From Blautia sp. An249 (lineage in GTDB: Bacteria; Bacillota; Clostridia; Lachnospirales; Lachnospiraceae): DNA of 64,000 nt. Position numbers and translations under genes: made by a program. Positions 1-64,000 of this stretch are shown one piece after another. Positions within the stretch are counted from its first letter, which is position 1, and each line of letters begins with the position of its first letter. The notes beneath the pieces are model-generated. The model was not told where the DNA came from, searched no databases, and saw only the letters and a list, made by a program, of their open reading frames with translations. The stretch spans positions 1 through 64,000 of the forward strand of contig NZ_NFJL01000008.1 of the NCBI RefSeq assembly GCF_002159835.1, read 5' to 3'.

Positions 1-76
1 ATTGAAACCGCCGTGTACCGAACGGTACGCACGGTGGTGTGAGAGGACGGGAGCTAATCACTCCCTCCTACTCGAT
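1..76 (+). mobile_element. 3' end of a group II intron (domains V and VI)
   Basis: Bases 8-37 form a domain V-like hairpin (CCGCCGTG paired with CACGGTGG, and the inner stem TACC/GGTA), followed by GTGTGAGAGG. Bases 49-65 form a domain VI-like stem (GGGAG/CTCCC). The segment ends in CCTACTCGAT, with A70 placed where the branch-point adenosine should be. This is the usual 3' terminus of bacterial LtrA-type group II introns. The rest of the intron, including any reverse transcriptase gene, lies upstream of the window. The exact 3' splice site (about 76) is inferred. Confidence 0.8.
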
Positions 77-136
77 TAAAACGGACAAGGCTGCTGAAAG
101 GGCTGTCCAAAATTATGAAAGCAGGGAGGAAGAGGT

Positions 137-964
137 ATGGAACTGTTAACATTAATGGAAAATACGGCGTTGTCGCCTGCGTTTGTCTGCCATCACGGCC
201 TGAGTTTTTACCTGGAATGGAAGAACCGGAAAATCCTGTTTGATATGGGACCGGATGGAGATTTCATAAAAAATGCAAAAGCTCTGGGCGTGGATTTAAA
301 GGCGGTTGATCTGGCGGTGCTCTCCCATGGGCACTATGACCATGGAGGTGGTCTGAAAGCCTTTCTGGAAGAGAATGAGAAAGCGTCTGTTCATATTCAG
401 AAGAAAGCAGAGGAGAATTATTATGCCCATGATCCCGATGGAAAAATCCGTTATATCGGACTGCCTGACGGGATAAAGGGATGTGCCCGGTTTGTTTCAC
501 ATAAAGGGGATTATACTTTGGAAGAGGGGCTTTCGGTCTTTTCCGGGGTAACGGGAAGAGCCTGTTATTCTCCTTCCAATGACCGTTTGTATACGGAGAT
601 TCACGGCAGACAGATTCCGGATTTGTTTATGCATGAACAGAATCTCCTGCTGGAAGAAGACGGATATTTCATTCTGATTGCCGGCTGCGCCCACAATGGA
701 ATTGTGAATATTTTAAAAAGAGGACAGGAACTGACGAAAGGGAGGATACGTTATGTGATTGGTGGATTTCATCTGAAAAATGCCTTCGATGATGTGGATA
801 AACAGAGAGAGTTCTGCAGGAAACTGGCTGAAACTCTGAAGGAATGGAATTGTCAGTATTATACCTGCCATTGTACAGGTGAAGAATCTTATGAATATCT
901 GAAAGAATTTATGGGAGAGCAGATTCAGTATCTGGCTGCAGGCAGCCGGCTGGTGACCAGGTGA
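137..964 (+). CDS. MBL-fold metallohydrolase, DHPPP-synthase-like
   Basis: Cytoplasmic metallo-beta-lactamase-fold protein of 275 aa. The metal motif HGHYDHGG (H64, H66, D68, H69) follows a beta strand ending VLS. Further ligands are expected in GCAHNG (C184/H186) and GGFHL (H212). This layout, with the GCxHxG and GGFHL signatures, matches the family named 7,8-dihydropterin-6-methyl-aminobenzene-phosphate synthase, related to archaeal methanopterin enzymes; the true substrate in Firmicutes is unknown. The start is supported by the purine-rich GGGAGGAAGAGG just upstream. The gene lies right after the group II intron, with GGACA/TGTCC inverted arms between them. It stands alone and is not obviously part of an operon with the WG-repeat gene. 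Confidence 0.8.
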   Translation: MELLTLMENTALSPAFVCHHGLSFYLEWKNRKILFDMGPDGDFIKNAKALGVDLKAVDLAVLSHGHYDHGGGLKAFLEENEKASVHIQKKAEENYYAHDPDGKIRYIGLPDGIKGCARFVSHKGDYTLEEGLSVFSGVTGRACYSPSNDRLYTEIHGRQIPDLFMHEQNLLLEEDGYFILIAGCAHNGIVNILKRGQELTKGRIRYVIGGFHLKNAFDDVDKQREFCRKLAETLKEWNCQYYTCHCTGEESYEYLKEFMGEQIQYLAAGSRLVTR

Positions 965-1014
965 GTTTCCCATATTCTTTGGGAATACCGGCGCGGCTTC
1001 TTTAAGATACTTTC

Positions 1015-1043
1015 TTGCAGTTCTTTTTTGGGATATTTATAAT
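1015..1043 (+). promoter_or_regulatory. Sigma-A-type promoter for the WG-repeat gene
   Basis: TTGCAG at 1015-1020 and TATAAT at 1038-1043 are separated by 17 bp. They sit about 34 bp upstream of the start codon of the WG-repeat gene. Confidence 0.65.
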
Positions 1044-1076
1044 GAGATTATAAACAGAAAGACAGGGGGAAGGCAG

Positions 1077-2666
1077 ATGTTTTGCAGATACTGTGGAAAA
1101 GAAATGCAGGAAGGACAGGAATATTGCGGCCATTGCGGGAGGAAAAACTCGCCCGGCCAGCAGAAGAAGCAGTCACCGCTGCTTATTATAGCATGCGTGG
1201 TATGTGTGGTTCTTTTAGGAATCGCAGCGGCCGTTTCCGTTTTTTGGGCAGGAAGGAAATTTCTGAGGAAAACGGAGAAAACTTCCCAAGAAAAGAGAGC
1301 GGAATCCCCTGTCGTTGAAGAGGAAGAATATCTGGCAGGAGTAGCCTGTGTTATAAATGGAGACAAAAAGTACGGATTTATTGACAAAGACGGAGAAGAA
1401 GTGATTCCGCCCCGGTATGATTTAATCGGAGAGTTTCAGGAAAACGGTCTGGCAAAGGTTTCGCAGAAAATAGAAGGAGCCGATGGAGAGAGTGACTATT
1501 ACTGGGGATGTATTAACAAAAAAGGGGAAGAAATTATACCCATAAAATATGAGTTTATTGGTCTGTTTCAGAACGGCCTGGCCGAAGCTGAGATAAATGC
1601 CGGAAAAGACAATGACGGTGATTCCAGAACCCTCAGCGGATATATCAATGAGAGGGGCGAAGAAGTGATTCCGTTGGTATATGATTCTGTGGGAAAATTC
1701 GGGGAGAACGGTCTGGCGGTTATTGGAGAACAGGTGGGAGAGGATGCAGACGGTTACAGGATTCTGAAGTATGGATTTATAAACCGACAGGGAAAAGAAG
1801 TGATTCCCGTACAGTATGACAGTATCTATGGATTCGCAGAAAATTCTCTGTGTCCGGTAGCAAAGGAAAGCGGAAAGGATGCAGATGGAGATGCAGAATA
1901 TACCTGGGGATTTATTAATGAGAAAGGAGAGGAAGTCATCCCCCTTCAATACGATGACGTCAGGACATTCTCAGAAAACGGTCTTGTGGCGGTAGCCAAA
2001 AAGACAGGAATCGATCAGAATCAGGAAGCGGAATATAAGTGGGGATTTATTGATGAGACAGGCAGGGAAGTCATTCCCCTGATCTATGATGATGTAAGAG
2101 ACTTTGATACCGGCAGCCTGGCTCCCATAGCCCGGAAAACAGGAAAATATGTGGACGGAGATCCGGAATATGAATGGGGATATGTAAATGAAGAAGGTCA
2201 GGAGATTGTTTCTTTCCAGTATGGAAAGGCAGAAGGATTTGCCGAAAACGGCCTGGCGGCAGTAGGGAAAAAAACGGGGGAAACAGCTTCCGGAGATCTG
2301 GAATATACCTGGGGATTTATTAATGAAAAAGGGGAAGAAGAGATCCCCATGCAGTATGATGAAGTGGGTTTTTTTTACGAAAACGGCCTGGTTTCCGTTG
2401 CCAGAAAGCTGGGTGAGGATGAAGACGGAGATGCGGTATATGCCTGGGGGTGTATTGATTCTACAGGAAGGAAAATCGTTCCTCTGCAGTACGAAGATGT
2501 ATATCTGTCACACTCAGATGACTGGATTCTGACGGAGATGGAGGCCGGACAGGATGAGTACGATTTTACATTTTATGAATACGAATATTTCGATACCAGC
2601 GGGAAAAGTGTTTTAAAACTTCCTGCGAAATACATTGATGCAGATCCCTTTGAGAAGATTTCATAA
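1077..2666 (+). CDS. Zinc-ribbon, membrane-anchored WG-repeat protein
   Basis: Protein of 529 aa with three parts. The N-terminal zinc ribbon has two CxxC pairs (C3/C6 and C17/C20). One transmembrane segment follows at about residues 33-54. The rest is an array of nine WG/KWG-type repeats of roughly 46-48 residues, each with a core like WGFINEKGEEVIP followed by QYD and a FxENGL turn. WG repeats are thought to form beta-rich, propeller-like surfaces, with no single known activity. The topology predicts a cytoplasmic zinc ribbon and an exported repeat domain, although there is no cleavable signal. The start is supported by the upstream GGGGGAAGG. Repeats 1 and 7 are the most divergent. Ligand and role are unknown. 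Confidence 0.8.
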   Translation: MFCRYCGKEMQEGQEYCGHCGRKNSPGQQKKQSPLLIIACVVCVVLLGIAAAVSVFWAGRKFLRKTEKTSQEKRAESPVVEEEEYLAGVACVINGDKKYGFIDKDGEEVIPPRYDLIGEFQENGLAKVSQKIEGADGESDYYWGCINKKGEEIIPIKYEFIGLFQNGLAEAEINAGKDNDGDSRTLSGYINERGEEVIPLVYDSVGKFGENGLAVIGEQVGEDADGYRILKYGFINRQGKEVIPVQYDSIYGFAENSLCPVAKESGKDADGDAEYTWGFINEKGEEVIPLQYDDVRTFSENGLVAVAKKTGIDQNQEAEYKWGFIDETGREVIPLIYDDVRDFDTGSLAPIARKTGKYVDGDPEYEWGYVNEEGQEIVSFQYGKAEGFAENGLAAVGKKTGETASGDLEYTWGFINEKGEEEIPMQYDEVGFFYENGLVSVARKLGEDEDGDAVYAWGCIDSTGRKIVPLQYEDVYLSHSDDWILTEMEAGQDEYDFTFYEYEYFDTSGKSVLKLPAKYIDADPFEKIS

Positions 2667-2716
2667 TAAAGATTAGTCTGACAGAACAGAATGGAGACAG
2701 AGAGGAGAAACATAAA

Positions 2717-3343
2717 ATGAATAACAGGGAAAGAAGAGATGCCGGGCTTGCTTATATTTCGGATGACAGTGTGATGGAAGAGCAGAAAAAATGCAGAAAG
2801 ATTACCCAGGAATTAAATACTGTGGATCGCTCGGATTTTGAAAAGATTGCGCAGATTGTGAAGAAACTTTTCGGAAAGTCGGACGGAGCATTTGTTAATC
2901 CGCCTTTTTACTGCGACTATGGATCTCATATAGAAGTGGGAAAAAATTTCTTCGCCAATTATAATTGTACCATTATTGACGTGGCGAAAGTGACCATTGG
3001 AGATAACTGTCAGTTTGCACCGAATGTGGCCATATATACGGCCGGTCATCCGGTTCATCCTGCTTCCAGAAACTCTCTGTATGAATATGGAGTAGAAGTA
3101 ACCATCGGAGATAACGTATGGATTGGGGGAAATACAGTCGTTCTTCCGGGGGTCCATATTGGAAGCAATACGGTAATCGGAGCGGGAAGCGTTGTGACAA
3201 AAGACATCCCGGATTGGGTGGTTGCCGGAGGAAATCCCTGCCAAGTGATACGAAAGATCACAGAAGAGGATAAAAAATTCTATTATAAAAACAGGGAATT
3301 TGATGAAGAAGCTATGGCGCATATTGAGAGCCTGGAAAAGTAG
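2717..3343 (+). CDS. Sugar O-acetyltransferase (maltose/galactoside type)
   Basis: 208-aa hexapeptide-repeat acetyltransferase of the LacA/Maa/NodL group, which transfers acetyl from acetyl-CoA to a sugar hydroxyl. The N-terminal helical Maa-type domain covers about residues 1-55. The left-handed beta helix runs from about 60 to 190, with the hexad pattern visible in VTIGDN and VWIGGN. The catalytic histidine is expected in TAGHPVHP (H111, by analogy with LacA H115). The length is normal for the family. RBS GAGAGGAGAAAC precedes the ATG by a normal distance. The gene follows the WG-repeat gene by 50 bp on the same strand and may be co-transcribed. The acceptor sugar cannot be read from sequence. 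Confidence 0.88.
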   Translation: MNNRERRDAGLAYISDDSVMEEQKKCRKITQELNTVDRSDFEKIAQIVKKLFGKSDGAFVNPPFYCDYGSHIEVGKNFFANYNCTIIDVAKVTIGDNCQFAPNVAIYTAGHPVHPASRNSLYEYGVEVTIGDNVWIGGNTVVLPGVHIGSNTVIGAGSVVTKDIPDWVVAGGNPCQVIRKITEEDKKFYYKNREFDEEAMAHIESLEK

Positions 3344-3355
3344 ACAAAAATTTGG

Positions 3356-3384
3356 TTGACAATTTGTATACATTCTTCTATAAT
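3356..3384 (+). promoter_or_regulatory. Perfect-consensus sigma-A promoter
   Basis: TTGACA (3356-3361), a 17-bp spacer and TATAAT (3379-3384) match the consensus exactly. It would transcribe the leader peptide at 3419 and, on readthrough, the aldolase gene. Confidence 0.9.
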
Positions 3385-3418
3385 ACAGATAATTGATGAA
3401 AACAAAGGAGTTTTTCCG

Positions 3419-3544
3419 ATGATGGCAGGAGAACAGAAACATGTAAATACAAATGCATATTTCTTTTTTGGTTACTGGTACTTTTTTGGTACCAGCTTTT
3501 GTGCTGCATTGGAAACATTCCGGGAAAGTCAGAACAGCCAGTAA
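3419..3544 (+). CDS. Aromatic-rich leader peptide (attenuator)
   Basis: 41-codon ORF starting ATGATG (3419 or 3422), with RBS AAAGGAG at 3404-3410. The middle encodes AYFFFGYWYFFG: ten of these twelve residues include five Phe, three Tyr and one Trp. This density of aromatic codons is the hallmark of leader peptides that sense charged aromatic tRNAs. The codons lie across a hairpin (CTGGTAC at 3475-3481 with GTACCAG at 3489-3495). The stop codon sits inside a second stem (CAGTAAT 3539-3545 with ATTACTG 3549-3555). An intrinsic terminator follows at 3572. In other bacteria such leaders control aro, trp or phe genes; here the next gene is a DRE-TIM aldolase. The peptide is probably regulatory, not functional as a protein. 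Confidence 0.8.
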   Translation: MMAGEQKHVNTNAYFFFGYWYFFGTSFCAALETFRESQNSQ

Positions 3545-3571
3545 TCAGATTACTGAACAGATGAATGACGA

Positions 3572-3605
3572 GCCGATGTTTGCTGATGCAGACATCGGCT
3601 TTTTT
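3572..3605 (+). terminator. Intrinsic terminator of the aromatic attenuator
   Basis: GCCGATGT (3572-3579) pairs with ACATCGGC (3592-3599) around a 12-nt loop and is followed by six T. It lies 27 nt after the leader-peptide stop codon, as expected for an attenuator. Confidence 0.85.
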
Positions 3606-3606
3606 A

Positions 3607-3640
3607 TGTAATAGGAAATTCCGTTGGATTTCCTGTTGCA
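3607..3640. repeat. 34-nt dispersed palindrome, copy 1
   Basis: Near-palindrome beginning TGTAATAGGAAATTCC and ending GGATTTCCTGTTGCA. The same 34-nt unit recurs at 15500-15533 and 54565-54598. In all three places it begins one to five bases after the T-run of an intrinsic terminator and is followed by A-rich sequence and a GCTTCGC/GCTCCGC motif. Confidence 0.8.
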
Positions 3641-3699
3641 GAAAAATCGCTTCGCACACAATGCGCAGAAAATCAGAAAAGGCAGAAAGGAGAGTTTTT

Positions 3700-4644
3700 A
3701 TGAAGCAGAAAATTTTGGATTGCACATTAAGGGACGGAGGACTGGTAAACCGCTTTTATTTTACAGATGAGTTTGTAAAGAAACTGTATCAGACGAATCT
3801 GGAAGCGGGAATTGACTACATGGAGTTTGGCTATAAGGCGTCTGAGGAGCAATTCGACAGGGATGCTTTCGGAAAATGGAAGTTCTGCCGGGAAGAGGAT
3901 ATTCGGGAAATCGTGGGAGAGAATCCCACTTCCATGAAAATTTCTGTGATGGCAGATGTGGGAAGGACGGATTATAAGAAAGATATTCTGAACCGAAAAG
4001 ACAGTGTAATTGATATGGTTCGGATTGCCACCTACGGAAACACCATAGAAGAAGCTCTGGAAATGACAGAGGACTGCTCAGAAAAGGGATATGAAACCAC
4101 TGTGAATATAATGGCTGTCTCCAATCATACAGAGAAGGAACTGGAAAAGATTCTGGAAAAACTGAAGGATTCTCCGGTAAATACGGTTTACCTTGTGGAC
4201 AGTTACGGCTCTTTCTACCCGGAGCAGATTCGCAGACTGGCAGACTTATACCTGGGAATCATGAAAGGTACGGAAAAAGAAATCGGGATACATGCCCATA
4301 ATAATCAACAGCTGGCATTTGCAAATACTATTGAGGCAATGCGCCGGGGAGTGTCCTTTCTGGATGTGACAGTCAACGGCATGGGCAGAGGCGCCGGAAA
4401 CTGCTCCACCGAGCAGCTTCTGGGATATCTGGGAGATGGTTTCCAGGAAATTCCGGTTCTGAAATTTATTGAAGAGCAAATGCTGCCCCTAAAGAGGCAG
4501 GGAATTCTCTGGGGATATGATATTCCCTACCTGCTGACGGGACAGGAGAAGCAGCATCCGTCTTCTGCTATTGCATTTATGCAGGAGCAGAAGACCCAGT
4601 ACAGCCAGCTTCTTAAGAATCTTCAGGCATTAAGCGCTTCATGA
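3700..4644 (+). CDS. DRE-TIM (HMGL-like) aldolase family protein
   Basis: 314-aa TIM-barrel enzyme of the HMG-CoA lyase / isopropylmalate synthase / 4-hydroxy-2-oxovalerate aldolase superfamily. The N-terminal metal and catalytic motif is DCTLRDGG (residues 7-14, R11 and D12). The barrel carries the metal-binding HAH (H198, H200) and the glycine-rich NGMGRGAGN near 226. It probably makes or breaks a C-C bond next to a carbonyl, using a divalent metal. The substrate is unknown, and no acylating dehydrogenase partner lies nearby. The start at 3700 is chosen because GAAAGGAGAG precedes it; the frame stays open further upstream only by running through the palindromic repeat. The aromatic leader and attenuator upstream suggest control by aromatic amino acid supply. 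Confidence 0.75.
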   Translation: MKQKILDCTLRDGGLVNRFYFTDEFVKKLYQTNLEAGIDYMEFGYKASEEQFDRDAFGKWKFCREEDIREIVGENPTSMKISVMADVGRTDYKKDILNRKDSVIDMVRIATYGNTIEEALEMTEDCSEKGYETTVNIMAVSNHTEKELEKILEKLKDSPVNTVYLVDSYGSFYPEQIRRLADLYLGIMKGTEKEIGIHAHNNQQLAFANTIEAMRRGVSFLDVTVNGMGRGAGNCSTEQLLGYLGDGFQEIPVLKFIEEQMLPLKRQGILWGYDIPYLLTGQEKQHPSSAIAFMQEQKTQYSQLLKNLQALSAS

Positions 4645-4658
4645 AGTTTGAAAAGATA

Positions 4659-4687
4659 TTGCGTTTGTACGCACAATGCAATATAAT
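4659..4687 (+). promoter_or_regulatory. Promoter with candidate operator for the toxin-antitoxin pair
   Basis: TTGCGT (4659-4664) and TATAAT (4682-4687) are 17 bp apart. The inverted repeat TGCGT/ACGCA (4660-4664 and 4669-4673) overlaps the -35 box. It is a candidate site for autorepression by the antitoxin. Confidence 0.6.
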
Positions 4688-4727
4688 GAAGATGACAAAA
4701 AATTCTATATGAGAGGAGCGCATCTCT

Positions 4728-5033
4728 ATGGCAAAATCAGCAAATTTATATGCAAGAATAGAACCAGAGGTAAAAGAACAGGCAGAGAGTATCTTATCAG
4801 CACTGGGTATTCCAGCGTCAAATGCTATTAATATGTTTTATAAGCAGATTATCATGCACCGTGGACTTCCTTTTGATGTGAAAATCCCGACAGAAAAGCC
4901 GCTTAACATGGCTGTTTTGTCTGAGGAACAATTCCATGCGGAACTTGAGAAAGGATATGCGGATATGAAAGCGGGACGTACAAAGGACGCACGACAAGCC
5001 TTTGACGATATTCGCAAAGATTACGGATTATGA
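4728..5033 (+). CDS. RelB/DinJ family antitoxin
   Basis: 101-aa antitoxin. The N-terminal part (about residues 1-50) is the ribbon-helix-helix DNA-binding domain of the RelB/DinJ family: a short strand (NLYARIEPEVK) and two helices with the family hallmark ALGIPASNAINMFYKQI. The C-terminal half is charged and probably flexible, and would wrap the toxin. It should neutralise the toxin encoded next and repress their shared promoter. RBS GAGAGGAGCG precedes the ATG. The stop codon overlaps the toxin start (ATGATG), the classical translational coupling of type II pairs. Confidence 0.9.
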   Translation: MAKSANLYARIEPEVKEQAESILSALGIPASNAINMFYKQIIMHRGLPFDVKIPTEKPLNMAVLSEEQFHAELEKGYADMKAGRTKDARQAFDDIRKDYGL

Positions 5034-5350
5034 TGTTTACAGTAAAATTATCAGAACAGGCAGACAAAGATTTAAGGTCGATATATGAATATATTGCGTA
5101 TGATTTACAGTCACCAGACAATGCACGTGGACAGCTTGACCGTCTGGAAACTATGATTTTCAGTCTTGACAGTATGCCGAAACGCTATAGGAAATACGAG
5201 AAAGAACCGTGGCACAGCCGAGGACTTCGTATCGCTCCTGTAGATAATTATGTCGTATTGTATATCCCTGATGTGGAAACGACAACAGTAACGATTATTC
5301 GTGTAGCATATGTTGGGCAGGATATTGAACGATTGCTTGCTTTTACGTAA
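5030..5350 (+). CDS. RelE/ParE family toxin
   Basis: 106 aa (105 if translation starts at the second ATG, 5033). It has the RelE/ParE fold pattern: an N-terminal strand (FTVKLSEQADKDL), helices with YEYIAYDL, then a beta sheet with RGLRIAPVDNYVVLY and the C-terminal IIRVAYVGQDIERLL. RelE members cleave mRNA on the ribosome, whereas ParE members poison gyrase. The sequence features here (RGLR, NYVVLY, VAYVGQD) sit in the mixed RelE/ParE family, so the target is not assigned. It overlaps the antitoxin gene by 4 bp. The CIRCE element of clpB begins only 10 bp after its stop. Confidence 0.88.
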   Translation: MMFTVKLSEQADKDLRSIYEYIAYDLQSPDNARGQLDRLETMIFSLDSMPKRYRKYEKEPWHSRGLRIAPVDNYVVLYIPDVETTTVTIIRVAYVGQDIERLLAFT

Positions 5351-5360
5351 TCTGAAAATA

Positions 5361-5403
5361 TTAGCACTCACCTCTTGACAGTGCTAACAACAAGTGTTAT
5401 AGT
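5361..5403 (+). promoter_or_regulatory. CIRCE operator with clpB promoter
   Basis: TTAGCACTC (5361-5369), 9 nt, CAGTGCTAA (5379-5387) is the CIRCE inverted repeat bound by the heat-shock repressor HrcA, with one mismatch in the right arm. TTGACA (5375-5380) lies inside it, and TATAGT (5398-5403) follows after 17 bp. Repressor binding would therefore block the promoter directly. Confidence 0.92.
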
Positions 5404-5445
5404 CTCAATAGAACAAGAAGTGAAAGCAAGTGAGGAGGTAAGTGT

Positions 5446-8040
5446 ATGAATATCAGTAAATTTACACAGAAATCCCTTCAGGCAGTGCAGGATCTGGAAA
5501 AAACAGCAATGGAATTTGGCAATCAGGAAGTAGAGCAGGAACATCTGCTCTATAATCTTCTGCATCAGGAAGACAGTCTGATTCTGAAATTAATAGAGAA
5601 AATGGAAATTAATAAGGAGCACTTCCTGAAGAGAGTGGAGGAAGCCTTAAATGCAAGGACGAAGGTTTCCGGAGGACAGCTTTATATCGGACAGGATTTA
5701 AATAAGGTGTTGATTCATTCCGAGGATGAAGCGAAAGCTATGGGAGACGAATACGTCTCTGTGGAACATTTGTTTTTGTCTATGCTGAAACAGCCCAACC
5801 CGGGGATCCAGAAGCTTCTGAAAGAGTATGGAATTACCAGAGAGCGGTTTCTGCAGGCGTTATCTACAGTAAGAGGAAATCAGAGAGTGACCAGCGATAA
5901 CCCGGAGGCCACCTATGATACCCTGAAGAAATACGGCGAGGATCTGGTGGAGAAAGCCAGAAATCAGAAACTGGATCCGGTTATCGGACGGGACAGCGAG
6001 ATCCGTAATATTATCCGGATTCTCTCCAGAAAGACCAAGAACAATCCGGTATTAATCGGCGAACCCGGCGTTGGCAAGACGGCGGCAGTGGAAGGGCTGG
6101 CCCAGAGAATTGTAAGAGGCGATGTGCCTCAGGCACTGAAGGAAAAAACGATTTTTGCGCTGGATATGGGTGCCCTGGTGGCAGGAGCCAAGTACCGGGG
6201 AGAATTTGAAGAACGTCTCAAAGCGGTACTGGAAGAGGTAAGACGCAGTGAAGGAAAGATTATCCTTTTCATTGACGAGCTGCATTTGATCGTGGGGGCC
6301 GGCAAGACCGACGGCGCCATGGATGCAGGCAATATGCTGAAACCGATGCTGGCAAGGGGAGAACTTCACTGTATCGGCGCCACAACTCTGGACGAGTACC
6401 GGCAGTATATTGAAAAAGACGCTGCCCTGGAGCGGCGTTTCCAGCCGGTACTGGTAGACGAACCCTCGGTGGAGGATACGATTTCCATTCTCCGTGGTTT
6501 AAAAGAACGCTATGAAGTGTTCCATGGAGTTAAGATTACGGACGGGGCGCTGGTTGCAGCAGCCACCCTTTCCCAGAGATATATCAGCGACCGGTTCCTT
6601 CCGGATAAGGCCATTGACCTGGTGGACGAAGCCTGTGCGCTGATTAAGACGGAACTGGATTCTATGCCGGCAGAACTGGATGAGATGAGACGAAAGATCA
6701 TGCAGTTGGAAATCGAGGAAGCAGCTTTAAAGAAAGAAACAGATAACCTGAGCCGGGAGCGGCTGGAGGATCTGCAGAAAGAGCTGGCGGAACTGCGGGA
6801 TGGATTTAACAGCCAGAAGGCCCAGTGGGACAATGAAAAACATTCAGTAGAACGTCTGCAGAAGTTAAGAGAACAGATAGAGGATCTCAATAAACAGATT
6901 GAAAAAGCCAAACAGAACTACGACCTGAATAAGGCTGCGGAGCTTCAGTACGGAGAACTTCCCCGTCTGCAGCAGACCCTGGAGGCGGAGGAGAAGAAGA
7001 GTAAAACTTCTCAGCAGCGTCTGGTTCATGAAAGTGTTACAGAAGATGAAATCGCCAGAATTATTTCCAGATGGACGGGAATTCCGGTGGCAAAACTGAC
7101 AGAAGGGGAGCGGACGAAGATTCTGGCTCTGGAAGAACAGCTTCATCAGCGGGTAATCGGCCAGGACGAGGGTGTCCGCCGGGTAACAGACGCCATCCTG
7201 CGTTCTAAGGCAGGAATTAAGGATCCCTCCAAACCCATAGGTTCCTTCCTGTTTCTGGGACCCACCGGTGTCGGTAAGACCGAACTGGCGAAAACCCTGG
7301 CAGAGGCCTTGTTTGACGATGAACAGAATATGGTCCGGATTGACATGAGCGAATATATGGAAAAATATTCCGTCTCCCGCCTGATTGGAGCGCCTCCCGG
7401 ATATGTGGGCTATGAGGAAGGCGGTCAGCTGACAGAAGCCGTCCGCAGAAAACCCTACAGCGTGGTGCTTTTCGATGAAATCGAAAAGGCCCACCCGGAT
7501 GTCTTTAACGTGCTTCTTCAGGTATTGGACGACGGAAGAATTACGGATTCCCAGGGAAGAACCGTAGACTTTAAAAACACCATTTTAATTATGACTTCCA
7601 ACATCGGCTCCTCCTATCTGCTGGAAGGAATTAAGGAAAATGGGGAAATTGATGAAAGGGCGGAAGAACTGGTCATGGAAGACCTGAAAGGCCATTTCCG
7701 TCCGGAGTTCTTAAACCGTCTGGACGAAATAATTCTGTTTAAGCCCTTGACAAAAGAGAACATTGGGAACATAGTAGACTTGATGGTTGCCGATCTGAAC
7801 CGGCGTCTGGCGGATCAGGAACTGTCCCTGGAGCTGACCAAAGAAGCGAAAGAGATGGTGATTGACAACGGTTACGATCCGGTTTACGGAGCCAGACCTC
7901 TGAAGCGGTACCTTCAGAAATACGTGGAAACCCTTGCTGCCAAAAGAATCCTGCAGGGAGACGTTCACGAGAGAGACACCATTGTTCTGGATGTGGAGAA
8001 TGGTTCGTTTATTACAAGAGTAAAGGAAGGCGGACAATGA
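5446..8040 (+). CDS. clpB: ATP-dependent disaggregase ClpB
   Basis: 864-aa Hsp100 chaperone that works with DnaK to extract proteins from aggregates. The Clp N-domain covers about residues 1-150. NBD1 has Walker A GEPGVGKT (205-212) and the Walker B stretch IILFIDELH. The long coiled-coil M domain (about 400-530, rich in Glu, Lys and Leu) separates ClpB from the shorter ClpC/ClpA. NBD2 has Walker A GPTGVGKT (605-612) and the pore-type GYVGYEEGG. There is no ClpP-binding IGF loop in the expected place, which fits a disaggregase and not a protease partner. RBS GAGGAGG precedes the start. Control is by the overlapping CIRCE element. It overlaps the following DUF4250 gene by ATGA. Confidence 0.97.
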
Positions 8041-8210
8041 TACCTAAGGACCCTATGATTCTGCTGAGTTATGTCAATACTCAGCTTCGGGATTATTACG
8101 ATTCCCTGGATGCCCTCTGCTCCTGCAGAGGACTGAATAAAAAAGAGCTGCTGGAAAAAATGGAAGGAATCGACTACCATTACAGCGAATCGGAGAACCG
8201 ATTTCTGTAG
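8037..8210 (+). CDS. DUF4250 small protein
   Basis: 57-aa protein starting [18 protein letters not shown], with a helical middle ([13 protein letters not shown]) and the end [11 protein letters not shown]. This matches the DUF4250 family of small Firmicute and Bacteroidetes proteins of unknown function. Its ATG overlaps the clpB stop (ATGA), so translation is probably coupled to clpB and it would be induced by heat shock with it. The role is unknown; a small helix-turn-helix-like fold is possible but unproven. Confidence 0.75.
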
Positions 8211-8216
8211 CAGACC

Positions 8217-8256
8217 AAAAGACGGGTGAAAAGCGTTGCTTTTCCCCGTCTTTTTT
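8217..8256 (+). terminator. Intrinsic terminator after clpB-DUF4250
   Basis: AAAAGACGGG pairs with CCCGTCTTTT, and an inner GAAAAGC/GCTTTTC extends the stem, followed by six T. It also faces the 3' end of deoC and may work in both directions. Confidence 0.88.
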
Positions 8257-8283
8257 GGACTTTGCCGGAACCGGTATCTGAGT

Positions 8284-8958
8284 TTAACAGCAGGAATCGG
8301 TGAGAATGGCAATTCCCGAGCTGGTTCCCAGACGGGATGCGCCCGCTTCCAGCATGGCCAGAGCGTCTTTTCTGGTCCGGATTCCGCCGGAAGCCTTGAC
8401 TCCCACGTCTTTCCCCACGGTCTGACGCATAAGCGCCACATCTTCTAAAGTGGCTCCGCCGGTGGAGAAACCGGTGGAAGTTTTTACGAAATCTGCTCCG
8501 GAAGCTACGGCAATTTCGCAGGCTTTTCGGATTTCTTCTTTTGTAAGGAGACAGGTTTCCAGGATGACTTTCAGCAGGGCGTCCTTTTTTACAGCGGCGA
8601 CAGCGGCAATATCGGATGCCACAGCGTCCCAGTCATGACTTTTTACTAATCCGACGGCAATTACCATATCAATTTCTTTTGCCCCGTCTTCGATTGCCAG
8701 GCCGGCTTCAGAGGCTTTCGCCTGAGAGGACATGGCGCCCAGAGGGAAACCCACCACACAGCAGGGGGAAACTCCGGTTCCCGCCAGTTCTTCTGAAACA
8801 AGTTTCACCCAGTAGGAATTGACGCAGACCGAGGCGAAGTGATACTCTCTGGCCTCCTGGCAGAGGCGTAAAATCTGTTCACGGGATGCGTCTGGTTTCA
8901 GCAGCGTATGGTCAATGGAGGCGGCAAGCTGCTCTCTGGTTATGGAAATATTGCTCAT
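8284..8958 (-). CDS. deoC: Deoxyribose-phosphate aldolase
   Basis: 224-aa class I aldolase that splits 2-deoxyribose 5-phosphate into glyceraldehyde 3-phosphate and acetaldehyde in deoxynucleoside salvage. The Schiff-base lysine is K159 in VKTSTGF; the second catalytic lysine is K188 in VKASGGIR; the catalytic aspartate is D97 in EIDMV. The start at 8958 is preferred because AAAGGAAGAG precedes it; an in-frame ATG six codons upstream overlaps that ribosome binding site. It stands alone, with no deoB, deoD or pdp nearby. It converges on clpB-DUF4250 across the shared terminator region. Confidence 0.95.
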
Positions 8959-9110
8959 AGTATCTCTTCCTTTCATAAATGCTTCTTTTACTATAGCAGA
9001 TTCCCTTTAGTAAGAACAATAGATTTTTTATATAGTTAGTTAAATAATTAATAATTGGACATATAGCTCAAAAATAAATTGTTAAAATTTTATAAAATGC
9101 ACAATAGATG

Positions 9111-9159
9111 TTGCATTGATGGGGTGATATGACTATTATATATTTAGTTGACTAATCAA
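9111..9159 (+). promoter_or_regulatory. Promoter and palindromic operator of the MarR-ABC operon
   Basis: TTGCAT (9111-9116) and TATTAT (9134-9139) are 17 bp apart. Just downstream, TTGACTAATCAA (9148-9159) is an inverted repeat (TTGA/TCAA) placed over the expected transcription start, as in MarR autorepression. The region 8977-9150 is very AT-rich. Confidence 0.55.
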
Positions 9160-9178
9160 TAGAAAGGAAGGTGAGAAG

Positions 9179-9652
9179 ATGCTTGAGAAAGAGATGGAAA
9201 ACAGTATCCAGAGTCTGTTTATGGAAATCACCCATCAGTATTTTGTGAAAAACTTCCATCAGTTATCTCAGTGGGGAATTCATCCCGGTCAGCTTCCCAT
9301 GCTGTGGCTGCTGGGAACAAAGGAAGGACTGAGCCAGAAAGAGATAGCAGAGAGACTGAAAGTGAAACCGCCCACCGTCACCATGACCATACGGCGGCTG
9401 GAAAAGATGAATCTTCTTTCCAGACAGCAGGATGAAAAAGATCAGAGAGTCAGCCGGATATATCTGACGGATGAGGGAAAGGAATGTTTTGAAAAGATTC
9501 GGGGCATTCTCCATAGAAATGAGGAATTAATGTTCCGTGGATTCGACGAGGCAGAAATCTGTCTGATGCGGAGATTCTTTAAACAGATTCTGGAAAATGT
9601 GAAACAGATTTCCATCGAAGATAATTCAGACAAAAAAGGAAAGGGAAAATAA
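9179..9652 (+). CDS. MarR family transcriptional regulator
   Basis: 157-aa winged-helix dimer. The DNA-recognition region reads LSQKEIAERLKVKPPTVTM (about residues 53-71), followed by the wing with RQQDEKDQRVSRIYLTDEG, both typical of MarR proteins. N- and C-terminal helices would form the dimer interface. It probably represses its own promoter and the ABC exporter pair that starts 2 bp after its stop, with release by a small ligand (inference from the very common MarR-exporter operon). RBS GAAAGGAAGGTG precedes the start. Confidence 0.93.
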   Translation: MLEKEMENSIQSLFMEITHQYFVKNFHQLSQWGIHPGQLPMLWLLGTKEGLSQKEIAERLKVKPPTVTMTIRRLEKMNLLSRQQDEKDQRVSRIYLTDEGKECFEKIRGILHRNEELMFRGFDEAEICLMRRFFKQILENVKQISIEDNSDKKGKGK

Positions 9653-9653
9653 G

Positions 9654-11750
9654 ATGCTGAAATTAATGAAGTATATGAAGGGATCCGTTAAGTATATTAT
9701 CTGCATTATCCTGCTTTTATTCCTTCAGGCAAACTGTGATCTGGCGCTGCCCGATTACACTTCCAGGATTGTCAATGTGGGAATTCAGCAGCAGGGAATC
9801 GAAGACGGTGTTCCGGAAAAGATTCGGGAATCTTCCCTGAAAGAATTGTTTCTTTTTATGGAAGAAGAGGATCAGAAGACCGTGGAAGAAGCCTATACAA
9901 AAGACGGTGAATTGTATCTTCTCAATGAGATAGACAAAGAACAAAGGGAAGTGTTAAATGAGATTCTCAGCCAGCCGATGATGATTGCACAGAGTATGAA
10001 ACTGGACAGCGCGCAGATGGAAAAAATGCAGGCGCAGATGCAGAAACAGACCACAGAGGGTGACAGCCAGATGCCGGAATCCCTTGTGACACAGGCGGCG
10101 GTTTCCTATGTGCGAAGTGAATACGAAGCCATCGGAGAAGATGTGGATGCAATCCAGATGGCGTATATCCGTGACTCCGGGATTCAGATGCTGGGAATGG
10201 CCTTTGTGATTATGATAGCCTCCGCTCTGGTTACCTTTCTTTCGGCCAGGGTTGCTGCTACGCTGGGCCACGATTTAAGAAATATGGTTTACCGGAAAGT
10301 AATGGGATTTTCCAGTGCAGAATATAACCGGTTCTCCACGGCATCCCTGATAACCAGAAGCACCAACGACATTCAGCAGATTCAGCTTGTAACCGCTATG
10401 ATTTTCAGGATGGTATTGTATGCGCCAATCCTGGGTATCGGCGGGATTATAAAAGTACTTAATACGGACGTTTCCATGACCTGGATCATTGCCCTTGCAG
10501 TGGCGCTGATTTTATTTGTGGTGTTCCTGTTATTTAAAATTGCAATGCCTAAGTTTACAAAACTGCAGACACTGATCGATAAACTGAATCTGGTTACCAG
10601 AGAAATCCTTACAGGTATCCCGGTCATCCGTGCATTCAGCCGGGAAAAACATGAGGAGGAACGGTTTGAAGAAGCCAATCAGATGCTGACCAAAACCAAT
10701 TTATTTGTAAACCGGGCTATGACGTTTATGATGCCGGCTATGATGCTGATTATGAACGGAATTTCCGTTTTGATTATTTACTGTGGCTCTTATGCGGTGG
10801 ATAACGGCACTATGCAGGTGGGAGATGTGATGGCGTTTATTCAGTATTCCATGCAGATTATCATGTCTTTCCTGATGATAACTATGATGTCTATCATGCT
10901 GCCGAGAGCCAATGTAGCGGCAGTCCGTATCCGGGAAGTATTAAACACCGAAGAGACGATTCTGGATCCTCAGAATCCTGTAAAACCAGAGGAAACGGTA
11001 AAAGGAGAAGTGGAATTCGACCATGTTTCCTTTGCTTACCCGGGAAGTGAAGAATATGCATTAAAGGATATAACCTTTACTGCCAAAAAGGGGCAGACGG
11101 TGGCTTTTATCGGAAGTACGGGAAGCGGAAAAACCACCCTGATAAATCTGATTCCCCGCTTTTTTGATGTGACAAAAGGAGCAGTGAAAATTGACGGGGT
11201 GGATGTGCGCCGGATGTCTCAGCATGATTTGAGACAGCGTCTGGGATACGTTCCACAGAAGGGAGTTTTATTCTCCGGAACCATTGCTTCCAACATCCGT
11301 TACGGAAGGACAGAAGCTACGGATAAAGAGGTAGAACAGGCGGCGGAAATCGCCCAGGCTTCTGAATTTATTGAGGAGAAGGATGAACGGTATGATTCCC
11401 CCATTTCTCAGGGAGGTACCAATGTATCCGGAGGTCAGAAACAGAGACTTTCCATCGCCAGAGCCATTGCCTGTCAGCCGGAAATCTTTATTTTCGACGA
11501 CAGTTTTTCCGCTTTGGATTACAAAACAGACGTAGTGCTTAGAAAAGCTTTAAAGAAAGCAACGAAAGAAGCTACCACACTGATTGTGGCCCAGCGAATC
11601 AGCACCATCCTTCATGCAGATAAAATTCTGGTTCTGGATGAGGGCTGCGTCGTGGGACAGGGAACCCATCAGGAACTGTTAAATACCTGTGATGTTTATC
11701 GTCAGATAGCCATGTCACAGTTGTCAGAGGAGGAATTGGCCAATGAGTAA
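9654..11750 (+). CDS. ABC exporter half, degenerate catalytic Walker B
   Basis: 698-aa type IV ABC exporter half-transporter: a six-helix transmembrane domain (about 1-440) plus an ATPase domain. Walker A is GSTGSGKTT (from residue 487) and the signature is a canonical SGGQ (592-595). Walker B ends in D615-D616, so Asp replaces the catalytic Glu. This is the pattern of the degenerate half in heterodimeric exporters such as BmrCD or TM287/288. An unusual hydrophilic insert of about 130 residues, rich in Glu, Gln and Met, lies between TM1 and TM2, probably outside the cell. It overlaps the partner gene by 8 bp. The substrate is probably a drug or toxic metabolite, given the MarR regulator. Confidence 0.93.
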   Translation: MLKLMKYMKGSVKYIICIILLLFLQANCDLALPDYTSRIVNVGIQQQGIEDGVPEKIRESSLKELFLFMEEEDQKTVEEAYTKDGELYLLNEIDKEQREVLNEILSQPMMIAQSMKLDSAQMEKMQAQMQKQTTEGDSQMPESLVTQAAVSYVRSEYEAIGEDVDAIQMAYIRDSGIQMLGMAFVIMIASALVTFLSARVAATLGHDLRNMVYRKVMGFSSAEYNRFSTASLITRSTNDIQQIQLVTAMIFRMVLYAPILGIGGIIKVLNTDVSMTWIIALAVALILFVVFLLFKIAMPKFTKLQTLIDKLNLVTREILTGIPVIRAFSREKHEEERFEEANQMLTKTNLFVNRAMTFMMPAMMLIMNGISVLIIYCGSYAVDNGTMQVGDVMAFIQYSMQIIMSFLMITMMSIMLPRANVAAVRIREVLNTEETILDPQNPVKPEETVKGEVEFDHVSFAYPGSEEYALKDITFTAKKGQTVAFIGSTGSGKTTLINLIPRFFDVTKGAVKIDGVDVRRMSQHDLRQRLGYVPQKGVLFSGTIASNIRYGRTEATDKEVEQAAEIAQASEFIEEKDERYDSPISQGGTNVSGGQKQRLSIARAIACQPEIFIFDDSFSALDYKTDVVLRKALKKATKEATTLIVAQRISTILHADKILVLDEGCVVGQGTHQELLNTCDVYRQIAMSQLSEEELANE

Positions 11751-13584
11751 TCAGAGTCCGAGAAGGGGTATGATGCCGGGGGGAAGAAACATGAGAGCCA
11801 CAGAAAAGGCCAAGGACTTTAAAGGCTCCATGATGAAACTTTTTTCCTATATGAAACGTTACAAGTACCGGTTTTTACTGATGCTGGTATTTGCCGTACT
11901 GGGAACGACCTTTAATATTATCGGTCCAAAGATTTTAGGAAAGGCGACTACAGAACTGTTTAACGGGCTGGTTGCCAAGGTGCAGGGAACGGGAGGCATT
12001 GATTTTGAAAAAATCGGAATGATCCTGCTGGGGACTTTGGGCCTGTATCTGGCAAGCGCCGCCTTCTCCTTTATCCAGGGATTTGTGATGACAGGAATTT
12101 CCAACGACGTTACGTATTCCCTCAGGAAAGATATTTCTAAGAAACTGAACCGTCTGCCCCTAAACTATTTTGAGAGCAGAACCCACGGGGAGATTCTCTC
12201 CAGAGTAACCAACGATATTGATACTCTGCAGGTCAGCTTAAACCAGAGTATCACCCAGCTTATCACCTCTGTGACTACGCTGATCGGCGTTGTGGTGATG
12301 ATGCTCTCCATCAATGTATGGATGACTTTGATAACCTTTCTGATTCTGCCCCTTTCCATGGCCATTATCGGAGCCATTATGAAACGCTCCCAGAAATATT
12401 TCCGGGATCAGCAAAGCTATCTGGGCCGGGTAAACGGTCAGATTGAAGAAAACTACGGCGGTCACAATGTGGTTAAGGTCTTTAATAAAGAAGCAGATAC
12501 GGTAGAGGAATTCGAAAAGGATAACCGGAAATTATATGAATCCGCCTGGAAATCTCAGTTTTTCTCAGGAATTATGATGCCGATTATGCAGTTTGTGGGA
12601 AATCTGGGATATGTGATGGTAGCCCTTCTGGGCGGAATCTTTGCCATCCGGGGTGCTATTGAAGTGGGTGAAATCCAGTCTTTCTTCCAGTACATCCGAA
12701 ACTTCACACAGCCCATTCAGCAGATTGCCCAGGTTAGTAATATGCTGCAGTCTTCAGCAGCGGCTTCGGAGCGTGTCTTTGAATTCCTGGAGGAAGAAGA
12801 GGAAGATCAGAAAGTGGAAAATCCGGTGGATATTACCAATCTGAATGGAAATGTGGAATTTGAACATGTAAAATTCGGTTATGATCCGGAGAAGATTATT
12901 GTCAGCGATTTTTCCGCGAAGGTAAAAGACGGACAGAAAATTGCCATTGTAGGTCCTACGGGAGCCGGAAAAACCACCATGGTGAAGCTGTTAATGCGTT
13001 TTTATGATGTGAACGGAGGCAGCATCAAAGTGGACGGACATGATTTAAGAGATTTTAACCGGAGTCAGCTTAGGGAAATGTTCGGTATGGTGCTTCAGGA
13101 TACCTGGCTGTTCTCTGGAACCATTATGGAAAACATTCGTTACGGAAGACTGGATGCTACGGATGAAGAAGTAATCCAGGCGGCAAAAGCGGCGCATATT
13201 CATCACTTTATTACCACCCAGCCGGGCGGCTATCAGATGATGTTAGATGAGGAGACCAGCAATATCTCCCAGGGACAGAAACAGCTTCTGACTATTGCAA
13301 GAGCAATTTTGGCCGATAATAAGATCCTGATTCTGGATGAGGCCACTTCCTCCGTGGATACCAGGACGGAGATGCAGATTCAAAAGGCTATGGATAATTT
13401 AATGAAAGGGCGGACCAGTTTTGTTATCGCCCACCGGCTTTCCACCATTAAAGATGCCGATTTGATTCTGGTAATGAAAGACGGCGACATCATTGAACAG
13501 GGTACCCATGAACAGCTTCTGGAGGCAGATGGTTTCTATGCGGGACTGTATAACAGCCAGTTTGAAAAGATGGAAACTGCCTGA
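11743..13584 (+). CDS. ABC exporter half, canonical Walker B, degenerate signature
   Basis: 613-aa partner of the preceding half-transporter: a Met- and Arg-rich N-terminus, a six-helix domain (about 35-345) and an ATPase domain. Walker A is GPTGAGKTT (from 404). The signature reads NISQGQ (S509-Q510-G511-Q512), so Gln replaces the first Gly. Walker B ILILDEA has the catalytic E533. The two genes are therefore complementary: this chain's Walker A and Glu pair with the other chain's canonical SGGQ to make the one active ATP site. The 8-bp overlap supports balanced synthesis of the two subunits. Confidence 0.94.
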   Translation: MSNQSPRRGMMPGGRNMRATEKAKDFKGSMMKLFSYMKRYKYRFLLMLVFAVLGTTFNIIGPKILGKATTELFNGLVAKVQGTGGIDFEKIGMILLGTLGLYLASAAFSFIQGFVMTGISNDVTYSLRKDISKKLNRLPLNYFESRTHGEILSRVTNDIDTLQVSLNQSITQLITSVTTLIGVVVMMLSINVWMTLITFLILPLSMAIIGAIMKRSQKYFRDQQSYLGRVNGQIEENYGGHNVVKVFNKEADTVEEFEKDNRKLYESAWKSQFFSGIMMPIMQFVGNLGYVMVALLGGIFAIRGAIEVGEIQSFFQYIRNFTQPIQQIAQVSNMLQSSAAASERVFEFLEEEEEDQKVENPVDITNLNGNVEFEHVKFGYDPEKIIVSDFSAKVKDGQKIAIVGPTGAGKTTMVKLLMRFYDVNGGSIKVDGHDLRDFNRSQLREMFGMVLQDTWLFSGTIMENIRYGRLDATDEEVIQAAKAAHIHHFITTQPGGYQMMLDEETSNISQGQKQLLTIARAILADNKILILDEATSSVDTRTEMQIQKAMDNLMKGRTSFVIAHRLSTIKDADLILVMKDGDIIEQGTHEQLLEADGFYAGLYNSQFEKMETA

Positions 13585-13594
13585 AAACTGCCTG

Positions 13595-13676
13595 TTTTCA
13601 CGCTCTCGGAATTATGGTAGAATATAAGCACGGGTGGGCACCTACCGACAGTCAGGCCAAATATTTTTGTAGGAGG
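13595..13676 (+). promoter_or_regulatory. Promoter and possible structured leader of the EamA gene
   Basis: TAGAAT (13618-13623) has an extended TGG motif and a weak TTTTCA 17 bp upstream. The short leader contains a hairpin (GGTGG 13633-13637 with CTACC 13642-13646, loop GCAC) followed by GACAGTCAGGCC and the RBS AGGAGG. Small-molecule riboswitches often precede small exporters of this type, but I cannot match this leader to a named class. Confidence 0.4.
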
Positions 13677-13684
13677 AACAAGAT

Positions 13685-14113
13685 ATGTTCAGCTATGTTT
13701 GGCCGATTGGATTGGTCATATTATCAAATGTGGTATATCAAATTTGTGCAAAATCAGTTTCAAGCGGAATGAACCCCATCGCGTCACTTGTCATTACTTA
13801 TTCTGTGGGTGCCGCATTTTCACTCGTAATGTATAAAGTGCTTTTTCGTAATGAGAGTCTAATAGCAGAGTTTTCAAAAATGAATTTTTCTCCAGCATTG
13901 CTCGGAATTGTGCTTGTTGGTCTTGAAGTCGGTTTTATCTATGCTTATAAGGCCGGCTGGCAAGTTAGCATGTTGTCTATTGTGCAAAGTGCTTTCTTAG
14001 CGATTGCTTTAATTTTTGTAGGTTATCTTCTCTATCATGAAGCTATCACATGGAATAAACTTGTAGGAGTTGTAATTTGCCTGATTGGACTTGCATTTAT
14101 CAATCATAAATAG
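13685..14113 (+). CDS. Small EamA/SMR-like transporter
   Basis: 142-aa, very hydrophobic protein with four predicted membrane helices (about residues 4-24, 31-51, 70-90 and 95-140 as two closely spaced segments). The layout and the C-terminal VGVVICLIGLAFINHK match half-size EamA/DMT-superfamily carriers. Such proteins act as dimers and export small cations or metabolites. The gene is more AT-rich than its neighbours and uses AT-ending codons more often, which suggests later acquisition. It has its own promoter and its own downstream hairpin. RBS AGGAGG is at normal spacing. The substrate is unknown. Confidence 0.78.
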   Translation: MFSYVWPIGLVILSNVVYQICAKSVSSGMNPIASLVITYSVGAAFSLVMYKVLFRNESLIAEFSKMNFSPALLGIVLVGLEVGFIYAYKAGWQVSMLSIVQSAFLAIALIFVGYLLYHEAITWNKLVGVVICLIGLAFINHK

Positions 14114-14160
14114 GGGTAATTCAGACCAGAACGCCTAAAAGACCTGCGTTGTTCCAGGGC

Positions 14161-14227
14161 GCCGTCCTATGCCTGTACATCTGTGCAAGTAAACTTGCCA
14201 TCTGTACAGACATAGGACGGGCTTTCT
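14161..14227 (+). terminator. Long terminator hairpin after the EamA gene
   Basis: CCGTCCTATG pairs with CATAGGACGG, and the inner part (CTGTACA/TGTACAG, then GCAAG/CTTGC) continues the stem to nearly 60 nt. CTTTCTT follows. It is much longer than a usual terminator, and its GCAAG..CTTGC tip resembles the inner hairpin of the MITE at 39344-39357. Confidence 0.65.
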
Positions 14228-14247
14228 TAGAAAATCTTAGGATACCG

Positions 14248-14276
14248 TTGACAGATTTGTAATAAAATTGTAAAAT
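14248..14276 (+). promoter_or_regulatory. Sigma-A promoter of the lipoprotein gene
   Basis: TTGACA (14248-14253), a 17-bp spacer and TAAAAT (14271-14276) lie 41 bp upstream of the start codon. Confidence 0.8.
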
Positions 14277-14317
14277 AAAGAATCCAAGGGAGGTTTTTTT
14301 GAAATAAGGAGGATATT

Positions 14318-15454
14318 ATGAGTAGAAAGCATAAGAATTTAGTGATTCTGGCAACGGTTCTCTCTGCCGCCTGTATTTTCAGTGCGTGCGGAAAAGACAA
14401 GGAGGATCAGGTTGTGGTTGCTGAGGCACCGACACCGACTCCAACTGTAGCACCTACGATAACCCCGGTTCCTTCTGTGGCTGCAACAGCACAGAAAGTA
14501 ACCTATACATCCAAAGACAGCAGTGTTTCCATTGTCCTTCCGGATAATACCTGGAAGAATACTTCAGATAATGGAAAGAGCATTATTTTTAATTCAGATA
14601 CTCAGGGAAATATTTCCATTACTTATGCAAATACGGATGCAGATCTGGCGAAAGTTCAGATCCCCTCATCCAAGGAACTGGCAGGTTCTATTACCGCCGG
14701 CACCAGTTTAACAGAGGGTACCGATTTTGATATTCTGGATTATACAGCCACAGAGATGGATGGCGTTGATGTTTACCGCTATACGGTAAAAGCAGCAGAC
14801 GCGTCTAAGATGAACGGTTATGCTTATATAGAGAATTATTATCTGACAGATGGTTCGGAGCTGTATCAGATTAGCGGTTCTTTAAAACTGCAGGATCCCA
14901 CTTCTTTAAATACGATGAAAGAAGCAGTAACCAGTTTCCGGATTCTGAAGGCAGATTCCCCTCTGAAAGCAGCGGCTGATACCATTGCTTCTCAGAATTC
15001 TTCTTCTGCCACACCGTCTGTAACACCGTCTGTTACACCGGCAGCATCCGGAGATTCCGACAACAGTGATTCTTCAGATGATTCAGATACAAATACCAGC
15101 AGTACTTCAGACGGAAGTTCTTCTGACAGCTCTTACGATGACAGCAGTTCTTCCGGGGACGATTCCGGAAGCGGAAATTCCGGCCAGAGTTCAGAAGACG
15201 GATGGTATGACGGAGATACCTTCATTTCTTACGATGATGGATATTTTGATGATGACGGTTACTGGCACTGGTACGGCGATGATTCCGGAGACGATGGATC
15301 CGGAGATGACGGATCTGACGATGGATCCAGTGATGATGGATCCGGAGATGACGGATCCGGAAGCGACGACGGCGGCTGGTATGATAATAACGGAAACTAT
15401 TTCTCCTATAACGACGGATATTTTGATGATGACGGCGTTTGGCAGTGGTATTAA
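14318..15454 (+). CDS. Asp/Ser-rich lipoprotein with paired aromatic motifs
   Basis: 378-aa predicted lipoprotein. A signal peptide of about 23 residues ends in IFSAC, with lipidation expected at C24. A Thr/Pro linker (about 36-55) leads to a folded domain (about 60-215) with the PsbP/DUF-like pattern of a membrane-attached beta domain. The rest (about 220-378) is very low complexity: Ser, Asp and Gly, interrupted by two similar modules that contain SYDDGYFDDDGYWHWY and SYNDGYFDDDGVWQWY. The second module ends the protein. The acidic runs could bind calcium or cell-wall cations; the tyrosine/tryptophan modules could bind carbohydrate. Both are guesses. The gene is monocistronic, with its own promoter and terminator. 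Confidence 0.8.
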   Translation: MSRKHKNLVILATVLSAACIFSACGKDKEDQVVVAEAPTPTPTVAPTITPVPSVAATAQKVTYTSKDSSVSIVLPDNTWKNTSDNGKSIIFNSDTQGNISITYANTDADLAKVQIPSSKELAGSITAGTSLTEGTDFDILDYTATEMDGVDVYRYTVKAADASKMNGYAYIENYYLTDGSELYQISGSLKLQDPTSLNTMKEAVTSFRILKADSPLKAAADTIASQNSSSATPSVTPSVTPAASGDSDNSDSSDDSDTNTSSTSDGSSSDSSYDDSSSSGDDSGSGNSGQSSEDGWYDGDTFISYDDGYFDDDGYWHWYGDDSGDDGSGDDGSDDGSSDDGSGDDGSGSDDGGWYDNNGNYFSYNDGYFDDDGVWQWY

Positions 15455-15468
15455 GTAAACGAAGAACG

Positions 15469-15495
15469 GGCTGTTGCAGAAATGCAGCAGCCTTT
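15469..15495 (+). terminator. Intrinsic terminator after the lipoprotein gene
   Basis: GGCTGTTGCA pairs with TGCAGCAGCC around a short AGAAA-type loop, followed by TTTT. The second 34-nt palindrome begins five bases later. Confidence 0.8.
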
Positions 15496-15499
15496 TATT

Positions 15500-15533
15500 A
15501 TGTAATAGGAAATTCCGTCGGATTTCCTATTAC
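15500..15533. repeat. 34-nt dispersed palindrome, copy 2
   Basis: Nearly perfect inverted repeat from TGTAATAGGAAATTCCG to CGGATTTCCTATTACA. It differs from copy 1 at three positions and is again directly downstream of a terminator. It is followed by AAAAATCGCTCCGC, shared with the flank of copy 1 (AAAAATCGCTTCGC). Confidence 0.85.
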
Positions 15534-15540
15534 ATAAAAA

Positions 15541-15725
15541 TCGCTCCGCTGTGGATGCGACCAGATGCATGTGGAATTATGACTGCCTGCGGCAGTCTGC
15601 ATCTGGCGCGCAAAGAGTACAAGTCCCTCATGAGTGAGGGATATAGGGAGTTGAAGAGGACTTGTCCTCTTTGTTCTGTAATAGGATTAAGGCGCAGGCG
15701 GAGAATCCTGCCAGCAGGATTCTAT
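15541..15725. other. Cluster of strong hairpins, non-coding
   Basis: No credible gene lies between 15455 and 15791. The stretch holds four inverted repeats in a row: CCAGATGCA/TGCATCTGG enclosing GACTGCC/GGCAGTC (15570-15605); ACAAGTCC/GGACTTGT (15618-15664) enclosing CCCTCA/TGAGGG; and AGAATCCTGC/GCAGGATTCT (15701-15722). TGTAATAGGATT at 15676 echoes the start of the palindrome family. It may be a composite repeat element or a structured RNA. Confidence 0.5.
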
Positions 15726-15791
15726 TTACTCATGAAAAGCTCTATGGTATATTTAAACAGGAGTTACAGACAGATACAGGAGGATTTGAGT

Positions 15792-16553
15792 ATGGAAGCA
15801 TATACAGAGTTTGCAAAAGTATACGATCTTTTTATGGACAATATTGATTATCCGCGTTGGTGCAGATATCTGACAGGGCTTCTGAAAAAATACGGAGTCT
15901 CGGAAGGTCTTGTTTTAGAACTGGGCTGCGGCACAGGAACCATGACGGAACTGCTGGCCGGCCAGGGATACGACATGATCGGTGTGGACAATTCTGAGGA
16001 AATGCTGGCAAAAGCCATTGAAAAAAGAGTGGAATCCGGTCAGAACATTCTGTATCTGCTTCAGGATATGAGAGAATTTGAGCTTTACGGAACGGTAAGG
16101 GCAGTAGTCAGTGTCTGTGATTCCATGAATTACATTCTGACAGAAGAGGATTTGCTGCAGGTTTTTTCCCTGGTGAATAATTATCTGGATCCGGGAGGAA
16201 TTTTTGTTTTTGATTTAAATACAGTATATAAGTATAAAGAGATACTGGGCGATCAGGTGATTGCAGAAGATCGGGAGGAAGGAAGTTTTATCTGGGAAAA
16301 TCAGTACGATGAAGAAACCCGGGAGAATCTGTATCAGTTGGTTCTGTTTCTTCCAAGAGAAGACGGACTGTATGAAAGATATGAAGAAATCCATTATCAA
16401 AAGGCTTACACCATAGAGAAAATCCGGAAATTGCTGGAGAAAGCAGGAATGGAGTTTGTGGCGGTTTACGATGCGTTTACAGAAGAGCCGCCCCTGGAAA
16501 GCAGCGAGCGGGTCTATGTTGTGGCAAGAGAAAAAGGGAAAAGCAGAGAATAA
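15792..16553 (+). CDS. Class I SAM-dependent methyltransferase
   Basis: 253-aa Rossmann-fold methyltransferase. Motif I, LELGCGTGTM, covers residues 42-51; GVDNSEEMLAKA is the SAM-ribose acidic loop; the motif after strand 4 is VVSVCDSMNYI, where Asp-Ser-Met-Asn replaces more usual residues. This matches the family often annotated as ubiquinone/menaquinone-type or small-molecule methyltransferases; the substrate cannot be read. The start at 15792 is chosen because AGGAGG lies 8 bp upstream; the frame stays open further 5' only by running through the hairpin cluster. It is followed by hslO 20 bp downstream, probably co-transcribed with hslO and nadE. Confidence 0.88.
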   Translation: MEAYTEFAKVYDLFMDNIDYPRWCRYLTGLLKKYGVSEGLVLELGCGTGTMTELLAGQGYDMIGVDNSEEMLAKAIEKRVESGQNILYLLQDMREFELYGTVRAVVSVCDSMNYILTEEDLLQVFSLVNNYLDPGGIFVFDLNTVYKYKEILGDQVIAEDREEGSFIWENQYDEETRENLYQLVLFLPREDGLYERYEEIHYQKAYTIEKIRKLLEKAGMEFVAVYDAFTEEPPLESSERVYVVAREKGKSRE

Positions 16554-16573
16554 AAACGGAATGAGGAAAGGAA

Positions 16574-17467
16574 ATGACAATGGAAGGGCATAAGGATTAT
16601 ATTGTAAGAGCAACAGCAGCAGGAAATCAGGTGCGGGCCTTTGCGGCCACAACGGATGAGGTTGTGGAAATGGCCAGAAAAGCCCATAATACCAGCCCGG
16701 TGGCAACGGCCGCTCTGGGACGTCTGCTGACGGGAGGCGCCATGATGGGCGTGATGATGAAGGGAGATAAGGATCTGCTGACCCTCCAGATTAAAGCAGG
16801 AGGCCCCCTTCAGGGAATTACGGTGACTGCAGATTCTCACGGAAATGTGAAAGGCTATGTGGGAAATCCCAACGTCTGTATTCCGGCCAATAAGAAAGGA
16901 AAGCTGGATGTGGCATCCGCCGTGGGCGTGGGATTTCTCAATGTAATAAAAGATATGGGGCTAAAGGAACCCTACATTGGGCAGACTACTTTACAGACCA
17001 GTGAAATTGCGGAAGACCTGACCTATTATTTCGCCACCAGCGAACAGGTGCCCTCTGCCGTGGGGCTGGGAGTTTTAATGAATAAAAATAATACGGTGGC
17101 TCAGGCCGGCGGTTTTATTGTGCAGTTAATGCCTTTTGCGGAGGAAAAAGTTATTGCAAAACTGGAAAAAAACGTGGCGGGCATTACTTCCGTTACCGCT
17201 CTTTTAGAGCAGGGACACACACCGGAAAGTCTTTTGGAAACGGTGTTAGAAGGACTGGATGTGGAGATAAACGAAAGGATTCCCACTCAGTTTTACTGCA
17301 ACTGCAGTAAGGAAAGAGTGACCCGGGCTCTTATCAGCGTAGGAAAGAAAGAACTTCAGGATATGATTAAAGAGGGAAAGGAAGTGGAAATGAACTGTCA
17401 TTTCTGCAATACCAATTATACTTTCTCAGTGGAAGAACTGAAACAGCTATTAAGCCATTGCAAATAA
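16574..17467 (+). CDS. hslO: Hsp33 redox-regulated holdase
   Basis: 297-aa chaperone that becomes active when its zinc centre is oxidised. The conserved C-terminal zinc site is complete: C242 and C244 (CNC) with C275 and C278 (CHFC). The N-terminal domain contains GRLLTGGAMMGVMMKG and the core LQIKAGGPL, typical of Hsp33. Translation may start at 16574 or at 16580, two codons later; the spacing to AGGAAAGG favours the second slightly. It lies between the methyltransferase and nadE with short gaps, so the three are probably one transcript. It acts in the cytoplasm during oxidative stress. Confidence 0.96.
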   Translation: MTMEGHKDYIVRATAAGNQVRAFAATTDEVVEMARKAHNTSPVATAALGRLLTGGAMMGVMMKGDKDLLTLQIKAGGPLQGITVTADSHGNVKGYVGNPNVCIPANKKGKLDVASAVGVGFLNVIKDMGLKEPYIGQTTLQTSEIAEDLTYYFATSEQVPSAVGLGVLMNKNNTVAQAGGFIVQLMPFAEEKVIAKLEKNVAGITSVTALLEQGHTPESLLETVLEGLDVEINERIPTQFYCNCSKERVTRALISVGKKELQDMIKEGKEVEMNCHFCNTNYTFSVEELKQLLSHCK

Positions 17468-17491
17468 ACAGGAGAGGGATGGAGGAAGAAA

Positions 17492-19402
17492 ATGAGGCAG
17501 GGATTTATTAAAACTGCGGCGGCCACACCCAATATTCAGGTGGCAGACTGCATTCATAATGCAGAAGAGATTTTAAGAAACATCCGGGAAATGGCAGAGA
17601 AAAAAGCAAAGGTCATGGTCTTTCCGGAACTTTGTATGACCGGCTATACCTGTCAGGATCTGTTCTGGCAGAAAAAACTTTTAGACAGTGCAAAGGAGCA
17701 GCTCCTTCGTCTTGCCCGGGAAACCGGGGAAGTGGATGGACTGATATTTGTGGGAATTCCCGTGGAACATCAGGGAAAACTGTACAATACGGCGGCTGTT
17801 TTAAACCGGGGGAAAATCATAGGAATGGTCCCCAAGGTACATCTTCCCAACTATGGGGAATTTTATGAGAAACGCCACTTTTCTTCCGGAGAAGCCCAGA
17901 TGGAGGACTTCCGGCTGGGACAGGAAACCATTCCCTTTGGAACGAATCTGATCTTTGAATGTGAAGAATTACGGGAGTTTACCGTTGCCGCCGAGATTTG
18001 TGAAGATCTCTGGGTACCGTCTCCCCCAAGTATTTCCCATGCCCAGGCAGGAGCCCATATTCTGGTAAATCTGTCTGCCAGTGATGAAATTGTGGGAAAG
18101 GATACGTACCGCAGAGAACTGGCGTCCAGCCAGTCGGCACGGCTTATCAGCGCTTACATTTACGCCACTGCCGGAGAAGGAGAGTCTACCCAGGATCTGG
18201 TGTTTGGCGGACAGAACATGATATGGGAAAACGGATGTCTGCTGGCAGAAGGCAGACGGTTTGAAAACGGAATTATCTATGGAGATGTGGATGTGGAAAG
18301 GCTGGCTTCCGAGAGAAGACGGCAGACCACGTATCCTGCGGCAGACCGGAGAGACTACCGGGTGATTTCTTTCAAAGCCCGGATGGAAGAGACGCAGCTT
18401 GAGAGAAAATTTGATCCCATGCCTTTCGTTCCTTCAGGAAAGGAAGAGCGGGAGAGACGCTGCGATGAGATTTTAAATATTCAGGCAATGGGACTGAAGA
18501 AGAGGCTGTGCCATGTAAATGCAGGAAGGGCTGTTGTGGGCTTATCCGGGGGACTGGATTCTACCCTGGCTCTTTTGGTAATGGCCAGAGCTTTTGATTT
18601 GCTCGGACTGCCCAGAAAGAATATCTTATGTGTGACCATGCCCTGCTTCGGAACCACAGACAGAACGTATCAGAATGCCTGCCAGCTAAGCCGGAGCCTG
18701 GGAACCACATTAAAAGAAATTAATATTAAAGAAGCTGTACAGGTGCATTTCCGGGACATCGGACAGGATATGGAAACACATGATGTGACTTACGAAAACA
18801 GCCAGGCCAGAGAGAGAACGCAAATCCTGATGGATCTGGCCAATCAGACCAATGCGCTGGTAGTGGGAACCGGAGATCTGTCCGAGCTGGCTCTGGGATG
18901 GGCCACTTATAACGGAGATCACATGTCTATGTACGGAGTCAACAGCTCCGTGCCCAAAACCCTGGTGCGGCATCTGGTACGTTATTATGCAGATACCTGT
19001 GAGGATACCGTTTTACAGCAGGTGCTTCTGGATATTTTGGATACCCCGGTCAGCCCGGAACTTCTTCCCCCAAAGGACGGAGAAATTGCACAGAAGACAG
19101 AAGACCTGGTAGGCCCCTATGAGCTTCACGACTTCTATCTGTATTACATGCTGCGTCTGGGATTTTCCCCAAAGAAAATCTACCGGCTGGCGCGTCTGGC
19201 TTTCCAGGGCGTATACGACGACGAAGTAATTGCAAAGTGGCTGAAGACTTTTTACCGGCGTTTCTTTACCCAGCAGTTTAAGCGTTCCTGTCTTCCCGAC
19301 GGACCGAAGGTGGGAAGCGTAGCGGTTTCACCAAGAGGAGATCTGCGTATGCCAAGCGATGCATGTGTCAGAATCTGGCAGGAGGAATTGGCGGAGATTT
19401 AA
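17492..19402 (+). CDS. nadE: Glutamine-dependent NAD(+) synthetase
   Basis: 636-aa bifunctional enzyme for the last step of NAD synthesis. The N-terminal nitrilase-type glutaminase domain (about 1-290) has the Glu in VFPELCMTGY, the Lys in VPKVHLPNY and the catalytic C170 in EICEDLW. The C-terminal amidoligase domain has the ATP pyrophosphatase loop SGGLDS (352-357). An internal ammonia tunnel is known for this class. RBS GGAGGAAG is upstream. The stop codon overlaps the stop codon of the convergent gene by 4 bp, inside a terminator hairpin. Confidence 0.96.
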   Translation: MRQGFIKTAAATPNIQVADCIHNAEEILRNIREMAEKKAKVMVFPELCMTGYTCQDLFWQKKLLDSAKEQLLRLARETGEVDGLIFVGIPVEHQGKLYNTAAVLNRGKIIGMVPKVHLPNYGEFYEKRHFSSGEAQMEDFRLGQETIPFGTNLIFECEELREFTVAAEICEDLWVPSPPSISHAQAGAHILVNLSASDEIVGKDTYRRELASSQSARLISAYIYATAGEGESTQDLVFGGQNMIWENGCLLAEGRRFENGIIYGDVDVERLASERRRQTTYPAADRRDYRVISFKARMEETQLERKFDPMPFVPSGKEERERRCDEILNIQAMGLKKRLCHVNAGRAVVGLSGGLDSTLALLVMARAFDLLGLPRKNILCVTMPCFGTTDRTYQNACQLSRSLGTTLKEINIKEAVQVHFRDIGQDMETHDVTYENSQARERTQILMDLANQTNALVVGTGDLSELALGWATYNGDHMSMYGVNSSVPKTLVRHLVRYYADTCEDTVLQQVLLDILDTPVSPELLPPKDGEIAQKTEDLVGPYELHDFYLYYMLRLGFSPKKIYRLARLAFQGVYDDEVIAKWLKTFYRRFFTQQFKRSCLPDGPKVGSVAVSPRGDLRMPSDACVRIWQEELAEI

Positions 19403-19417
19403 TTCTCCGCCTTTTTT
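19390..19417 (+). terminator. Terminator built from two overlapping 3' ends
   Basis: GGCGGAGA (19390-19397) pairs with TCTCCGCC (19404-19411), followed by six T. The last codons and the stop of nadE, and those of the convergent gene, form the stem itself. Confidence 0.88.
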
Positions 19418-19827
19418 AATGCTGTCTGTATGGCATCCAGAAGCAGCATAGACGTATATTGGTTTTCCTGGGAATAGGTAAGGTTCTCCAGGGACTGGGT
19501 TTCGCAGATCTGGCTTTCCAGAGATTCCAGAGCCGGTTCCATTAAAGGGAACATGGCCTGGGTGCTTTCACTTAAGTTAACTAATTCTATGGACTGAATA
19601 CGGGAAGAGTCTACCGTAACAGCAACGTCAAAGGTATTATCGTTCAGATGAATGGATGAAGTGTAAACACCGGCCTGATACCGCGCCCGGGCAGAGGCAG
19701 ATTCTGATGGGGCCGGGCGGAACATTAAAAACAGCAGAATCCCCATTATGACGGCTAAAACAAGGAAAATGACTGTGTAGATGACTTCCTTCATATGTAA
19801 TACGACAATTTTGGTTTTTGCACTCAT
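19399..19827 (-). CDS. Single-pass membrane protein, FMN-binding-like domain
   Basis: 142-aa protein with one N-terminal membrane helix (about residues 14-36) and an exported domain of about 100 residues. The pattern YQAGVYTSSIHLNDN, then VAVTVDSSRIQSIELVN and TQAMFPLMEPALESLESQI, resembles small FMN-binding (RnfG/NqrC-type) domains, in which a short beta hairpin is followed by a helix. The residues that would attach flavin are not obvious, so flavin binding is not claimed. The first codons could also start at MKEVIYTV, eleven codons later. The gene is divergent from addB and convergent with nadE. Its role is unknown. Confidence 0.65.
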   Translation of the reverse strand: MSAKTKIVVLHMKEVIYTVIFLVLAVIMGILLFLMFRPAPSESASARARYQAGVYTSSIHLNDNTFDVAVTVDSSRIQSIELVNLSESTQAMFPLMEPALESLESQICETQSLENLTYSQENQYTSMLLLDAIQTALKKAEN

Positions 19828-19927
19828 GGTATACGCCTCCTGGTTTACTTTCTATATCTTATTACACAGGCAGAGGATTTATGATAGAATAGGAAAAAGA
19901 AGACGGAAAATTTTTAGGGAGGAATCC

Positions 19928-22900
19928 ATGTCATTACAGATGATTTTAGGAAATTCCGGTTCCGGAAAATCCTACTACGTTTATAAAAAAATAATTCAGG
20001 AATCCATAGAAAATCCGGACACCCTCTATTACGTTATTGTTCCGGAGCAGTTTACCATGCAGACCCAGAAGACCCTGGTAGAAATGCATCCAGGCAGGGG
20101 AATTCTAAATCTGGATGTACTCAGCTTCCAGAGACTGGCTTACCGGGTGCTGGAAGAAGTGGGAGGAGAAGTCAGACAGGTTCTGGAAGAAACGGGAAAG
20201 AGCCTGGTGATTCAGAAGATGGCTCAGGAAAAGGGGAAAGAGCTGACTTACCTGGGCGGCCAGATGAAGAAAAAAGGTTATGTTTCCGAAATGAAATCTC
20301 TGATTTCCGAACTGATGCAGTATGATATTTCCGTAAGCCGGATGGAAGAACTGGCCCGGGAAGAAGAGGGAAACCAACTCCTACGGTATAAACTTTCGGA
20401 TGTGGCCGTGCTGTATCAGGCCTTTGTGGATTATTTAAAGGAACGGTATCTGACAGGGGAAGAAATCTTAGATATTCTCTGTACAGCGGCGCCCAAATCC
20501 CGGAAACTGAAAGACTGCGTAATGGTTTTGGACGGCTTTACCGGATTTACACCCATACAGAATAAACTGATTGAGAAGCTGCTTTCCATATGCCGGAAAA
20601 TTTATGTGACGGCAACTCTGGATGAACGGGAGAGTACCTTATGGAACGGAAATTATCACCGGCTGTTTTCCATGAGTCAGAAGATGATTTCCACCTTATA
20701 CCGCATGACAGAGGAGCGGGAAGAGGAAATCCGGATCGATAAAACCGGGCATCCTTACCGTTTTTCCCGGGCGAAGGCGCTGGATTTTCTGGAGCAGAAT
20801 CTGTTTCGTTATGGAAAAAGGACTTACAGCAGAGAACAAAAGGAGATTGTTCTGTATGCGGCCAACAATCCCCAGCAGGAAATACAGGAGACAGCCAGGC
20901 GGATTCGCGCTCTGGTGGCAGAAGAAGGCCTCCGGTACGGAGAGATTGCCGTTATTACGGGAGATTTAAAGGAATATGCCAGCTATGCCAGACAGGTATT
21001 TGAAGAAAATGAGATTCCCTATTTCATTGATGAAAAACATTCGGTGCTGATGAATCCCTTCGTGGAATTTATCCGGGCGGCTATGGATCTGGCGGTGAAA
21101 GATTTTTCCTATGAATCGGTTTTTCGTTATCTGCGGTGTGGGATGTCGGATTTGACCAGAGAGCAGGTGGACCGGCTGGAAAATTATGTGATTGCCCTGG
21201 GAATCCGGGGCTGGAGCCGATGGCAGGAAAAGTGGGTCCGCATTTACCGGGGAGAAGATCCTCAGGAACTGGAGGAAATCAACCAGTTCAGAGAAGCGGT
21301 CACAGAAGAGTTAAAACCTTTTATGGACGGAATCTCCCAGAGAGGGCTGAAAGTACGGACCTACTGTGAAGCCCTTTACCAGTGGATTGTACAGCGGGAA
21401 ATCCAGCAGAAATTAAAGGAACAGGAACTTTTATTTCAGAAAAGCAAGAAGAAGGCCCTGGAAAAAGAGTACGCCCAGATATACGGGATTGTGATGGGGC
21501 TGTTTGATAAGATGGTCGAGATTCTGGGAGAGGAACGGGTGAGCCGGAAAGACTTCCAGGGACTTCTGGAAGCGGGGCTGGAGGAAACCCAGGTGGGTAT
21601 TATTCCTCCCAGTACGGATCAGGTTCTGGTGGGGGACATGGAAAGAACCCGTCTGAAAGATGTACGCGCCCTGTTTTTCGTGGGAGTCAACGACGGGAGT
21701 ATTCCAAAGAACGAACAGACCGGGGGAATCCTGACGGAGCTGGATCGGGAATCCCTGAAGGAGAGGGGAACAGAGCTTGCGCCCAGTCCCAGAGAGAGGA
21801 CGGCGCAGCAGCAGTTTTACCTGTATCTGAATCTGACGAAGCCCTCTTACCGGCTGTATCTTTCCTACAGTCATGCCAATGGGAAAGGAGAGGCCTTAAG
21901 CCCCGCCTATTTAATTGCCAGTATCCGGAAACTGTACCCGAAGCTTTCCATACAGGAAACGGGGAACCAGCAGGAACCCCTGGAGCAGATCTGGCATCCC
22001 AGAAGCAGTATGGAATATTTCCTGAAGGGACTTCAAAATGGCAGAATGGGATGGAGCCAGCCACTGTGGGAAGAGCTTTACAGTTGGTATCTGAGCCGGG
22101 AAGGGTATGAAAAGACGGCCAGGTCTCTGGTGGAGGCGGCTTATCATACCAATCCTCAGGATAAAATCAGCAAAAGTGTGGCCCGTATTTTATACGGGGA
22201 AGTTTCGCCCTACAGCGCCACCCGTCTGGAGCGTTTCTGCGCCTGTGCCTTTGCCCATTTCCTGCAGTACGGGCTGAAGGTCAACGAGCGGGTGGAATAT
22301 CAGCTTCGGGCTATGGATATGGGAAATATTCTCCATCAGGCCCTGGAAAAATTTGCCCGCACTCTGCGCCGGGAGAAACTGGACTGGGCAGAGCTGGAAG
22401 AAGAGCGGTGCGAAGAAATCGCCAAAGCGTGTATGGAAGAAGTGGCCGCGGATTATGGAAATACAGTTTTTCACAGCAGCGCCAGAAATACGTATATGAT
22501 TGCCAGGGCCACCCGGCTTTTGATAAGAACGGTGTGGGCTTTGAAACAGCAGTTAAAAAGAGGAAGTTTCCGGCCGGAAGGATTCGAGATTTCTTTCGGA
22601 GGCGGAAGAATCGATCGGGTGGATGTCTGCGAAGAGGAAGAGAACGTTTATGTGAAAGTCATGGACTATAAAACAGGGAACACCGCCTTTGATTTGCTGG
22701 CGGTTTATTACGGACTGCAGATTCAGCTTCTGGTCTATCTGGATGCGGCTATGGAGGTGGAGAAGAAGAAGTTCCCGGGGAAAGAAGTAATCCCTGCAGG
22801 AATTTTTTACTACAATGTAAAAGATCCCCTGGTTTCGGCATCCATTCACGAGGCGGCAGAGGACGTACAGAAGAAACTTTTAAAAGAACTTCGGATGAAC

Positions 22901-23257
22901 GGACTTGTGGCGGCGGATCCGGAAATTATCCGGAAGATGGACGCTACCTTAGAGTCCCTGCCGGTGGCCTTTAATAAAGACGGAAGCCTGAAAAAGGGCT
23001 CATCGGCCGCCACAGGCAGACAGTTTCAGCAGTTATCCGGATATGTGAAGAGAAAAATAAAAGAGATACAAAACAGTATTCTGGAGGGAGAGGCAGCGGC
23101 AGCGCCCTATGAACTGGGAAAACAAAAAGCCTGTACGTATTGCCCTTACCATTCGGTCTGCGGCTTTGACGAGCGGATGGAGGGATATTCTTACCGGAGA
23201 CTGAAGGAATTTACAGAGGAAGAGATCTGGAATTTGATGAAGGAGGACCAGGAATGA
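19928..23257 (+). CDS. addB: AddAB helicase-nuclease, subunit AddB
   Basis: 1109-aa subunit of the Firmicute double-strand-break resection complex, the functional counterpart of RecBCD. The N-terminal Walker A is GNSGSGKS (8-15). The C-terminal RecB-like nuclease domain has DYKTG as the metal-binding core. The iron-sulfur cluster is intact: an early Cys in CACAF (C771 or C773), plus C1069, C1072 and C1078, matching the spacing of B. subtilis AddB. The start at 19928 is chosen for the upstream GGGAGG; the frame is open further 5' but overlaps the divergent gene. It overlaps addA by ATGA. Confidence 0.95.
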   Translation: MSLQMILGNSGSGKSYYVYKKIIQESIENPDTLYYVIVPEQFTMQTQKTLVEMHPGRGILNLDVLSFQRLAYRVLEEVGGEVRQVLEETGKSLVIQKMAQEKGKELTYLGGQMKKKGYVSEMKSLISELMQYDISVSRMEELAREEEGNQLLRYKLSDVAVLYQAFVDYLKERYLTGEEILDILCTAAPKSRKLKDCVMVLDGFTGFTPIQNKLIEKLLSICRKIYVTATLDERESTLWNGNYHRLFSMSQKMISTLYRMTEEREEEIRIDKTGHPYRFSRAKALDFLEQNLFRYGKRTYSREQKEIVLYAANNPQQEIQETARRIRALVAEEGLRYGEIAVITGDLKEYASYARQVFEENEIPYFIDEKHSVLMNPFVEFIRAAMDLAVKDFSYESVFRYLRCGMSDLTREQVDRLENYVIALGIRGWSRWQEKWVRIYRGEDPQELEEINQFREAVTEELKPFMDGISQRGLKVRTYCEALYQWIVQREIQQKLKEQELLFQKSKKKALEKEYAQIYGIVMGLFDKMVEILGEERVSRKDFQGLLEAGLEETQVGIIPPSTDQVLVGDMERTRLKDVRALFFVGVNDGSIPKNEQTGGILTELDRESLKERGTELAPSPRERTAQQQFYLYLNLTKPSYRLYLSYSHANGKGEALSPAYLIASIRKLYPKLSIQETGNQQEPLEQIWHPRSSMEYFLKGLQNGRMGWSQPLWEELYSWYLSREGYEKTARSLVEAAYHTNPQDKISKSVARILYGEVSPYSATRLERFCACAFAHFLQYGLKVNERVEYQLRAMDMGNILHQALEKFARTLRREKLDWAELEEERCEEIAKACMEEVAADYGNTVFHSSARNTYMIARATRLLIRTVWALKQQLKRGSFRPEGFEISFGGGRIDRVDVCEEEENVYVKVMDYKTGNTAFDLLAVYYGLQIQLLVYLDAAMEVEKKKFPGKEVIPAGIFYYNVKDPLVSASIHEAAEDVQKKLLKELRMNGLVAADPEIIRKMDATLESLPVAFNKDGSLKKGSSAATGRQFQQLSGYVKRKIKEIQNSILEGEAAAAPYELGKQKACTYCPYHSVCGFDERMEGYSYRRLKEFTEEEIWNLMKEDQE

Positions 23258-26200
23258 GTGTAACATGGACAAAAGAACAACAGCAGGTCATCCGTCTGCG
23301 GGAGCGGAACCTTCTGGTCAGCGCTGCCGCCGGATCCGGCAAGACTGCAGTTCTGGTAGAACGGATCCTTCATATGATTTCCGATCCGGAAAACCCGCTG
23401 GATATTGACCGGCTGTTGGTTATGACCTTTACAAGGGCGGCGGCCGGAGAAATGAAAATGAGACTGACCCAGGCTCTGGAGGAGGCCCTGGAAGAACAGC
23501 CGGAAAATGATCATCTCCAAAAGCAGATGAATCTGGTCCACAGTGCGCAGATTACCACCATTGACGGATTCTGTTCTTATGTGATCCGAAACTATTTCCA
23601 CACCATTGGTCTGGAGCCGGGGTGGAGAACCGCAGATGAGGGCGAGTTAAAACTCTTAAAAACAGATGTGGTGCGGGAGCTTCTGGAAGAAGAATATGCC
23701 CAAAAAAGACCGGAGTTTCTGGAATTTGCAGAAAGCTACGCCCCGGGGAAGCAGGATGAAGAGTTGGAGAAATGGATTTTAAAGCTTTATGAGTTCTCCA
23801 TGAGTAACCCCTGGCCCCGGGAATGGCTGCAGGAGTGTGTCAGCACGTATCAGGCGGAAACCTATGAAGAGCTGATGCAGGCCTCCTGGATGGAGCCCAT
23901 GTGGGAAGATGTGCAGCAGAATCTCAAGGAGGCCAGGCGGATTACCGGCCAGGCCCTTGCGCTGACCCGGGAGGCAGACGGGCCTTATATGTATGAAGAA
24001 GCGCTGGCTTCCGATCTGCAGGCGGTTGAGCAGATGGAAGAAGCCCAGAAAGACTACCGGCAGATACAAAGGCTTCTGGAAGGACTGTCCTTTGCCCGTC
24101 TGTCGGCAAAGAAAGACGCCAATGTGTCGCAGACGGCCAAAGAACAGGTGAAGAACCTGCGGCAGCAGGTAAAAGATATTGTAAAGGGGCTGAAAGAGCA
24201 GTATTTCGCCTGTACGGCTGAGGAACTTCTGGAGATTCTGGCTTTGTGCCGGACGCCGGTAGAAGAACTGGTTCGTCTGACCCTGAAGTTTGCAGAGGAT
24301 TTCGCAGAGAAGAAACGGGAGAAAAATATTCTGGATTTTTCCGATATGGAGCATTTCGCCCTGGACATACTGGTCAAAAGAGTGGACGGCAGGTGCGAGC
24401 CCACAGATGCGGCCCGGGAACTGTCTCTGAAGTATGAGGAGATTCTGGTGGATGAGTACCAGGACAGCAATTACGTTCAGGAACTTCTGATGACTCAGGT
24501 CTCCGGCTGGGCAAAGGAAAAGAATAACATTTTTATGGTGGGGGATATTAAACAGAGTATTTACCGGTTCCGTCTGGCCAGGCCGGAGCTGTTTGCCGAA
24601 AAATTGAAAACTTACCGACAGGAAGAGAGTGAGAAACAGCGTATCGATCTCCACCGGAATTTCCGGAGCCGCAGGGAAGTGCTAAGCAGTGTAAATTACA
24701 TTTTCCGCCAGATTATGGGAGAAGATCTGGGACAGGTGGAGTACGATGACGCAGCGGCTCTGTATCCCGGAGCTGCTTATCCGGAAGGAAACGATCCGTC
24801 CTTTCAGAAAACGGAAGTCCTTCTGATTGAACGGGATTCGGAAGTGATACAGGAGGAAGATAAGGGACAGACGGCTCAGGAGCTGGAAGCCCTGGCCATA
24901 GCCCAGAGGATTAAGAAAATCGTGGGAAAAGAGCTGGTCTGGGATAAAAAGCTGGAACAGTACCGGCCCGCCGGGTACGGGGATATTGTAATCCTGCTGC
25001 GTACGGTCTCCGGCTGGGCGGAAACCATGAACCAGGTACTGCAGGGGCAGGGAATTCCGGCCTATACCGTGTCAAAGACAGGATACTTTTCCGCCCTGGA
25101 AGTGGTCACAGTCCTTAATTATTTACATATCTGCGACAATCCCCGGCAGGATATTCCCCTGGCCGGTATTCTTCACTCTCCCATTGGAAATCTGACGGCA
25201 CAGGAAATGGCTGAGGTGAAAAACGCCTATCCCAACCGGTGTCTCTACGAGGCCGCCTGCGCCTATGCAGGAGTCTGTCTTCCCTCTCTTCGCCAGGAAG
25301 AAGGAGAGATGGAGGGGCAGCTTGTGTGGGATGAGGGGATTCTGAAAGGCCATGATCCAAAACTGGAAGAGAAACTGAAAAACTTTTTGAGACAACTGGA
25401 AGAGTTCAGACAGATGGTTCCCTACACCCCCATTCACGAGCTGATTCTGGCGATTCTTCAGAAGACGGGTTACGGTTATTATGCAGCGGCTCTGCCGGCA
25501 GGAGAACAGCGGCAGGCCAACCTGCACATGCTGGTGGAAAAAGCCCTGGACTATGAAGAAACCAGTTACCGGGGGCTGTTTAACTTTATTCGCTATATCG
25601 AGCATCTGCAGCAGTATCAGGTGGACTTCGGCGAAGTAAATATAGGGGGCTCCACAGAGAACTCCGTGGAAATTATGAGTATTCACAAAAGCAAAGGACT
25701 GGAATTTCCCATTGTCTTTGCGGCAGGAATGGGAAAGACCTTTAATTTTCAGGATTTGAATACCAGTCTGGTGTTTCACCCGGATTACGGGGTGGGAGCC
25801 GACGGGATTTCCAGCAAGAGACGGATTCGGGTGCCTTTTCTGCAGAAACAGGTTCTGCGCCGCCAGCTTCAGAAAGAAAGCCTGGGAGAAGAACTGAGGA
25901 TTCTCTATGTGGCTCTGACCAGAGCAAAGGAAAAGCTGATTCTGACAGGCACCATAACCAGGCTGGAAAAAATGGCGGAAACCCTTCAGCAGACGGCAGG
26001 ATTTCCTTATGAGCGGCTGCCTTATCAGACCCGCGTGAAGGCCAGGACATACTGGGACTGGATTTTACCTGCTCTGTCCAGACACAGAGGGATGGATGGC
26101 TTTTTTGATAAGTATGAGAGAGATACCAGGCCTGCCAAATCTTTCTACGAAGACGAGGCAGAGTTTCAGGTTGTTACTCTGACACCGGAAGATCTCATTG

Positions 26201-27009
26201 AGGAAGAAATGAGCCGGCAGGTGAAGCAGCAGTTGGAGAAGGAGACGCTCCTTGGCTGGGAGAAGGACAAAGTTTACGACGAAGGAATCCGAAAGATTCT
26301 GAAAGCGCGGTTTGAATATCAGTATCCCTACGCACAGCTTGGAGAAATTCCGGCGAAGATTTCTGTTTCAGAGCTGAAAAGAAAGGAGCAGGAGCAGGAG
26401 GAGGCCGAGGAACTTTATTCCCGGCCGGAGGTGATTCCTCTGATTCCGGCTTTCATCCGGGAGAAGGAAGAGGAATACACGGGAGCTTTAAAGGGAACCG
26501 TTTATCACAAAGTCCTGGAACATCTGGATTATGAAAAAATCGAAAGCCGGGAGCAGATCCAAAGCCAGATCGATCAGATGCTTCTGGAAAAGCAGTTGGA
26601 CCGACAGGCCTGGGAAAGTATCCGGACAGAAGACTTTCTGAAATTTGCAGAATCCCGATTGGGACAGAGAATGAGAGAGGCTGCCAGGGAAAAGAGACTG
26701 CACCGGGAACAGCCTTTCGTGATTCAGGAGAAGGCCCAGGCCATGAACCCTCAATGGGAAGAAGGAGAGCTTCTGGTACAGGGGATTATAGACGCCTACT
26801 TTACCGAAGGAGAAGAACTGGTACTGGTGGACTATAAAACAGACCGGGTGCCGAGGGGCGCAGAAGAGATGCTGAAAAAGAAATACCAGATTCAGCTTGC
26901 CTATTACGCCAGAGCCCTTACAAGACTGACCGGGAAAAAAGTAAAAGAACAGTGGATTTATTCGTTTTCATTAAAGAAAGCGGTTTTAATAGAAAGGAGC
27001 AGCATATGA
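23254..27009 (+). CDS. addA: AddAB helicase-nuclease, subunit AddA
   Basis: 1251-aa UvrD-type superfamily 1 helicase fused to a RecB-family nuclease. Helicase motif I is AAAGSGKT (24-31), motif II is VDEYQDSN, motif IV/V contains SIHKSKGLEFPIVF, and motif VI is LYVALTRAKEKL. The nuclease core near the C-terminus reads VLVDYKTDRV. With AddB it resects broken ends and responds to Chi sites, feeding RecA. Its start overlaps the addB stop (ATGA), and its own stop overlaps the next start, so the three genes are translationally chained. Confidence 0.96.
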   Translation: MSVTWTKEQQQVIRLRERNLLVSAAAGSGKTAVLVERILHMISDPENPLDIDRLLVMTFTRAAAGEMKMRLTQALEEALEEQPENDHLQKQMNLVHSAQITTIDGFCSYVIRNYFHTIGLEPGWRTADEGELKLLKTDVVRELLEEEYAQKRPEFLEFAESYAPGKQDEELEKWILKLYEFSMSNPWPREWLQECVSTYQAETYEELMQASWMEPMWEDVQQNLKEARRITGQALALTREADGPYMYEEALASDLQAVEQMEEAQKDYRQIQRLLEGLSFARLSAKKDANVSQTAKEQVKNLRQQVKDIVKGLKEQYFACTAEELLEILALCRTPVEELVRLTLKFAEDFAEKKREKNILDFSDMEHFALDILVKRVDGRCEPTDAARELSLKYEEILVDEYQDSNYVQELLMTQVSGWAKEKNNIFMVGDIKQSIYRFRLARPELFAEKLKTYRQEESEKQRIDLHRNFRSRREVLSSVNYIFRQIMGEDLGQVEYDDAAALYPGAAYPEGNDPSFQKTEVLLIERDSEVIQEEDKGQTAQELEALAIAQRIKKIVGKELVWDKKLEQYRPAGYGDIVILLRTVSGWAETMNQVLQGQGIPAYTVSKTGYFSALEVVTVLNYLHICDNPRQDIPLAGILHSPIGNLTAQEMAEVKNAYPNRCLYEAACAYAGVCLPSLRQEEGEMEGQLVWDEGILKGHDPKLEEKLKNFLRQLEEFRQMVPYTPIHELILAILQKTGYGYYAAALPAGEQRQANLHMLVEKALDYEETSYRGLFNFIRYIEHLQQYQVDFGEVNIGGSTENSVEIMSIHKSKGLEFPIVFAAGMGKTFNFQDLNTSLVFHPDYGVGADGISSKRRIRVPFLQKQVLRRQLQKESLGEELRILYVALTRAKEKLILTGTITRLEKMAETLQQTAGFPYERLPYQTRVKARTYWDWILPALSRHRGMDGFFDKYERDTRPAKSFYEDEAEFQVVTLTPEDLIEEEMSRQVKQQLEKETLLGWEKDKVYDEGIRKILKARFEYQYPYAQLGEIPAKISVSELKRKEQEQEEAEELYSRPEVIPLIPAFIREKEEEYTGALKGTVYHKVLEHLDYEKIESREQIQSQIDQMLLEKQLDRQAWESIRTEDFLKFAESRLGQRMREAAREKRLHREQPFVIQEKAQAMNPQWEEGELLVQGIIDAYFTEGEELVLVDYKTDRVPRGAEEMLKKKYQIQLAYYARALTRLTGKKVKEQWIYSFSLKKAVLIERSSI

Positions 27010-27938
27010 AAATTCAAAAAGCAGCGTTAATCGGCCTGGGAGCTATGGGGGTGTTTTTTGCTCCCAGAATGGAAAAGACTCTGGGAAGGGAGAATTTCTC
27101 CGTCATCGCCCAGGGAGAGAGAAAGGAGCGTTTAAGCAGCCGGGGAGTAACCATCAATGGAGAAACGTACCGCTTCCCCCTGTGTACGCCCCAGGAAGGA
27201 AGCCCGGTGGATTTAATCATCATGGCCGTGAAAGACATGGGATTAGAGCAGGCCATTGGGGATATTAAGAATTTCGTGGGAGAGCAGACGCAGATTCTGT
27301 GCGTCATGAATGGGGTAAAAAGTGAGGAACAGGTGGCAGAAGTTTACGGATGGGACCACGTACTGTATTCTTATATGCGGATGTCCATTGTGATGAAAGA
27401 CGGATGCGCAGATTTCGATCCTTACTGGGGAAAAGTACATTTCGGAGAGAAAACCAATGAGACTCTGACGCCGCGGGTTCAGGCGGTGAAAGAATTCCTG
27501 GAGCGGTGTGACATTCCTTATCAGATCGAACCGGATATGCTGCGGGGACTCTGGTTTAAATTTATGTGCAATGTGGGGGAAAATCTCACCTGCGCTCTGC
27601 TTGGAATCCCCTTTGGCGCATTCCGGCTCAGCGATCATGCCAACGCCATCCGGGAAGGAGCCATGCGGGAGGTACTGGCCATAGCCAATAAGAAAGGCAT
27701 CGCCCTCACAGAAGAAGATATAAAAAATCAGAAAGAAACTCTGATGAAAATTCCCTTTGGGAATAAACCTTCTACCCTGCAGGATCTGGAGGCGGGTAAA
27801 AAGACGGAAATTCAGATGTTTGCAGGAACGGTGATCCAAATGGGAGAAGAGCTGGGAATTCCCACCCCCATCTGCTGGATGTATTATCACGGCATTTCTG
27901 TATATGAAGAAAAAAATGAGGGAATGTTCCAAAATTAA
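27006..27938 (+). CDS. Ketopantoate reductase (ApbA/PanE) family
   Basis: 310-aa NADPH-dependent oxidoreductase of the 2-dehydropantoate 2-reductase family. The N-terminal dinucleotide motif is GLGAMG (10-15). The catalytic lysine is expected in LWFKFMCNVGENL, which also carries the Asn of the active site. The C-terminal domain is all helical. The family includes real PanE (pantothenate synthesis) and many relatives with other 2-oxo acid substrates; no other pan gene is nearby, so the substrate is not assigned. The start at 27006 overlaps the addA stop (ATGA), which links it to the DNA repair operon, although no functional connection is known. Confidence 0.85.
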   Translation: MKIQKAALIGLGAMGVFFAPRMEKTLGRENFSVIAQGERKERLSSRGVTINGETYRFPLCTPQEGSPVDLIIMAVKDMGLEQAIGDIKNFVGEQTQILCVMNGVKSEEQVAEVYGWDHVLYSYMRMSIVMKDGCADFDPYWGKVHFGEKTNETLTPRVQAVKEFLERCDIPYQIEPDMLRGLWFKFMCNVGENLTCALLGIPFGAFRLSDHANAIREGAMREVLAIANKKGIALTEEDIKNQKETLMKIPFGNKPSTLQDLEAGKKTEIQMFAGTVIQMGEELGIPTPICWMYYHGISVYEEKNEGMFQN

Positions 27939-27946
27939 GAGAAAAG

Positions 27947-27996
27947 AAATACCCTGTCGGTCAGGAGAGCCTCCAGCCGGCAGGGTATTTGTTTTT
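27947..27996. terminator. Bidirectional terminator between convergent genes
   Basis: AAATACCCTG (27947-27956) pairs with CAGGGTATTT (27981-27990), extended by CGG/CCG; T-rich sequence follows on the plus strand. The right arm lies inside the last codons of the minus-strand methyltransferase gene. Confidence 0.75.
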
Positions 27997-29355
27997 CAGG
28001 GTCTGATTGACCAGTTTGCCCCATCCCAGGGGAAAGTCCTCTGCGCAGAGCAGCCCCCATCCTTTGGATACCGGACATTCTTCCGGGGAGAGCTGGATGG
28101 TCTCACCCCTTAAATACCGGGAAATCCTCTCGTCTGAGGAAGGCAGGGAAAACCGGGTCACAGACTGCCCCAAGAGAGCCAGGGCGAAGGGCTGGGAGGG
28201 TTCAAACCGGTTTTTCTTAATGTCTCCCAGATACAGCCCGTTTCTGAGAAAATTGGCCTTTCCTCTGGGCAGAGAGACTGGAGGGAGCAGGAACGCTTTC
28301 CCGCTTCGTACTTCTATCCGGTTCCAGGCAATGGCATCGGTCATTCCCAGAGACTTCAGAGAAACGGAGGAGAAAAATTCTTCCATCAGTTTCCGGGAGG
28401 CGGCATCTACCTTTCCCTGTGTGGCCGTTACCTCCTGTGAGGAAAGGCCGTCCTTTTTCAGAAGAGCCATAAAATGGCCTTCACCGTCCATTTTATGAGG
28501 CCAGATCCGGACACACTTCCGTAATTCTTGGGAACCGTTTCCCCAGAGAGGATTTCCCGGAGAAAATCCTTCATATGCAGGCAAATCCACGAGTTTCATT
28601 TCAGGGAAAGTTTCCAGTATATAAGAAATAACTTCCTCGTTTTCGCAGGGGGCGAAGGTACAGGTGGAATACAGCAGATACCCGCCGGCGCAGAGCATGG
28701 ATACGGCCCGGGCCGCCAGATCTTTCTGAATGGCAGACAGCTCCTGGGTACGGGCAGGGGACCAGGTATCGATCACGGAAGGATCTTTTCGGAACATCCC
28801 TTCCCCGGAACAGGGAGCATCCAGCAGGATTTTCTGAAAATATTCCGGAAAACGGGAGGCCATATGGGCCGGGACTTCCGAAGTGACAAAACTGTTGGAG
28901 CATCCAAAGAGTTCCAGATTGCGAAGCAATGCTCTTGCCCGGGAGAGGCTGATGTCGTTGGCCACCAGAATCCCCTGTCCTTTCAGGCGGGCGCCCAGCT
29001 CCGTGGCTTTTCCTCCGGGAGCGGCGCATAAATCTAAAACCCGATCTCCCGGTTCCACAGGAAGACAGGCGGCGGGAGTCATGGCGCTTGGCTCCTGCAG
29101 ATAGTACAGCCCGGCCTGGTAATAGGGGTGGCGGGCCGGATGATCCTGAGAAGAATAGAAAAATCCGTTGGGGATCCAGGGGATTTTACGAAGGGAGAAA
29201 GGGGAGCGTTCCAGGAATTCTTCCGGAGAGATTTTCAGAGTATTCACCCGCAGTCCGAAGCAGCGGGGATTTTCATAGCTGTTTATAAAATCCTGGTATT
29301 GATTTCCAAGCATATCTTTCATGCGGCTGGTAAATTCCAAAGGCAGATGTATCAT
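27961..29355 (-). CDS. rRNA m5C methyltransferase (RsmB/RsmF type)
   Basis: 464-aa NOL1/NOP2/Sun-family enzyme. The SAM-binding start of the Rossmann fold reads LDLCAAPGGKATEL (108-121). The two catalytic cysteines are C182 in DAPCSGEGMFRKD and C232 in STCTF, the typical arrangement for RNA cytosine-5 methyltransferases. A C-terminal extension (about 300-464) resembles the PUA-like and RsmF-type tail, so RsmF (16S rRNA) is a closer match than RsmB, which has an N-terminal NusB-like domain absent here. The start is preceded by GGAGGAAC on the minus strand. It is alone and converges on the ketopantoate reductase gene. Confidence 0.9.
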   Translation of the reverse strand: MIHLPLEFTSRMKDMLGNQYQDFINSYENPRCFGLRVNTLKISPEEFLERSPFSLRKIPWIPNGFFYSSQDHPARHPYYQAGLYYLQEPSAMTPAACLPVEPGDRVLDLCAAPGGKATELGARLKGQGILVANDISLSRARALLRNLELFGCSNSFVTSEVPAHMASRFPEYFQKILLDAPCSGEGMFRKDPSVIDTWSPARTQELSAIQKDLAARAVSMLCAGGYLLYSTCTFAPCENEEVISYILETFPEMKLVDLPAYEGFSPGNPLWGNGSQELRKCVRIWPHKMDGEGHFMALLKKDGLSSQEVTATQGKVDAASRKLMEEFFSSVSLKSLGMTDAIAWNRIEVRSGKAFLLPPVSLPRGKANFLRNGLYLGDIKKNRFEPSQPFALALLGQSVTRFSLPSSDERISRYLRGETIQLSPEECPVSKGWGLLCAEDFPLGWGKLVNQTLKNKYPAGWRLS

Positions 29356-29421
29356 AGAGTTCCTCCAAATGATAATAAACTGTGTGTATTATAAAACAAT
29401 CAAAAAAGATTATAAATACTA

Positions 29422-29459
29422 TTGACAAAACTATATTATATAATATATAGTATTGTCAA
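29422..29459 (+). promoter_or_regulatory. 38-bp palindromic operator with embedded promoter
   Basis: From TTGACAAAACTATA to TAGTATTGTCAA the 38 bp are an almost perfect palindrome. It contains TTGACA (29422-29427) and TATAGT 18 bp downstream. It is very likely the autoregulatory site of the PadR protein encoded 78 bp downstream. The whole stretch 29380-29520 is extremely AT-rich. Confidence 0.8.
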
Positions 29460-29536
29460 AGAAATAATATTGGAAATAAAATAATAATGTAAAAAAAATA
29501 ATATTATTTACAAAAAAGGAAAAAGGGAGTGATTCC

Positions 29537-29860
29537 ATGGTTTTTAACACAGGAGCAGCACTTCTGGACGCAATTGTACTGGCAGTCGTATCGAAGGAAA
29601 AGGAAGGAACCTACGGATATAAAATTACCCAGGACGTGCGGAGTGTTCTGGAAGTTTCCGAATCCACACTGTATCCGGTTCTGAGAAGGCTGCAGAAAGA
29701 CGACTGTCTGGAAGTCTATGACAGAGAATACGGAGGGAGAAACCGCAGATACTATAAGCTGACAGAAAAAGGGGCGGCGCAGTTGAATCTTTACAAAGTC
29801 GAATGGAAGAACTATACATCCAAAATTTCACAATTGTTCGAGGGAGGGATCAGCAAATGA
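29537..29860 (+). CDS. PadR family transcriptional regulator
   Basis: 107-aa winged-helix repressor. The recognition helix region reads YGYKITQDVRSVLEVSESTLYPVLRRL (shown here only as part of the PadR signature YPVLRRL at about residues 51-57), followed by the wing with YGGRNRRYYKLTEKG. The short C-terminal helix is typical of subfamily-2 PadR proteins. It probably controls its own promoter through the 38-bp palindrome and, with it, the DUF1700/DUF4097/PspC membrane module. Its stop overlaps the next start (ATGA). Confidence 0.92.
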   Translation: MVFNTGAALLDAIVLAVVSKEKEGTYGYKITQDVRSVLEVSESTLYPVLRRLQKDDCLEVYDREYGGRNRRYYKLTEKGAAQLNLYKVEWKNYTSKISQLFEGGISK

Positions 29861-30567
29861 ACAGAATGGAGTTTATGATACAATTGGAAAGGCTTCTGGC
29901 AGACATTCCGGCCAGTGAACGCCAGGAAGCTTTAGAATATTATAACAGCTATTTTGACGACGCCGGTCCGGAAAACGAGGCCTCCGTCATCCGGGAGCTG
30001 GGGAGTCCCGGAAAGGTGGCGGCGATTATCAAGGCCGATCTCAGGGAGAATAATGAAAGATACGGGGAATACACCGAGAGAGGTTATACAGACACCCGCA
30101 TGAAAGAGGACGCGCAGATGCCGCAGAATCCCCGGGAAGCACGGGAGAGGGGCAGAAGAGGGTACCATCCTTCCAATAAGCAGAATACAGCCAAAGTTGT
30201 TCTGCTGATTATAGCGGCGGTAATTTTCCTGCCGGTTCTGGCGGATTTAAGCGATAATCTTTTCGGACTTCTGGTAAGCATCCTGCTGTTTCCTGTGATT
30301 CTGGCCATTGGAGTGATTGGAGCGACCCTCGGTGTTTTTATCGGAGGCGTGGTTATGATTGTAATTGGAATCCCCACCTGCTTTCTCTCTGTGCCGGGAG
30401 GAATTCTCTGCATCGGAATCGGTTTTTTACTTCTGGCCATTGGAATCATTTTACTGCTTTTATCCATTTGGATCTGTGTAAAAGTACTGCCCTGGCTTAT
30501 CCGGGTAATTGCCAACGGAGTTCAGAAACTATTTCATAAAGGGGCGAAAGGGGGAAATCAGGCATGA
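29857..30567 (+). CDS. DUF1700/HAAS-domain membrane protein
   Basis: 236-aa protein. The N-terminal HAAS/DUF1700 domain (about 1-60) shows the signature ASERQEALEYYNSYFDDAG and IRELGSPGKVAAII. A charged, Arg-rich linker (about 65-105) leads to three or four membrane helices (about 110-215), ending in a short basic tail. DUF1700 proteins are typically encoded next to PadR and DUF4097 genes, as here, and are thought to sense or modulate a membrane process. The start at 29857 is chosen because it overlaps the padR stop (ATGA) and is preceded by GAGGGAGGGATC; a longer reading frame would overlap padR substantially. Confidence 0.85.
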   Translation: MNRMEFMIQLERLLADIPASERQEALEYYNSYFDDAGPENEASVIRELGSPGKVAAIIKADLRENNERYGEYTERGYTDTRMKEDAQMPQNPREARERGRRGYHPSNKQNTAKVVLLIIAAVIFLPVLADLSDNLFGLLVSILLFPVILAIGVIGATLGVFIGGVVMIVIGIPTCFLSVPGGILCIGIGFLLLAIGIILLLLSIWICVKVLPWLIRVIANGVQKLFHKGAKGGNQA

Positions 30568-31400
30568 AAAAACTGACGAAAATCTGTATTATAATCGCCG
30601 CGGTTTTCGGTGTTTTAGGAATCTTTTTAGTTATTGGAAGCATTGCGGGAGGCGCGACCTGGGCGACCCTGAAAACGGCGGTTCCGTTTCTGGAAGACAG
30701 GGAGTTTGATCTGCTGGAAGAAATAGAGGATAAAGGAGGCGACGCCCGCTACAGAGAAGAGGCAGGAGCCTATTCTGAGAAAGAGTATGAGGATATCCGG
30801 GAGATTCAGGTGGAGTTAAGCGATGACCGGATTGAGTTCCTTATATATGACGGCCCCGACGTGCGAGTAGAGGTTCAGGATGACGTTCAGAGCCGGGTGG
30901 CTCACTATCTGGACGGCAGTCATGAACTGGTGATTGAAAGCCATGGGAAAGGAAATCCCTATTCTACAGTACTGGTTTATCTTCCGGAAAATCTGTCTCT
31001 GGAAGAGCTGGATATTCAGGTAGGAGGCGGCGTCGTAGAGATGAAAGAAAACATTCAGGCAGATGAGATTCAGGTGGAAATCGGAGCCGGAGCCTATCAG
31101 GGAGAAGCTGTCCGGGCCGAAAAGTCCAAATGGACGGTAGGTGCCGGAACCATCCAGCTGGAAAACCTGGACTGTCCGGATATTGAACTGGAATGCGGAG
31201 TAGGAAAAATAGAAGCCTCTGTAAATGGAAGCCAGACAGATTATAACTATAAATTAAGCAATGCAGCAGGTGAGATTCTTCTGGGAGAGGGCCAGTACAG
31301 CGGAGTCGGCGTGGATGAGAAAATAAAAAATGAAAATGCTTCCGGGAAAATGGAAATATCCTGCGGACTGGGAAACGTAACTATAGGATTTATACAATAA
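30564..31400 (+). CDS. DUF4097 family membrane-anchored protein
   Basis: 278-aa protein with one N-terminal membrane helix (about residues 6-28) and a large exported beta-helix-like domain (about 75-278). The region repeats short strands such as LDIQVGGGVVEM and IQVEIGAGAYQGEAV, which is the DUF4097 (putative adhesin) pattern. Partner of the PadR-DUF1700 module; DUF4097 proteins in other Firmicutes respond to envelope stress, but the molecular role is not known. The start overlaps the DUF1700 stop (ATGA), and PspC follows after 15 bp. Confidence 0.85.
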   Translation: MKKLTKICIIIAAVFGVLGIFLVIGSIAGGATWATLKTAVPFLEDREFDLLEEIEDKGGDARYREEAGAYSEKEYEDIREIQVELSDDRIEFLIYDGPDVRVEVQDDVQSRVAHYLDGSHELVIESHGKGNPYSTVLVYLPENLSLEELDIQVGGGVVEMKENIQADEIQVEIGAGAYQGEAVRAEKSKWTVGAGTIQLENLDCPDIELECGVGKIEASVNGSQTDYNYKLSNAAGEILLGEGQYSGVGVDEKIKNENASGKMEISCGLGNVTIGFIQ

Positions 31401-31415
31401 AGGAGGATGTGAAAA

Positions 31416-31613
31416 ATGGGAGATTTCAAGAATAAACGGCTTTACCGGTCACATGTAAACTGTATGCTGTGCGGAGTCTGCGGAGGGATTGCGGAATACT
31501 TTGAAATCGATCCGACTCTGGTGCGTCTGGCCTGGATCCTGATTTCGGTTTTCTCTGCATTTACTCTGGGAATCCTGGCTTATGTGATTGCGGCCATTGT
31601 GATTCCAAACTAA
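31416..31613 (+). CDS. PspC domain protein
   Basis: 65-aa protein that is almost entirely a PspC domain: a short basic start, GVCGGIAEYFEIDPTLVRL (residues 19-37), and one hydrophobic helix to the C-terminus. PspC is the membrane sensor of phage-shock-type envelope stress systems. Stand-alone PspC genes behind PadR/DUF1700/DUF4097 genes are common in Clostridia. RBS AAAGGAGG is strong. It probably closes the operon that begins with padR. Confidence 0.92.
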   Translation: MGDFKNKRLYRSHVNCMLCGVCGGIAEYFEIDPTLVRLAWILISVFSAFTLGILAYVIAAIVIPN

Positions 31614-31626
31614 AAATGGTTTTCGG

Positions 31627-31656
31627 GTATAAAAGGAAAAAATCAGGTTCATACTC
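31627..31656 (+). promoter_or_regulatory. Candidate sigma-G promoter of the SASP gene
   Basis: GTATA (31627-31631), an 18-bp spacer and CATACTC (31650-31656) match the forespore sigma-G consensus (GNATR, N17-18, CATNNTA) at all but the last position. The SASP gene begins 20 bp later. Confidence 0.65.
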
Positions 31657-31676
31657 CCAATAAAGGAGTGTGAGGT

Positions 31677-31868
31677 ATGAATAAAGACAAGGAAATAGAA
31701 GCTTACCGGAAACATGAATTATCCCCCAAAGAGCAGCTTAAATATGAGATTGCCGGGGAGCTGGGGCTGTTGGATCGGGTTCTGCAGGATGGCTGGAAAA
31801 GCCTTTCCGCCAAAGAGACGGGAAGAATCGGCGGTCTGATGACCAGGAGAAGCTCCAGAAATCAATAG
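31677..31868 (+). CDS. Alpha/beta-type small acid-soluble spore protein
   Basis: 63-aa protein with the SASP core LKYEIAGELGLLDRVLQDGW and the second signature KETGRIGGLMT. SASPs coat spore DNA and protect it from UV and heat; they are cleaved by the Gpr protease at germination at a site in the first signature. It is a minor, shorter variant (major SASPs have the longer ATTAR region). RBS AAAGGAG lies at normal spacing. The sigma-G-like promoter suggests forespore expression, separate from the padR operon in front. Confidence 0.88.
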   Translation: MNKDKEIEAYRKHELSPKEQLKYEIAGELGLLDRVLQDGWKSLSAKETGRIGGLMTRRSSRNQ

Positions 31869-31890
31869 AACATACGGGTAAGCAAAGAAG

Positions 31891-31935
31891 AGAGAGAAGG
31901 CCTTTTGGATTTGATTCCAGAGGGTCTTCTCTTTT
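31891..31935. terminator. Terminator between convergent SASP and G3E GTPase genes
   Basis: AGAGAAGGCC pairs with GGTCTTCTCT, and the inner TGGAT/ATTCCA stretch extends the stem; TTTT follows on the plus strand. It is probably used from both sides. Confidence 0.7.
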
Positions 31936-31939
31936 GCAG

Positions 31940-32674
31940 TTATTTTTTCAATCTGCCGTAGCGGATTTTAAGAGGAGCGGGTTGGAGGACGGGAACTGAC
32001 GGGAGTTTCGTACGGGAGCAGAAAGCGGCAATTGTTCGGGGAGAAAGAAAGCCGTCCGGGTCTAAGTAAGAAGAAAGCTCCGGCTGAGACAGTGGACAGG
32101 AGGGAATATCTGCGGTGAGATCTTTGCAGATAGAAAAAAGAAGGGCCTCCCGGTTTACTGCTTTAATTTCCTTCAGGATAAAATTTCTTTCTTCTTTTGG
32201 CAGTCTGGTAAAACGGTTCAGCAAAATAACAGGAGAGGAACGAAGCTGGCGGAAAAATAAACTTCCCATAACTGTTCTCATGGCGGAAAATCTGCCTGCG
32301 TCCAACAGATAGAGAAGCTGATTGGGACGGCATTGAGGAAGATAGGAGAAAAGGGAGAGAAGCTCCCGCATATTTCCTCTGCCGGACAATTCGATAAGGA
32401 TCCGCTCCGGCGCCTCTTCCTGAAGGCACCGGCGGATTCGGGAAACCAGTTCCGTCTGAGCGCTGCAGCAAATGCAGCCGCCCATGACCGGGTGAATGGA
32501 AAGAGAGGAAAGGGAAGGATAGGTTTCCTTTCCCTCCTCATTCAGAAACAGACAGATTCTGGAATTTTTATAGGCGGTTTCCAAAAGACCGCGGAGATAG
32601 GAGGTCTTGCCGGCTCCCGGGAAACCGGCAACGATGTCTACCGGAATTTGAGAGAGATAAGATTCAGATTTCAT
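31940..32674 (-). CDS. Short G3E GTPase (CobW/ZNG1 class)
   Basis: 244-aa P-loop GTPase of the G3E family. Walker A is GFPGAGKT (17-24). The family hallmark CxCC is present as C67-I-C69-C70, a metal site coupled to the GTPase. The NKxD base-recognition motif is degenerate (LLNRFTRL). The usual C-terminal CobW domain is missing, which makes it shorter than cobalamin or zinc chaperones of this class. The start at 32674 has RBS AAAGGAGG. It follows the DASS transporter by 19 bp on the same transcript. Role by context: a metal chaperone for the zinc-dependent URO-D methyltransferase in the cluster (inference). Confidence 0.8.
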   Translation of the reverse strand: MKSESYLSQIPVDIVAGFPGAGKTSYLRGLLETAYKNSRICLFLNEEGKETYPSLSSLSIHPVMGGCICCSAQTELVSRIRRCLQEEAPERILIELSGRGNMRELLSLFSYLPQCRPNQLLYLLDAGRFSAMRTVMGSLFFRQLRSSPVILLNRFTRLPKEERNFILKEIKAVNREALLFSICKDLTADIPSCPLSQPELSSYLDPDGFLSPRTIAAFCSRTKLPSVPVLQPAPLKIRYGRLKK

Positions 32675-32693
32675 AAACAGCCTCCTTTTTAGT

Positions 32694-34085
32694 TTACAAG
32701 CCAAACAGCCCCACATAGAAAGGCAGAAAGGACATCAGAGCCACCATGGACAGAGAGGGAACTGTGCCGTATTTCAGCAAATCTTTAGGGGTGTAATAAT
32801 TATAGCCATAGCTGAACAGATAAATCGGTTCAATCCAAAGAAGCATCGGTGCACAGGCCCAGAAAGCGGGAATCGCCAGCAAAGCTGTAGGGGTTGCGCC
32901 TGTCAGTGCCGTCAGGGACAGCAGGGGTGCTCCGAACAGAGCCACAATGGCCGGGGCAGTGGGAATAAAGGCGCGCAGCACACAGACCACCAGACCAATG
33001 ACAAAGAACATAGCAAACAAATTCCAGGAAGTAATGCCGGCAAACAGTTTTTCTACGATCCAGTCCATAATGCCGGTTGCAGTCATACCACCGATTAACA
33101 CGCCCACAGAGCCGATAGTAAAGCACAGATTCCAGTTGATTTTTTTTACGGTGGAATCCCAGTCCAATACCTGAATCCCAGGGAAGAACAGCAGAGCCAT
33201 TCCTACTACAGCCACTACTGTAACATTGAGGACGGAAACCCAGGTGCCCAGAAACCAGCAGATAAGCATCGCCAGAATAATCAGGATGGTTTTCTTTTCA
33301 TAGGTTTTCAGAGTGCCGCTTTCAGCCAGCTTCTGTTCCAGGGACTTCATTGCTTCGGGTGTGATTTCCTCAGGTGCAAACAGACGGGTCAGCCAGAAAG
33401 CGCCGATGAGAATACAGATGAGGGCCAGAGGGGCAAAGATCAGGCACCACTGCATAAAGGACATGGAAATATTTACTGTCTGTAAAAGGTCAATAATTAG
33501 CAGATTGCCGGGCGTTCCGGCCGGTGTGATAAGTCCGCCAACGCCGGCACAGCAGGGAAGGCCGATCATGAGACATTTTCCCAGATTAGAGGAGCCGGGC
33601 TTACACTGATTAGCAGATAAAAGAGCCAGGCCCAGATTCAGGTAAATAATACAGGTAGAAAGGTTGGACATGACTGCGGATGTCAGTCCGCAGGCTAAGC
33701 ACATGCCGATGACCAGATGTTTGGGGTTTCCTTTGGACCATTTAGTAAGTACATGACAGATGCGTAAGGGTACGGAGGTTTTCTCCAGTGCAATGGATAC
33801 GGCGAAGGTTGCGATAGCAAAGAAAAAAGAACTGCCGCCAAAAGAGGTAAATACCGTATTCAAATCCTGAATTCCCAGAGCCGGCATCAGAAAAATCATC
33901 AAAAGAGCCGTGATGCACATAGGGAGGGAATTTAAAATCCACATGAGAATGGCTCCGAAGAAAACGGCAAAGGAGAGAAGGCCTGTACGTGTAATCCCCT
34001 CCGGAAGGGGGAGAAGCTCGGCGATGAGAATTAAAAGAGCCGCGCAGATCAGACCCGCGAGGGATTTTTTCGTATCTGTTTTCAT
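32694..34085 (-). CDS. DASS (SLC13) family carboxylate transporter
   Basis: 463-aa membrane carrier of the divalent anion:sodium symporter family, with about eleven to twelve helices. The two family signatures are visible: SNLST, here in AVMSNLSTCIIYLNL, and GGLITPAGTPGN in the first half, with the related IPTAPAIVALFGAPLL in the second half. The family imports dicarboxylates, tricarboxylates or sulfate with Na+, or exchanges them. RBS AAAGGAGAGG is at normal distance. It lies between the URO-D gene (16 bp upstream) and the G3E GTPase, so its substrate is probably the substrate or methyl acceptor of the URO-D enzyme. Confidence 0.88.
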   Translation of the reverse strand: MKTDTKKSLAGLICAALLILIAELLPLPEGITRTGLLSFAVFFGAILMWILNSLPMCITALLMIFLMPALGIQDLNTVFTSFGGSSFFFAIATFAVSIALEKTSVPLRICHVLTKWSKGNPKHLVIGMCLACGLTSAVMSNLSTCIIYLNLGLALLSANQCKPGSSNLGKCLMIGLPCCAGVGGLITPAGTPGNLLIIDLLQTVNISMSFMQWCLIFAPLALICILIGAFWLTRLFAPEEITPEAMKSLEQKLAESGTLKTYEKKTILIILAMLICWFLGTWVSVLNVTVVAVVGMALLFFPGIQVLDWDSTVKKINWNLCFTIGSVGVLIGGMTATGIMDWIVEKLFAGITSWNLFAMFFVIGLVVCVLRAFIPTAPAIVALFGAPLLSLTALTGATPTALLAIPAFWACAPMLLWIEPIYLFSYGYNYYTPKDLLKYGTVPSLSMVALMSFLPFYVGLFGL

Positions 34086-34101
34086 CGCTTATCCTCTCCT
34101 T

Positions 34102-35214
34102 TCATCTTTTGGCAGCATCATCAGCGGCCTTGGCCATCATCTGCATATTTTCCACTTTTCCGTTATAGGGAATATCACAGCCGGAACAAATCATATAACC
34201 GGTGGGGCCAACAGTCTGAATCAGATTTTTCGTATAGTCATAGACCTGCTGCGGGGTGGAAAAGGCCAGCATGGAAGCAGGCACATCGCCCATGATGCAA
34301 ATGGTATCTCCGACGACTTCTTTTGCCTTGTGAATATCGGTTTTGCCATCCAGGGCCATGACAGCTTTTCCGGCAGGGATGTCCCGGAAATACTCCAACC
34401 CCAGATCCCAGCAGGCATCCAGATGCATAATAGGAACCACATGATACTGGATACAGAGGTCTACCAGTTCCCGGAAATACTTCCAGGAGAAATGCCGGAA
34501 CATGGCAGGGCTTAAGGTCTCCGGTGTACCTCTCCAACCGCCGACCCATACGCCGAAAGGTTTTGCGGGCGATTCAAACCGTTGGATATAACGCTCCATA
34601 TTGTATTTGTGAATTTCTGCAAAGACCTGATCTACTTTCTCCGGAATATCCATCAGGTCATCTATCAGGAAGGCCTCCAGAGAGCGGCCGCCGCACAGCA
34701 TTTCAAAGGGCGTTAAAAGGGACATATTTTTGACTACCACATAGCCGGCTTCTTCAAAACGTTTTTGGGCAGTGGGGCCGTAATCGTTCAGCGGTTTCAT
34801 CCTTGTGAGAGGATCCCGCAGTTTTTCCTTCATAAACTGCTGATACCAGGGGCCGAATCCGTCTTTCAGAATAAGGTCATAATCCTCCTGGGTTACCAGC
34901 TCTTTTTCGATTACCTGCCAGAGCTGATCGTCTTCGATGTCCTCGCCTGGTACGCCGATGTTGGAAAGCCAGAGTGTAGGAAGTCCTTCCGGAGAGGCCA
35001 GGGTAGCCTGTACCCCATCTACATTTCCAAGCATATCCGTGGCTCTGATATTGCAGGTGCAGTTCAGCTCCATATCCGAGAGAAATGCAGACATTCTGGT
35101 ATTGGTCATGGGGGCGGCCACAGCAGAAAGACCGGAGATTACCGGCACCTTATCTACTGGCTCCAGAGCGATAGCAGCCTGTATACGATTGAGACGTTCT
35201 TCATAAATTCCCAT
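34102..35214 (-). CDS. URO-D family methyltransferase-like protein
   Basis: 370-aa TIM-barrel protein of the uroporphyrinogen decarboxylase superfamily. It lacks haem-pathway context, and the pattern is closer to corrinoid methyltransferases of the MtaA/MtbA/CmuA type. Candidate zinc ligands are H264, D266 and C268 in MHLDACWD, and C343 and C346 in CSGCDIPYN near the C-terminus. Methyltransferases of this class move methyl groups between a corrinoid protein and a substrate or thiol. No corrinoid-binding protein or activase (RACo) is in the window, so the partner would be elsewhere. It is the first gene of the operon with the DASS carrier and the G3E GTPase. RBS AAAGGAGG is strong. The substrate is unknown. 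Confidence 0.75.
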   Translation of the reverse strand: MGIYEERLNRIQAAIALEPVDKVPVISGLSAVAAPMTNTRMSAFLSDMELNCTCNIRATDMLGNVDGVQATLASPEGLPTLWLSNIGVPGEDIEDDQLWQVIEKELVTQEDYDLILKDGFGPWYQQFMKEKLRDPLTRMKPLNDYGPTAQKRFEEAGYVVVKNMSLLTPFEMLCGGRSLEAFLIDDLMDIPEKVDQVFAEIHKYNMERYIQRFESPAKPFGVWVGGWRGTPETLSPAMFRHFSWKYFRELVDLCIQYHVVPIMHLDACWDLGLEYFRDIPAGKAVMALDGKTDIHKAKEVVGDTICIMGDVPASMLAFSTPQQVYDYTKNLIQTVGPTGYMICSGCDIPYNGKVENMQMMAKAADDAAKR

Positions 35215-35320
35215 AAAAATCCTCCTTTTCCTGTTGGTTTTTCTGTTTATACTTCTATTTTAAATAGTTTCCGGAGGATAAGACAGATACAGTTTCGTAC
35301 AATTGAAAAAACTTTTTGTG

Positions 35321-35350
35321 CAAAAAAGTAGACAGCCCGGCGGACTGTCT
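35321..35350 (-). terminator. Intrinsic terminator behind the PucR gene
   Basis: On the minus strand AGACAG pairs with CTGTCT around a GC-rich core (CCGCCGG) and is followed by ACTTTTTT. It separates the regulator genes from the URO-D operon, which therefore needs its own promoter in 35215-35320. Confidence 0.8.
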
Positions 35351-35391
35351 CGGACGGAAAATACTATAGGTAAGGCAGAGGAATTCTGAAA

Positions 35392-36879
35392 CTATCTTTC
35401 CAGGGAATCCAGATACATAAAGGAATACAGATACTCATTTATCCGGGGGATGTCACGGCTGACGGAGATTTGATCAATTTCCTCAAAAGAGATCAGTTCC
35501 CGCATCCGTTCCATCCGGTAGTTAAAACTGTTTCTGTGGATCCGAAGAAGAGAAGCGGCTGCTGTAGGATGAAAACCGCTGTAAAACCAGGCCCGGAGAG
35601 TCTCATAATAATGGGAACGTTCTTTTTTGTCATATTCCATGAGGGTGAGAAGGGATCTTTTTACATAGGCCCCGTTCATGGGATCCTGCTTTAAGAGCCA
35701 GGTTAAATGGAACCCTGTATGCTCAGCGCCGTATGAGCGGGAAAGCTGCAGTTCTTTACAGCGTACCAGCTCCGCCAGGGCCTGCCGGTAATAAATGCCG
35801 GCCTGTTCTATTTTTTGGAAAGGATTGCTGACTCCGCAGTAGAAATTTCTGGAAAAAGAATCCAGAAGCAGGTTCAGCTCTTTTTCACGCAGGGCCAGAT
35901 GCTGAAGATTTACCAAAAGAATCAGCAAATTATTTTCTAAGAAAACCACGCTGCCAAGGAGAAGCTGAGACAGCTTCAAATGAACTCCGGAGAGACGGAC
36001 GGGTTCGCCTTTGACAGTCTCCTTTAAAATGAAAAACTGATAGGTATCTTCTTCATTATTCCAGCGAAGAAGTTTTTGCAGAAGCAGAAACTCCTTCCGG
36101 GAATAGGGGCGTTCATGGATGAGGGCGGCAATGAATTCGCTGATACGGGAAGTGGGGCTGTAAATCTCATAGTGCTCTTCCATATATTGGGTAAGATAAC
36201 GGATCAAATGAGAAACCAGATGCTCCAGACCGGTTTCAAAGTCCTTCAGGAGACTGAAGACGACAAAATGGCCGGCCATATAGCCGTTTGCCACAATACT
36301 GCAGTGCATATACTGATGTTCTCCCATGTGGGAATCCCGTGTGGTGGGCCTGCGATCAGTAAATACATTGGTAAGATCAATGGTTTCCTGGAGGTTTTCC
36401 AGCCTTTCTTCCGTCAGTCCCCGGTTTTCCAGGATCTCCTGCCAGTGCCAGTGGATGGAACCGGGATAACCAGGAGCAATGGCCAGGGCTTTGCCGTCCG
36501 GGGCATAGATGAAAGAAGGATTCTGCAGAAAAGGAGAGCTGACTTTTAACATTTCGGTCAGTCCATTGGGAAGAGAGAGACATTCCTTCAGAGCCAGCTC
36601 CCATTTTTGGTACATTTCTACAATTCCTGAAACATCGTTAAAGACTTCTTCAGGATCCGCATGATGAATCAAAATCATGTCGTTACGGTGAACAATGAGA
36701 GTATTTTCTCTGGCATCGGCAAAGAAATCCGCTTCGCTGCCTATGTAGATTGTGCTGGGATTCAGATCTCTGGAAACGATCCAACGGATTTTTTCAATGG
36801 TGGGGCTCCCGTCTTTAATCAGGGGAATTTTATCCGGATAGGGAAGCCGGTGATAGATGTTCCACATACTTAATTTCAT
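35392..36879 (-). CDS. PucR/CdaR-type transcriptional activator
   Basis: 495-aa regulator with a long N-terminal sensing part (about 1-420) and the C-terminal PucR helix-turn-helix. The HTH is clear in ASLLRIHRNSFNYRMERM, about 40 residues from the C-terminus; the preceding segment LLKQDPMNGAYVKRSLLTL is the usual linker. Relatives control catabolic genes (purine, sugar-acid or aromatic use) and are activated by pathway ligands. The start at 36879 is chosen because it overlaps the LysR stop (ATGA) and has AAAGGAG; a GTG two codons earlier is too close to that site. It probably controls the neighbouring URO-D/DASS/G3E operon (inference). Confidence 0.85.
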   Translation of the reverse strand: MKLSMWNIYHRLPYPDKIPLIKDGSPTIEKIRWIVSRDLNPSTIYIGSEADFFADARENTLIVHRNDMILIHHADPEEVFNDVSGIVEMYQKWELALKECLSLPNGLTEMLKVSSPFLQNPSFIYAPDGKALAIAPGYPGSIHWHWQEILENRGLTEERLENLQETIDLTNVFTDRRPTTRDSHMGEHQYMHCSIVANGYMAGHFVVFSLLKDFETGLEHLVSHLIRYLTQYMEEHYEIYSPTSRISEFIAALIHERPYSRKEFLLLQKLLRWNNEEDTYQFFILKETVKGEPVRLSGVHLKLSQLLLGSVVFLENNLLILLVNLQHLALREKELNLLLDSFSRNFYCGVSNPFQKIEQAGIYYRQALAELVRCKELQLSRSYGAEHTGFHLTWLLKQDPMNGAYVKRSLLTLMEYDKKERSHYYETLRAWFYSGFHPTAAASLLRIHRNSFNYRMERMRELISFEEIDQISVSRDIPRINEYLYSFMYLDSLER

Positions 36880-37763
36880 AGACACTCCTTTAGCCGTTCT
36901 AAAAACAATTCTGCCGCGGGGGAGAAAACCTGATATTTTTTCCAGATAATATTCAGGCCCGATTCCAGACGCGGCCGCAGAGGCCGGAAGCAGAGGATGC
37001 TGTTTTCTGAAGTATTGGCAAGTCTATCCAGAGTTACCGCATACCCCATGCCTGCTTCTACCATAATGGCGGCGTTATATACAAGGTTATAAGAAGTTAC
37101 CACGTTCAGTTTGTCAAAATCCTCCCCAAACCAGTCGGAAAATTCGTTTCCGCTCTGATAGGTAGACATGACCTGTCTGGAACAGATAAGAGGAAGATCC
37201 AGTAAGTCCTCTTTTTCTACAAATTCCTTTGCTGCAAGGGGGCTGTCTTTTCGCATAATTACTCCCCAGGTGTCCCTTTCAGAAAGGTTGAGAAAATCAT
37301 ATTTTGTAATATCCGCAGGCTGTATCAGAAGTCCGAAGTCCAGAAGGCCTTTGTCCAGCCGATCCGTCACATCCGGGGCGTTTCCGCTGTGCAAATGATA
37401 CCGGATGCCGGGATAAGTCTGTCTCAGATCCGTCATGATCTCTGCAATCCGGCGGATTGCCTGTGTCTCCCCGCTGCCAATGTAAATATCTCCGCTTACG
37501 GTATTTTCCATGGAAGTAAATTCCGTTTCGGTTTTATCCACCATGGCGATGATTTCTTCCGCCCGTTTCCTGAGAAGGACGCCTTCCGGGGTAAGGGCTA
37601 CCCGGTGGCTTTTCCGGATCAGAAGCTGTTTTCCCAGTTCCTCTTCCAGATCCCGAATCTGGCGGGATAAGGTCGGCTGCGTCAGATGGAGAAAATGGGC
37701 GGCTCCGGTAATACTTCCTTCTCTGGCAACGGCAAGAAAATAACGCAGTACACGAATTTCCAT
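36876..37763 (-). CDS. LysR family transcriptional regulator
   Basis: 295-aa LysR-type regulator. The N-terminal winged helix reads ALRYFLAVAREGSITGAAH-like sequence (residues 3-22, actual start EIRVLRYFLAV) with the recognition helix LTQPTLSRQIRDLEEELGK. The periplasmic-binding-like effector domain covers about 90-295. The start at 37763 has RBS AAGGAGG. It is co-transcribed with the PucR gene (4-bp overlap), so two regulators of different families are made together. The divergent gene at 37922 shares the intergenic region, where LysR sites are usually found. Confidence 0.92.
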   Translation of the reverse strand: MEIRVLRYFLAVAREGSITGAAHFLHLTQPTLSRQIRDLEEELGKQLLIRKSHRVALTPEGVLLRKRAEEIIAMVDKTETEFTSMENTVSGDIYIGSGETQAIRRIAEIMTDLRQTYPGIRYHLHSGNAPDVTDRLDKGLLDFGLLIQPADITKYDFLNLSERDTWGVIMRKDSPLAAKEFVEKEDLLDLPLICSRQVMSTYQSGNEFSDWFGEDFDKLNVVTSYNLVYNAAIMVEAGMGYAVTLDRLANTSENSILCFRPLRPRLESGLNIIWKKYQVFSPAAELFLERLKECL

Positions 37764-37921
37764 AGAATTCCTCCTTTTTTGATACAGTAAGAAGTTCAAT
37801 GCCCTTTCTTTTATTATATTTCAAAAATTATATACCTGTAAAGCATATCATGGAATAAAAACCAAGTATTTGTTATTTTAGAAGAAATAAAATACAATAA
37901 AAGCAACAAGGAGGTGTGCCT

Positions 37922-38206
37922 ATGGAAGAGATTACCCGGGAACGGATTTTTAAAATACAGAGAAATCTGTCGGACGCCGGATGTGAGGCTGCGTTCATAG
38001 AAGAATTTCTGGAACTGGAAAAAGGAAAAAAGCGCAGGGAACAGTACTGTCTGCTTTCCCGGCACAAAGCCTCCCTATTAGAGGAACTGCATCAGAATCA
38101 GTATAAAATCGACTGTCTCGATTATCTGGTTTATGTAATGGAAAAAGAGGAAAAGGAGGAGCATAATAATGGAAGAAAAATTAAAACTGACAGAAGAATG
38201 GGATAA
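37922..38206 (+). CDS. Small helical protein upstream of a hydrolase
   Basis: 94-aa charged protein predicted to be helical throughout. It opens with ITRERIFKIQRNLSDAGC and contains RREQYCLLSRHKASLLEELH, then KIDCLDYLVYVMEKEEKEE. The middle and end resemble the effector or dimerisation helices of MerR-type regulators (the IDCLDYLVY stretch), but there is no DNA-binding domain. RBS AAGGAGG is strong. It overlaps the following hydrolase gene by 38 bp in another frame, so the two are coupled. Divergent from the LysR gene and possibly its target. Function unknown. Confidence 0.65.
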   Translation: MEEITRERIFKIQRNLSDAGCEAAFIEEFLELEKGKKRREQYCLLSRHKASLLEELHQNQYKIDCLDYLVYVMEKEEKEEHNNGRKIKTDRRMG

Positions 38207-39161
38207 GACGTTTCCGAAAGATAATCAGGTATCTCACAGTAAGGTGACCTTTCACAACCGTTATGGAATTACCCTTGCAGCCGATCTTTACGCACCGGAA
38301 CATGCACAGGGAAAGCTGCCGGCCATTGCCGTCTGCGGTCCCTTTGGAGCAGTAAAGGAGCAGGCCAGCGGACTGTACGCGCAGGAATTGGCGAAGAGAG
38401 GATTTCTGACCCTGGCTTTTGATCCGTCCTTTACCGGAGAAAGCGGGGGAACGCCCCGTTATATGGCGTCCCCGGATATAAATACCGAAGATTTTCAGGC
38501 GGCGGCAGACTATCTGTCCCTCCATGAAAAAGCAGATCCCGAAAAAGTGGGAATTCTGGGAATTTGCGGATGGGGCGGAATGGCTCTTAATGCGGCCGCT
38601 CTGGACACCCGGATTAAAGCCACGGTGGCTTCTACCATGTACGATATGACCCGTGTCAATGCAAAAGGTTATTTCGATGCCGAAGATTCTGCGGATCAGC
38701 GTTATGCCAAACGACAGGCCTTAAACGCACAGAGACTGGAAGATTATAAAAACGGAAGTTATGCTCTGGGAGGAGGCGTTGTGGATCCCCTGCCGGAGGA
38801 CGCTCCCTTCTTTGTAAAAGATTACTACGATTATTACAAGACAGAAAGAGGGTACCATCCCCGCTCTTTAAATTCCAACGGCGGATGGAATGTTACCGGG
38901 TGCATGTCGTTTCTGAATCAGCCTATCCTGTGTTACAGCAATGAGATCCGCAGCGCCGTTTTGTTGATTCACGGTGAGAAAGCCCATTCCTGCTACTTCA
39001 GCAAAGACGCCTATGCGGATATGGTGAAAGGGAACCCCTATGCAGACAATAAAGAGCTGCTGATTATTCCGGATGCCGTTCATACGGATCTGTACGATAA
39101 AAAAGAGGTTATTCCCTTTGAGAAAATTGCGGATTTCTACCGCAAAGCAATGGAATCATAG
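38169..39161 (+). CDS. Alpha/beta hydrolase (YcjY/dienelactone-hydrolase-like)
   Basis: 330-aa alpha/beta hydrolase. The nucleophile elbow reads GICGWGGMALNAAA, which would place a Cys at the nucleophile position as in dienelactone hydrolases. The rest of the triad is plausible in LIHGEKAHS (Asp-Glu region) and PDAVHTDLYD (His). The family member YcjY and its relatives are uncharacterised hydrolases with a small cap. It lies behind the 94-aa gene with a 38-bp overlap and ends before a strong terminator. Substrate unknown; an ester or lactone is the family default. Confidence 0.82.
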   Translation: MEEKLKLTEEWDKTFPKDNQVSHSKVTFHNRYGITLAADLYAPEHAQGKLPAIAVCGPFGAVKEQASGLYAQELAKRGFLTLAFDPSFTGESGGTPRYMASPDINTEDFQAAADYLSLHEKADPEKVGILGICGWGGMALNAAALDTRIKATVASTMYDMTRVNAKGYFDAEDSADQRYAKRQALNAQRLEDYKNGSYALGGGVVDPLPEDAPFFVKDYYDYYKTERGYHPRSLNSNGGWNVTGCMSFLNQPILCYSNEIRSAVLLIHGEKAHSCYFSKDAYADMVKGNPYADNKELLIIPDAVHTDLYDKKEVIPFEKIADFYRKAMES

Positions 39162-39178
39162 AAGAAAATAAAAAGAAC

Positions 39179-39215
39179 AATGCCGTCATGAATGAAAAAG
39201 TCATGGCGGCATTTC
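39179..39215 (+). terminator. Intrinsic terminator after the hydrolase gene
   Basis: AATGCCGTCATGA pairs with TCATGGCGGCATT around an A-rich loop; the T-run is short (ATTTCT). Confidence 0.7.
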
Positions 39216-39216
39216 T

Positions 39217-39407
39217 GCTAAAATGTAACTATTCAGCCATGTATCTCGGATTCTCGCAGCTGACGCTGCTCTACCGCCGCTTACGCGGCTGAATCCTCAA
39301 TTACGGCTAAACACCATATGTCTGCTGATGGCAAAATTCCTCTGCAAGCAAGCTTGCGTTGTATTTTTGCCATCAGCAGCCGCATAGCTGAATAGTTACG
39401 CTAAAAT
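39217..39407. mobile_element. MITE of 175 bp with 8-bp target duplication
   Basis: Terminal inverted repeats GTAACTATTCAGC (39225-39237) and GCTGAATAGTTAC (39387-39399) match perfectly over 13 bp, and over 17 bp with one mismatch. They are flanked on both sides by the direct repeat GCTAAAAT (39217-39224 and 39400-39407), a clean target-site duplication. The interior contains nested hairpins (CTGCTGATGGCAAAA 39322-39336 with its complement 39365-39379, and GCAAGC/GCTTGC inside) and no ORF. It is a non-autonomous element that would be moved by a transposase elsewhere in the genome. It fills most of the 350-bp gap between the hydrolase and pcp. Confidence 0.88.
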
Positions 39408-39511
39408 AAAGAAAAACAGAAATTTCAGATGATATTTCTCCTGTTTTATGTTACAATTTAAATCTGTCGAAAAAAGGACAGTGAAAAAGACGGATGCAGG
39501 AGGGCTAAACC

Positions 39512-40156
39512 ATGAAGATTCTGGTAACTGGCTTTGAGCCTTTTGAGGGAAACCGGCGAAACGCTTCCCTGGAGGGAATAAAACTTCTGCCAGATTATAT
39601 GGGAGATACGAAGATTGTAAAAGCCCGGATCCCAACTGCTTTCAAGGCGGCAAGGCAGCGGATAGAAGCTCTTTTGGAGCAGGAGAAGCCGGACCGGGTA
39701 ATAAGCGTGGGACTGGCGGGAGGCGACAGCTTCATCAGTGTGGAAAAGGCGGCCTTAAATTTAATCGAAGCGCGGATTTTGGACAATGACGGAGAACAGC
39801 CTTTTGATACGCCTGTGCGCGAAGACGGAGAAAACGCCTATTTTGTTCCCCTTCCGGTAAAAAGAATTGCGCAGGCCATCAGGCAGAGAGGAATACCGGC
39901 AAAGGTAAGCTATTCTGCGGGAACCTTTGTATGCAATTTTTTACTTTATGATTTGCTTTATCTGGCTCAGAAGAAATATCCGGAAATGAAATGCGGATTT
40001 CTGCACGTTCCCTATGATGAGGAAACTGCAGGGCAGATGCAGGAGGAAGTTCCCTGTCTGGCCATAGAACAGATAAAAGAAGGGATTCTGACTGCCCTGG
40101 AAGTTCTGATAAATCAGGAAGAAGAACTGCAGCAGCCGGCCGGGTCGATTTTTTAA
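39512..40156 (+). CDS. pcp: Pyroglutamyl-peptidase I
   Basis: 214-aa cysteine peptidase (family C15) that removes N-terminal pyroglutamate from peptides. The catalytic cysteine is in YSAGTFVCNFLLYDL, the glutamate is expected in the first third near the ALNLIEARILDNDG strand, and the histidine is in KCGFLHVPYDEE. The N-terminal MKILVTGFEPFEGNRRN is a family signature. RBS GGAGGG. It forms a run with iadA (10 bp later) and the YfcC transporter. A possible promoter with an extended -10 (TGTTACAAT at 39449-39457) lies just after the MITE. Confidence 0.95.
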   Translation: MKILVTGFEPFEGNRRNASLEGIKLLPDYMGDTKIVKARIPTAFKAARQRIEALLEQEKPDRVISVGLAGGDSFISVEKAALNLIEARILDNDGEQPFDTPVREDGENAYFVPLPVKRIAQAIRQRGIPAKVSYSAGTFVCNFLLYDLLYLAQKKYPEMKCGFLHVPYDEETAGQMQEEVPCLAIEQIKEGILTALEVLINQEEELQQPAGSIF

Positions 40157-40166
40157 GGAGAAGACA

Positions 40167-41336
40167 ATGATTTTAATTCAAGGAGCGCATGTATTTGCCC
40201 CTGAGGATCAGGGAATACAGGATGTTTTGATTGGCGGAGGAAAGATTTTAAAGATAGGGAGACAGCTTCCGGTACAGGAGTCTTATGGAGTAACCTGCAT
40301 TGACGGAAGGGGAAAATATCTGTTTCCCGGTTTTATTGACGGTCACGTCCATATTCTGGGCGGAGGCGGAGAAGGGGGTTATAAAACCCGTACGCCGGAA
40401 ATTATGCTGACAGATATTATAAAAGGCGGCGTTACAACTGTAGTCGGCTGTCTGGGAACGGACGGCACCACCCGTACCATGACGAACCTGATCGCCAAGG
40501 CACGGGGACTGGAAGAAGAGGGAATTACCGCCTGGATTTATACGGGTTCCTATCAGGTTCCTGTAAGGACTTTGACAGGGACGATTATGGATGACTTGAT
40601 TTTAATAGATAAGGTTATCGGTACCGGAGAAGTAGCTCTTTCGGATCACCGTTCTTCCCAGCCGACGGTGGATGAATTTAAGAGAATTGCCGGCGATACC
40701 CGGGTGGGAGGAATCCTCTCCGGAAAGGCCGGGATTGTAAATATCCATCTGGGAGACGGGAAGAGAAAGCTTTCCTACCTGAAGGAGGTACTGGAGCAGA
40801 CGGAGATTCTGCCGGAAAATCTGCTGCCTACCCATATTAACAGAAGCACAGCTTTAATGGAGGAAGGGATTTCCTATGCAAAAGACTACCGGGGGTACAT
40901 TGACCTGACTACCAGTTCGGATCCTGATTATCTGGAGCCGGATGAGGTGAAAGCCAGTACCGGGCTGAAAATGGCGCTGGATGCGAAAGTCCCGGTTTCT
41001 CAGATTACTTTTTCCTCGGACGGACAGGGCAGTCTGCCCATTTTCGATGAGGATGGAAAGTTCGCAGGTCTGGGAGTGGGAAAAGTGACGTCCTTATACC
41101 GGGAAATGAAGGACGCCGTTATCCAGGAGGGAGTTCCCCTTTCCGATGCTCTGCGTGTGATTACGGAAAATCCGGCCAGACTTTTGAAACTGCCGGGCAA
41201 AGGTCAGATCCGGGAAGGAGCAGACGGAGATCTGGTTCTGGCAGATTCTGAAAGCCTGGAAATTGATACCGTACTGGCAAAAGGAAAACGGATGATTTCA
41301 AAGGGAGAGATCCTTGTAAAAGGAACCTTTGAATAA
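40167..41336 (+). CDS. iadA: Isoaspartyl dipeptidase (beta-aspartyl peptidase)
   Basis: 389-aa binuclear-zinc enzyme of the amidohydrolase superfamily that cleaves isoAsp-X dipeptides, products of protein ageing. The HxH metal motif is in GFIDGHVHILGGGGEGG; further ligands are expected in the bridging region around VGGILSGKAGIVNIHLGD and LLPTHINR, with the C-terminal Asp in ITFSSDGQG. The specific LGDGKRKLSYLKEV stretch matches IadA. RBS AAGGAG. It is placed between pcp and a peptide/amino-acid transporter, so the three genes form a salvage unit for modified N-termini. Confidence 0.95.
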   Translation: MILIQGAHVFAPEDQGIQDVLIGGGKILKIGRQLPVQESYGVTCIDGRGKYLFPGFIDGHVHILGGGGEGGYKTRTPEIMLTDIIKGGVTTVVGCLGTDGTTRTMTNLIAKARGLEEEGITAWIYTGSYQVPVRTLTGTIMDDLILIDKVIGTGEVALSDHRSSQPTVDEFKRIAGDTRVGGILSGKAGIVNIHLGDGKRKLSYLKEVLEQTEILPENLLPTHINRSTALMEEGISYAKDYRGYIDLTTSSDPDYLEPDEVKASTGLKMALDAKVPVSQITFSSDGQGSLPIFDEDGKFAGLGVGKVTSLYREMKDAVIQEGVPLSDALRVITENPARLLKLPGKGQIREGADGDLVLADSESLEIDTVLAKGKRMISKGEILVKGTFE

Positions 41337-41367
41337 TTCATAAAAATAATTTACGAGGGAGGAAGAA

Positions 41368-42882
41368 ATGGAAAAGAAGAAACGTTCATTCCAGATGCCG
41401 CATACGTATGTGATTATTTTCTTTGTAGTTGTGGCGGCAGCGATTATGACGCTGTTTATACCAGTCGGAACTTATCAGACCAAAGAAATCACATATGTTC
41501 AGAATGGCGAAGAAACAACAAAGACAGTTTTGGATCCGGACAGCTTTGAATATGTGCTGGACGAGGATGGAAACAAGGTGACAAAGGCCGCCCCCATTTG
41601 GGGAACGGAAAGCTTTGGCGGACAGGGCGTATTAAATTACGTCTTTGAAGGTATGACCGTAGGAGACAAGAACGGAACAGCCGTAGGAATCATTGCCTTT
41701 ATTCTGGTGGTGGGAGGTGCGTTTGGTATCGTTCTTCGCACAGGAGCCATTGAGGCGGGAATTATGCGGGTAATTTCCCATACAAAAGGAAAGGAAATTC
41801 TTCTGATTCCCCTGCTGATTATCCTTTTTTCACTGGGAGGCGCTGTATTCGGCATGGGGGAAGAGGCAATTCCCTTTGTTATGATTGTGGTGCCCATGTT
41901 TGTGGCTATGGGATATGATGCGGTAGTGGGAATTATGTGTACCTATGTGGCGACCCAGATTGGATTCGGAACGTCCTGGATGAATCCCTTCGGACTGGCT
42001 GTGGCTCAGGGAATTGCACAGATTCCGGTTATGTCCGGAGCTATTTTCCGAATTATTGTCTGGGTGATTTTCACAGGAATCACCTGTGCGTTTACTATTC
42101 GCTATGCCATGGCGGTGAAGAAGAAACCCACCATGTCAGTGGCTTACGAATCCGATGCCTATTACCGTCAGGAGTTTAATCCCCAGGAGAAACAGAATAT
42201 GCCGTTTACCCTGGGACATAAACTGGTAATCCTTACTCTGGTGATTACCATTGTGTGGACGATCTGGGGCGTAGTAACCCAGGGCTACTACATTCCGGAG
42301 ATTGCTTCTCAGTTCTTTGTGATGGGCTTTGTAGCCGGTATCCTGGGAATTGTATTTAAGCTTAACGATATGAAGTTAAATGACCTGGCCAAATCTTTCG
42401 ACAGAGGGGCGGCCGATCTTCTGGGCGCAGCTTTATGCGTGGGTATGGCTCAGGGAATTATTATTGTGCTGGGCGGTACAGAGGCCACCGACGGAACTGT
42501 TTTAAATACCATACTTCATGCGATTGGAGAAGGAATGAAAGGATTCCCTCCTGCAATTTCCGCATGGATGATGTATCTGTTCCAGTCTGTATTTAATTTC
42601 TTCGTGGTTTCCGGCTCCGGCCAGGCAGCTCTGACTATGCCGATTATGGCTCCTCTTGCTGATATTGTGGGAGTGACAAGACAGGTAGCGGTACTGGCAT
42701 ATCAGCTTGGAGACGCTTTTACCAACTTTATTGTTCCTACTTCCGGATGTCTGTTAGGCGCTCTGGCAGCAGCCAGACTGGAATGGGGAAAATGGGCGAA
42801 ATTCCAGATTAAATTCCAGGCTGTTCTGGTGGTGTGTGCCTCCATTACGGTACTGGTAGCCGTATTTATCGGGTTTGCTTAA
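41368..42882 (+). CDS. YfcC family transporter
   Basis: 504-aa membrane protein of the YfcC/DcuC-like (arginine/ornithine or C4-dicarboxylate carrier-like) family. A short N-terminus leads to TM1 with VIIFFVVVAAAIMTLFIPVG, a hydrophilic loop of about 60 residues, then about eleven further helices. Characteristic stretches are FGMGEEAIPFVMIVVPMF, QIGFGTSWMNPFGLAVAQGI and SGSGQAALTMPIMAPLADI. The substrate is unproven; next to pcp and iadA it may take up or release amino acids from modified peptides. A terminator follows directly. Confidence 0.85.
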   Translation: MEKKKRSFQMPHTYVIIFFVVVAAAIMTLFIPVGTYQTKEITYVQNGEETTKTVLDPDSFEYVLDEDGNKVTKAAPIWGTESFGGQGVLNYVFEGMTVGDKNGTAVGIIAFILVVGGAFGIVLRTGAIEAGIMRVISHTKGKEILLIPLLIILFSLGGAVFGMGEEAIPFVMIVVPMFVAMGYDAVVGIMCTYVATQIGFGTSWMNPFGLAVAQGIAQIPVMSGAIFRIIVWVIFTGITCAFTIRYAMAVKKKPTMSVAYESDAYYRQEFNPQEKQNMPFTLGHKLVILTLVITIVWTIWGVVTQGYYIPEIASQFFVMGFVAGILGIVFKLNDMKLNDLAKSFDRGAADLLGAALCVGMAQGIIIVLGGTEATDGTVLNTILHAIGEGMKGFPPAISAWMMYLFQSVFNFFVVSGSGQAALTMPIMAPLADIVGVTRQVAVLAYQLGDAFTNFIVPTSGCLLGALAAARLEWGKWAKFQIKFQAVLVVCASITVLVAVFIGFA

Positions 42883-42932
42883 AAAAAAGCCAGATGGCTC
42901 TGTGCTCTGCACTTCTGCCATCTGGCTTTTTT
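42883..42932. terminator. Bidirectional terminator
   Basis: AAAAAAGCCAGATGGC pairs with GCCATCTGGCTTTTTT: A-run and T-run flank a perfect 10-bp stem, so it can stop transcription of both the YfcC gene and the thioredoxin gene on the minus strand. Confidence 0.93.
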
Positions 42933-43242
42933 AAGCTTTCTTTATCCTTTTTTCCAGTTCTTCCTTGGGCAGAAATCCGGTTATGGAATCTACAGACGTC
43001 CCGTTTTTTATGACAAAGAGGGTGGGAACGGACTGCACCTTCCACTGTCTGGCCAGATCCGGATTTTGATCAATGTCTACCTTTACGATGGAATACCCTT
43101 CGCCGGGGTTCATCTCCTCCAGCTCTTTTCCCAGCATTTTGCAGGGTCCGCACCACTGGGCATAAAAGTCCAGCAGCACCGTTTTTTCTGACCGGAGGAC
43201 AACTTCTTCAAAATTTGTACTGTCTGCATGTAATATTTCCAT
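42931..43242 (-). CDS. trxA: Thioredoxin
   Basis: 103-aa disulfide reductase with the active site WCGPCK (C31, C34) and the thioredoxin strands LLDFYAQW and VPTLFVIKNG. The usual cis-proline is in SVPT. It receives electrons from the thioredoxin reductase encoded 4 bp upstream on the same strand, so the pair is one transcript. Start chosen at 43242; the spacing from AAAGGAG is 12 nt, slightly long, which may lower expression relative to the reductase. Cytoplasmic. Confidence 0.93.
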   Translation of the reverse strand: MEILHADSTNFEEVVLRSEKTVLLDFYAQWCGPCKMLGKELEEMNPGEGYSIVKVDIDQNPDLARQWKVQSVPTLFVIKNGTSVDSITGFLPKEELEKRIKKA

Positions 43243-43246
43243 ATTC

Positions 43247-44167
43247 TTAATACGCTCCTTTGATTTTGTGAAATGCATCCTGGGCGGCCACAGCCCCGTC
43301 ACTGACGGCTGTCACCACCTGACGGAGAAGTTTCTTTCTTACGTCGCCTGCTCCGTAGAGAAGTTTTATTTTCGTTTCCATGTTCTCCCCTGTTATCAGA
43401 TAGCCTTTTTCATCCAGCACATCCAGACCTTTCAGGAATCCGGTTGCGGGATCGGATCCGATATAGGGAAAGATTCCCTGGACCTTCAGCAGGAATTCCT
43501 GTCCTGTTTCAGATTTTTTCACCCGGATTCCCGTCACATGTTCCCCGTTATCCAGGATTTCAGTGGGAATCACTTTCGTAAGTATCTGGATCCGGGGATT
43601 TCTTTTTGCAGCATCGATGATGGTCTGCTGAGCCCGGAATCCTTCTCTTCTCATGAGAATCGTTACCTTTCGGGCAAATCGGGTCAGATATACGGCTTCT
43701 TCCAGAGCTGAGTTTCCGCCTCCGATGACTGCTACTTCTGCGTCACGGTAGAAGGCTCCGTCACAGACGGCACAGTAACTTACACCCTGTCCGATATTCT
43801 CTTTTTCCCCGGGTATCTGCAAAAGCCGTTCCCTGGTGCCGGAGGCTGCAATCACTGCCCGGCTTTTTAAAGACTCTCCGTTTTCCAGAAAGACGGTTTT
43901 AAAGTAGCCATCCTGCATCTGAACCACTTTGCCGTACCGGTATTCTGCCCCAAAAGCTGTGGCATGTTTCCGCATATTTCCTGCCAGATCGGCGCCTTCC
44001 TCCTTTATGAGCCCCGGCCAGTTGCTGATTTCACTGGTTTTCAGAAGTTTTCCTCCCGGCGCGCTCTCCTCCAGCAAAAGGGTGGAAAGACCTGCCCGGG
44101 AGGCGTAAATAGCGGCAGTCATTCCCGCCGGCCCTGCTCCGATAATAATCACATCCTGTTTTTCCAT
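43247..44167 (-). CDS. trxB: Thioredoxin reductase
   Basis: 306-aa flavoprotein of the low-molecular-weight reductase family. The FAD motif is GAGPAG (10-15), the redox-active pair is C132-A-V-C135 with DGAFYRD behind it, the NADPH motif is VIGGGNSALEEA, and the C-terminal FAD motif is LYGAGDVRKKLLRQVVTA. It reduces the thioredoxin encoded next. Start at 44167 with RBS AGGAGG; a longer frame lacks one. In anaerobes such reductases may use ferredoxin, but the NADPH motif here looks intact. Confidence 0.93.
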   Translation of the reverse strand: MEKQDVIIIGAGPAGMTAAIYASRAGLSTLLLEESAPGGKLLKTSEISNWPGLIKEEGADLAGNMRKHATAFGAEYRYGKVVQMQDGYFKTVFLENGESLKSRAVIAASGTRERLLQIPGEKENIGQGVSYCAVCDGAFYRDAEVAVIGGGNSALEEAVYLTRFARKVTILMRREGFRAQQTIIDAAKRNPRIQILTKVIPTEILDNGEHVTGIRVKKSETGQEFLLKVQGIFPYIGSDPATGFLKGLDVLDEKGYLITGENMETKIKLLYGAGDVRKKLLRQVVTAVSDGAVAAQDAFHKIKGAY

Positions 44168-44368
44168 TTCGTTCCTCCTGCATATGGTACAGTATCTCTT
44201 GATTCCCACTTTTTTATGCGGGAGTATGTCCGGTGTTTTACATGATTTTTACCTGGATTTAATTTGGATTTGGTAGAAGAAAAAACATTCTGTGAATAAA
44301 ATAAGCAATAGAAAAAAGCTGAGATACAGATTTACAAACAGCAGGTAATACGGAGAGGAGTCAGAGAT

Positions 44369-45121
44369 ATGCTGGAATTAAAAAATGTGACAAAATCATA
44401 CAATGGAAATGTAATCTTAAATGATATGAGTCTGAACGTACAGGAAGGTGAAATCGTATCTATTCTGGGACCGTCAGGGAGCGGAAAGACCACCCTTTTA
44501 AACGTGATCCTGGGAATTACGGAGATTGATCAGGGTGAGTTGATTTATAAGGGAGAGAATCTGACCAATGTGCCCATGGAGCAGAGAGGCTTTAATATTG
44601 TTTTTCAGGATTACGCTTTATTTCCCAATTTAAACGCTTATGAGAATATTACATACGGACTGAAAAATAAACCCGGAATTTCTTCTGAAGAAGAAGTCGA
44701 AGATTTAATTGATCTGCTTGGTTTAAGAGAGCATCTGGATAAGAGAATCGAACAGCTTTCCGGCGGGCAGAAACAGAGAGTGGCTCTGGCCAGAACCATG
44801 GTGATGAAACCGAGAATTCTTCTGCTGGACGAGCCTTTAAGCGCGTTGGACGGAGTTATCAAAGAGTCTATCAAAGACAGGATTAAGACCATTGCCAGAG
44901 AATATCATCTTACCACGATTATTGTTACCCACGACCCGGAGGAAGCCTTAACCCTTTCGGATCGGGTGCTGATTATTAATCAGGGAAAGATTTCCCAGTA
45001 TGCCGAACCGGCGGAAATCATTAACCGGCCAGGTAACCATTTTATCCGGGAATTTATTCTGAATCAGCTGGAGATTAAGAGAAACAATATCTTTTCTCTG
45101 TTCCAGTATAAGACAGCGTAA
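44369..45121 (+). CDS. ABC ATPase of the 2-aminoethylphosphonate importer
   Basis: 250-aa importer ATPase (spermidine/iron/AEP group). Walker A is GPSGSGKTT, the signature is LSGGQKQR, Walker B is ILLLDEPLSALD, and the switch His is in IIVTHDPEEALTLSD. The position, directly upstream of a fused permease and of phnW-phnX, identifies the substrate as 2-aminoethylphosphonate with good confidence (context). RBS GGAGAGGAG. The whole group 44369-49696 reads as one operon with gaps of 13-27 bp. Confidence 0.88.
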   Translation: MLELKNVTKSYNGNVILNDMSLNVQEGEIVSILGPSGSGKTTLLNVILGITEIDQGELIYKGENLTNVPMEQRGFNIVFQDYALFPNLNAYENITYGLKNKPGISSEEEVEDLIDLLGLREHLDKRIEQLSGGQKQRVALARTMVMKPRILLLDEPLSALDGVIKESIKDRIKTIAREYHLTTIIVTHDPEEALTLSDRVLIINQGKISQYAEPAEIINRPGNHFIREFILNQLEIKRNNIFSLFQYKTA

Positions 45122-45148
45122 AGAAATCAGAGGAAAAGGGAAAGAACA

Positions 45149-47785
45149 ATGAAAGAAAAGAAAAATCCGGAGATTAAGCTGATTTTTGCTGCAGTCCTCC
45201 TTTTGTTTCTGTGGTTTCTGGCGGTTCCCATTCTTACCCTTCTTCTGAAATCCTTTCAGAATGAAACAGGAAGTATTTTCAGCCATTATGCAGAAGTATT
45301 TACCGGTGATGGGTTCTGGCAGGCTGTGGGAAACAGTTTCACAGTGGCGGCAGGCAGCGGACTGATTACTACGGTGCTGGCGTTTTTCCTTGCTTACAGC
45401 GTACATTATTCCAACCTTCCGAAAATGGCCAAAAAGATAATCCGAAACGGAGCCGTACTGCCCATGCTTCTCCCTACCATTACCTATGGATTTGCCATTA
45501 TTTATTCCTTCGGAAAGCAGGGGCTGGTCACCCGTATTTTTGGCAGGCAGATTTTTGACATTTACGGGTTCTGGGGACTTTTGCTGGGGTATATGGTTTA
45601 TACCCTTCCTGTATCCTTTCTGCTGATTCAGAATACCATGGGGTACATTGATAAGAAATTCATGGTTGTTTCCCGGGTGATGGGAGATAAAGGACGGAAG
45701 ACCTTTTGTATGACTATTTTAAGACCTCTGGCAGGGACCCTGGCGGCGTCCTTTATCCAGTGTTTCTTCCTGGCGTTTACCGATTTCGGTATTCCCGCTT
45801 CGGTAGGAGGACAGTATGAAGTGGTAGCCTCTGTGCTCTACGACGAGATGCTGGGAAGCATTCCCAACTTTCACAACGGGGCGGTGGTCGCTATTGTGAT
45901 GCTGATTCCATCGATTGTCAGCATTGGCCTTCTGTGCTTCCTGGAAAGATATAACGTACGGTACAATAAGATTTCACCGGTGGAAAACAGGAAGAATCCG
46001 GTAAGGGACGGACTTTGCGCAGTTTTTTCAGGTATGGTTTTGCTGGTGATCCTGATTCTGTTTGCGGTGATTTTCCTGGTGCCCTTTGTGGACGAGTGGC
46101 CTTATCAGATGTCCTTTACACTGAAGCATGTGAAAGAGGCATTCCAGGACAATACTCTGACAGGTGTCTTCAGAAATTCTCTGTTTGTGGCCATTTTAAC
46201 TGCCATTGCAGGTTCCCTGACTGCATATGGAGCCGCTCTGGTAACGGCCAGAAGCCGGATCTCGAAAACCTGTAAGCAGATCATTGAGAGCATTGCCCTG
46301 GTTACCAACACCATTCCCGGAATGGTCATCGGTATTGCCTTTCTGCTGCTGTTTTCGGGAACTCCCCTGCAAAACACCTTTGTACTGATTATTATTTGTA
46401 ATATGATCCATTATTTTTCCACCCCCTATTTAATGATGAAAAATTCTCTGGAAAAGATGAACAGTTCCTGGGAAACGACTGCGATGCTGATGGGGGATAA
46501 CTGGATGAAAACCATTTTCCGTGTGGTAACGCCCAATGCCCTGCCCACGATTATAGAAGTGTTCAGTTACTATTTCGTAAACGCCATGGTAACAGTCAGC
46601 GCAGTGATTTTTGTTGCAGGAGCCAGAACCATGGTTATTACCACGAAGATTAAAGAGCTGCAGCATTTTGCAAGATTTAATGAAATCTTCGTTTTGTCCC
46701 TGTGTATTTTATTTACCAATCTGGCGGCGAAAGGTCTTTTCCGTTTCCTGGCAGGCCATAAAAAGAAGGCGGCGCAAAAAGAGAAGGGAAAAGGAAAATC
46801 AGGTAAGCCCCTGGCTCTGGCAGCGGCCGCTGCGGCAGTGGTTCTGGGCGTCGTTCTTTACCCGGGTCAGAGTGACGGACAGCAGCAGGTCATTATCTAT
46901 TCCAACGCAGACGATGAAGCGGTGGACGCCATGAAACATGCCCTGGATGAAAATGGTTATGAAGGTCAGTATATGTTCCAGACCTTCGGTACTTCCGAGC
47001 TGGGAGGAAGACTGATGGCGGAAGGGAAAAATATGGAGGCGGATCTGGTCACCATGAGTTCCTTCTATCTGGACAGCGCCCAAAAGCAGAATCAGATGTT
47101 TCTGGATCTGACCTTTGATGCGGAAACCCTGACAGAGTTTCCGGATTTTTACCGGCCAATTACTTCCCAGGAAGGGGCAGTCTTTGTGAATACGGAAGTG
47201 ATGAAAGAGGAAAATCTTCCCATGCCTTCTTCTATAAAAGACCTGGCCGATCCCATATATAAAGGCCAGATCTCTGTAACAGATATTAAGAGCTCTTCTA
47301 CAGCATGGCTGCTCATTCAGGCTCTTGTCAGCGAATACGGAGAGGAAGATGCTGCAGAGATTCTCACAGATATATATGAAAATGCAGGTCCCCATATGGA
47401 GGATTCCGGTTCCGGACCTCTGACCAAAGTCCGCTCCGGAGAAGTAGCTATTGGATTCGGACTGCGCCATCAGGCGGTAGCCGATAAAGGGGAAGGAATG
47501 CCTGTGGATTATGTGGATCCCACAGAAGGTAACTTCTCCTTAACGGAATCCATCGCCGTACTGGATAAAGGGGAAGATACCAATCCCCTGGCTATGGAAA
47601 TGGCCCGGTGCATCATTGAAAATGGCCGCAGTGAACTGCAGGAAACCTATCCGAATCCCTTATATGAAGGAGAAACTGTGGACAAGGCCAATGAGTCGGC
47701 TTATCCGAAAGTATATCCGGAAGCCCTGACGGCGGAGCTGTTAGCAGAACATCAAAAGTTGTCCGAAAGCTGTAAATCAAAATAG
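45149..47785 (+). CDS. Fused permease and substrate-binding protein, AEP importer
   Basis: 878-aa protein combining parts that are usually separate. Residues about 1-540 are a duplicated binding-protein-dependent permease, with two sets of six helices; EAA-like loops are visible in RVMGDKGRKTFCMTIL and TAMLMGDNWMKTIFRV. A Lys-rich linker (about 535-550) leads to a further helix (about 553-572) and then a periplasmic-binding domain (about 577-878) of the iron/AEP class, starting VIIYSNADDEAVDAM. The last helix acts as a membrane anchor, so the receptor is tethered to its channel. This fits the ATPase, phnW and phnX around it. Confidence 0.85.
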   Translation: MKEKKNPEIKLIFAAVLLLFLWFLAVPILTLLLKSFQNETGSIFSHYAEVFTGDGFWQAVGNSFTVAAGSGLITTVLAFFLAYSVHYSNLPKMAKKIIRNGAVLPMLLPTITYGFAIIYSFGKQGLVTRIFGRQIFDIYGFWGLLLGYMVYTLPVSFLLIQNTMGYIDKKFMVVSRVMGDKGRKTFCMTILRPLAGTLAASFIQCFFLAFTDFGIPASVGGQYEVVASVLYDEMLGSIPNFHNGAVVAIVMLIPSIVSIGLLCFLERYNVRYNKISPVENRKNPVRDGLCAVFSGMVLLVILILFAVIFLVPFVDEWPYQMSFTLKHVKEAFQDNTLTGVFRNSLFVAILTAIAGSLTAYGAALVTARSRISKTCKQIIESIALVTNTIPGMVIGIAFLLLFSGTPLQNTFVLIIICNMIHYFSTPYLMMKNSLEKMNSSWETTAMLMGDNWMKTIFRVVTPNALPTIIEVFSYYFVNAMVTVSAVIFVAGARTMVITTKIKELQHFARFNEIFVLSLCILFTNLAAKGLFRFLAGHKKKAAQKEKGKGKSGKPLALAAAAAAVVLGVVLYPGQSDGQQQVIIYSNADDEAVDAMKHALDENGYEGQYMFQTFGTSELGGRLMAEGKNMEADLVTMSSFYLDSAQKQNQMFLDLTFDAETLTEFPDFYRPITSQEGAVFVNTEVMKEENLPMPSSIKDLADPIYKGQISVTDIKSSSTAWLLIQALVSEYGEEDAAEILTDIYENAGPHMEDSGSGPLTKVRSGEVAIGFGLRHQAVADKGEGMPVDYVDPTEGNFSLTESIAVLDKGEDTNPLAMEMARCIIENGRSELQETYPNPLYEGETVDKANESAYPKVYPEALTAELLAEHQKLSESCKSK

Positions 47786-47808
47786 ATAAAAGTAGAAAGG
47801 AAAGACAA

Positions 47809-48912
47809 ATGGTACATTACAAATTATTAACACCTGGCCCACTGACCACTACAATCAGCGTAAAGAAAGAGATGATGACCGATCACTGCACCTGGGACAA
47901 TGACTATAAACAGATTACCCAGAAGATCCGTAAGAAACTGCTGGATTTGGCCCATGTATCCGAAGAGGACTATACGGCAGTTTTGATGCAGGGAAGCGGA
48001 AGTTTCGGAGTAGAATCGGTTCTGACCAGTGTGATCGGAAAGGATGAGAAACTTTTAATCATAACCAATGGGGCTTACGGGGAGCGCATGATTGATATTT
48101 GCAGCCACGCGCAGATTCCATATTCCGTTTACGAGACTCCCTATGATCAGATTCCATCAGCCGCCCGGGTAAAAGAGATTCTGAAAGAGGATCCGGCCAT
48201 TACCCATGTGGCAATGGTACACAGTGAGACGACTTCCGGGATTTTAAATGATATAGAGTCTGTAACCAAAGTCGTAAAAAAAGCGGGCAAAACCATGATT
48301 GTAGACGCTATGTCCAGCTTTGCCGGAGTGGAGATTGAGGTCGGCAAACTGGGAATCGACTTTATCATCAGCAGCGCCAATAAATGTATCCAGGGCGTGC
48401 CGGGATTCTCCTTTATTATCTGCAGAAGAAAGAAACTGACAGAGAGCAAAGGCAAGGCGAGAAGTCTCTCCCTGGATCTGTACGACCAGTGGGAAACCAT
48501 GGAAAAAGATGGAAAATGGCGCTTTACTTCTCCTACTCACACGGTGCTGGCTTTTGCAAAAGCTATGGAAGAGCTGGAAGAAGAGGGCGGAATCCCTGCC
48601 AGATCGAAACGGTATTATGACAACAACCGGCTCTTAATCGCCCGGATGAAAGAGATGGGTATTAAGACCTATATTGGAGAGGAACACCAGGGACCGATTA
48701 TCACCACCTTTTTCTACCCCGAGCACCACAATTTCTCTTTCCAGGAAATGTATGCCTTTATTAAAGAGAGAGGATATGCTATTTATCCGGGGAAAGTAAC
48801 CGATGCAGATACCTTCCGGATTGGCAATATCGGGGAAATTTATGAAGAAGATATTATAAAGCTGTGTGATATTTTCAAAGAATTTTTTGAAAAAGCAGGC
48901 GCGGATGCATAA
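47809..48912 (+). CDS. phnW: 2-aminoethylphosphonate-pyruvate transaminase
   Basis: 367-aa class V aminotransferase that converts 2-aminoethylphosphonate and pyruvate to phosphonoacetaldehyde and alanine. The PLP lysine is K192 in SSANKCIQGVPGF, and the aspartate that contacts the pyridine N is in IVDAMSSFAGVEI. The start TPGPLTTTISVK is the PhnW signature. Product passes to phnX, 13 bp downstream. RBS AAAGGAAAG. It is cytoplasmic; the pathway yields phosphate, acetaldehyde and alanine, useful as P, N or C source. Confidence 0.96.
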   Translation: MVHYKLLTPGPLTTTISVKKEMMTDHCTWDNDYKQITQKIRKKLLDLAHVSEEDYTAVLMQGSGSFGVESVLTSVIGKDEKLLIITNGAYGERMIDICSHAQIPYSVYETPYDQIPSAARVKEILKEDPAITHVAMVHSETTSGILNDIESVTKVVKKAGKTMIVDAMSSFAGVEIEVGKLGIDFIISSANKCIQGVPGFSFIICRRKKLTESKGKARSLSLDLYDQWETMEKDGKWRFTSPTHTVLAFAKAMEELEEEGGIPARSKRYYDNNRLLIARMKEMGIKTYIGEEHQGPIITTFFYPEHHNFSFQEMYAFIKERGYAIYPGKVTDADTFRIGNIGEIYEEDIIKLCDIFKEFFEKAGADA

Positions 48913-48925
48913 GGAGAGAAATCAG

Positions 48926-49696
48926 ATGAAGACAAAAAAAGAAGCAGTCATTTTCGACTGGGCAGGAACTACGGTAGACTACGGATGCTTTGCTCCGGTG
49001 CAGGCATTCTCTGAAGTTTTTAAGGAAGCGGGAATAGTTCCCACCATGGAAGAAGTCAGAGAACCCATGGGAATGCTGAAATGGGATCACATTTACACCA
49101 TGCTGAACATGCCCGGAATCAAAGAAGAATGGAAGAAAAAATACGGGAAAGAACCGGGAAAAGAAGAAGCAGATCAGTTGTATGCCCGGTTTGAACCGGC
49201 TCTTTTAAAAATTTTAAACCAGTACGCCGAGCCCAAGCCGTACGTTTTGGAAACCGTTGAAAAGTTAAGAGAGATGGGAATCAAAATAGGGTCTACCACA
49301 GGATATACAGATCTTATGATGGAGATTGTAGTTCCGGCGGCGAAGGAACTGGGGTATGCGCCGGACTGCTGGTTCAGCCCCGATTCCACCGGAGGAATGG
49401 GACGTCCCTACCCCTACATGGTTTTTAAGAATATGGAAGCTTTAAAGATCTCTTCTACAGAGAAAGTCATGAAAGTGGGAGACACAGTTTCTGATATTCT
49501 GGAAGGGAAGAACGCCGGGATGTTTACCATAGGAATTCTGGAAGGAAGTTCTGCTATGGGACTGTCTTTGGAAGAATATGAGGCTCTTTCTCAGGAAGAA
49601 CAGGAAAAACAGAGGGAGCAGGCCAAGAAAAAATTTGAAGAAGCCGGGGCCGATGCGGTTGTAAGAGATATTCGCGGAATTTTAGAATACATTTAA
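48926..49696 (+). CDS. phnX: Phosphonoacetaldehyde hydrolase
   Basis: 256-aa HAD-superfamily phosphonatase that splits the C-P bond of phosphonoacetaldehyde to acetaldehyde and phosphate. The nucleophile is D11 in FDWAGTTVDYG; the Schiff-base lysine is K52 in MGMLKWDHI, which is specific for this enzyme; the Thr of motif II is in GSTTGYTD; the acidic motif is VGDTVSDILEG. Start at 48926 with RBS AAGGAG; the frame is open further 5' but overlaps phnW. A terminator follows. Confidence 0.95.
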   Translation: MKTKKEAVIFDWAGTTVDYGCFAPVQAFSEVFKEAGIVPTMEEVREPMGMLKWDHIYTMLNMPGIKEEWKKKYGKEPGKEEADQLYARFEPALLKILNQYAEPKPYVLETVEKLREMGIKIGSTTGYTDLMMEIVVPAAKELGYAPDCWFSPDSTGGMGRPYPYMVFKNMEALKISSTEKVMKVGDTVSDILEGKNAGMFTIGILEGSSAMGLSLEEYEALSQEEQEKQREQAKKKFEEAGADAVVRDIRGILEYI

Positions 49697-49711
49697 AAAG
49701 ATGAGTTGTCT

Positions 49712-49752
49712 TAATGCGCCATATGATTTCCAGTCATGTGGCGTATTATTTT
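49712..49752 (+). terminator. Intrinsic terminator after phnX
   Basis: AATGCGCCATATG pairs with CATGTGGCGTATT (one G-T pair), followed by ATTTTG. Confidence 0.75.
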
Positions 49753-49861
49753 GAATTTACAAGTGAGTTTCTATGATGTATAATTAATTGCATAATAATA
49801 TTAGTAATATCTGAAAGTTTAGAAAAACAGTGCATGATAACCCATAAAGCGAGGACAGCAT

Positions 49862-50569
49862 ATGGAGGAAGGATTTGTAAGATTAGAAAAGGTATCAAAA
49901 ATTTATGGATCCGGAGAGGTACAGATTAAAGCGGTAGACGAGATCGAATTTTCCATTGAAAAGGGAGAATTTGTAATTATTGTAGGACCCAGCGGCGCCG
50001 GTAAGACTACGGTGCTCAATATTCTGGGAGGGATGGATGCGGTCACTTCCGGAGAAGTATGGGTGGACGGAAAAAATATTGCTCAGTATAACAGCAGGCA
50101 GCTTACCCGGTATCGGAGAGAAGACATTGGATTCGTTTTCCAGTTTTATAATCTGGTGCCCAACTTAACGGCTCTGGAAAACGTGGAGCTGGCGCTGCAG
50201 ATCTGTAAGAATCCTCTGGATGCAGCTACAGTTTTAGAGGAAGTGGGACTGAAGGAACGGGTGAAGAATTTTCCCGCTCAGCTTTCCGGAGGAGAGCAGC
50301 AGAGAGTTTCCATTGCCAGGGCTCTGGCTAAGAACCCGAAACTGCTTTTGTGTGACGAGCCTACGGGAGCTCTGGATTATCAGACAGGAAAATCCATCTT
50401 AAAGCTTCTTCAGGATATGTGCCGGCAAAGAGGAATGACCGTTATTGTTATCACGCACAATTCTGCGCTGACCCCCATGGCGGACCGGGTAATTAAGATT
50501 AAGAACGGAAAAGTATCCGCAATGAAACGAAATGAGACCCCGGTTCCTGTGGAAAATATCGAGTGGTAG
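49862..50569 (+). CDS. ABC ATPase, MacB/LolD type
   Basis: 235-aa ATPase of the mechanotransmission (MacB/LolD/FtsE) group: Walker [10 protein letters not shown], signature LSGGEQQR, Walker [13 protein letters not shown] and the TGALD motif, which is typical of this group. It pairs with the large FtsX-like permease gene that starts 9 bp after its stop. The spacing and lack of a substrate-binding gene point to export or a membrane-shaping role. RBS GCGAGGAC is weak. Preceding AT-rich DNA (49755-49840) probably holds its promoter. Confidence 0.92.
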
Positions 50570-50578
50570 GTGGAGAAG

Positions 50579-53500
50579 ATGAAAAAAGCTTTGAAAAAAG
50601 ATTTCTGGATGGAAATCCGTAAGAGCCCGGCCCGGTTTATATCTATCTTTTTCATTGTGGCCCTGGGGGTGGCGTTTTTTTCAGGGATCCAGGCATCCTC
50701 ACCGGATATGCGGGCCTCCGGAGACGCCTATTTTGATGCCAATCATCTGATGGATATAAAAGTAGTCAGTACGCTGGGCTTTGAGGAAAAGGATATTCAG
50801 GCTCTGGCCGGTGTGGACGAAGTGGAACTGGCAGAAGGAGCTTACGGAACAGATGTCCTTTGCGGAGAAGAAAATTCTCAGAGTGTTTTACATATAGAAA
50901 GTATCAATGATCAGGTAAATGAGCTGACAGTATCAGAAGGAAGGCTCCCGGAAGAAAAAGGGGAGTGTTTTTTAGATACTGCTTTTTTTGAATCTAAGGA
51001 GTTCTCTCTGGGAGATACCCTTCAGGTGCAGGAAGAGGGAGAGAACGGAATCCTGACTACAAAAGAGTTTGAAATTGTGGGGCATGGAAGCAGTCCCCTT
51101 TATATTTCCTTCAGCCGGGGAAATACCACCCTGGGAACCGGGGAGGTGGACGGATTTATTTACGTGCCTGCGGAAGCTTTTTCCCAGGATACTTATACCC
51201 AGGCCTATCTTCTGGTTGATCAGGCTGCGGATTTAAGCAGTTATTCCGACGGCTACAGCAATCTGATTAAAAAGATCAGAGATCGGCTGGAGGGGATTGA
51301 AGAAGAACAGTGCAGGATCCGCTATGCCGATGTGAAAGAAGAGGCCGAAGAAGAGCTGGCCGATGCCGAAAAAGAACTGGCCGACGGAAAGAGAGAAGCC
51401 GAAGAAGAGCTGGCCGACGCCCGTAAAGAACTGGCCGACGGAAGGAAAGAGTACGAAGACGGGCTGGCAGAGTATGAGGACGGAAAGAAACAGTTAGAAG
51501 ATGCAAAGAAAGAGATTGCAGACGGAAAGAAAGAACTGGAAGATGGTAAGAAACAACTGGAGGACGGGAAAGAGCAGATACGGGATGCAAAGAAACAGGT
51601 TGCAGAAGGATATAAGGAACTGGCCGACTCCAGAGCAAAGCTGACGGACGGAAGACAGGAGCTGGAGGACGGCAAACGGCAGGTGGAAGAGGGACAGCAA
51701 CAACTGGATCAGCAAAAAGAAGAAGCCGGGCTGGAAGAGGCCCAAAAGGAACTGGAAGCAGGAAAGGAGCAGCTTGCAGCGGGATGGAAGGCCTATGAAG
51801 AGGGAGTTTCCCAGATTCAGCAATACGAAGAAAACCTGCCCCAGGTAAAAGAGGGATATGCCCAGGCATCTGCTCTTCTTGCCCAGGCACAGGAAGGGTA
51901 TGCCCAGGCGCAGACGGCCTATGAAGCTCTGGGGGTGGCCATAGAAGCGGGAATCGCCACAGAGGAAATGAAGGCGGAGTACGAAAAATTAGGGGCTCAG
52001 ATTGCAGAACTGGAAGGAAATATTGCTGTCATTCAGGAGAATATGGCAACCTTACAGGCTATTCTGGACAGGGAGGAAGAAATTGCTCTGGCAAAGGCCG
52101 CTCTTCCCGGACAGAAGGAGCAGTTAGAGGCCAGTCAGGCTCAGTTGGAGGCCGGGGAGGCCGAGCTTTCGGAAGGCCTGAAACAGATAGAGGCGGCCCA
52201 GACCCAGTTAGATGCGGCAAGGGCCGAAATCGAAGCAAATGAAGCAGTCATAGTTCAGGGAGAGGCCCAGATAAAGGAGGGAGAAGCTCAGCTTGAGTCA
52301 GCCCAGGCAGAAATCGAGGCCAATGAACAGACAATCAAAGACAGCGAAAAAGAGATAGCAGAAAATGAGACGAAGATAGAGGATGGAGAAAAAGAGATTG
52401 CGGAGAATGAAGAGAAACTTGCGGACGCCCGGAAGGAATTAGAAGACGCTCAGAAGAAACTGGAAGACGGGGAAAAAGAATACGAAGACGGAAAGAAGGA
52501 AGCAGAAGAGGAGATTGCCGAGGGAGAACAGAAGCTGGCCGACGCCAGGGAGGAATTACAAGATCTGGAAGTTCCCCAGTGGTACATCACCGATCGGGAA
52601 GATTTGCCGGAATACAGCGAGTATGGGGAAAACGCAGACAGGATCCAGAATATCGGAAAAGTTTTCCCGGTCATCTTTTTCCTGGTGGCTGCTCTGATCA
52701 GTCTGACTACCATGACCCGTATGGTAGAGGAACAGCGAACGCAGATAGGAACCTTAAAAGCCCTGGGATATGAAAAGGGGGAAATCGCCGCCAAGTATCT
52801 GCGGTATGCTTTCCTGGCCACAGTGGGGGGAAGTATCCTGGGAGTTCTGTTCGGAGAAAAGGTTCTGCCCTTCATTATTATAAAAGCTTACGGAATCATG
52901 TATCACAGTATGGATACCCAGCTTCGCATCCAGTATGAATGGAAATTTGCCCTGATTGCTTCAGGAGCCGCTATTGCCTGTACCATGGGCGCAACCTTTG
53001 TCTCCTGCCGCAGAGAGCTTGCGGAGACTCCGGCGAACCTGATGCGTCCTCCGGCGCCTAAGGAAGGGAAACGGGTATGGCTGGAGAAAGTTCCCTTTAT
53101 CTGGAAACATCTGAATTTTACCTGGAAATCCACGGTTCGGAATCTGTTCCGTTACAAAAAACGATTCTTTATGACCATTTTTGGAATTTCAGGCAGTATG
53201 GCGTTGATGCTGGTGGGATTTGGCCTGCGGGATTCCATTATGGATATTGCCAATATTCAGTATGAGGAACTGCAGCATTTTGACGGTACAGTTATTTTAG
53301 ATGAGGATGCCACAGACCAGGAAAAAGAAGAGCTGACAGAATATCTGAATGGGCAGGAAGAGATTGAGAGAGCGACTCAGGTTCTGATGAAGACCATGAC
53401 AGCAGATACCGGAAAATCCAAATTAAGCGAGTATATTTATGTGCCGGGGGATATGGAGTCCTTTGAAAAGGATGTGACCTTACGGGACAGAAAGACACAG

Positions 53501-54253
53501 GAGGAATTTCAGCTTGACGATACCGGAGCGGTAATCTCTGAAAAGACGGCCAGCCTTCTGGATGTGAAAGCCGGAGAAACCATTGTTCTTGAGGAAGACA
53601 ACCGGGAGTATGAGGTTTTGGTGGCGGCAGTCTGTGAAAACTATATGGGACACTATGTATATATGACAGAAGCCGTTTACCGGGAGATCTTTGAAGAAGA
53701 ACCGGAATATAATGACATTTTGATTACTTACAAAACGGAGGAAGAGTCCCGGATGGAGGAGATTGGGCAGGAAATTCTGGAGAAGCCGGCGGCTTTAAGC
53801 ATCAGCTATACAGGAAGTATCAAAGAACAGCTGAACCGGATGTTAAGCAGTCTGGGAATGGTTATTGTGGTTCTGATTGTGTCTGCAGGAATGCTGGCCT
53901 TTGTGGTGTTGTATAACCTGAATAATATCAATATCACAGAGCGTCAGAGAGAGTTGGCTACTTTAAAAGTTCTGGGATTCTATGACAAAGAGGTGGCAGG
54001 GTACGTTTTCCGGGAAAATGTCCTGCTGACCCTGATCGGGGTGCTGACAGGAGCCCTTCTGGGAATCGGACTTCACCGCTACGTGATTACCACAGTGGAA
54101 GTGGAGGCCTGTATGTTCGGACGCAACATCGGCATTTTAAGTTATCTTATAAGCGGCGTTCTGACCTGTGCCTTTGCGCTGATTGTCAATCAGGTGATGC
54201 ACCATAAACTGAAGAAGATAAATATGGTGGAATCTCTGAAAAGCGTAGAATAA
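50579..54253 (+). CDS. FtsX-like ABC permease with giant coiled coil
   Basis: 1224-aa permease of the MacB/FtsX superfamily. TM1 lies at about residues 20-40. A beta-rich extracytoplasmic part (about 45-235) is followed by a very long coiled coil (about 245-665) built of seven-residue-like repeats such as DGKKELEDGKKQLEDGK and later EIEANEQTIKDSEKEIAEN. The three further helices of the first FtsX domain (about 695-820) contain TMTRMVEEQRTQIGTLKALGY; a second FtsX domain has its helices near 1085-1215. The coiled coil, about 420 residues, could reach 60 nm and span the cell wall. Start at 50579 for its RBS; an earlier GTG lacks one. Confidence 0.85.
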   Translation: MKKALKKDFWMEIRKSPARFISIFFIVALGVAFFSGIQASSPDMRASGDAYFDANHLMDIKVVSTLGFEEKDIQALAGVDEVELAEGAYGTDVLCGEENSQSVLHIESINDQVNELTVSEGRLPEEKGECFLDTAFFESKEFSLGDTLQVQEEGENGILTTKEFEIVGHGSSPLYISFSRGNTTLGTGEVDGFIYVPAEAFSQDTYTQAYLLVDQAADLSSYSDGYSNLIKKIRDRLEGIEEEQCRIRYADVKEEAEEELADAEKELADGKREAEEELADARKELADGRKEYEDGLAEYEDGKKQLEDAKKEIADGKKELEDGKKQLEDGKEQIRDAKKQVAEGYKELADSRAKLTDGRQELEDGKRQVEEGQQQLDQQKEEAGLEEAQKELEAGKEQLAAGWKAYEEGVSQIQQYEENLPQVKEGYAQASALLAQAQEGYAQAQTAYEALGVAIEAGIATEEMKAEYEKLGAQIAELEGNIAVIQENMATLQAILDREEEIALAKAALPGQKEQLEASQAQLEAGEAELSEGLKQIEAAQTQLDAARAEIEANEAVIVQGEAQIKEGEAQLESAQAEIEANEQTIKDSEKEIAENETKIEDGEKEIAENEEKLADARKELEDAQKKLEDGEKEYEDGKKEAEEEIAEGEQKLADAREELQDLEVPQWYITDREDLPEYSEYGENADRIQNIGKVFPVIFFLVAALISLTTMTRMVEEQRTQIGTLKALGYEKGEIAAKYLRYAFLATVGGSILGVLFGEKVLPFIIIKAYGIMYHSMDTQLRIQYEWKFALIASGAAIACTMGATFVSCRRELAETPANLMRPPAPKEGKRVWLEKVPFIWKHLNFTWKSTVRNLFRYKKRFFMTIFGISGSMALMLVGFGLRDSIMDIANIQYEELQHFDGTVILDEDATDQEKEELTEYLNGQEEIERATQVLMKTMTADTGKSKLSEYIYVPGDMESFEKDVTLRDRKTQEEFQLDDTGAVISEKTASLLDVKAGETIVLEEDNREYEVLVAAVCENYMGHYVYMTEAVYREIFEEEPEYNDILITYKTEEESRMEEIGQEILEKPAALSISYTGSIKEQLNRMLSSLGMVIVVLIVSAGMLAFVVLYNLNNINITERQRELATLKVLGFYDKEVAGYVFRENVLLTLIGVLTGALLGIGLHRYVITTVEVEACMFGRNIGILSYLISGVLTCAFALIVNQVMHHKLKKINMVESLKSVE

Positions 54254-54274
54254 GAAGATTTCCCAAAAAGATTC

Positions 54275-54303
54275 TTGACAAATAAAAAAAAGACAATTAT
54301 TAT
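54275..54303 (+). promoter_or_regulatory. Sigma-A promoter of the valS T-box transcript
   Basis: TTGACA (54275-54280), 17 bp, TATTAT (54298-54303). It lies just upstream of the T-box stem I. Confidence 0.85.
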
Positions 54304-54309
54304 ACTTTT

Positions 54310-54562
54310 TAACAGAGAAAGGCTGGGAAAAAGAGGAGTATGTCTGTACTGCCAAAAGAGAGAAACGTTCTCAGGCTGAAAGACGTTTCGGGAGAAGGCA
54401 GGCAAAAAGTAGCTTTGGAGCCGGGGGATTGAAGGTGGACACTGTGTAGATTCCCACGTAGAATTCCGCGTTAAGGAATGGAAAGATGAAGTTTGGGAAA
54501 ACTTCAAAGAAGGTGGTACCGCGTTTTTTATCGCCCTTCACACAGTGTGTGAAGGGCTTTTT
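54310..54562 (+). ncRNA. T-box riboswitch, valine-specific
   Basis: tRNA-sensing leader of valS. Stem I runs from about 54331 to 54424, closed by GGCT/AGCC and AAAG/CTTT. The candidate specifier codon GTA (54409-54411, Val) sits directly 5' of the lower helix, followed by the expected purine. The GGCTGAAAG distal region is present. The T-box antiterminator sequence AGGTGGTACCGCG is at 54511-54523. The competing terminator stem, GCCCTTCACAC with GTGTGAAGGGC plus TTTTT, occupies 54533-54562. Uncharged tRNA-Val should favour antitermination and valS expression. Confidence 0.93.
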
Positions 54563-54564
54563 AA

Positions 54565-54598
54565 TGTAACAGGAAATCCAACGGAATTTCCTGTTACA
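54565..54598. repeat. 34-nt dispersed palindrome, copy 3
   Basis: TGTAACAGGAAATCC to GGAATTTCCTGTTACA, 34 nt like the other copies, but its asymmetric centre is the reverse complement of copy 1. It begins two bases after the T-box terminator T-run and is followed by an A-rich stretch and GCGCTCCGC. Confidence 0.85.
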
Positions 54599-54643
54599 GA
54601 ATAAAGCGCTCCGCGCAGGTATTAAATTTATAAGGAGGATGCT

Positions 54644-57298
54644 ATGAGCAAAGAATTGGCCAAGACTTATGATCCGAAAGGAATCGAAGATCGTCTGTAC
54701 CAGAAATGGATTGACCGGGGATACTTTCATGCAAAAGTAAATCCGGATAAAAAACCTTTTACTATCGTGATTCCGCCGCCCAATGTAACCGGGCAGCTTC
54801 ATATGGGACATGCCCTGGATGAAACCATGCAGGACATTCTGATAAGATTTAAAAGGATGCAGGGATATGAGGCTCTCTGGCAGCCGGGAACCGACCACGC
54901 AGCCATTGCCACAGAAGTAAAGGTAACAGAAAAATTAAAAGAACAGGGAATTGATAAAGCGGAAATCGGCCGGGAAGAATTCCTGAAACATGCCTGGGCA
55001 TGGAAAGAGGAGTACGGCGGAAAAATTATCAATCAGCTTAAGAAGCTGGGCGCTTCCGCAGACTGGGAGAGGGAACGGTTTACCATGGATGAAGGCTGTT
55101 CCGAAGCGGTTCAGGAAGTATTTATCCGTTTATATGAGAAAGGCTACATTTATAAAGGAAACCGGATCATCAACTGGTGTCCGGTCTGCCAGACTTCTAT
55201 TTCTGATGCAGAGGTAGAGCATGAGGATCAGGACGGATTCTTCTGGCATATTAATTATCCTATTGTGGGGGAAGAGGGAAGATACGTGGAGATTGCCACC
55301 ACACGTCCCGAGACGATGCTGGGCGATATGGCTGTGGCAGTGAATCCGGAAGATGAAAGGTATCAGGATCTGATCGGTAAGATGCTGAAACTTCCGCTGA
55401 CGGATCGGGAGATTCCGGTGATTGCAGACAGCTATGTGGATAAAGAATTCGGGACCGGATGCGTGAAGATTACTCCCGCCCATGACCCTAACGACTTTGA
55501 AGTGGGAAAACGTCATCATCTGGAAGAAATGAATATTTTAAATGACGACGCCACCATTAATGAAAAAGGCGGAAAGTATGCAGGAATGGATCGCTATGAG
55601 GCCAGAAAGGCCATGGTAAAGGATCTGGAAGAACTTGGACTTCTGGTGAAGGTGGTACCCCATTCTCATAACGTAGGTACTCACGACCGCTGCAAAACCA
55701 CAGTAGAACCTATGATCAAACCCCAGTGGTTTGTAAAAATGGATGAAATGGCGAAAGAAGCTATCCGTGTCTTAGAAGACGGAGAACTGGAATTCGTACC
55801 TTCCCGGTTTGATAAGACCTATCTTCACTGGCTGGAAAATATCCGCGACTGGTGTATTTCCAGACAGTTGTGGTGGGGACACAGAATCCCGGCTTATTAC
55901 TGCCAGGACTGCCAGGAAGTGGTTGTTGCCAGAGAAATGCCGAAGAAATGCCCGAAATGCGGCGGTACCCATTTCGTTCAGGATGAAGATACTCTGGATA
56001 CCTGGTTTTCTTCTGCTTTATGGCCCTTCTCCACGCTGGGATGGCCCCATAAAACACCGGAGCTGGAATATTTCTATCCCACAGACGTACTGGTAACAGG
56101 CTATGACATTATTTTCTTCTGGGTTATCCGTATGGTCTTTTCCGCACTGGAGCAGACCGGAAAGGCTCCTTTCCATCATGTGTTGATTCATGGTCTGGTG
56201 CGCGACTCCCAGGGAAGGAAAATGAGTAAGTCCCTTGGAAACGGAATCGATCCTCTGGAAGTGATTGACAAATACGGGGCAGATGCGCTGCGATTAACGC
56301 TGATGACTGGAAATGCACCCGGAAACGATATGCGTTTTTACTGGGAGAAGGTGGAAGCCAGCCGGAACTTCGCAAATAAAATCTGGAATGCCTCCCGTTA
56401 CATTCTGATGAATCTGGAAGGAAAGGAAGTAAAAGAGCCGGAAGATCTTCAGAACTTATGCAAAGAAGATCAGTGGATTCTCTCCAGACTGAACCAGGTA
56501 ATCAGGGAAGTAACAGATAATATGGAGAAATATGAACTGGGAATCGCCGTACAGAAAGTATACGATTTCCTGTGGGATGTGTTCTGCGACTGGTATATTG
56601 AAATGTCCAAAGTACGTATCTGGAAGGCAGAAGAAAACCCGAAGGCAGCAGAGGAAGCCCTCTGGACGCTGCGGACAGTACTGACACAGAGCCTGAAGCT
56701 TCTGCATCCCTATATGCCGTTTATTACCGAGGAAATTTACTGTGCCCTTCTTCCCGGGGAAGAGTCCATTATGATTTCTTCCTGGCCGGTATACAGAGAA
56801 GAATGGGAATTTGCCGGGGCAGAAGAACAGCTCGCCCACGTACAGGAACTGGTTCGGGGAATCCGCAATACAAGAACAGAAATGAATGTACCGCAGAACC
56901 GGAAAACCAGTCTGTATATTGTAGCTGCAAACGCTCAGGCGGGGAAAGAGTATGAGGAGCTGAAAGCCTCTTATGCAAACCTGGCCTTTGCAAAAGAGAT
57001 TCACGTTCAGGAAACGAAAGAAGGAATCGGGGAAGACGCGGTTTCCGTTGTGCTTTCCAATGCAGTTGTCTATCTTCCACTGGAAGATCTGATTGACAGA
57101 GAGAAAGAACAGGAGCGTCTGGAGAAAGAACAGGAACGCCTGAAGAAGGAAATTGCCCGCTGCGAGGGAATGCTGGGAAATCCAAACTTTGTAAATAAAG
57201 CGCCGGCGGCAAAAGTAGAAGCAGAGAAGGAAAAACTGGAAAAGTATAAAGAGATGATGGATAAGGTAACCATGCAACTGAAACAATTGCTTAAATAA
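54644..57298 (+). CDS. valS: Valyl-tRNA synthetase
   Basis: 884-aa class I synthetase that charges tRNA-Val. The HIGH-type motif is HMGH in [13 protein letters not shown], the KMSKS motif is complete in [14 protein letters not shown], the editing domain (CP1) contains [15 protein letters not shown], and the C-terminal coiled-coil arm, rich in Glu and Lys, is at about 815-884. Length and arm are typical for bacterial ValRS. RBS AAGGAGG. Control is by the T-box upstream. The LTA-synthase-like gene follows after 15 bp. Confidence 0.97.
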
Positions 57299-57313
57299 TC
57301 AGGAAGTGTTTGT

Positions 57314-59377
57314 ATGAAAAAGACATGGTATGAACAGTTGAACAAGATTTCACTGCCGCTGCAGTTTCTGGGATGCTGCCTTTTGTATTTTGCAATTGAG
57401 GGCATATCCCGTCATTCTGCCTGGGAAGCCTATGATTATATGACGAACAGCCCTCTTGTATTTCTCTATAATACGGCTTTGATTTTTACAACGACCCTTA
57501 TTGTCTATTTAGTGAGACGCCGGTTTTTTGCCAGGATTTTGCTTGGGATTTTCTGGCTGTTCCTGGGATGTGTAAACGGGGTGATTCTGGCCAACCGGGT
57601 GACGCCCTTTACAGGCCCGGATCTCCATCTTTTAACAGACGCCACGGAAATCGCAGAGAAATACCTTCCTGTGTGGGGAACTGTGCTGGCTGTAATATTA
57701 CTGGTGCTGGTTATAGGAGGGCTGATCTGGGGATTCCTGAAAGGCCCCAAATACAAAGGGCCTTTGAAATACCGTTACAACGTACCTCTGGTTCTGGTGG
57801 GAGTTCTGGCTTTTGCCGGACTGACCCATCAGGCACTGGATAAGAGAATACTGTCCAACTATTTCGGCAATATTGCTTTTGCCTATGAGGATTACGGGTA
57901 TCCCTACTGCCTTATGACAACGATTTTCAATACGGGAATTGACTGTCCGCCGGATTATTCTGAGGAAGAAATCCAGAGGATTACAGACAGTGAAAAGGAG
58001 CTGCCAAAGACAGAGACGAAGAATCTGCCCAATATTTTATTTCTGCAGTTAGAATCCTTTTTTGATCCCACCCTTGTAAATTATCTGGATATATCGGAAG
58101 ATCCCATTCCCACGTTCCGGAAACTGATGGAAGAGTATTCATCCGGATACTTTAAAGTTCCTTCGGTGGGAGCCGGAACAGCCAATACGGAATTTGAGAC
58201 CATTACGGGAATGAGCCTTCACTATTTCGGACCGGGAGAATATCCCTATAAAAGCATTTTAAAAGAGAGAACCTGTGAAAGCGCGCCCTATGTGCTTAAG
58301 GAGCTGGGGTATTCCACCCATGCCATTCACAATAACGAGGCCAATTTCTACGGCAGGCGGAGTATCTTCCCCAATCTGGGATTTGATACCTTTACTTCGG
58401 AAGAGTTTATGAAAGAAGAAGATCAGAAGAATCCTCTGGGCTGGGTAAAGGACAGTGTGCTGACCGCTCACATTCTGGATGCGATGGAGTCCACAGAAGG
58501 CCCGGACTATGTGTATACCATTTCCGTACAGGGGCATGGAGCTTATCCGGACGAACCCCTCCTGGAAGATCCGGAAATTACGGTTACCGGGGCGCCCACA
58601 GAAGAGGAAAACAACCGGTGGGAATACTATGTAAATGAAATTCACGAAATGGATGAATTCGTATCTGAGTTAATTGAGACTCTTTCTGAACAGGAGGAAG
58701 ACGTCGTTTTAGTGATGTACGGAGATCATCTGCCCACTATGGGACTGGAAGTGGAAGATGTGAAAAACCGTTATCTCTTCCAGACAGAGTATGTGATCTG
58801 GGATAATATGGGACTGGAAAAGAAGGATGAAAACCTGTCTTCCTACCAGATTGCAGCGGAAGTGATGAACCGGGTGGGAATTCACGAAGGAACCATTTTC
58901 CGTTACCATCAGGCAAGGAGAAATACCAAGGATTACCAGGTGAATCTGGAAACCCTCCAGTACGATATTCTCTATGGAGAGGAATATTGCTATGAGGGGG
59001 AGGATCCTTTTGAAAGAACCAATATGCGTCTGGGAATTCATGATACGACCGTGGAAGAGATTACCCCGGTAACGGGCAGTACGGACAGTTATCTGGTAAA
59101 AGGAACCTACTTTACTCCGTCCACAGAAGTGATGGTTAATGAAGAATGGTGCGAGACCCAGTATATTAACGATACCACCGTTATGATTACAGGCTGTCAG
59201 CTAAAAAGCACCGATGAGATTATTGTGTCCCAAAGGAGCAACAGTTCTACCAGAAAGGCTCTGACCACAACCGAGCCGAAAACTTATGCCCGGCTTCTGA
59301 AATCCACCAAAGCCGGGACAGTAAAAGTGACAGAAACTCCTGTTCCTCAGGAGGAGAAGTCAGGTACCGGGAAATAA
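57314..59377 (+). CDS. LtaS-like phosphoglycerol transferase family protein
   Basis: 687-aa membrane sulfatase-fold enzyme. Five membrane helices occupy about residues 13-172. The extracytoplasmic catalytic domain (about 237-560) starts NILFLQLESFFDP; the expected nucleophile Thr lies in SVGAGTANTEFETITGM, and metal ligands are in MYGDHLPTMG. The family makes lipoteichoic-acid-type glycerol-phosphate polymers or adds phosphoglycerol or phosphoethanolamine to envelope sugars. A C-terminal extension of about 115 residues, with an Ig-like beta pattern (ITPVTGSTDSYLVKGTYFT), is unusual for LtaS itself. Translation follows valS closely. Confidence 0.85.
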   Translation: MKKTWYEQLNKISLPLQFLGCCLLYFAIEGISRHSAWEAYDYMTNSPLVFLYNTALIFTTTLIVYLVRRRFFARILLGIFWLFLGCVNGVILANRVTPFTGPDLHLLTDATEIAEKYLPVWGTVLAVILLVLVIGGLIWGFLKGPKYKGPLKYRYNVPLVLVGVLAFAGLTHQALDKRILSNYFGNIAFAYEDYGYPYCLMTTIFNTGIDCPPDYSEEEIQRITDSEKELPKTETKNLPNILFLQLESFFDPTLVNYLDISEDPIPTFRKLMEEYSSGYFKVPSVGAGTANTEFETITGMSLHYFGPGEYPYKSILKERTCESAPYVLKELGYSTHAIHNNEANFYGRRSIFPNLGFDTFTSEEFMKEEDQKNPLGWVKDSVLTAHILDAMESTEGPDYVYTISVQGHGAYPDEPLLEDPEITVTGAPTEEENNRWEYYVNEIHEMDEFVSELIETLSEQEEDVVLVMYGDHLPTMGLEVEDVKNRYLFQTEYVIWDNMGLEKKDENLSSYQIAAEVMNRVGIHEGTIFRYHQARRNTKDYQVNLETLQYDILYGEEYCYEGEDPFERTNMRLGIHDTTVEEITPVTGSTDSYLVKGTYFTPSTEVMVNEEWCETQYINDTTVMITGCQLKSTDEIIVSQRSNSSTRKALTTTEPKTYARLLKSTKAGTVKVTETPVPQEEKSGTGK

Positions 59378-59404
59378 TGTCGTATAAAATATTACGATTA
59401 GGTC

Positions 59405-59489
59405 TGGACATCTATCACCACTATATTATAATGAAAAGGTGACAGGGAGGCCCCTGTTGCGATACATTATGATAAAGTGGTGATATTTT
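59405..59489 (+). promoter_or_regulatory. Overlapping terminator, promoter and RBS before folC
   Basis: TATCACCACT (59413-59422) is exactly complementary to AGTGGTGATA (59476-59485), and TTTTT follows, so readthrough RNA from the upstream gene would form a terminator. Inside lie a promoter (TGGACA 59405-59410, 16 bp, TATAAT 59427-59432), a small hairpin (CAGGG/CCCTG) and the only candidate Shine-Dalgarno of folC, GGTGA, which is part of the right arm. RNA started at the internal promoter would lack the left arm and expose the site. Confidence 0.65.
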
Positions 59490-59490
59490 T

Positions 59491-60792
59491 ATGAACTATA
59501 AACAAGCAGTTGATTACATTGAAGAGACACCGAAATTTACAACGAAAAATAGCCTGGATCATACGAAAGAGTGCCTGAGACGGCTGGGCAGCCCCCAGGA
59601 ACGGTTTTGGGTGATCCATGTGGCGGGAACCAACGGGAAGGGAAGCACCTGCGCCTTTCTGGCTTCTGTTTTAAAAGAGGCGGGAATTTCCTGCGGTCTG
59701 TTTACTTCTCCTCATCTGGTAGAGATTACGGAGCGGTTTCAGATACAGGAAGAACCGGTAAGCAGGGAGAAATTCCTGGAGGCTTTCCACAAAGTAAAAG
59801 AAATGGTGGACGCCCTTGTAGCTGAGGGGATTCATCATCCCACCTATTTTGAAATGCTGTTTCTGATGGGCATGGTAATCTTTGCCGACGCAGGGGTGGA
59901 TTACGTAATGCTGGAAACGGGACTGGGAGGACGGATGGACGCCACGACTTCCATAGAGAACCCGCTGGCATGTGTCATTACCTCAGTGAGTCTGGATCAT
60001 ATGCAGTATCTGGGAAATACGGTAGAGGAAATCGCAGGAGAAAAAGCGGGAATTATCGTACCCGGAGTACCTGTGATTTATGATGGGAATGATCCCAGAA
60101 CGGCGCAGGTCATCCGGGAAAAGGCAAAAGGGCTGGAAAGTCCCTGCTATGAAGTCAGACAGTCTCAGTGCAGGATTGTGAAAAACACACCGGAAGGCAT
60201 TGATTTTATACCGGAGAGTCCGTATTATGAAGGTAACACCTTTCACATTCCTTTCCTGGCTGTGTACCAGGTGATGAATGCCGCCCTGGCGCTGACGGCC
60301 CTGGAGGTTCTGAAAGAGGATCTGCCTCTTGAAAGGGCTGTTATACAGAGAGGGATTTCCAAAACCCGCTGGCAGGGAAGGATGGAGACCATCCTGCCGG
60401 GAGTGATTGTAGACGGCGCCCATAACGAAGACGGAGTGAAAAAGTTCGTGGAAACAGCCGCCCATTTTTGCAGGGAATATACCATAGGCATTCTGTTTTC
60501 TGCCGTGGCGGACAAGGATTATCAGGATATGGCCGCGCTGATTAGCAGAGAGATACGGCCGGATTATGTGATTACCACACAGATCGAGGGAGAACGTGTA
60601 GTTCCCGCCGGAACGCTGGCGCAGGAGTTTGAAAGACAGGGATGCGCCGACGCCAGAGGAATTCCCTGTGTGGAGGAAGCTTTTGACAGAGCCTGTGCAA
60701 AAATGACAGAAAAGACTCTTCTTTTCTGCGTAGGCTCATTATATCTGGTAGGGGAGATAAAGCGTTATGTCAGGAGAAAAACGAATGATTAA
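59491..60792 (+). CDS. folC: Folylpolyglutamate/dihydrofolate synthase
   Basis: 433-aa Mur-ligase-type enzyme adding glutamate to folates, possibly also to dihydropteroate. The P-loop is GTNGKGSTCAFL, followed by the omega-loop region GLFTSPHLVEITERF, the metal-binding Glu/His in ITSVSLDHMQYLGNT, and the C-terminal domain with VDGAHNEDGV. The start at 59491 has only a weak Shine-Dalgarno within an inverted repeat (see the leader). Its end overlaps a possible start of the next small gene. No other folate gene is near. Confidence 0.95.
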   Translation: MNYKQAVDYIEETPKFTTKNSLDHTKECLRRLGSPQERFWVIHVAGTNGKGSTCAFLASVLKEAGISCGLFTSPHLVEITERFQIQEEPVSREKFLEAFHKVKEMVDALVAEGIHHPTYFEMLFLMGMVIFADAGVDYVMLETGLGGRMDATTSIENPLACVITSVSLDHMQYLGNTVEEIAGEKAGIIVPGVPVIYDGNDPRTAQVIREKAKGLESPCYEVRQSQCRIVKNTPEGIDFIPESPYYEGNTFHIPFLAVYQVMNAALALTALEVLKEDLPLERAVIQRGISKTRWQGRMETILPGVIVDGAHNEDGVKKFVETAAHFCREYTIGILFSAVADKDYQDMAALISREIRPDYVITTQIEGERVVPAGTLAQEFERQGCADARGIPCVEEAFDRACAKMTEKTLLFCVGSLYLVGEIKRYVRRKTND

Positions 60793-60937
60793 CTACGAGG
60801 AAGAACTGAAAAAATTTGAGCCCAGTCTGGATGTAACAGACGCAGAAGGGGCTATTTATAACAGAGAACTGACGGATGTTCTGGATATTCTTCAGGAAAT
60901 TTTAAAAGAAACAAAAACCGGAACCAGAAGAAAGTAA
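60785..60937 (+). CDS. 50-aa conserved-looking small protein
   Basis: 50 residues beginning MINYEEELKKFEPSLDVTD and ending LKETKTGTRRK, predicted mostly helical and charged. RBS AGGAG lies 8 bp upstream, within the last codons of folC; an alternative ATG at 60767 would add six residues with a more distant site. It overlaps folC by 8 bp and is 10 bp from the TPR gene, so it is almost certainly translated. I do not recognise a family. It resembles an adaptor-sized partner more than an enzyme. Confidence 0.65.
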   Translation: MINYEEELKKFEPSLDVTDAEGAIYNRELTDVLDILQEILKETKTGTRRK

Positions 60938-60947
60938 GGAGATACGG

Positions 60948-62153
60948 ATGAATTGTATGTATTGCGGCGCTTTGCTTACGGAAGAGGATTACTGTCCCCG
61001 CTGCGGAAGAAATATCCTGATTCAGAGAAAAGCGTACTATTTATCAAACCTTTATTATAACCGGGGTCTGGAAAAAGCCAGTATCCGGGATTTATCCGGC
61101 GCCATCGAATGTCTGAGGCGGAGTCTGACCTTTAATAAAAGGAACATTCAGGCCAGAAATCTGCTGGGACTGGTATATTATGAAACCGGAGAGGTGGTTT
61201 CCGCGCTGAGCGAGTGGGTAATCAGCAAGAATTTAAGACCGGTGCAGAATCTGGCTTCCGGTTATATTCAGAAACTGCAGGCCAATCCCAACCGCCTGAA
61301 TATGATTAATACCACGATCCGGAAGTACAACCAGGCTCTGGAGAACTGCCAGGCCGGTCATGAAGACATGGCGGCCATTCAGCTTAAGAAAATTCTGACC
61401 CAAAACCCGAAATTAATCAAAGGGTATCATCTTCTGGCCCTGATACAGATTAAAAATCATGCATATACCAAAGCGCGCAGGACGCTCAGGAAAGCGGCGC
61501 GGATAGATAAGACAAATACCACGACTCTGCGTTTCTTAAAAGAGATTGACGAGCGGACAGGAGTTCCCACCCGTCTGGATGACCGAAAAACCAGAAAAGA
61601 GAAAGAAGATAAAAAGGAGTCCAACGGCAGCATTGCTTATCAGTCCGGAAATGAACTGATTATTCAGCCGCCGGCTTTTAAAGAGAAATCCACCATGTCC
61701 ATGATGATAACCCTGGCTGTGGGATTTCTGGTGGGAGCCGCAGTATTCTGGTTTTTGGTGCTGCCTGTAAAGACACAGGAAATTCACCGGCAGGTGAATC
61801 AGCAGATCACCGATTACAGCAATGCCATCGCAAGCCAGGAGGCGCAGGTTTCCGAGCTGAAAGGACAGGTGGCGGATTCTAACAGCTCCACAGGAGAGCT
61901 GGAACAACAGGCGAATCAGGCCCAGGATCAGAGCAGCAGCTATGAGGCCCTTCTGCTGGCTTACAGCGCCATGCAGTCAGAAAATCTGGACGAGGCGGCT
62001 CTGCAGATTCAAAACGTACAGACGGCACAGCTTTCAGACAGCGCAAGGGCAGTATACGATTTGGTAAAAGAGGCTACCGGAGTTTCCGGCATTGAGGAAG
62101 ACGCCGGAGAGGATGAGCAGGAACAACAGACACAAGAACAGGACGTACAATAA
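60948..62153 (+). CDS. Zinc-ribbon TPR membrane protein
   Basis: 401-aa protein with three parts. The N-terminal zinc ribbon has C3/C6 and C16/C19 (CPRC). Helical repeats (about 25-205) show the TPR pattern, for example AIECLRRSLTFNKRNIQARNL and KGYHLLALIQIKNHAYTKA, used for protein binding. After a charged linker, one membrane helix (about 248-270) leads to an extracytoplasmic coiled coil (about 275-330) and a Gln/Glu-rich tail. The topology suggests a scaffold that links a cytoplasmic complex to the envelope. It may belong to the folC-small-protein transcript. Function unknown. Confidence 0.8.
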   Translation: MNCMYCGALLTEEDYCPRCGRNILIQRKAYYLSNLYYNRGLEKASIRDLSGAIECLRRSLTFNKRNIQARNLLGLVYYETGEVVSALSEWVISKNLRPVQNLASGYIQKLQANPNRLNMINTTIRKYNQALENCQAGHEDMAAIQLKKILTQNPKLIKGYHLLALIQIKNHAYTKARRTLRKAARIDKTNTTTLRFLKEIDERTGVPTRLDDRKTRKEKEDKKESNGSIAYQSGNELIIQPPAFKEKSTMSMMITLAVGFLVGAAVFWFLVLPVKTQEIHRQVNQQITDYSNAIASQEAQVSELKGQVADSNSSTGELEQQANQAQDQSSSYEALLLAYSAMQSENLDEAALQIQNVQTAQLSDSARAVYDLVKEATGVSGIEEDAGEDEQEQQTQEQDVQ

Positions 62154-62167
62154 CAGAAACCGTAAGT

Positions 62168-62217
62168 AAGGGTTGCTGTGGAGATGAAAGAAAAAACATT
62201 TCTGCGGCAGCCCTTTC
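62168..62217 (+). terminator. Possible weak terminator
   Basis: AAGGGTTGCTG pairs imperfectly with CGGCAGCCCTT around a long A-rich loop; the T-run is short (TTTCC). It separates the TPR gene from the sporulation operon. Confidence 0.35.
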
Positions 62218-62284
62218 CTGCATCATGCAGTGAAAGCAGCCGGCCGCAGGAAGGACAGACGGTTTATGAGAAAGGAGCAGGACA

Positions 62285-62653
62285 ATGGATTCAGAAATGC
62301 AGATTGCAGGAGCGCATCTGACCGTTCATCTTCCGCCGGAACTGGATCATCCCAATGCGGACAGAATCCGGGAGAAGACAGATGCCGTAATAAAAAAGCA
62401 GTATATAAAGACAATTACCTTTGACTTTCAGGACACCGTTTTCATGGACAGCTCCGGCATCGGGCTGCTGATGGGCAGATATAAGGCGCTGGGCTTGCGA
62501 GGGGGAAGTATCTATGCAGTGCATGTAAATGCGCATATATTTAAAATCCTGCATTTGTCAGGGGTTTACCGGTTCCTGGAAATCCAGAAGGAGGAACCGA
62601 AATCAGGGGAGAGCAAAGAAGGGAGAGAATTATGGAGAACACCAATGAAATGA
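62285..62653 (+). CDS. spoIIAA: Anti-sigma-F factor antagonist SpoIIAA
   Basis: 122-aa STAS-domain protein. The phosphorylation site is S57 in FMDSSGIGLLMGR, the residue that SpoIIAB phosphorylates and SpoIIE dephosphorylates. Unphosphorylated SpoIIAA pulls SpoIIAB off sigma-F in the forespore. The last part (residues about 105-122), rich in Lys and Glu, is an extension beyond the usual length and overlaps spoIIAB by 22 bp. RBS AAAGGAG. I do not see a convincing sigma-H promoter upstream. Confidence 0.93.
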   Translation: MDSEMQIAGAHLTVHLPPELDHPNADRIREKTDAVIKKQYIKTITFDFQDTVFMDSSGIGLLMGRYKALGLRGGSIYAVHVNAHIFKILHLSGVYRFLEIQKEEPKSGESKEGRELWRTPMK

Positions 62654-63057
62654 CAATTTCATTTGACAGCCGCACGTGTAATGAAGGGTTTATCCGTGTG
62701 GCTGTGGCGGCCTTTTGCACACAGTTAAATCCTACTTTAGAAGAAGTGGCGGATATAAAAACCGCAGTCTCAGAAGCGGTAACCAACTGTATTATTCACG
62801 GATATGAGGGAGAAGTACATAAGATAATCATACGCTGTAAAGCAGAGGGACAGTATTTTTACGTGGATGTGGAAGATACCGGAAGAGGAATCGAGGATAT
62901 TGAAAAGGCCATGGAGCCTTTATTTACAACGAAACCAGAGCAGGATCGTTCCGGTATGGGATTTGCGTTTATGGAAGCTTTTATGGATGAAATACAGGTA
63001 GAATCAGAAGTGGATAAAGGAACGACTGTGCACATGAAAAAGAAGATTGGGAGGTAG
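62632..63057 (+). CDS. spoIIAB: Anti-sigma-F factor SpoIIAB
   Basis: 141-aa GHKL-fold serine kinase and anti-sigma factor. The N-box reads AVSEAVTNCIIHGYEG, the G1 box is DVEDTGRGIED, and the G2 region is RSGMGFAFMEAF. It binds sigma-F with ATP and phosphorylates SpoIIAA. The start at 62632 lies 22 bp inside spoIIAA, behind GGGAGAG. The sigF start follows its stop after 2 bp, so all three are coupled. Confidence 0.95.
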   Translation: MENTNEMTISFDSRTCNEGFIRVAVAAFCTQLNPTLEEVADIKTAVSEAVTNCIIHGYEGEVHKIIIRCKAEGQYFYVDVEDTGRGIEDIEKAMEPLFTTKPEQDRSGMGFAFMEAFMDEIQVESEVDKGTTVHMKKKIGR

Positions 63058-63059
63058 CC

Positions 63060-63773
63060 ATGGAGCATACTCTTGCCCTTTTAGGGCTTGCACACCAGGG
63101 TGATAAAGAGGCAAGAGATACATTGTTTCAAGAAAATACAGGACTTATCTGGAGTATTGCAAAGCGGTTTCTGGGACGGGGCGTGGAGATGGAAGATCTG
63201 TTCCAGATAGGGAGTATCGGGCTTCTGAAGGCGGTAGATAAATTCGATCCTCAGTACGATGTGAAATTTTCCACCTATGCCGTTCCCATGATTACCGGGG
63301 AAATTAAGCGGTTTCTCAGGGATGACGGGATGATTAAAGTGAGCCGTTCTTTAAAAGAAACAGGAAGAAAAGCATATAAAGAAAAAGAAGAATTAGAGAA
63401 AAAACTGGGTCGGGAGCCCTATTTATGGGAACTGGCGAAAGAGATGGGAATTGACGAAGAGGAGCTGGTAATGTCCATGGAAGCCCAGGCGGAAGTGGAG
63501 TCTCTGCAGAAAACCATTTATCAGGGCGAGGGAAATGAAATCTCCCTGATGGAGAAGCTTCCTCAGAAAGAAAATGTACAGGATGCGGTCCTGGATAAAA
63601 TTTTGCTGGAAGAGATGCTGAATTATCTGGACGCCCGGGAGAGAAAATTAATCTATATGAGGTATTTTGAAGAGAAGACTCAGACAGAAATTGCAAAAGA
63701 AGTGGGTGTTTCACAGGTGCAGATTTCCAGAATGGAAAAAAAGATTTTAGAACGTTTGCGGGAAAAGCTATAG
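63060..63773 (+). CDS. sigF: Sporulation sigma factor F
   Basis: 237-aa sigma-70 family factor, the first forespore-specific sigma. Region 2 contains LFQIGSIGLLKAVDKFDPQYD-like sequence (shown here to 20 residues or less as GSIGLLKAVDKFD) and VKFSTYAVPMITGEIKRFLR, matching sigma-F/G. Region 3 is TGRKAYKEKEELEKKLGREP; region 4 ends with the helix-turn-helix TQTEIAKEVGVSQVQISRME. It is held by SpoIIAB until septation. Its stop codon lies inside the terminator hairpin that follows. Confidence 0.96.
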   Translation: MEHTLALLGLAHQGDKEARDTLFQENTGLIWSIAKRFLGRGVEMEDLFQIGSIGLLKAVDKFDPQYDVKFSTYAVPMITGEIKRFLRDDGMIKVSRSLKETGRKAYKEKEELEKKLGREPYLWELAKEMGIDEEELVMSMEAQAEVESLQKTIYQGEGNEISLMEKLPQKENVQDAVLDKILLEEMLNYLDARERKLIYMRYFEEKTQTEIAKEVGVSQVQISRMEKKILERLREKL

Positions 63774-63789
63774 GCTCTTCCCGCATTTT
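63757..63789 (+). terminator. Terminator overlapping the sigF stop codon
   Basis: TGCGGGAAAAGC pairs with GGCTCTTCCCGCA around TATA, followed by TTTTG. The last five sigF codons form its left arm. Confidence 0.75.
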
Positions 63790-63818
63790 GCATAGTCCGG
63801 AAAAAACAAGACATACTA
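63790..63818 (+). promoter_or_regulatory. Sigma-G/sigma-F promoter of the spoVA operon
   Basis: GCATA (63790-63794), 17 bp, CATACTA (63812-63818) matches the forespore consensus GHATR-N17/18-CATWMTA at every position. It lies 33 bp upstream of the spoVAA start. Confidence 0.85.
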
Positions 63819-63851
63819 AGGGGTAACAAAAGAATGAGAAAGGAGATTCTC

Positions 63852-64000
63852 ATGAGTAACACACTCTATATGCAGTTTGATAAAAATGTGGAAGTCCGTC
63901 ATCCTCATGTTTATCTGCAGGATGTGGCAGAGCTTTCCTGTACAGATCCGAAAGTGCTGGATCGGTGCCGGGTAATAAAAATCCTTCATCTGGATGAGAA
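63852..64000 (+). CDS. spoVAA: Stage V sporulation protein AA, 5' part
   Basis: The first 49 codons of spoVAA, running off the window. The readable start MSNTLYMQFDKNVEVRHPHV and DVAELSCTDPKVLDRCRVIK match the cytoplasmic N-terminal domain of SpoVAA, part of the SpoVA complex that moves dipicolinic acid across the forespore membrane. Start chosen at 63852 for RBS AAAGGAG; an ATG six codons earlier lacks one. The order sigF-spoVAA and the perfect forespore promoter support the call. Confidence 0.85.
   Translation, partial: MSNTLYMQFDKNVEVRHPHVYLQDVAELSCTDPKVLDRCRVIKILHLDE

Follow-up and report, generated by a model that had tools for sequence, protein, structure and literature searches.

The short open reading frame that precedes an orphan aldolase-like gene in Blautia sp. 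An249 (hereafter An249, the source genome; the window is the 64 kb stretch of it that was analysed) is, with a probability of roughly four in five, the leader of a ribosome-mediated attenuator belonging to a homologous family of aromatic amino acid leaders, the aldolase being its probable target in one lineage and likely having a role in aromatic supply. A first-pass annotation of this DNA had proposed an aromatic attenuator acting on the aldolase, and the homologous leaders and three conserved leader-aldolase pairs described below lend support to that proposal. Judged from sequence, the mechanism would be an ordinary one, being ribosome-mediated and based on Phe, Tyr and Trp codons, and we infer that it responds to ribosome stalling. 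The attenuator represents an RNA family with no Rfam match where scanned, members of which precede genes of aromatic synthesis in three genera. Together with the Tyr T-box of a tyrS operon that includes the aldolase in another lineage, it provides two unrelated aromatic switches that point to one metabolic area, and so brings a strongly conserved aldolase subfamily with an open annotation (no reaction was found on record) within reach of a short list of tests.

Leader peptide and its homologues

The perfect sigma-A promoter, the 41-codon leader with its YFFFGYWYFF run, the intrinsic terminator and the DRE-TIM aldolase with DCTLRDGG and HAH motifs described in the first-pass annotation were each recovered at the positions given in Table 1. 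The An249 leader peptide is MMAGEQKHVNTNAYFFFGYWYFFGTSFCAALETFRESQNSQ, with AAAGGAG upstream of its start and a further in-frame ATG at 3422; hence a promoter, a ribosome-binding site, a short leader ORF and a regulatory codon run, as in ribosome-mediated transcription attenuators, are all present. Nine of the ten codons in the run are aromatic, and no other 10-codon window has at least nine when the 64 kb are read in six frames (127,942 windows); simulating 64 kb 40 times with a third-order Markov model gave a single such window in total.

Table 1. Features of the leader-aldolase locus of An249 (positions in the window)
Feature	Position	Strand	Details
Sigma-A-type promoter, TTGACA-17-TATAAT	3356-3384	+	hexamers match 12/12
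Strand 1, protector (ribosome-binding site and start codon)	3407-3421	+	pairs with 3507-3521; 14 pairs in An249 and G432
Leader peptide ORF	3419-3544	+	41 codons, ATG 3419 to TAA 3542-3544; homologues in 6 other genomes
Regulatory codon run YFFFGYWYFF	3458-3487	+	5 Phe, 3 Tyr, 1 Trp
Hairpin over last aromatic codons, CTGGTAC/GTACCAG	3475-3495	+	covariation in 5 leaders
Strand 2, pairing with 3573-3581 as antiterminator (AAACATT/GATGTTT)	3513-3523	+	core paired in 7 leaders
Intrinsic terminator (strands 3 and 4) and T-run	3570-3605	+	14 pairs at 3570-3601, then T-run
Dispersed palindromic repeat	3600-3655	.	between terminator and aldolase
DRE-TIM (HMGL-like) aldolase-like gene, putative target	3700-4644	+	314 aa, DCTLRDGG and HAH
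RelB-type antitoxin and ParE-type toxin genes	4728-5350	+	directly behind aldolase

Homologous leaders were found in seven genomes, namely An249, three designated G432, G456 and G407 that belong to the same genus, G250 from another genus, and G136 and G224. The G432 leader was found by a DNA search of 64 genus genomes, which also returned short terminator matches in G456 and G407. A profile built from two peptides and run against 397 family genomes identified, besides An249, leaders in G250 (E 3e-12), G136 (2.2e-4) and G224 (8.5e-4), these E-values being per single genome while 397 were searched, such that G136 and G224 are weak on score alone; in both, however, the promoter is perfect, the leader can be aligned, the terminator arms match and the gene that follows is one for aromatic synthesis. 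A five-leader profile over 248 fetched loci added G456 (1.3e-13) and G407 (3e-9), and revealed no leader beyond the seven genomes in any of the 248, L133, L134 and L136-L138 included.

The classical parts of an attenuator are present and alignable in all seven. Perfect promoter hexamers with a spacer of 16-17 precede the leaders of G432, G250, G136 and G224, a promoter-like TTGACT-16-TAAAAT that of G407, and in G456 a TTGACA-16-TATAAT was noted by eye farther upstream. All seven leaders are rich in aromatic codons, and the order of residues within the run differs between them (FGYWYF, FWGFYY, FQGFYY). A second, truncated copy of the leader is present in G432 (L130 5123-5232; G432:C102:22122-22231), beginning inside the aromatic run, ending in the terminator arm and lacking an aldolase behind it.

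Other candidates were discarded. Searching the 397 family genomes for the run pattern with one mismatch hit 15 places across 14 genomes, the one in An249 being the sole leader among them, and a both-strand profile scan of the pattern-match loci revealed no further one. The notion that the leader is nearly unique to An249 was nevertheless ruled out, since the G250 leader escaped the pattern but was found by the peptide profile in the same genomes. Locus L147 (E 0.46) and the short DNA matches L113, L120, L121 and L122 were inspected and rejected as leaders, and the short aromatic ORFs ahead of 17 of the 80 best aldolase relatives at a loose threshold were judged by eye to be noise. One short ORF with YYFFY lies about 304 bases upstream of an aldolase start (L183/L061), and no terminator was found there. 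Two patterns run against viral contigs gave no leader match, and no plasmid matched; among phages, one unannotated record matched 601 query bases at 64%, all of them within the aldolase (window 3731-4331). Neither this leader nor the tyrS-aldolase pair described below was reported in titles or the beginnings of abstracts among the matches listed.

Terminator and competing pairings

The leader RNA folds with a free energy of -74.4 kcal/mol (z -6.56), a value that none of 200 shuffles equalled, while the terminator has a stability of -23.7 kcal/mol. Over the seven leaders 97.9% of cells in the terminator are paired and 3 of its 14 pairs are changed on both sides, which 4 of 500 shuffles reached; a covariation-kept intrinsic terminator therefore lies between leader and gene. 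In the hairpin over the last aromatic codons, 3 of 7 pairs are changed on both sides and 94.3% of cells are paired, as counted in five leaders with G456 and G407 left out. The first-pass annotation had set this hairpin (3475-3495) in competition with one around the stop codon (3539-3555), but the two can coexist. Other pairings are mutually exclusive, namely that of 3407-3421 with 3507-3521 (1:2), that of 3513-3523 with 3573-3581 (2:3) and the terminator. In An249 as in G432, each of these three forms its counted pairs, one terminator pair being changed on both sides; within the strand 1 helix, too, one pair is changed on both sides between An249 and G432, the only two leaders compared for it.

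An antiterminator that excludes the terminator is possible in 7 of 7 leaders by its core pairs, although covariation support for it is weak. The five core pairs are formed in 35 of 35 cells, and one of them has gone from A-U to G-C by changes in both strands: strand 2 reads AACAT in every leader except that of G224, where GACAT is accompanied by a matching change in strand 3. Taken alone, 64 of 500 shuffles were as good as this covariation, and slid versions were 20.6-60% paired. In a folding model with no ribosome, or with one at the stop codon, the 2:3 pairing was absent and the terminator arm free. With a single stalled ribosome the 1:2 helix stayed and 2:3 was again absent, and when a second, initiating ribosome was added 2:3 formed at 5 of 10 codon positions in An249 and at 8 of 10 in G432. 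The simulation thus speaks for the switch in part only.

In the mechanism envisaged, plentiful charged tRNA-Phe, tRNA-Tyr and tRNA-Trp would allow the leader to be read to its stop codon, in which case strand 2 would miss strand 3 and the terminator at 3570-3601 would halt transcription. Ribosomes stalled in the aromatic run would conversely let 3513-3523 engage 3573-3581, the 5' terminator arm, and transcription would then continue into the aldolase. The E. coli pheA and trp leaders are ribosome-mediated aromatic attenuators, and resemble the An249 leader in having a promoter, an ORF with regulatory codons, competing pairings, a terminator and, counted here as a further likeness, a target in amino acid metabolism. 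The An249 leader differs from them in its mixed Phe, Tyr and Trp codons, in forming a sequence family of its own and in the aldolase-like target seen in its lineage. A further resemblance, drawn by description, is to the uORFC-13-1 motif, in which a short ORF with one or more Phe codons and a terminator precede a DAHP synthase gene, aroF, in Acholeplasma; the part of the source drawn on here describes it only for Acholeplasma and environmental sequences (PMC8632094).

Genes behind the leaders and the aldolase-like enzyme

That leaders of this kind accompany aromatic synthesis genes, as the first-pass annotation had asserted, is supported by a search of relatives for the leader peptide, which placed DAHP synthase, alone or with other aromatic genes, behind the leader in four of the seven genomes and the aldolase in three (An249, G432 and G250). 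In G136 and G456 the leader is followed by DAHP synthase, in G407 by DAHP synthase and, after it, a prephenate dehydrogenase-like gene truncated where the locus ends, and in G224 by pheA-aroF-tyrA-aroA-aroC (prephenate dehydratase, DAHP synthase, prephenate dehydrogenase-like protein, EPSP synthase and chorismate synthase). The prephenate dehydrogenase calls in G407 and G224 fall below curated cut-offs, whereas the remaining aromatic enzymes reach theirs; targets in the matching pathway are accordingly present in four of seven genomes. Where a leader precedes DAHP synthase, the enzyme is of the TIGR01361 (B. subtilis) type. An249 and G432 have one DAHP synthase each by PF00793, of the TIGR00034 (aroFGH) type, ahead of which no leader was found. 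No aldolase was detected at E 1e-60 in G456 or G407, assemblies that are only 86% and 75% complete. Leader-controlled DAHP synthase and the aldolase are not exclusive, since G136 holds both the former and a leaderless copy of the latter.

The aldolase matches PF00682 (4.1e-24; 85.8 against a cut-off of 29 bits) and, with its TIM-barrel model (pLDDT 89.8) and its RDG and HAH motifs, belongs to the HMGL-like/DRE-TIM metallolyase fold. The nearest solved structure both by sequence (E 2.3e-35) and by fold (TM 0.81) is 3DXI, the putative aldolase BVU_2661, which is 29% identical and titled merely "putative aldolase". 4-Hydroxy-2-oxovalerate aldolase (1NVM, TIGR03217), which comes next after 3DXI, shares the fold (TM 0.83) and the RDG and HAH motifs, but the An249 protein misses its cut-offs (96.6 against 286 for TIGR03217 and 109.3 against 229 for NF006049), and has Leu15, invariant in 33 aligned rows, in place of the His of DGSH in 1NVM. 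The His after RDG in that enzyme is, we presume, an active-site residue, and the missed cut-offs together with its absence speak against an assignment as 4-hydroxy-2-oxovalerate aldolase. Ninety positions, including R11, D12, H198 and H200, are invariant in the 33 rows (An249 included; picked from more than 80), and An249 and G432 have in common only two residues at odds with what is nearly fixed across the remaining rows, a pattern suggestive of a single function throughout the subfamily. At E 1e-60 the aldolase is present in 45 of 160 evenly drawn family genomes.

The aldolases of G432 and G250 are respectively 74% and 73% identical to that of An249, each lying behind a homologous leader, and the three group together with branch support of 100/100 in an unrooted tree from which an An249 paralog was left out and to which G250 was added; in an earlier tree, with the paralog as outgroup, the base and the leader pair were unresolved. 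Since the 100/100 branch sets the leader-controlled aldolases apart, the simplest account would be that the attenuator was gained once, with an aromatic operon as its presumed source. The leader and aldolase were kept while genera parted and the upstream genes changed, the gene upstream being hexapeptide acetyltransferase-like in An249, an ABC transporter ATPase in G432 and, in G250, an ORF of 162 codons whose methyltransferase match is below cut-off. The first-pass annotation had foreseen that the leader might precede aro genes everywhere else, with the aldolase behind it here by chance. This does not hold, as the aldolase follows in three of seven genomes, from two genera, with different upstream neighbours and grouped aldolases; on these comparisons the aldolase is to be regarded as a kept target and not as a chance insertion.

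A second aromatic link was apparent among the best 80 of 570 aldolase matches, 33 of which lie immediately behind tyrS in the same orientation, with 58 to 310 bases between the end of the tyrS match and the aldolase start. Chorismate synthase is within the locus in 35 of the 80, 33 of these also having tyrS; it lies on the opposite strand near the tyrS-aldolase pair (33 of loci L005-L084). An Rfam T-box precedes tyrS in 10 of the 11 loci scanned out of the 33, and GAATACATC is common to all ten, its UAC being presumably the specifier codon by T-box anatomy. Of the 47 loci without tyrS, 19 were scanned and gave no T-box, and the same was true of nine genus loci. The 33 tyrS-aldolase rows form one group with two loci cut at contig ends. 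The T-box ahead of tyrS, which senses uncharged tRNA-Tyr, differs from the leader in being a tRNA-binding RNA without a leader peptide, and has the same aldolase family behind it. The tyrS lineage together with the attenuator makes an aromatic role for the aldolase likely; most likely, as read from these arrangements, the enzyme contributes to the synthesis, sparing or salvage of aromatic amino acids or of a precursor.

Aromatic control of the aldolase is not general in its relatives. In the even sample, where adjacency was read from coordinates by eye among the tyrS matches listed, tyrS adjoins the aldolase in 2 of 45 genomes (G060, with a T-box, and G041, without a T-box match), and no tyrS for G064 or G128 is among the matches listed. 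An aromatic-rich short ORF with a terminator was found upstream of the aldolase in none of the 44 evenly drawn relatives other than An249 (three of the stretches being short), and an Rfam scan upstream of the aldolase in 40 of these revealed a single T-box, that of G060. Recurrent neighbours of the non-tyrS aldolases comprise five protein clusters in 4-10 loci each, named by eye, and include scattered ABC-type ATPases and, in one group, purine-type genes.

Alternative readings and neighbouring elements

The aldolase could have gained a mobile attenuator by chance and have no part in aromatic amino acid metabolism. The truncated second leader in G432, which shows that leaders duplicate and move, and the lack of such control in the other relatives examined would fit this account; yet the leader-aldolase pair has been kept down to 69-74% aldolase identity in two genera and in different neighbourhoods, the covarying RNA pairs show upkeep, and tyrS with its T-box provides an independent tyrosine link in another lineage, such that capture of this sort seems unlikely. 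A stronger version of the aromatic role, in which the aldolase would catalyse an unrecognised carbon-carbon bond step within aromatic amino acid synthesis or one that supplies it, for example formation of DAHP or a precursor from pyruvate and a sugar-derived aldehyde, is decidedly improbable. Were it true, the aldolase would now occupy the place behind the attenuator that DAHP synthase takes in relatives; to be set beside it is that the sole DAHP synthase of An249 and G432 is of the leaderless aroFGH type, and the leader-controlled one of relatives of the TIGR01361 type.

Little weight, and somewhat less again, is given to the leader answering mainly to another signal, for example as a metabolite-dependent arrest peptide in which the aromatic codons are structural. 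Residues beyond the run are indeed conserved between An249 and G432 (NT-x-AY, ETFRESQ), but the conserved 3' residues overlap strand 2, where RNA pairing can account for them, the residues of the run are ordered differently from leader to leader while aromatic content persists, and aromatic synthesis genes lie behind four leaders. An ordinary T-box or known riboswitch has next to no likelihood, despite the T-box found ahead of tyrS in four of five genus genomes inspected and a T-box-like sequence noted by eye, below the Rfam gathering score, at the An249 tyrS: the Rfam scan of the window gave just one T-box, at 54316-54541, with no RF00230 match at 3356-3700, and no Rfam T-box reached the gathering score in leader loci L001 and L129, which excludes this reading for An249 and G432.

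The first-pass description of the aldolase as the only downstream gene is correct in so far as the aldolase is the one gene behind the leader that is common to the three aldolase genomes, but in An249 a same-strand RelB/ParE-type pair begins 83 bases further on. The palindromic repeat between terminator and aldolase is not part of the switch. It is an imperfect palindrome of approximately 50-60 bp found, in some cases partially, in at least 40 places in the An249 genome, and none was seen at the G432 leader-aldolase site. Window copies occur at 3600-3655, 15494-15549 and 54545-54607, and two of the three lie directly behind leader terminators, those of the aromatic attenuator and of the T-box leader at 54316-54541, the latter being located in front of an ORF that we take to be valyl-tRNA synthetase-like.
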